Part shown: positions 1 through 24,263 of the stretch, piece by piece | Layout of the letters: each line of letters begins with the position of its first letter | Numbering within the stretch: the stretch's first letter is position 1 | Source of the DNA: Stenocarpella maydis | Lineage: Eukaryota > Ascomycota > Sordariomycetes > Diaporthales > Diaporthaceae | Assembly: GCA_002270565.1 (NCBI GenBank) | Contig: NQMI01000280.1 | Coordinates: forward strand, 1-24,263 | Direction of reading: 5' to 3' | DNA: 24,263 bases | The notes under the pieces: model-generated | Seen by the model: only the letters and a program-made list of their open reading frames with translations | What the model was told of the DNA's origin: nothing | The model's database searches: none | Translations under genes and position numbers: made by a program

Positions 1-97
1 TCGTCCGAATTCGCCTCAGAGCACCATACTGCGACCCTGCCGAAACACACACACGCTGAACTGAATGCTATTCTATAGCACAAATTCATCAGAATAA
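1..97 (-). repeat. Repeat C, copy 1 (partial, inverted)
   Basis: Read on the - strand, this stretch matches the first part of the repeats at 21150 and 23617. It starts with a GTGCTAT...ATAGCAT inverted motif, runs through a short GT microsatellite, and continues to GGTGCTCTGAGGCGAATT, where the window ends. It resembles the 21150 copy most closely (same GT-run length and same CGCAGTATGG). It is not AT-biased like its neighbours. The junction with the family B gag remnant is at about position 98. The nature of the element is unknown. Confidence 0.8.
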
Positions 98-945
98 TAT
101 ATAGTTATTTTAACTTATTAGTATTCTTTTAGAATAGGTCTTTATAGTTGCTTCCTGGGTTGGCAGCATTCTTTAGAGAAGTATCCTTATCTTCTATAAT
201 TATAATACTTCTAGCTATTATTAGAGCATTATTATGCTGTATTAAGTTTTATAAGTTCTAGATGGATACTATAGGTAGTTCCTTATTATTATTTAAGTAA
301 TTAGTTATTAACAGATATAGCTATAGTAATATATTTTATAAATATATTAGGCCTATCTACTTTAGAAAGCTTATCTTTAATATCTTTTTTAAATCCTTTA
401 TAGAACTAGCTTATAAGTGCTTTATCTCCCTAATTAATATAGGTAGTAAGTTATTTAAAGTCGATAGTATATTTAGAAGGTAAGCCTTACTATTTAAGTT
501 ATGTAAGCTATTATTTAATAATTTATTTCTCATCTAGGTTGCTAAAGGCATCCTTTAAGGCTTATTTAAAGTTATTATATTTCCTAAAGATAGCTTTAGT
601 ATTATTATCCTAATCCGTTTTATTATTCTCTAAGTAGTTCCTAAAAGTAGATTTAAACCAAGCAAGGGTATTTCCTTTAAGTTAATATCTAGCAAAAATA
701 ATCTTACTATAATTAATCCTAAACTAAGTTTCATAATATTAGAAATAAGAACAATATTAAGTAAGAAATCCCTAGAGGATTCCCTTATCTCCTTTATAGG
801 GGCCGGGCTTATCCATCTTGTAAGCTTTAGCTTGCTAAACTATATAAAGACAGTTAATTTCCTTCTACAGAGCACCAATCTATAGGGCTATTTCCTAGGC
901 ACTTATAATCTAGGCTTATCTATTATTAAAGGAGGTAGTTAACAT
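98..945 (-). pseudogene. Family B retrotransposon gag remnant (left arm)
   Basis: On the - strand a start codon at 945 opens a frame broken by many TAG and TAA codons. It keeps gag landmarks: an A-W-F block near 655-670 (in the right-arm copy it reads LAWFKSTFRNYLENN) and a block near 340-390 read as DIKDKLSKVDRP in the right-arm copy, typical of the C-terminal half of Ty3/Gypsy gag. It follows the family B LTR at the spacing expected of a 5' LTR, leader and gag. It is cut off at about 98 by repeat C, so protease, RT and integrase are absent. Assignment rests on motif pattern and context. It is non-functional, with decay consistent with RIP. Confidence 0.7.
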
Positions 946-1004
946 TATATCTTTATATTACTTAATTAGTTATATACATAGCTATTCTAAATAGGAATTA
1001 TCAA

Positions 1005-1463
1005 AATGTTATAATTATACTAAATCTTTATAGGGTTCAATAAGTAACCTATAGGGTTTATATTAGCAGAGCGGCGCAGAGGCAGCACATAACTCAGTTG
1101 CAATATACAAAAATACTATTCACAAAGAGAGTATAATCAAAAGCTATAAGGCTATCCAATTCGTAAGACTAAATACTTAGATTAATAACTAAAGAGTCTA
1201 TTCTATAAGAGCTATCTATTATAGTGATAACCACGTTTATATATATATTCTGACTCTTCAGTAGCTCACTTAGCTGACTTGATGAGCCAGGTAAGCTGGC
1301 TCACTTGGCTCACTTGGTGATCCAAGTGATCCCTTCTGGGCAGGTGGGTCCTTGACCCTAACCCTATCCTAACACATCCCGTTATCTTATGTCTGCGGGG
1401 TTGCATCGTAGCAGTTGGTCCTGATTGCCTTGGATGCCGGGGTGCCATTGTGTTGGTTCATAA
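1005..1463 (-). mobile_element. Family B LTR (5' LTR, left arm)
   Basis: On the - strand the LTR begins TGTTATGAACCAACAC at 1463, very close to the start of the family A LTR at 13232 (TGTTATGAACTAACACG). It shares the U3 motif GATGCAACCCCGCAG and a telomere-like TAGGGTTAGGG stretch (1356-1374), followed by short GGATCACTT and GAGCCAAGT repeats. The end near 1005 is inferred from alignment with the leader of family A and is approximate. The gag remnant follows about 60 bases further on. No second LTR for this copy is visible. Confidence 0.7.
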
Positions 1464-1838
1464 CAATTAGTACTAACTTTTATTAATTATTTAGCACTAA
1501 GTAGGTGCTAGGGTAAATAAAAGTAGCTAAATATAGGAAAACTATCTTATTTATTAATATAATTTACTTATTAATAAACTATATTATATAAGTTTTATTT
1601 ATAAAAAATATAAATTTATAATCTTATACTTATTTTAAATATTATTTAAATAATTACTTAATTATTAATTAGAAAGGTTTGTAGTATTGTATATATTTAT
1701 ATATAAAGTATAAATATATAAAAGTTTAGTCTTTTTTTTAAAATAAAAACAAAAATAAGGAAAGTAATATATAAGTATAAAATATATATTTACTATTAAC
1801 TGGTATTCGTACTCCTTATCTTGTCTTCATTTATTGCT
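1464..1838. other. AT-rich gap with a dispersed-repeat fragment
   Basis: Almost pure A/T, with no coding potential seen. Bases 1466-1545 (TTAGTACTAACTTTTATTAA and what follows, to a CTAGGGTA motif) resemble 22052-22110 and, inverted, 22745-22815. This marks a fragment of the same dispersed repeat next to the family B LTR. The mirrored copy is at about 10925-11229. Confidence 0.45.
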
Positions 1839-2418
1839 CTATTGATTACGTGACCTTCTAATACAAAGAAGATATTTAGGCTCTCGTGCTAGGCGAAAAA
1901 AAATTAATCTAGGAGGGAGTGTATGTAGTGTCAGCTGAACGGGACGCTGAACTGGAGTTCCCGCCGGCAAGGCCGGGAGTTTATTTTTTAAACGGTTTAT
2001 GTTGGAATAGCACTTAGGATCGCACATCAGTATGGGGACGAGGTGGCTTAGTCAGCCACCTAGGTACCGCACGGAGGCCTTAAGCCCCTACCGTGTGCTT
2101 CCCCTCCCTCGTTTCAGAACCTAGATAGATCATCGAATAACAGAACCAGTTCGACAACCACTGTACGTACGTACCAACAGCCATATGGCAAAGGCCATTC
2201 AACAGTTTAAGAAGTTTTGTGGCGTGATTATGAACGAAGCCAGGTAGAAACCAAGATCAACATAGTTTTCATCCTCCTCTTAAATATTCACCGTATTCTC
2301 TGTTTTCAGTGATTCTACGTCCCATCTCAGTTGACCTGGTTCATATCTACCTAGGTACGAACCAAAGTTCTCCTACGAGCAAAATCTCCTCACACGCCAA
2401 GTCTCACCCGGGCACATT
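1839..2418 (+). promoter_or_regulatory. Upstream region of the dehydrogenase
   Basis: GC content rises to host level here. Features visible: a hairpin at 2041-2061 (AGGTGGCT and AGCCACCT around a 5-base loop), a CCGCCGGCAAGGCCGG inverted motif near 1962-1977, a TTAAATATT box near 2280, and a pyrimidine-rich tract ending TTTTCAG at about 2310. The last could be a TATA-like region followed by a 5'-UTR splice acceptor. A 62-codon open frame on the - strand (1839-2027) has no recognisable features and is not called as a gene. Promoter function is inferred only from position. Confidence 0.4.
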
Positions 2419-3599
2419 ATGCGCGCGCTCCGATACTATGGCACTAGGGACATCCGCTTGGACGATATCCCCGACCCAGCTTGTCGGCCGGGCTGTGTCA
2501 AGATCAAGCCAGAATATGTTGGTATTTGCGGGAGCGACATGTAAGTCCCTTGACGCGTTGCTCAGTCATGTATGATCGGGTTTCCCATGCCTTATGGCGT
2601 ACCTAAAATCACCTATGCCCAAACCTGAAATTCTTAAGCTAATTCAAACCACTGGCCAGTCATCTTTACTTTGGTGACGTGAATATAACTGACTTTGTGC
2701 ACCCACTGGCCAAGGAGAGGTTGCCGTTTATCTTTGGTCACGAGTTCGGGGGGGTGGTGACTGAGGTTGGGGATGGCGTTACACGAGCGCAAGTCGGCGA
2801 CCTCGTGGCCGTCCGTCCATCACTTTATGACGGCAGCTGCGAGGCCTGCGTTGCGGGACACACCAATGTGTGCCAGAACTCAGGCTGGTTAGGGATTAAC
2901 GCCAGCGGGGGAATGGCTGAGTCGGCCGTGTTCGACGAGAATGCGGTGTTCTGCCTTCCCCACGGGACGAGTCCTGAGGTCTCGGCCTTGGTCGAGCCGC
3001 TTGCCGTGGGTTGGCACGCGACACGCTTGGTTAGGGATTTGACCTCCACTTCGACAGCTCTCATAACGGGCGGCGGCCCAATTGGCTGTGCCATCTACCT
3101 TGCCCTCAGAGCCCAAGGCCTGACGAGAATCGTGATCAGCGAGGTCTCGAAGGCGCGACGAGACTGCCTGGCGACACTCGGCGTTGAGCACATCCTCTCC
3201 CCGGCCGATACCGATGTCGCGGCTACAGTCCGTGAGCGATTCGAGGCAGGCGGCGCCCACGCGGTCTTCGACTGCGCCGGGCTCCCAGTCACGCTTAGCA
3301 CGGCCCTGGAGGCGCTGCGACCGAAGGGCACTATCGTCAATGTCGCCCATCGCGCCGAGCCCGTTCCGCAAGTGGATCTCAACCTGTACCTGGCTAAAGA
3401 GGCAACCCTTGTGAGCTCGATCTCGTACCAGGACAAGGACTGGGAGGAGGTTATTGAGGCCGTGGGAAATGGGAAGATCAAGCCGGAGGCAATGGTCACG
3501 GGCAGGATTCAGTTGCAGGATGTGGTTGAGAAAGGAATCGAGGTTTTAGCTAGTCCCGAACACCAACATTGCAAGCTTTTAATTAGGGTGCAACAATAA
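2419..3599 (+). CDS. Zn-dependent medium-chain dehydrogenase, (R,R)-butanediol/sorbitol dehydrogenase-like
   Basis: Two exons, 2419-2540 and 2660-3599, give 353 residues, the usual length for this NAD(H)-dependent family, whose members interconvert alcohols or polyols and ketones in the cytosol. The start MRALRYYG is typical. The GroES-like domain carries the catalytic-zinc residues Cys37 (in GICGSD), His68-Glu69 (GHEF) and Glu153 (VEPLAVGWHA). A structural-zinc loop with Cys101, Cys104 and Cys112 follows the butanediol-dehydrogenase pattern, with Asp98 near the place of a first cysteine. The Rossmann motif GGGPIG is at 178-183 and is followed by ISEVSK, whose acidic residue favours NAD over NADP. 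No signal peptide is seen. It is the only intact host gene here, with GC-rich codons and RIPed retroelements on both sides. Substrate cannot be fixed from sequence; L-threonine, arabinitol or xylitol dehydrogenase are alternatives. Confidence 0.88.
2541..2659 (+). other. Intron of the dehydrogenase gene (119 nt)
   Basis: The donor GTAAGT follows GGGAGCGACAT. The acceptor CCAG at 2656-2659 precedes TCATCTTTACTTTGG. Splicing joins AT and T into an Ile codon and gives GSDIHLYFGDVN, the continuous family sequence. A possible branch site, AGCTAATTC, lies about 20 bases before the acceptor. Without splicing the first 41 residues, including the zinc-binding Cys37, would be lost, so the intron is well supported. 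Confidence 0.88.
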
Positions 3600-4135
3600 A
3601 CACACTCCCGATTGTAACTTAATATTACAGTCACGTCTTTCTCCTCTAAGACCCTTGCTTATTATCCAGATATTTGATGGTAATAAAGGCTTCCTCCTAA
3701 CAACTTATGAATTTAAATAATATGATATGATTTATTTTTATCGTCTGCTTTATAACCTGCCAAAAATTGATCTTTGTGGTTATGCTCGCTGTATTGCATC
3801 CATGGTAAGGCTGATGAATAGCCGTTGGTCAGAATAAATAAGTTCAATTTAGACTTACACCGTCCTCACTTCAACACAATCTAATTCTGACCTCATAATG
3901 TCTTCATATCCAGGCACAGCTGACCAGGATGGCTGACTTTGGAAGTGTCGGTAGGGGTGGGAAATCTCGGCCTCGGGTACGTCTTATGCGAACCTGACTA
4001 CGTGTGGCTGAGTTGCAGAGATCCTGACAGGCTAAGGATCATCCAACTGAAAACGCTGTCTGTGACAAGCGAAGTGATGCCCCCCCCCGGTAAATTAGCC
4101 GTTTCCGCACGTGCCACCAAAATTTGGTGGGCGGC
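3600..4135. other. 3' flank of the dehydrogenase up to the A' insertion
   Basis: The likely 3' UTR contains AATAAA at 3682-3687. Beyond that is host-like sequence of intermediate GC with no convincing gene. An open frame from 3939 runs into the LTR and has no recognisable features. A C9 run (4080-4088) and a palindrome CCACCAAA/TTTGGTGG (4114-4130) lie just beside the retrotransposon LTR end. Confidence 0.5.
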
Positions 4136-4602
4136 CAGTATAATGATCAAAGGGTTTTCAGAGTACATAATCCTGAAAGATCAAGGGTTTATATTCAGAA
4201 TACGTTATTAGGCAGTTATTAAGCAATATTATTAACTAACAATAATCACTAGCTGTGGGCTATTTAATGTTAGATTGTATTAGATTGAGATTGAAGAGTC
4301 TGTTTTATAAAATCTATTTATATAGTGATAACTATATTTTTATATATTCTGATAATAGTAGGAATCTAGGCTCGCTGGTTATTCTTATTATCCTTGGTGG
4401 TGGTGTTAAGTTGGGCTTTGGTGTCGGATAGCTGGGCTAGCCAGCTATCCAAGCTATCCATAAGCCATAGGTGGGTTCCCAACCCTAACCCTGGAGCATG
4501 CGGGCTCCATATATAAGTAACTGCGGGGTCGCGCCATTATATACGTTTTCAACGTTCGGGCCTATATCTAGGCCCCTGGGGTGCATCGCTATTAGCTCTA
4601 CA
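4136..4602 (-). mobile_element. Family A' 3' LTR (left arm)
   Basis: On the - strand the LTR runs from TGTAGAGCTAATAGCG at 4602 to GATCATTATACT at about 4136. Its second half (ATATAAACCCTTGATCTTTC, then CTTTGATCATTATA) matches the ends of the family A LTRs at 13695 and 19780. Its U3 half differs but keeps an ACCCCGCAG motif and a telomere-like GGTTAGGGTT (4481-4492 on the + strand). A purine-rich tract (4603-4620 on the - strand, AAGAAGAAGGAGGGGTAG) precedes it, as expected of the polypurine primer site of a 3' LTR. Confidence 0.8.
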
Positions 4603-4769
4603 CTACCCCTCCTTCTTCTTTAATTTTTAAAAATTCCGTAAGTTATTTCCGCTTATTGCATCTTCATTTATGCCTTTCTAATCCGTCATATCATCTAAAG
4701 TTAAGGATTCTTAAGTCGCAAAGCCCGCTCATTATACTCTAAAAACTAAGCGAGGATTCCCTTCTTCTT

Positions 4770-5321
4770 TTTTTTTTTTTTTTGCCATTATATACCTTCT
4801 TATTCCTTCTAAAAGGCCATAGCATTTCATCCTACCGGTATCGCCTTTAGAGTCTTCCCACAACAAGTGTATATACCTAGGTGGTCGAGACATAATTAGA
4901 GGGTTCTCTTCTTATACCTTAGATGTGGGAACAACACTAGAGAATGAAGTCCAAGCTAAAGGCCGCTAAGGAGGAACATCATGTGATTACGCGATTAAGC
5001 ATCTAAGAAAGTAGAAGCATATAGTATAATAAGATAATGCATGCTATTTATTGCGAAATCAACAATCTGGAGGAGTTAGAGCTGTTATAAAAATAGATGG
5101 TTAAGGACAGCGAACGGACCCCAATAATCCGCTAAGGCTATAAAAAGGAATTCTATAGAGGAGGCTGGTGGGATGGTAGCACAGGAGGCATAGCTGCATT
5201 CCAAGGTAAAGTAGAGTTTTTAACTAAAATATAATTGGTTGGGGGGACGCTGCCCATTCAAACATTTTTAAATATTAGTGCTAAAGGAAATATGCCTATA
5301 AGTGGCTCATCTAGTATCTAA
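4770..5321 (+). pseudogene. Antisense ORF remnant of family A' (left arm)
   Basis: Opposite in strand to its host retrotransposon and lying between chromodomain and 3' LTR, this decayed frame keeps pieces of the antisense ORF of element A (18572-19107). Recognisable are MHAIYCEINNLEELELL (near 5035-5090), EEAGGMVAQEA (near 5158-5190) and FLNISAKGNMPISGSSSI before a stop at 5319-5321. The element A counterparts are MLRAIYCSLLNLDELD, EEAGGMVVQEA and FLNVSGEGNMPVGGLSSA. At least two frame changes and several TAG/TAA codons break it. The 5' boundary is approximate. Confidence 0.65.
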
Positions 5322-6369
5322 AATTTTGCTAATAGCTAAATACACTTAGTATGCTAATCAACTGGTAGAATATTCGATTAGTCGGACGGCCTGCATGGTT
5401 TCTACTAGTCGAGCAGTCAACTAGTTTTACTACTAGGCCATTCAGTAGGCCTATTGGATTTTCTGGGCTATTTATTAGTTGTTTCAGCCGAGGCTGGGTT
5501 CTAGGCCTCGAAATCCTTTAAGAGTTACCTTATATAATAAAGTTCTATTCTGTCAATATATTTTATTTTATATTATATATTTGTAAGGACAGATTCTTCC
5601 TTAGTATTATCTTAAGTTTATAATAAAAATAAAATACTTTTATTTCTTATTATATTTATTATAGTTTTTATTTTTTTTTTTTTTTTTATCTTTTTTATGC
5701 TTTTTAAGGAGAAAATATAAAAATTATTATATTATTTATTCCCCTAGTATAAGACTTATAGTCCTACCTTAGTACTCTAATATTAATTAGAATTTTAAAT
5801 AAGCTGATTTTTTTATAGTTAAGCTTATTACTAGTTTTTAGTTTTAATATTTTAGTAAAAAAAGTAGACCTTATCTCCCTCCTTAAGAATTGTCTTTTAT
5901 TCTTTTCTAATTCGCATATTTATTTTTATTCCTATATAAAAGAAAGTTCTGCTAAATTCTTTTTAAATCATCCAATTTATATTACTTTCTTATGCTAATT
6001 CCGCTAGGGTATCATCTAATAGTAATTATAATTGCCTAAGGTTCAATCCATAGAGTACAAAGAAAGGTAACTATCTAGTTGTGCAAAGTTATCACACTAT
6101 TATATGCAAACTATGCTAGTGGTAGCATTCAACCCATCCTATAATTTTAACATAATATTAAAGGTATTTTTATAACCAGTATTCCATCAATTTTCCCATA
6201 TAATAGGTATACTTATTAAGAAGCTTTATTTGCTAAGCTATTTCAATCAGTAATTTCCAGAAGTTAAATTAAATTTTTTTTTTTTTTATTATAGATTTAA
6301 ATAATCTTATATGACCAGCTTCTATATAGTGCTTTATAAATGAAAACATATATACAAGTTTTATACTAT
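5322..6369 (-). pseudogene. Family A' integrase C-terminus and chromodomain remnant (left arm)
   Basis: Read from 6369 downwards, the decayed frame shows late integrase landmarks in order: an FWK-type block near 6260, WVEC near 6140, PFFVLYG at 6049-6068, and LKEGDKVY near 5880, the GDKVY block that precedes the GPF segment of chromoviral integrases. A broken chromodomain follows near 5560-5650. After it comes the proline/serine/threonine-rich tail shared with element A (5340-5530). Long T runs and many stops show decay. The fragment starts abruptly at 6369, the palindrome centre. If that centre is an adapter, the truncation is not biological. Confidence 0.7.
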
Positions 6370-6408
6370 ATCTCTTCTAATAAAAACCGGAGGGGGGGGA
6401 GAAGAGAT
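6370..6408. other. Palindrome centre resembling a SMRTbell hairpin adapter
   Basis: The 39 bases run ATCTCTTCT, AATAAAAACC, GGAGGGGGGGG, AGAAGAGAT. The standard PacBio hairpin adapter, as I remember it, has ATCTCTCTC, AAC repeats, GGA repeats ending in GGAAAA, then GAGAGAGAT. Order and composition match throughout with a handful of single-base indels and substitutions. Immediately outside, 6347-6369 and 6409-6431 are perfect 23-bp reverse complements. This is what a missed-adapter fold-back read would show. Confidence 0.75.
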
Positions 6409-7500
6409 ATAGTATAAAACTTGTATATATGATCCCATTAATAAAGCACTAAATAGATGCTGATAAATAAAAGAGTATTTAAATTTATAATAAAAAAAAA
6501 AAAAAAATAACTTAACTTCAAAATATTAAATTTTAATAATTATAAATAATTTTTTTTTTATATTTTTTAAGTAATAAATTGAAAAATTTATTTAATACTG
6601 ATTATAAAAATATTTTTTTTTTAATCTTTTTTTAAAATTATAGGATGGGTTGAATGCTACTACTAGTATAGTTTGCTTATAATAGTGTAATAACTAGCAC
6701 AACTAGATAGTTACCTTTCTTTGTACTAAAAATGGATTGAACATTTAGGCAACATAGTTTCTACAAAATAAAACCCTAGCGAAATTAGCGCAAGAAAGTA
6801 ATATGAATAAGATGATTTTAAAAGAATTTAGCAAAACTAAAACTAAAACTAAAATAAAATAAAAATAAATATGCGGATTAGAAAAGAATAAGGGACAGGT
6901 CTTCTTAAGGAGGGAGAGAAAGGTCTACTTTTTTTACTAAAATATTAAAACTAAAAACTATTTAAAAAAAAAAACAACAAAAAAAATAAAAAAAAAAAAA
7001 AAAAAAATCAAAAAAAAAAAAAAAAAAAAGGTACCAACTATAAGTCTTATACTAAGGGAATAAATAATATAATAATTTTTATATTTTCTTCTCAAATTAG
7101 CATAAAAAATATAAAACTCGAAATATAAATTAAAACTATAATAAATATAATAAGAAATATGAAGTAGAAAAGATTATAAACTTAAGATAATACTAAGGAA
7201 TAATAGAGTCCTAATTAAATAAAAGGAATATAAAGCGAAAACATATAGGACAGAACAAAACTTACGCATGCAGGCAACTCTTAAAGGATTTCAAGGCCTA
7301 GAACCCAGCCTCGGCTGAAACAACTAATAAATAGCCCAGAAAATCCAATAGGCCTACTGAATGGCCTAGTAGTAAAACTAGTTGACTGCTCGACTAGTAG
7401 AAACCATGCAGGCCGTCCGACTAATCGAATATTCTACCAGTTGATTAGCATACTAAGTGTATTTAGCTATTAGCAAAATTTTAGATACTAGATGAGCCAC
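6409..7500 (+). pseudogene. Family A' integrase C-terminus and chromodomain remnant (right arm)
   Basis: Mirror image of 5322-6369. It shows GWVECYY near 6645, CTTTCTTTGTACT near 6715, KLAQESNMNKMILKEFSK near 6780-6835, a broken GDKVY-equivalent near 6905-6930, chromodomain start KYEVEKIINLR near 7155-7190, and the tail LLKDFKA, then KQPRKSNRPT, to 7490. Long A runs at 6967-7029 interrupt it. It probably represents the same genomic copy as the left arm. Confidence 0.6.
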
Positions 7501-8040
7501 TTATAGGCATATTTCCTTTAGCACTAATATCCAGGAATCTTCCAATTAGCATTGTCTCTTAACCAACTATATTTTAATTAAAAACTCTACTTTACCTTGG
7601 AATGCAGCTATGCCCCCTGTGCTACTATTCCACCAGCCTCCTCTATAGAATTCCTCTGTATAGCCTTAGCGGATTGCTTGGCAATCCGTTCGCTTAATCT
7701 GAACCTTCTATTTTCCTAACAGCTCTAACTCCTCCAGATTGTTGATTTCGCAATAAATAGCATGCATCATCTTATTATACTACATGCTTCTACTTTCTCA
7801 GATACTTAATCGAGTAATCACATGATGTTCCTCCTTAGCGGCCTTTAGCTTGGACTTCATTCTCTAGTGTTGTTCCCACTTCTTAGGTATTAGGAGAGAA
7901 CCTTATAATTATATCGCGACCACCTAGGTATATACACTTGTTGCGGGAAGAGTCTAAAGGCGATACCGGTAGGATGAAATGCTATGGCCTTTTAGAAGGA
8001 ATAAGAAGGTATATAATGGCGTTTTTATATAATGAAGAAA
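7480..8040 (-). pseudogene. Antisense ORF remnant of family A' (right arm)
   Basis: Mirror of 4770-5321. The - strand shows MHAIYCEINNLEELELL near 7695-7765, followed by decayed EEAGG-type sequence near 7620-7640 and a C-terminal block near 7480-7530. A short insertion (TCCAGGAATCTTCCAATTAG region, 7530-7560) absent from the left arm restores the spacing seen in element A. This suggests that in at least one place the right arm preserves sequence missing on the left. Confidence 0.5.
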
Positions 8041-8206
8041 AGAAGAAGGGAATCCTCGCTTAGTTTTTAGAGTATAATGAGCGGGCTTTGCGACTTAAGA
8101 ATCCTTAACTTTAGATGATATGACGGATTAGAAAGGCATAAATGAAGATGCAATAAGCGGAAATGACTTATAGAATTTTTGAAAATAAAAGAAGAAGGAG
8201 GGGTAG

Positions 8207-8677
8207 TGTAGAGCTAATAGCGATGCACCCCAGGGGCCTAGATATAGGCCCGAACGTTGAAAACGTAAATAATGGCGCGACCCCGCAGTTACTTATATAT
8301 GGAGACAGCATGCCCCCGGGTTAGGGTTGGGAACCCACCTATGGCTTATGGATAGCTTGGATAGCTGGCTAGCCTAGCTATCTGATACCAAAGCCCGACT
8401 TAATACCACCACTAAGGATAGCAAGGATAACTAGTGGAGTTCTTTATATGTCTATTAAAAAATAGATAATAATTATATAGTTATTACTATATAGATAGTT
8501 TTTTATAGAATAGACTCTTTAGTTCTGTATCTTATACAATCTAATGTTTAAAGAGCCCACAGTTACTAATAATTATTAGTTAATAATATGCTTAATAAAC
8601 TGCCTAATAACGTATTCCGAATATAAACCCTTGATCTTTTAAGTTTATGTACTTGGAAACCCTTTGATCATTATATT
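8207..8677 (+). mobile_element. Family A' 3' LTR (right arm)
   Basis: Starts TGTAGAGCTAATAGCG after a purine tract (8189-8206) and ends near TTGATCATTATATT. Mirror of 4136-4602. Contains GGGTTAGGGTTGGGAACCC at 8318-8336, where the telomere-like motif abuts a GGGTTGGGAACCC inverted repeat. Confidence 0.7.
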
Positions 8678-9199
8678 ATGGCCGCTTTGCGCCAAATTTT
8701 GGTGGCACGTGCGGAAACGGCTAATTTACCGGGGGGGGGCATCACTTCGCTTGTCACAGACAGCGTTTTCAGTTGGATGATCCTTAGCCTGTCAGGATCT
8801 CTGCAACTCAGCCACACGTAGTCAGGTTCGCATAAGACGTACCCGAGGCCGAGATTTCCCACCCCTACCGACACTTCCAAAGTCAGCCATCCTGGTCAGC
8901 TGTGCCTGGATATGAAGACATCATGAAGACCCTGTCTCTTACCCTGATGTTTAAGAGACAGGTGTAGTCTAAATTGACTTATTTATTGACCAACGGCTAT
9001 TCATCAGCCTTACCATGGATGCAATACAGCGAGCATAACCACAAAGTCTTTGGCAGGTTATAAAGCAGACGATAAAAATAATCTAATATTTTTAATCATA
9101 AGTTGTAAGGAGCCTTTATTACATCAAATATCTGGATAATAAGCAAGGGTCTTAGGGAGAAAGAGTGACTGTAATATTAAGTTACAATCGGGAGTGTGT
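8678..9199. other. Mirrored 3' flank of the dehydrogenase, with a Tn5-end-like pair
   Basis: Corresponds to 3600-4135 reversed. Bases 8932-8961 hold CTGTCTCTTA and TAAGAGACAG separated by 10 bases. This replaces about 30 bases of unrelated sequence at the matching place in the left arm. The two 10-mers equal the outer ends of the Tn5 mosaic end used in transposase-based sequencing libraries. No gene is seen. Confidence 0.6.
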
Positions 9200-10312
9200 T
9201 TATTGTTGCACCCTAATTAAAAGCTTGCAATGTTGGTGTTCGGGACTAGCTAAAACCTCGATTCCTTTCTCAACCACATCCTGCAACTGAATCCTGCCCG
9301 TGACCATTGCCTCCGGCTTGATCTTCCCATTTCCCACGGCCTCAATAACCTCCTCCCAGTCCTTGTCCTGGTACGAGATCGAGCTCACAAGGGTTGCCTC
9401 TTTAGCCAGGTACAGGTTGAGATCCACTTGCGGAACGGGCTCGGCGCGATGGGCGACATTGACGATAGTGCCCTTCGGTCGCAGCGCCTCCAGGGCCGTG
9501 TAAGCGTGACTGGACCCGGCGCAGTCGAAGACGCGTGGGCGCCGCCTGCCTCGAATCGCTCACGGACTGTAGCCGCGACATCGGTATCGCCGGGGAGGGA
9601 TGTGCTCAACGCCGAGTGTCGCCAGGCAGTCTCTCGCGCCTTCGAGACCTCGCTGTCACGATTCTCGTCAGGCCTTGGGCTCTGAGGGCAAGGTAGATGG
9701 CACAGCCAATTGGGCCGCCGCCGTTATGAGAGCTGTCGAAGTGGAGGTCAAATCCCTAACCAAGCGTGTCGCGTGCCAACCCACGGCAAGCGGCTCGACA
9801 AGCCGAACCTAACTCGTCCCGGGGGAAGCAGAACACCGCATTCTCGTCGAACACGGCCGACTCAGCATTCCCCGCTGGCGTTATCCCTAACAGCCTGAGT
9901 TCTGGCACACATTGGTTGTCCCGCAACGCAGGCCTCGCAGCTGCCGTCATAAAGTGATGGACGACGGCCACGGGTCGCCACTGCGCCGTGTAACGCTCCC
10001 CAACCTCAGTCACCACCCCCCCGAACTCGTGACCAAAGATAAACGGCAACCTCTCCTTGGCCAGTGGGTGCACAAAGTCAGTTATATTCACGTCACCAAA
10101 GTAAAGATGACTGGCCAGTGGTTTGAATTAGCTTAGTTTGGTGCATAGGTGATAGTACGCCATAGGCTGGAAACCCGTCATTGACTAACGCGTCAAGGCA
10201 AGTCGCTCCCGCAATACCAACATTGCTGCTTGACACAGCCCGGCCGACAAGCTGGGTCGGGGATATCGTCCAAGCGGATGTCCCTAGTGCCATAGTATCG
10301 GAGCGCGCGCAT
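9200..10312 (-). pseudogene. Frameshifted copy of the dehydrogenase (right arm)
   Basis: Same gene as 2419-3599 in reverse, from ATG at 10310-10312 to TAA at 9200-9202. At least ten single-base deletions break the frame, such as GCGGTCTTC to GCGTCTTC, GTGATCAG to GTGACAG and GGCTGGTTAG to GGCTGTTAG. A short deletion lies in the exon 1 equivalent (CAAGATCAAGCCAGAATATG reduced to CAAGCAGCAATG). The last 75 codons (9200-9427) are intact and identical to the left copy. Indels without C-to-T bias are unlike RIP decay. The copy is most easily explained as unpolished sequence of the same single gene read on the other strand; a true decayed duplicate is the alternative. Confidence 0.7.
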
Positions 10313-11229
10313 AATGTGCCCGGGTGAGACTTGGCGTGTGAGGAGATTTGGCGCTCGTAGGAGAACTTGGGTTCGTACCTAGGTAGATATGAACCAGGTC
10401 AACTGAGATGGGACGTAGAATCACTGAAAAAAGAATACGGTGAAAATTCAAGAGGAGGAGAAAATATGACAGACTCAGGTTTCACCTGGCTTCGTTCATA
10501 ATCACGCCACAAAACCTCTTAAACTGTTGAAAGCCCTTGGCCATATGGCTGTTGGTACGTACGTACAGTGGGGTTGTCGAACTGGTTCTGTTATCGATGA
10601 TCTATCTAGGTTCTGAAACTAGGGAGGGGAAGCACACGGTAGGGGCTTAAGGCCTCCGTGCCGGTACCTAGGTGGCTGACTAGCCACCTCGTCCATACTG
10701 ATGTGCGATCCTAAGTGCTATTCCAACATAAACCGTTTAAAAAATAAACTCCCGGCCTTGCCGGCGGGAACTCCAGTTCAGCGTCCCGTTCAGCTGACAC
10801 TACATACACTCCCTCCTAGATTAATTTTTTTTCGCCTAGCACGAGAGCCTAAATATCTTCTTTGTATTAGAAGGTCACGTAATCAATAGAGCAATAAATG
10901 AAGACAAGATAAGGAGTACGAATACCAGTTAAAAGTAAATATATATATTAATATATATTACTTTCCTTTAATTTTTGTTTTTTTTTAAAAAAAAATAATT
11001 ATATTTTATTTATATATATATAAATTATACATACTACAAACCTTTCTAATTAAAATTAAGTAATTATTTAAATAATATTTAAAATAAGTATAAGATTATA
11101 AATATATTTTTTATAAATAAAACTTATATAATATAGTTTTTAATATTTATATAATAAATAAGATAGTTTTTAATAGCTACTATACCCTGCACCTACTAGG
11201 CTAAATAATTATAAAAGTAAACTAATTGT
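10313..11229. other. Mirrored upstream region and AT-rich gap
   Basis: 10313-10920 repeats 1839-2418 reversed, including the AGGTGGCT hairpin (imperfect here) and a block identical to 1839-2027. 10925-11229 is the AT-rich gap equivalent to 1464-1838, with small indels. No gene is seen. Confidence 0.6.
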
Positions 11230-11630
11230 TATAGAACAACCACCAAATGGCACCCGGCATCCCAAGGCAAAATCAGAAACTGCTACGATGCCACCCGCAA
11301 TAAGAATACGGATGTTTGGATAGGGTTAGGTCAGGACCCCCCTGCCAAAAAGGATCACTTTGGATCACCAAGTGAGCCAAGTGAGCCCACCCTTACTGGC
11401 CTCATAGTCACTAAGGGGCTCTGAAGGGTGGAATAATAACGGACATTATCACCAAATAGATGCTCTATAGAATAGACCTGTTATTAATCTAAGTATTAGT
11501 TTCCTACTGGAACCTTGCGTGATTAACCTCTGGAAGTATGTTGATATTCCAACTGAGTTTGTGTGTTGCCGCCCTCTGCTATAAAACCCTATAGTATATT
11601 ACCCCTATCTCTTATAAAGATTTAGTATAT
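11230..11630 (+). mobile_element. Family B LTR (right arm)
   Basis: Begins TGTTATAGAACAACCACC, a noisy version of the left-arm start. TAGGGTTAGG lies at 11321-11330 and CAAGTGAGCCAAGTGAGCC near 11370. Differences from the left arm are dense small insertions and deletions. The end at about 11630 is approximate. Confidence 0.6.
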
Positions 11631-11698
11631 TAAAATTAAAAATAATAAATAAAATATAATTTAGTAAATTATGTAACTAATTATAATATAAAGATATA

Positions 11699-12660
11699 AT
11701 GTTAACTACCTCCTTTAATAATAGATAAGCCTAGATTATAAGTGCCTAGGAAATAGCCCTATAGATTGGTGTTGTAGAAGGAAATTACTGTCTTTATTAG
11801 TTTAGAGCTAAAGCTTACAAGATGGATAAGCCCGGCCCCTATAAAGAATAGTCCTCTAGGTTTTTCTTACTTATATTTGTTTAATTTATTATTATTTTTT
11901 TTTATTTTTTTTATTTTAATTATATAAGATTATTTTTGCTAGATATTAATTAAGGAAATACCCTTGCTTGGTTTAAATCTACTTTTAGGAACTACTTAGA
12001 GAATAATAAAACGGATTAGGATAATAATACTAAAGCTATCTTTAGAATTATAATAACTTTAAATAAGCCTTAAAGGATGCCTTTAGCAATCTAGATGAGG
12101 AAAAACTATAATAATAATATATAATTATTAAGATGTACTTACTTTGGATATAAACTGCCTATTAAGCAACTTACTTTATATATTGTAAAAACAAAAAAAA
12201 AAAAAAACCTAGTTTTTATTTAAATTAAGGTTAAATAAGATATTAAAGATAAGCTTTCTAAAGTAGATAGGCCTAATGAATTTGTAAAATATATTGCTAT
12301 AGTTATATATATTCATAACATGTTATTGGATAATAATAAGAGTATTAGTATAAGAATCCTGGAAACTAATGGAATACCTAATATTAACTTAATAATGGCA
12401 AGAAAAACTACTATAAGGGTAACTTCTATAGCAAATAGTAATAATGATAAGGAACTGTTTATAGTACTCGTTTAGGACTTATGGAACTTGATGCGGTATA
12501 ATGATGCCCTAATAATAGCTAAAAGTATTATAATTGCAGAAAATGATGATACTTCTTTAAGGAATACCACTAATCTAGAAAATAACTATAAAGATCTATT
12601 CCAGAAGAATAATAATAGGTTAATATAATTATACGTTATAAATAGCCTAGATAATATAGC
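11699..12660 (+). pseudogene. Family B gag remnant (right arm)
   Basis: Starts at ATG 11699 (MLTTSFNN). Landmarks visible are MDKPGPYK near 11820, LAWFKSTFRNYLENN near 11965-12010, DIKDKLSKVDRPNEFVKYIAI near 12240-12300, and LMELDAV-type sequence near 12475-12500, which in gypsy elements precedes the zinc knuckle. Stops are numerous. From about 12100 it differs from the left arm by substitutions and insertions of tens of bases (for example about 12345-12440), so this part looks like a separate copy of the family. Confidence 0.65.
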
Positions 12661-13231
12661 TATTTACTTAATAAAGGATGCCTAGTATACTTGGAAGGCA
12701 AGATATCTTATATTTATTAACTTAACCTCTATATGAAATGTTTAATCCACCCTAATGAGAATAAACCTAAGTATCCAGATAAATTATTACTTATTCTTAA
12801 GAAAGCAGTAGATGCTGGCTTTAAATATGGAGCCCTTAATTAGATTTCTTACTTTAATAACTAGTGCTTATTATATTTTTTGAAGAAAGAAGCCTTTAAA
12901 TAATTCTTTAAACAACCTTAATAGGGAAGATACTTAATAATAGGAAGATAAGGATTATTATATAGAATAGTAATGAATGATAGTAATTTAGATTACTTAA
13001 GCGTTACAACTAATGGCTAAAAAAAATTATAAAGACCCTATATAAGAAAATTATGAATATGGAAATCCTAATAAAAATCCTGAAAAACACTTAGAAAAGT
13101 GCCAACCTATTGCGCCTAGTATTAGTATGATTAGGATTGTTATTGTAGGGATACCCCTAGTATAGGCTATAAAAGAGCTATACTAGACTCCCACTAGAGA
13201 AACTAGAGATGAGGCTTGTTTCTAGCTATAG
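12660..13231 (+). pseudogene. Unassigned decayed reading frame
   Basis: One + frame can be followed from about 12678 to the LTR of element A with stops that could come from Gln or Trp codons. It begins GCLVYLEGKISYIY, then CLIHPNENKPKYPDKLL, KKAVDAGFKYGALN and FFKQP. It might continue the family B internal region after gag or be an older host gene hit by element A. I do not recognise it. AT content and stop pattern are like the adjoining retroelements. Confidence 0.35.
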
Positions 13232-13695
13232 TGTTATGAACTAACACGCTGGCACCCCGGACCCCGGTTTGCAGGCCCAAAGACATCAAAGATGTATGCC
13301 GCGATGCAACCCCGCAGGACCTTGATAGCGGAGTCAGCATGGTACACTCAGATTTAGGGTTAGGGTCTGGCTCGTAACGCTCGGTTGCGAGCCATATGAG
13401 CCAGCTTGAAGAGGCATCCTTTGAGCCTTATATTATGACTTGTAGGCTCGCCTTGTGAGCTAGCGAGCTACTGAAGAGTTGGAGTATATAACCATATGGT
13501 TATCACTATAGTAGATAGCTTTCATAGGAAAGACTCTTTAGTCGTTAATCTAAGTATTTAATCCCGGCATTGGATAGCCTTATAGCTAGTAATTATTATT
13601 AGTTAATAATATTGCTTAATAACTGCTTAATAATGTATTTTAAATATAAACCCTTAATCTTTTAGGATTATATACTTGGAAACCCCTTTAATTAT
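13232..13695 (+). repeat. Family A 5' LTR
   Basis: Starts TGTTATGAACTAACACG. Contains GATGCAACCCCGCAG, TTAGGGTTAGGGT (13354-13366) and a hairpin GGCTCGTAAC/GTTGCGAGCC at about 13370-13394. The end near ATTATTATA is set by comparison with 19308-19780. The following TTTTGATGACTC may be a remnant of the primer-binding region; no tRNA complement was identified. Confidence 0.8.
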
Positions 13696-13764
13696 TATAT
13701 TTTGATGACTCTTGTTTATATATTATTATATGGACTTTGAGCAATATTATATACGGAACCCTTT

Positions 13765-14850
13765 ATGATGTTGGACTCTGGAATGACCACCCCTACCTGC
13801 AACCTCCTTTATGAACTGGATGAACTTGCTAATAATGAGGTTATGGACCCCTGTGTTTAGGAATTAGTTAATGAGGTTGGGCAGTTGCGCCTCCTTATGG
13901 AAGGTTAAGCTTAGTATAATGCAGAAGTTGAATAGCTTTAATAGGAGATTACTACTCTCTAATACCCTAATCTAAATAAGAGAATATATTAAGCTTAATA
14001 CTCTAGCCCCTTATAATGGAACTGCTGGATAACTTTAGGCATATCTAATATAGGTTAGGGCCTACTAGTGCTTCTATAGGCTAGATGTATAGCCTAGTGG
14101 AAAAAGGGTTATATATGCATCCTCTTTCCTTAAAGGATGAGCTTTAGCTTGGTTCAAACTCTACCTAACTAACTTTGTTAATGTGGAGTTGTTTGAAGCC
14201 TGCAAGCTTGAAATGCAGTAGATTTTTAGCAGCTATAAAGGCTATAAGGATGCCCTTAGGTCCCTGTTTTAGGACCTAAATGAAGAACGGTAGGTAAAAA
14301 GGGACCTAGTGAATTGCAAATAACGCGGTTTAGTAATTAATTATGTAGCAGAATTCCGGTAAATTTATGCTAAAATTGATTATACTGATAATATAAAGAA
14401 ATTTATATTTTACTATGGATTAAAGGATGAAGTAAAGGATGAACTTAATAAAGTTATGAACTAACCTAATGATTTTCTATACTATATGGAAATAGCTATC
14501 TAGATTAATAATAGACTCTATAAACAATGCTTAGAAAAGAAAGGATAAACTTCTAAATAAACTATATTCCATAAGTATAAATCTAATATAGGAAAGAAGT
14601 ATTAGAAGCTAAGCACCCAGTGGGGACAGCATGCAGGACTTATGGAACTAGATGTTACTTAATATAAGAATAAGAAAAATATTAAATATTATAACTGCAA
14701 TAAGATGGGATACTTCGCTTTAGAATGCCAGGCTCTAAAGAAAAATAAGGATTAGAAGTTAGTACTTAAAGGAACCCAATAAGCTAATAAAGCTACCCGC
14801 TAAGCCAGTATAACCACTTATAATGCGCAAGGGCCACCCAGGTTCAAACC
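13765..14850 (+). pseudogene. Element A gag remnant with eroded zinc knuckle
   Basis: ATG at 13765 or 13768 opens MLDSGMTTPTCNLLYELDEL. A gag core follows: LKDEALAWFKLYLTNFVNVE (near 14125-14185), YVAEFRQIYAKIDY (near 14340-14380; Q is a stop), and FYYGLKDEVKDEL (near 14410-14450). Near 14685-14730 a knuckle reads KYYNCNKMGYFALECQ. In the usual CX2CX4HX4C pattern the first Cys and the His have become Tyr, as TGY-to-TAY and CAY-to-TAY changes would do. A frame shift lies between the start and the knuckle. Gag would form the particle and bind RNA; this one cannot be made. Confidence 0.78.
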
Positions 14851-15980
14851 ATAATGGGAACTTGCAAATAAATACTGCATTTATAGAATAATAGTATATA
14901 ATTAGTATTAGGTATACCTAAACTAAGACCTAGATAAAGGATGCAACTTCTATAACCTTAATAAGGAAGACCTTTATAATAATCTATATTTTTCCTAATA
15001 TACTAAATCCTAATATAAAAAATATTAAAAAGATAAGGTATAATAGCAGCCTATCTTACTAATGAAGAATCCCTAGAACCCCAGAAAGGCATATGCATTA
15101 CTTAATTAGATAATTTGTTTTAATAATAGCTATATTACTTACTATAGCAATAAGGAGGCTACCAGATAGTTTCCTAAGAATGCTTTAGGGAAGCAAGGAA
15201 GAACCCTAGCAGTAGGAAACAAGGAGGAGCTCCCACAGATTAACCCCAGGATGGAAGGAAAGCCTATCCCTCAGGCCCTACTTGCACCACAAACCCAGTA
15301 GAAGGAACTGCAAGACTACCTAGAACAAGCGCCCCTTCTAGCCCTAAGAACTAATATTACAGCGGTTATGATCACAGGGAGGCCTTTTGAAGAAACTATA
15401 CGATAACCTACCCAGGAATACAGGAGACCAGGAGATGCAGGACACACATGTCCATTATATAACAAATATAAAGACATCTCTTAGGTATCCTATATTTATA
15501 ATGGATATAAGGAATATATAAGGGAGAAAACTAAGCACGGTTGGTTTCCCTAATAATATCTAAGTAAAGATATTAAACATATATATAAGCGTAATGATTT
15601 TAAGAACTAGTACCTATACTAAAAATATAATAAGACGGGATATGCCCTAATAAGGCTAGACTCCCGCATACCTTTAGAATGCCTCCAGAACCCTAACGGA
15701 TAGGCAAATTATAATAAACCAACTTACAAGGTGCACATACTTAATAAAGCTTAAGACTAGCATCTACTAAGATAATAGAAGCTACTACTTAAAACTATAA
15801 TAATAAAGAAATAAGATTACAGCATGTAATAGCTGGTTGATAACTTATAGGAATTATAAAATATTATAAAATAAAATCTTAAGAGCATTAAGGAGGTCCT
15901 AGCTGCAGATAAATAGTTAAAAAACTAAAAGGGCTATTTATAAAGCCTTAGGCAGCAACTAACTATATTATAAGGTACTT
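14850..15980 (+). pseudogene. Element A region between zinc knuckle and protease
   Basis: About 1.1 kb of continuous but stop-rich frame between knuckle and protease, longer than I would expect for a compact gypsy element. Legible pieces include KEELPQINPRMEGKPIPQAL (near 15230-15280), EQAPLLALRTNITAVMITGR (near 15325-15385) and a Gln/Lys/Leu-rich stretch near 15850-16010 that may be helical. Relatively GC-rich around 15170-15460. No domain is recognised. Confidence 0.5.
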
Positions 15981-15989
15981 ATGTATAAT

Positions 15990-16400
15990 AATAAGCAACT
16001 ATAGCCACCTAATGATATAGGTAGAGCTAGGATATATACAATACTTAGCACTTATTAATAATAAAGTATAAGGGAATTTTATTTCCCTAAAAGTAGTAAA
16101 TAGATATTACCTATTATAGTATAAGAAAAGGGAACCCTATAGACTTAATATAGTAGATGGAACTAAAGTATCTTATAGTAATGAAGCTATTAATATAGAG
16201 ACTAATCCTCTCTTAATTCGGATTTATAACCATATGGAATCACTATCATTGAATATTACTAAAATAGCAAATTATTAGTTGATCTTAGGAATACCTTAGT
16301 TAAGAAAGAATAATCTCTGAATCAATTAGACTACTAGCTAGATCTTTTAGGATAATGCTATTCCCTAGAAGAAGGTTGCAATTAACGGCAAGAGAAGGAG
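15990..16400 (+). pseudogene. Element A aspartic protease remnant
   Basis: At 16048-16086 the frame reads ALINNKVQGNFISLKVVN. The family signature is D-S-G-A followed by G-N-F-I-S or similar; here the Asp is Asn and the flanking residues are altered. Further on, ANYQLILGIPQLRKNN (near 16270-16315) matches the conserved I-L-G-x-x-W-L block with Trp changed. The retropepsin fold would cut the polyprotein; the active Asp is lost. Confidence 0.7.
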
Positions 16401-16719
16401 CCACATTACTAAGGATAGCGAACAAGTAATGCGCTTAAATGGACCCATGAATACCTCTGAGGATAGGCAGAAGGCCTAGCTCTAGGAAAACAGAGAAGGA
16501 TTGAGCTACTTAGACTCCTTATAGGAGGATTAAAGCTAATTAGGAGATTATCACTCTAATATAACCAGTTAATATATAATATAGGAAACATAATAATACC
16601 TCCTTTACTTAAAAGAAGAGAGAGAAAGAGATAAAACCAATAGACTAATATAAATATTAGAAGACTATTATGAATTTAAGAAAGTATTCTAGGAATAACT
16701 TAATATTATATTGCTATAA

Positions 16720-17600
16720 TATATGTAATAGGACTATAAAATACCATTAAAACCCAGAACAACACCCTAGTTTAAGCCTATCTATAGACTCAATAAAGAA
16801 CAACTTAAAGTACTCAGGGAATACCTTAATGAAAACCTTTAGAAGAGATTTATTAGGCTATTATAATCACTAGCTAGATACCTAATCCTCTTTATACTAA
16901 AGAAGAATGGCAAGCTATAACTTTATATAGACTACCAATAATTAAATAATATCATAATTAAAAACTAATACCCTCTCCTGCTTATTAAGGAACTATAGGA
17001 CTAACTTAAAGGAGTAAAATGATTTATAGCACTTAACTTAAAGCATAAATATAACCTTATCTAAATAAAAGAAGGAGAAGAATGGAAAATAGTATTCAGG
17101 ATATACTATAAATACTATAAAATAACGGTTATGCCTTTCAGATTAACTAATGCACCTGCATTATTCTAGGAAATAATTAACCAAATCTTAAGCAAATACC
17201 TTAACATCTTTATTATTACCTACTTAAATAATATTCTTATCTTCTTAAAAAACCTTAATGATTATAAGGAATATATTAAAAAGGTTCTCCAAAAACTTCA
17301 GGATGCTAATCTCCTAATGGAACTAAAAAAGTATAGCTGGCATATATAAAAAGTTAACTACCTTAGATATATGATTAAACCAGGAAAAATCAAGATATAA
17401 GAAGGAAAAGTTAAAGTAATTAAGGAATAGCCAACCCCTATAAATATTAAGGATATTAGAGCATTTCTTAGATATACTAACTTCTATTAACAATTCATTA
17501 CATAATATAGTAACATTATAAAACCATTAATAAACCTTATTAGGAAAGATTATATCTTTAGGTGGATAGATACTGAATAATAAGCTTTCTAGATACTCAA
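16720..17600 (+). pseudogene. Element A reverse transcriptase remnant
   Basis: Clear RT landmarks: ILKKNGKLQLYIDYQQLNN (near 16890-16945), [37 protein letters not shown] (near 17131-17180), and the catalytic box read as TYLNNILIF at about 17219-17245, where Y-L-D-D has become Y-L-N-N through GAT-to-AAT changes. The thumb and connection end in RAFLRYTNFYQQFI near 17457-17500. Several TAG/TAA codons sit at Gln and Trp places. Catalytically dead. Confidence 0.85.
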
Positions 17601-18045
17601 GGATAAGGTTATAGGAGACCTTATACTTAAGGAAGCAGACCTAGGGAAGGAATTCAAAATCCATACAGATGCCTTAAATAATGCTGCAAGCAGAGAACTT
17701 ACTTAAAAAGATGAATAAGGAAGGATATATATTATTATAAACTTTAGCAAGAAATTTAATGAACTAGAAACCCAATATACCACTCTAGATAAAGAATTTA
17801 TAGTAATAGTATATGCATTTTAGGAATGGTAGTACTACCTTATTGGAGCTAAAAAGCAAATCAAGCTCTATACAGATTATAAGAATCTTACAATCTTCAT
17901 GATAACCAAGACTCTCAACAAGCAATAGGTCAGATACATAGAATTCTTGTTATAATTTAATATTAAGGTCATTTATATGGACAGAGCTAAGAATGTAAGA
18001 GCAGATGCACTTAGCTGAAGGCCTGACCACCAGAATAAAGATTCA
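17600..18045 (+). pseudogene. Element A RNase H remnant
   Basis: Reads FKIHTDALNNAASRELTQKD with a stop inside, then INFSKKFNELETQYTTLDKE and LIGAKKQIKLYTDYKNLT, and ends DRAKNVRADALS at about 18015, the standard order of gypsy RNase H. After RADALS only about 180 bases separate it from the chromodomain, so the integrase HHCC finger and DDE core are deleted. Confidence 0.8.
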
Positions 18046-18119
18046 CCCACGGAATGGATGGTATTTAAAATTCCGAAGAAATAATCGGATACTAACTATG
18101 AGCTCTTACTACTTAAGGG

Positions 18120-18480
18120 AATGAGATAACATAACAATTTCCATATTTCTCTTCTCAAACTAGCACTAAAAAACATAAAACTTAAAACACAGATTGAAAC
18201 CATTAATAAATATAATAAGGAATATAAAGTAGAAAAGATCATAAACTCAAGATAATACTAAGGAACAATAGAGTACCTAATTAAATGGAAGGGATATAAT
18301 ACCAGCAAAAACACATGGGAACCAGGATAGAACCTTATGCACTACAGGCAACTCTTAAAGGATTTCAAGGCCCAGAACCCAGCCTTAGCTAAAACAACCA
18401 ACAAACAGCCCAGAAAATCCAACAGGCCCACCAAACAGCCTAGCAGCAAAACCAGTCAACCGCTCAACTAGTAGAAACCA
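18120..18480 (+). pseudogene. Element A integrase tail and chromodomain
   Basis: A short tail FHISLLKLAL (about 18142-18170, the end of the GPF region) leads to a chromodomain at 18223-18331: YKVEKIINSRQ, IEYLIKWKGY, then NTSKNTWEPG. The aromatic-cage positions (Tyr, Trp, Trp) and the W-K-G-Y and T-W-E-P blocks are intact, although two stops lie in the linker. A Pro/Ser/Thr/Asn-rich tail follows to a stop near 18470. In chromoviruses this domain is thought to steer integration to H3K9-methylated heterochromatin. It is less damaged than the RT. Confidence 0.82.
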
Positions 18481-18571
18481 CACAGGCCGCTCAACCAGTC
18501 AGACTATCAACTAGTAAAACGCCCCATCAGTCAAAAACAAACTTATTAGTATATTTATCTACTAAATAAAA

Positions 18572-19107
18572 TCAGGCACTAGACAAGCCACCCACAGGCA
18601 TATTTCCTTCACCACTAACATTGAGAAACTTTTCCCAATTAATATTAGCATCCACTATAGAACTCCAATTAAAAATACCCACTGCCCCCTCAGAATGCAG
18701 CCATGCTTCTTGCACTACCATCCCACCAGCCTCCTCTATAGAGTTGCAACCCATAACCCCGGCGGACTACTTAGCAATCTGCTTCTACTCGGCTTCAGCC
18801 TCCTCTTTCTCCACACAATCCAACTCATCTAAGTTTAACAAACTACAATAAATGGCCCGCAACATTTTCTCACGCTATATATACTTCTACTTACGTAAAT
18901 AGAGGAGCTTCTCCTCTAACTCTTTAATCTCATCCTCTAGTTTCTAGTATTAGGCTGAAATATATAAGAGGTTCTTTGAGTTATTAAGCTCCAGGATATT
19001 ATACTTCAATTACTATTATCAGATACACTTAGCACAATAATTGGAAACCTCCTCCGAAACCTTACAGGACTTAATGCCCTGCACCTTGCAGGAAGAATAA
19101 GGATGCA
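18572..19107 (-). pseudogene. Antisense ORF of element A: cysteine cluster plus coiled coil
   Basis: On the strand opposite the retrotransposon, between chromodomain and 3' LTR, one frame runs from ATG near 19107 to TGA at 18572-18574, about 178 codons. It starts MHPYSSCKVQGIKSCKVSEE and continues to YCAKC, a C-x(7)-C...C-x2-C cluster. A heptad-rich helix (KLEDEIKELEEKLLYLRK, near 18895-18950) and an acidic segment NLDELDCVEKEEAEAE follow. It ends with EEAGGMVVQEAWLHSEG and a glycine-rich tail. All internal stops can be explained by RIP at Gln, Arg or Trp codons; the last 60 codons are open. Similar layouts recur in A' and D. Similar small cysteine/coiled-coil proteins are, to my memory, common beside fungal retroelements, but no function is established here. 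Confidence 0.7.
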
Positions 19108-19288
19108 TTATAACAGCACCCTATAAAATGGTGGATAACAGGGAGTCGCGCTACTTAACTTTCTTAAAGCAATAAGATAACTTAAAAACCTGAGAATCCT
19201 TAACTCTAGACAATATAATGAATTAGGAAGGTATAAATGAAAAGCATAATAAGCAAGGATAGCTTATAGATTACTTTTGAGAACAAAA

Positions 19289-19307
19289 GAAGTAAGGAGG
19301 GAGATAG
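19289..19307 (+). promoter_or_regulatory. Polypurine tract before the element A 3' LTR
   Basis: AAGTAAGGAGGGAGATAG immediately precedes the LTR start at 19308 and parallels the tract AAGAAGAAGGAGGGGTAG before the A' LTR (8189-8206). It is the expected plus-strand primer site of an LTR element. Confidence 0.7.
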
Positions 19308-19780
19308 TATTATAAACCAATACGCTAGCACCCCAGACTCTGGTTTGCAGGCCCAAAGATATTAAAGACATATGCTGTAATGCAACCCTGCAGGACCTTA
19401 ATAGTGAAGTTAGCATAGTACATCTAGATTCAGGGTTAGGGTCTGGCTTGCAATGCTTGGTTGCAAGCCATATGAGCTAGCTTGAAGAGGCATCCTTTGA
19501 GCCTCATATTACAACTTATAGGCTCGCCTTGCGAGCTAGCAAGCCACTAAAGAGTTGGAGTATATAACTATATGGTTATCACTATAGTAGATAGCTTTTA
19601 TAGGACAGACTCTTTAGTTGTTAATCTAAGTATTCAATCCTAATATTGGATAGCCTTATAGCTAGTGATTATTATTAGTTAATAATATTGCTTAACAACT
19701 GCCTAATAATGTATTCTGAATATAAACCCTTGATCTTTCAGGATTACGTACTTGGAAACCCCTTTGATCATTATACTCAG
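19308..19780 (+). repeat. Family A 3' LTR
   Basis: Matches 13232-13695. Starts TATTATAAACC, the TG terminus having become TA. Contains CAGGGTTAGGGT (19431-19442) and a perfect hairpin GGCTTGCAA/TTGCAAGCC at about 19445-19469. Ends near TTGATCATTATACTCA. Several differences from the 5' LTR lie at CpG sites changed to TpG or CpA here. Confidence 0.82.
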
Positions 19781-19957
19781 GCGTTATACTTATGCTAGGT
19801 ATAAGTAGTACTAATAAAGTAGTATATATATAAAAGAGAAAAAAGATTACTAAGAAGGGCTTTGCTAAGGAGGGTAGCACGCGCCCTATATACGAGTAAC
19901 ATATATGCTGTATGTGCACTCTACATGTAGAGCTTGCTGCCCGTGCTACTATTAAGG

Positions 19958-20473
19958 ATGAGAATAAGGAGTATAAGGAGATCTGCTACTCTAACTAGAG
20001 CGGTAAGTTATACTTGCACTATGCCTACCTTATGCAAGTATGGCACCTATGCTATGGGTTTGGATTGCTAACCTTAATTAGGCACTAGCAAGTAGTACTA
20101 GCGCTACTATAACGGTAGCAAGGGTAACTGCATTCCTATAAGTATATCCTTAAGGGCCCATTACGTGCCTATAGCGCGAGCATTGTTTGCGTGCTTTTTT
20201 AATATTGCTTAGGTCCCCTTTCACATTATTACCCCCCTTAAGGCTGCTATTGCTAGTACCTTACTGCTATAGGCTACTAAGGCCATATGCCTTCTCCTAC
20301 CGGAGAAGGAAAAGGCTGATGCTACTGCTACACTTATATTATATACTCCTATTACTGCTATTAATAATGAGATCCTAGTGCTTACGCGCTATAGTATTGC
20401 TATGCTTGAGTAGCTTATTGCTGCTGCTAAGTGCTATGCTATTAAGGAAGAGGATAAGGATGAGGAGGAGTAG
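19958..20473 (+). pseudogene. Cysteine-rich antisense ORF remnant of element D
   Basis: A single frame from ATG 19958 to TAG 20471-20473, about 171 codons with a few TAG/TAA stops. It has a cysteine cluster YTCTMPTLCKYG...GLDC (from 20009) and GSKGNCIPI (near 20120), then a helical, alanine/leucine-rich half (LKAAIASTLLL, PEKEKADATATL) and an acidic end KEEDKDEEE. It lies on the strand opposite the D retroelement and stops just before that element's chromodomain end, the same convergent layout as in element A. The start is uncertain; another frame is legible just upstream (AARATIKDENKEYKE, near 19938-19980), so a frameshift is likely. Function unknown. Confidence 0.55.
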
Positions 20474-20506
20474 GTGCTGTGTGCACGCTTTAGCTGTACT
20501 ATAGTT

Positions 20507-20541
20507 ACTAGGGTAGGGGGCCCTTGGAAAACCCCCCTAGT
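20507..20541. other. Hairpin with G and C runs
   Basis: ACTAGGGTAGGGGG pairs imperfectly with CCCCCCTAGT around a short AT-containing loop. It lies between the convergent ends of the element D chromodomain frame and its antisense ORF, a place where a 3'-end or termination signal could sit. Function is inference only. Confidence 0.35.
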
Positions 20542-20559
20542 TTTTAATTTAAATTAAAA

Positions 20560-21140
20560 AGACTTGCGTCCTAAGCGCCTCTATTGCAGCTTTACTATAC
20601 TCAAGCTACTTATTCCTTATATATTTATATTAGTAGTTTATTATAGATATATTTATATAGCTCTTATATATTATCTTTACTACTATATTTCCTTTATTAA
20701 ATAAGGTACTATCTCTAGCTCTATAGCTTCTAATACCCTAATATTAATTCTATCTCAAAAATATTATCCGTAAAGAGTTTTATATTCTTTTATAGCTTAG
20801 GCTCTTTATCTTTATAGCTTATAAACAGCTTTAGCATTAAGATTAATACTATATTATATACCTTATTTTATTTTAGTAGTCCCAGTTAGTATATTAGGCT
20901 ATACTGCCTTATTATCTTAAGCATATAAAATGGGCCTAGGTACTTAGCTATAAGTTTACTACTTCCATGCTTCTACTATAAGTATTTAATTAACATTATA
21001 ATCAGATTATCTTTCTTAAAGCATTTATTAATATAGCATTAATTATACTATTTGAAATATTTAGTATTAGCATTATATAAGTACTATATTATTCTAGTAT
21101 ATTTATCTTTTAAATCTTAATCTTTCTTATTTTCTGAGAA
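20560..21140 (-). pseudogene. Element D integrase C-terminus and chromodomain remnant
   Basis: On the - strand the frame reads KHGSSKLIAKYLGPFYMLKI (near 20975-20915), the GPF block of chromoviral integrase, then an R-Q-Y-S-L-I-Y-Q-L segment. A chromodomain remnant follows near 20758-20640: FEIELILGY, YLI with two stops where W and K/R stand, KYSSKDNI, a stop at the Trp place, then EL. The pattern equals V-E-x-I-L, Y-L-I-x-W-x-x-Y, D-N-T-W-E-P with Trp codons lost to TAG/TAA. The rest of the element is not in the window; repeat C starts at 21150. Element A appears to have inserted near its 3' end. Confidence 0.7.
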
Positions 21141-21149
21141 TTGTGCTAT

Positions 21150-21710
21150 AAAATAGCATTCAGTTCAGCGTGTGTGTGTTTCAGCAGGGTCGCAGTATGG
21201 TGCTCTGAGGCGAATTGGGATGATTGATAATGGTCTGGACAACTTTGTATTAAATGAAGTTAGGCTTCTGTAAGCCCTCCTTATATACCCTCCGATGTTG
21301 TCTTACCCCTGGGCACGCTGCGGTAGGCTCTGGTGCAAATTTGCAAATGCTGGAAAATTCGCCCTTCCAATATACCATCTTTGGTTCCAAGCAACTAGCC
21401 AACCATAGCCCTAGTAATGCTCAAATTGAGTATATATAAACTTCAGAAATCAAGCTATCCAATGTACTAAGTTATATACTTTTTGGATAAGAAATAAGGG
21501 TAATGCAGAGGTTTAAATTAAGGTGTAAATGCAGGCCAAAATAATTGACTTACGGCCACTAAACTCATCTTGCGTTATGCACGCACTGGGCGTACTTAGC
21601 GAAAATCGCCTGACTTGCAAGTCTAGGGTAACTCCTTGCTAAAAAGTCTAGGGTAACTCCTTGCATGAAGTCTAGGGTAACTCCTTGCTGAGCGGTTCCG
21701 TTTAACAATA
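21150..21710 (+). repeat. Repeat C, copy 2
   Basis: GTGCTATAAAATAGCATTCA opens a conserved first module (to about 21315). A middle part differs entirely from copy 3. A conserved last module (about 21508-21705, from AAGGTGTAAATGCAGG to GAGCGGTTCCGTTTA) closes it. The last module ends in three tandem copies of GTCTAGGGTAACTCCTTGC (21621, 21646, 21670; period 24-25). No ORF longer than about 60 codons is seen, and none is shared between copies. A TATAAAA element lies at the start. Confidence 0.8.
21621..21688 (+). repeat. Three tandem GTCTAGGGTAACTCCTTGC units
   Basis: Perfect 19-base cores at 21621-21639, 21646-21664 and 21670-21688 with short variable linkers. The same array, more diverged, is at 24142-24207. 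The core contains TAGGGTAA, reminiscent of but not equal to a telomere repeat. Confidence 0.9.
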
Positions 21711-22009
21711 GTAAGGATTTACTTTATAAGAAACTAAAGAAATAATAATATAGTAACTATAGTAAAACTAGATATAATATAAAAATTTATAAAAAGAATA
21801 TAAAAGCATATAATAAGCTACATTTTAAGTAAATAATAGTAAATCTAGCCTAATTAGTACTAATCAGTATAAATATATATATATTAGTAATCTATAGTAA
21901 ATTAAGATTTTAATAGTAAAGTAAGTACTATTTAGTATAAAGTGTGTTTTTTCTATTAGAAGTTACTCTCTTTAGACTAGTACTATATCTATCTTAATTA
22001 CTCTAAATT

Positions 22010-22155
22010 TATAAAATTAATTAAATTTAAATAATTAAGTATACTTAGAACGAATTAATACTAACTTTTACTACTTACTTAGGCCTAGGTCGATTCTAGG
22101 GTAGCCTAAAGTTAATGAATTTAGTAAAACCTAGCTACGTCCAAGTCCTAGCTAC
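22010..22155 (+). repeat. Degenerate inverted repeat, left arm
   Basis: The reverse complement aligns with 22715-22865 over about 145 bases with scattered transitions. TAATTAAGTATACTT at 22032-22046 is an exact reverse complement of 22822-22836. Part of it (22052-22110) also resembles 1466-1545. Could be a terminal inverted repeat of a dead DNA transposon or two opposed fragments of a dispersed repeat. Confidence 0.6.
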
Positions 22156-22714
22156 TTCCTAATGCCCTGTGTTATAGTTCATTAATAATTAAAATAATTT
22201 TTTTTAATTTACTTGTGCTTAATATTAATCTTTAGGTTAGTTATATATAATATATAATATATAGTATGTATTAAAATATAGCTAATTTAAATGTTTATAA
22301 TATTAAATAACCAACTTTATTAAATAATTTATTATATATATACATTAAATTTAAAGGAATAATAGAATCTATAATTATAGTATATTATTTTAAATAATAT
22401 TTATGTTGTAAACATAATAAAATCAAAACTAAAGTTAAATTATTAGTATATTAAAGATATAAATCAACCTCATAAGCTAATTAGCTAAATTTATAGAAAT
22501 AAATACAGCTTATTAGTAGATATAACTTAACTACTTATTTATATAAAGGATAAATTACTTGAATTACTAATGAAATAGGAAGCCAATCACATTAATTAAA
22601 TTATTAGTAATTTAAGTAAGTTAGTAAGCTAGTCTAAAGAAATGAATTATATAAATTTATACCTATTATTGGAAAATAGTATTTATTTTAAGATAATATA
22701 GGGTATAGTAAAGT

Positions 22715-22865
22715 ATCTAGGACTAGGAAGTAGCTATTTTTTTATAAATTTATCAATTTTAGACTACCTTAGTATATATTTAAAGCTAGATATATAATAG
22801 AAGTTAATACTAATTAATACTAAGTATACTTAATTACTGATTTTTATTTAATTTTATAAATTTAA
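22715..22865 (-). repeat. Degenerate inverted repeat, right arm
   Basis: Partner of 22010-22155, containing CTAGGACTAGGAAGTAGCTA, AGACTACCTTAG and AAGTATACTTAATTA in the order expected from the other arm. The two arms enclose about 560 bases of AT-rich sequence without a gene. Confidence 0.6.
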
Positions 22866-23616
22866 AAGGGTTAAATTAGGATTAATAAGACTAAAAACTA
22901 TTAAGATTTAAATAAAAGAGATCTTTCTTAATATTAATTATATTTTTAATTTCAATATTATTTATACTCTTATATTTTTTAGACCCTTAATTTATTTCAA
23001 TTTAATAGTAATAATATACACTTTATCTTGCATAAAGCAAATTAGGTTTTACTATTTAATTTATTTAAGAATATAAAAAACATAATATGAAATTTAGAAA
23101 TATAGCTCTAATAATTAAGATGTATAATATAATTTAATTTATATTATAATATAGAATAATATAGTAATATACATATAAATATTTATATTTTAAAAGGTAT
23201 AAATATAATTTAATTGATAGGTAAATATTCATTAAATACACTATGAATTAAAATATTTAAGAATTCTAAATGTAATTTTAAAATATAAAAAATATAGCTA
23301 ATCTTTTATTGATAACACATGATAAAAATATCATAAATATATTCTAAATAAAATATATTCTTAAAATATAATTAAGTTTAAAAATCATATTTAATTAACT
23401 ATATAAATATTAAAAAGCTTATTAGAAAGATATAGACGTTATTAAGAATGAATTCTAATAAGTTTATAATATAATAGCTAAATATAAAATTTTAAAATAT
23501 AGTTTTTATAACTTTAATAAGATTAGCTTTAGAATAAGCTAAATAAATTTATTTATAATTACCCCTAGGAACTTTCAAAATATCTAAATTTAAGAATAAT
23601 GGTAATAATACTCCTG

Positions 23617-24242
23617 AATATAATTCTGATGAATATGTGCTATAAAATAGCATTCAGTTCAGCGTGTGTTTCGGCAGGGTCGCAGTCAGTGTGGTGCTCT
23701 GAGGTGAATTGGGACGATTGACAGTGGTCTGTACAACTTTGTATTGAATTTAGTTGGGCTTCTGTAAGCGCTCCTTATATGCCCTCCGCCGTCGTCTCAC
23801 CCCTGGGTCCGCTGCGTCGGCTCGGCCAATTTATGAAAGCGAAAAGTCTCGCCTCTTCAACCACACAGCTTTGGTCTCTTAAGCACCACAACTCATGAGC
23901 CGCTTGAAGCACGTCCTCATACTAAAGTACATTATAACTTTTGTCGTTTCGTTCAGATATTCTCTGCTATCTCTACATGCACAGTAGTCTTTAGTCTATT
24001 AGTTGTACGACGTATAGGTAGGAGCTGTTATAGTCTGATTTAAGGTGCAAATGCAGGGCAAAATAATCGACTCACGCCACCAAACTCATCTTGCGTCACG
24101 CACGCACTGTGCGTACTTAGCGAAAATCGCCTGACTCGCAGGTCTAGGGTAACTCCATACAACGAAGTCTAGGGTAAATCCTTACAACGAAGTCTAGGAC
24201 TCCTTGCCGAGAAACACGCCGCTGAGCGTTCCGTTTACTAAT
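23617..24242 (+). repeat. Repeat C, copy 3
   Basis: Begins TTCTGATGAATATGTGCTAT, the same junction sequence found inverted at about 75-98, and carries the same first module (to about 23825) and last module (about 24040-24235) as copy 2. The middle 23825-24035 is unrelated to copy 2 and much less AT-biased. The last module ends with three tandem units at 24142, 24167 and 24192, then GAGCGTTCCGTTTA. Less mutated than copy 2 and probably younger. No protein is recognised. Confidence 0.8.
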
Positions 24243-24263
24243 ACATGACCTCTTTCTTCCTAC

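Follow-up and report, generated by a model that had tools for sequence, protein, structure and literature searches.

It has been described that SMRTbell adapters missed during sequencing give rise to palindromic reads (PMC6218980), and one of five error types listed for assemblies is an inverted duplicate with adapter sequence beside it (PMC8864876). How might such an error have shaped the locus considered here, a large mirror-image repeat around positions 6370-6408 of the contig analysed? We propose that the polymerase would have read one strand of a library insert, rounded the hairpin adapter at the insert end and returned along the other strand; the SMRTbell adapter would have gone unrecognised, supposedly because it was badly read, and insert, adapter and reverse complement would have been assembled as one molecule. 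A later short-read correction would have been patchy and would have left long identical stretches among uncorrected ones. The locus resembles a missed SMRTbell adapter (UniVec NGB00972.1) in that an inverted duplicate flanks an adapter-like sequence, the order of blocks in this sequence is right, and its edges fall where homology ends; it is unlike one in that the adapter is corrupted, the arms are unequal as copies, and the left outer end comes from another element copy. The same architecture, an inverted duplicate adjoining an adapter in a contig, defines error type D of HiFiAdapterFilt, although the cases described there concern HiFi reads and a near-exact adapter (PMC8864876), whereas no exact or near-exact adapter is present at 6370-6408 and thus this centre would pass a vector screen. 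Palindromes from whole-genome amplification are also inverted-repeat chimeras in long reads (PMC6218980), but in that described situation no central adapter is to be expected. In our judgement, which is based on sequence and not on read depth, the mirror is likely an artefact of reading or assembly and not DNA of the organism, and a read folded back at a missed SMRTbell adapter is its highly probable source.

The window is the entire contig C199, 24,263 bp long, in an assembly of 53.5 Mb and 312 contigs (the other contigs carry labels such as C4 and C211). The best named relatives of a dehydrogenase in the left arm, at 83% to D. amygdali among the best 120 of 1554 hits, belong to Diaporthe, which suggests that the host is likely a fungus of the Diaporthe group. 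On the forward strand the left arm of the mirror occupies 500-6369, and the right arm, on the reverse strand, 6409-12130, both with approximate outer limits. The first-pass annotation had described the arms as perfectly reverse complementary from the first base outside the centre. This holds for 23 bp, where 6347-6369 (forward strand) pairs with 6409-6431 (reverse strand), and it does not hold farther out, where the identity of the arms is 0.70-0.98 per 250-base block (left positions 501 to 6389) and long identical stretches of up to 336 bp are interleaved with poor ones. The arms look like one sequence whose second reading has been corrected in patches. It is to be noted that such patchy identity does not prove an artefact: a real palindrome would show it equally if it were young and one of its arms had been corrected poorly. 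The outer left end (1-500, forward strand) is not the mirror of the right side and resembles an element copy on C4, with identities of 0.82-0.99 per 100-base block at 101-500 and 0.86 at 1-100, while the right arm has no match to this C4 copy. Since these outer 500 bp or so come from a different element copy, the contig end is not a pure mirror but another join. It had also been claimed that the right arm is the one that does not exist in the genome. We do not carry this over: the contig extends about 12 kb past the right arm, while outside the left arm only the approximately 500 bp of the different element copy lead to the contig end, and the spurious arm may be either of the two.

What decides between an artefact and a real palindrome is the centre, 6370-6408 on the forward strand. 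Its 39 bases consist of a 9-bp stem, a 21-nt loop and a 9-bp stem, and are best taken as a corrupted remnant of the 45-nt SMRTbell adapter in the orientation of the reverse complement of the adapter oligo. The letters of the adapter are printed in PMC5218489 and PMC8864876. When the 39 bases are aligned over the full length of the reverse-complemented SMRTbell blunt adapter, 34 matches are obtained in 46 columns; a 12-long adapter stretch GGAGGAGGAGGA comes to lie opposite the 12-long GGAGGGGGGGGA, and the order of blocks is that of the adapter, namely stem, AAC-rich stretch, CGGAGG and stem. The local score against the adapter is 19.9, which was reached by none of 5000 full shuffles, none of 3000 in a second run (z 7.6) and none of 20,000 random hairpins built with a 9-bp stem and the letters of this loop, and the adapter read backwards scored 8.4. 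In a harder control, in which the stem was kept and the loop alone shuffled, 26 of 5000 reached the score, and therefore the likeness comes partly from composition and partly from order. The next best place in the window scored 15.0, and among the other loci retrieved the highest score was 15.9, with L071, which is the same place as 6370-6408, set aside. Nine other library adapters behaved like noise against the centre (z -1.73 to 0.31; the adapter letters confirmed in print are those of the SMRTbell and ring adapters), and thus we dismissed its identification as a decayed Nextera junction or as an adapter of the 454, TruSeq, Ion or ONT type. Across the whole assembly, neither the 45-mer nor a 26-base adapter core was found with up to three mismatches (0 matches each, 0 in the controls), and a loose stem/GGAGG/stem pattern was found twice (control 1), at 6370-6408 itself and at a place on C236 that by eye is not adapter-like. 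The centre of the mirror thus matches the SMRTbell sequence in a corrupted and not in a near-exact form, and since no further remnant was found in the assembly, nothing else there shows the use of PacBio data.

The arms meet within a multi-copy element, LTR-retroelement-like by eye, whose other copies tell where the genomic sequence stops. When the left arm is aligned locally, its homology stops at 6369 with the C211 and C28 copies and one base later, at 6370, with the C289 copy. The right arm ends at 6409 against one copy, that on C211, while its aligned stretch against C28 falls short of the centre. These three copies are those reaching the centre; most of the 39 matches listed besides the two arms go no farther than query position 744 (window 6273). 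Past these left-arm edges the C211 and C28 copies run into GCTAGCTTC or GCTGGCTTC and the C289 copy into GTGCTAGCTTC, a shared natural continuation. Thus, homology ends on both sides right where the adapter begins, at 6369/6370 for the left arm and at 6409 for the right, and because the copies continue there with different sequence, the 39 bases do not belong to the element. That they are element sequence was considered and rejected, since the copies differ past the edge and the natural continuation is like the 39-mer only at z 1.05, with 488 of 3000 shuffles equally good. The 39 bases, as judged from these alignments, begin at the very base where an adapter would be ligated. An adapter-like sequence sitting exactly where the element sequence stops argues that the inverted duplication is likely a fold-back read artefact, and the same proposal of the first-pass annotation is supported by this together with an adapter similarity beyond the shuffles and the nine other adapters.

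The gene carried by the mirror leads in the same direction. The left arm contains, on the forward strand, an open frame of 306 aa for a zinc-type alcohol dehydrogenase-like gene (2679-3599), and its mirror in the right arm (9201-10091, reverse strand) has an interrupted frame and differs from the left one through lost bases only. Over the 956 positions of the second exon (left 2643-3598), 927 are identical and the remaining 29 are bases that the right arm lacks, with neither a substitution nor an insertion. Raw PacBio errors are mostly insertions, whereas the right-arm copy shows losses only, and this counts against the missed-adapter account. A homopolymer bias was not found among the 29 lost bases, 16 of which equal a neighbour against a background of about 47%. 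Which arm departs from its family? An approximately 206-bp dispersed repeat (2000-2207, forward strand) was used for this question. The arms differ in it at 14 columns, and at 13 of these the right-arm state occurs in none of 18 other copies, the 18 being taken from the 38 other matches listed. Apart from this comparison, the repeat is near-identical (91-100%) at no fewer than 38 other places in the assembly.

The inner part of the mirror behaves differently. The multi-copy element fills 4131-6369 on the forward strand of the left arm, where it is cut off at the centre, and 6409-8690 on the reverse strand of the right arm, where it is cut off at the same element position. Between left positions 4131-5530 and the right arm there are 101 substitutions, 65 of them transitions, and 35 gap positions in 1400 positions, a difference of about 10%. 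In a multiple alignment, C211 agrees with the left arm in 61 and with the right in 57 of 127 arm-versus-arm substitution columns, and with neither in 9; among five other copies the same columns show both states in 41, the left state only in 42, the right state only in 37 and neither in 7. The even split of C211 is not explained by one molecule read twice, unless the arms had been mis-corrected from other copies. Against all five copies, 46 gaps are common to both arms and 12 more are confined to the left arm, the right arm having none of its own; the 46 in common are therefore not independent errors of two passes. We read this pattern as correction with reads from other element copies plus a shared consensus, to which real divergence is an alternative. 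Within the inner right arm, at 6490-7035, A/T runs replace a sequence that is mixed in the left arm and in the C211 copy; this local homogenising resembles the change of GGAGGAGG into G runs in the centre. Beside the element edge, a 74-bp stretch (4054-4127) recurs at many places with 78-100% identity, and its copies often come in pairs on opposite strands, separated by a few kb, in the manner of mobile-element ends.

Could the palindrome be real after all? A true inverted duplication would be produced if replication or repair had folded back at a short inverted repeat in the element and left 39 bp of filler at the joint, and the genome would then carry a recent palindrome of about 12 kb with the dehydrogenase gene and flanking elements, an adapter-like 39-bp hairpin in its centre and element halves diverged by conversion with other copies. 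We regard such an origin as improbable, and such a genome as equally so. The transition-rich substitutions and the 41 columns with both states in the inner element would suit it, as would the differing outer flanks of the arms and a natural short inverted repeat in the C211 copy, which past 6369 reads ATACTAT, 14 bases and ATAGTAT. A fold-back at this place would, however, leave the natural 14-base spacer. A genuine fold-back has as its spacer the local sequence that follows the breakpoint, whereas here the natural continuation differs from the 39-mer and is no nearer to it than the many shuffles that do equally well. Moreover, a real duplication gives no reason for the SMRTbell similarity, nor for a gene copy with so many losses and not one substitution. 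The missed adapter is for us still the better account of the centre.

Besides the centre, another library adapter has left its trace in the right arm. A 30-base sequence at 8932-8961 (forward strand), opposite to which the left arm has other sequence, consists of two mosaic ends head to head with 10-bp inverted ends. The entire 30-mer can be derived by deletions alone from the 38-bp Tn5/Nextera-type ring (junction) adapter, a 38-mer that PMC7357533 gives as a ring adapter for circularisation, and is a decayed remnant of it; random middles pass this subsequence test in about 1% of cases. Assembly-wide, the Tn5 mosaic end has 36 matches with at most two mismatches, including 15 exact ones, and the control gave 0. 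Head-to-head pairs number eight, and those on C50, C287 and C290 are exact 38-bp junctions; junction adapter is also left on C74, C12, C18, C233 and C245. Thus, library adapter has survived in this assembly, although mosaic ends come from a short-read library and do not show PacBio use.

This junction remnant and the C4-like outer left end make the contig a patchwork, and one could suppose that neighbouring inverted element copies were wrongly bridged by a mis-assembly around a chance or unknown hairpin whose adapter likeness is luck. The loop-only shuffles that reach the adapter score speak for such luck; the random hairpins, among which none reaches it, speak against it. The gene region at 2210-4130 has 38 matches in the assembly, of which two are full-length, both being the arms of the mirror, and the other 36 are short repeats. 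Since the mirror contains a gene region that the rest of the assembly lacks, two unrelated element copies would not suffice, and we find this account very hard to believe. No more credible is a palindromic chimera that arose when the genome was amplified ahead of sequencing and that lacks a central adapter: whole-genome amplification is described to make inverted-repeat chimeras (PMC6218980) and a short natural inverted repeat is present at the joint, but a natural spacer or none would be predicted, not 39 bases with SMRTbell similarity.

If the fold-back at a missed SMRTbell adapter is true, a single arm would exist in the genome, one arm would have to be dropped from the assembly, the dehydrogenase gene would be single copy, and the two truncated elements would be one element broken at the library end; no palindrome biology should then rest on contig C199. 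The corrupted adapter is too divergent for a 3-mismatch search, and testing whether large inverted duplicates have an adapter-like centre would be a cheap safeguard. As to the outer parts of the contig, a repeat with GTGCTATA and CAGTTCAGCGTGTGTG motifs occupies 1-83 and stands inverted at 21141-21223 and, by eye, at approximately 23640-23720.
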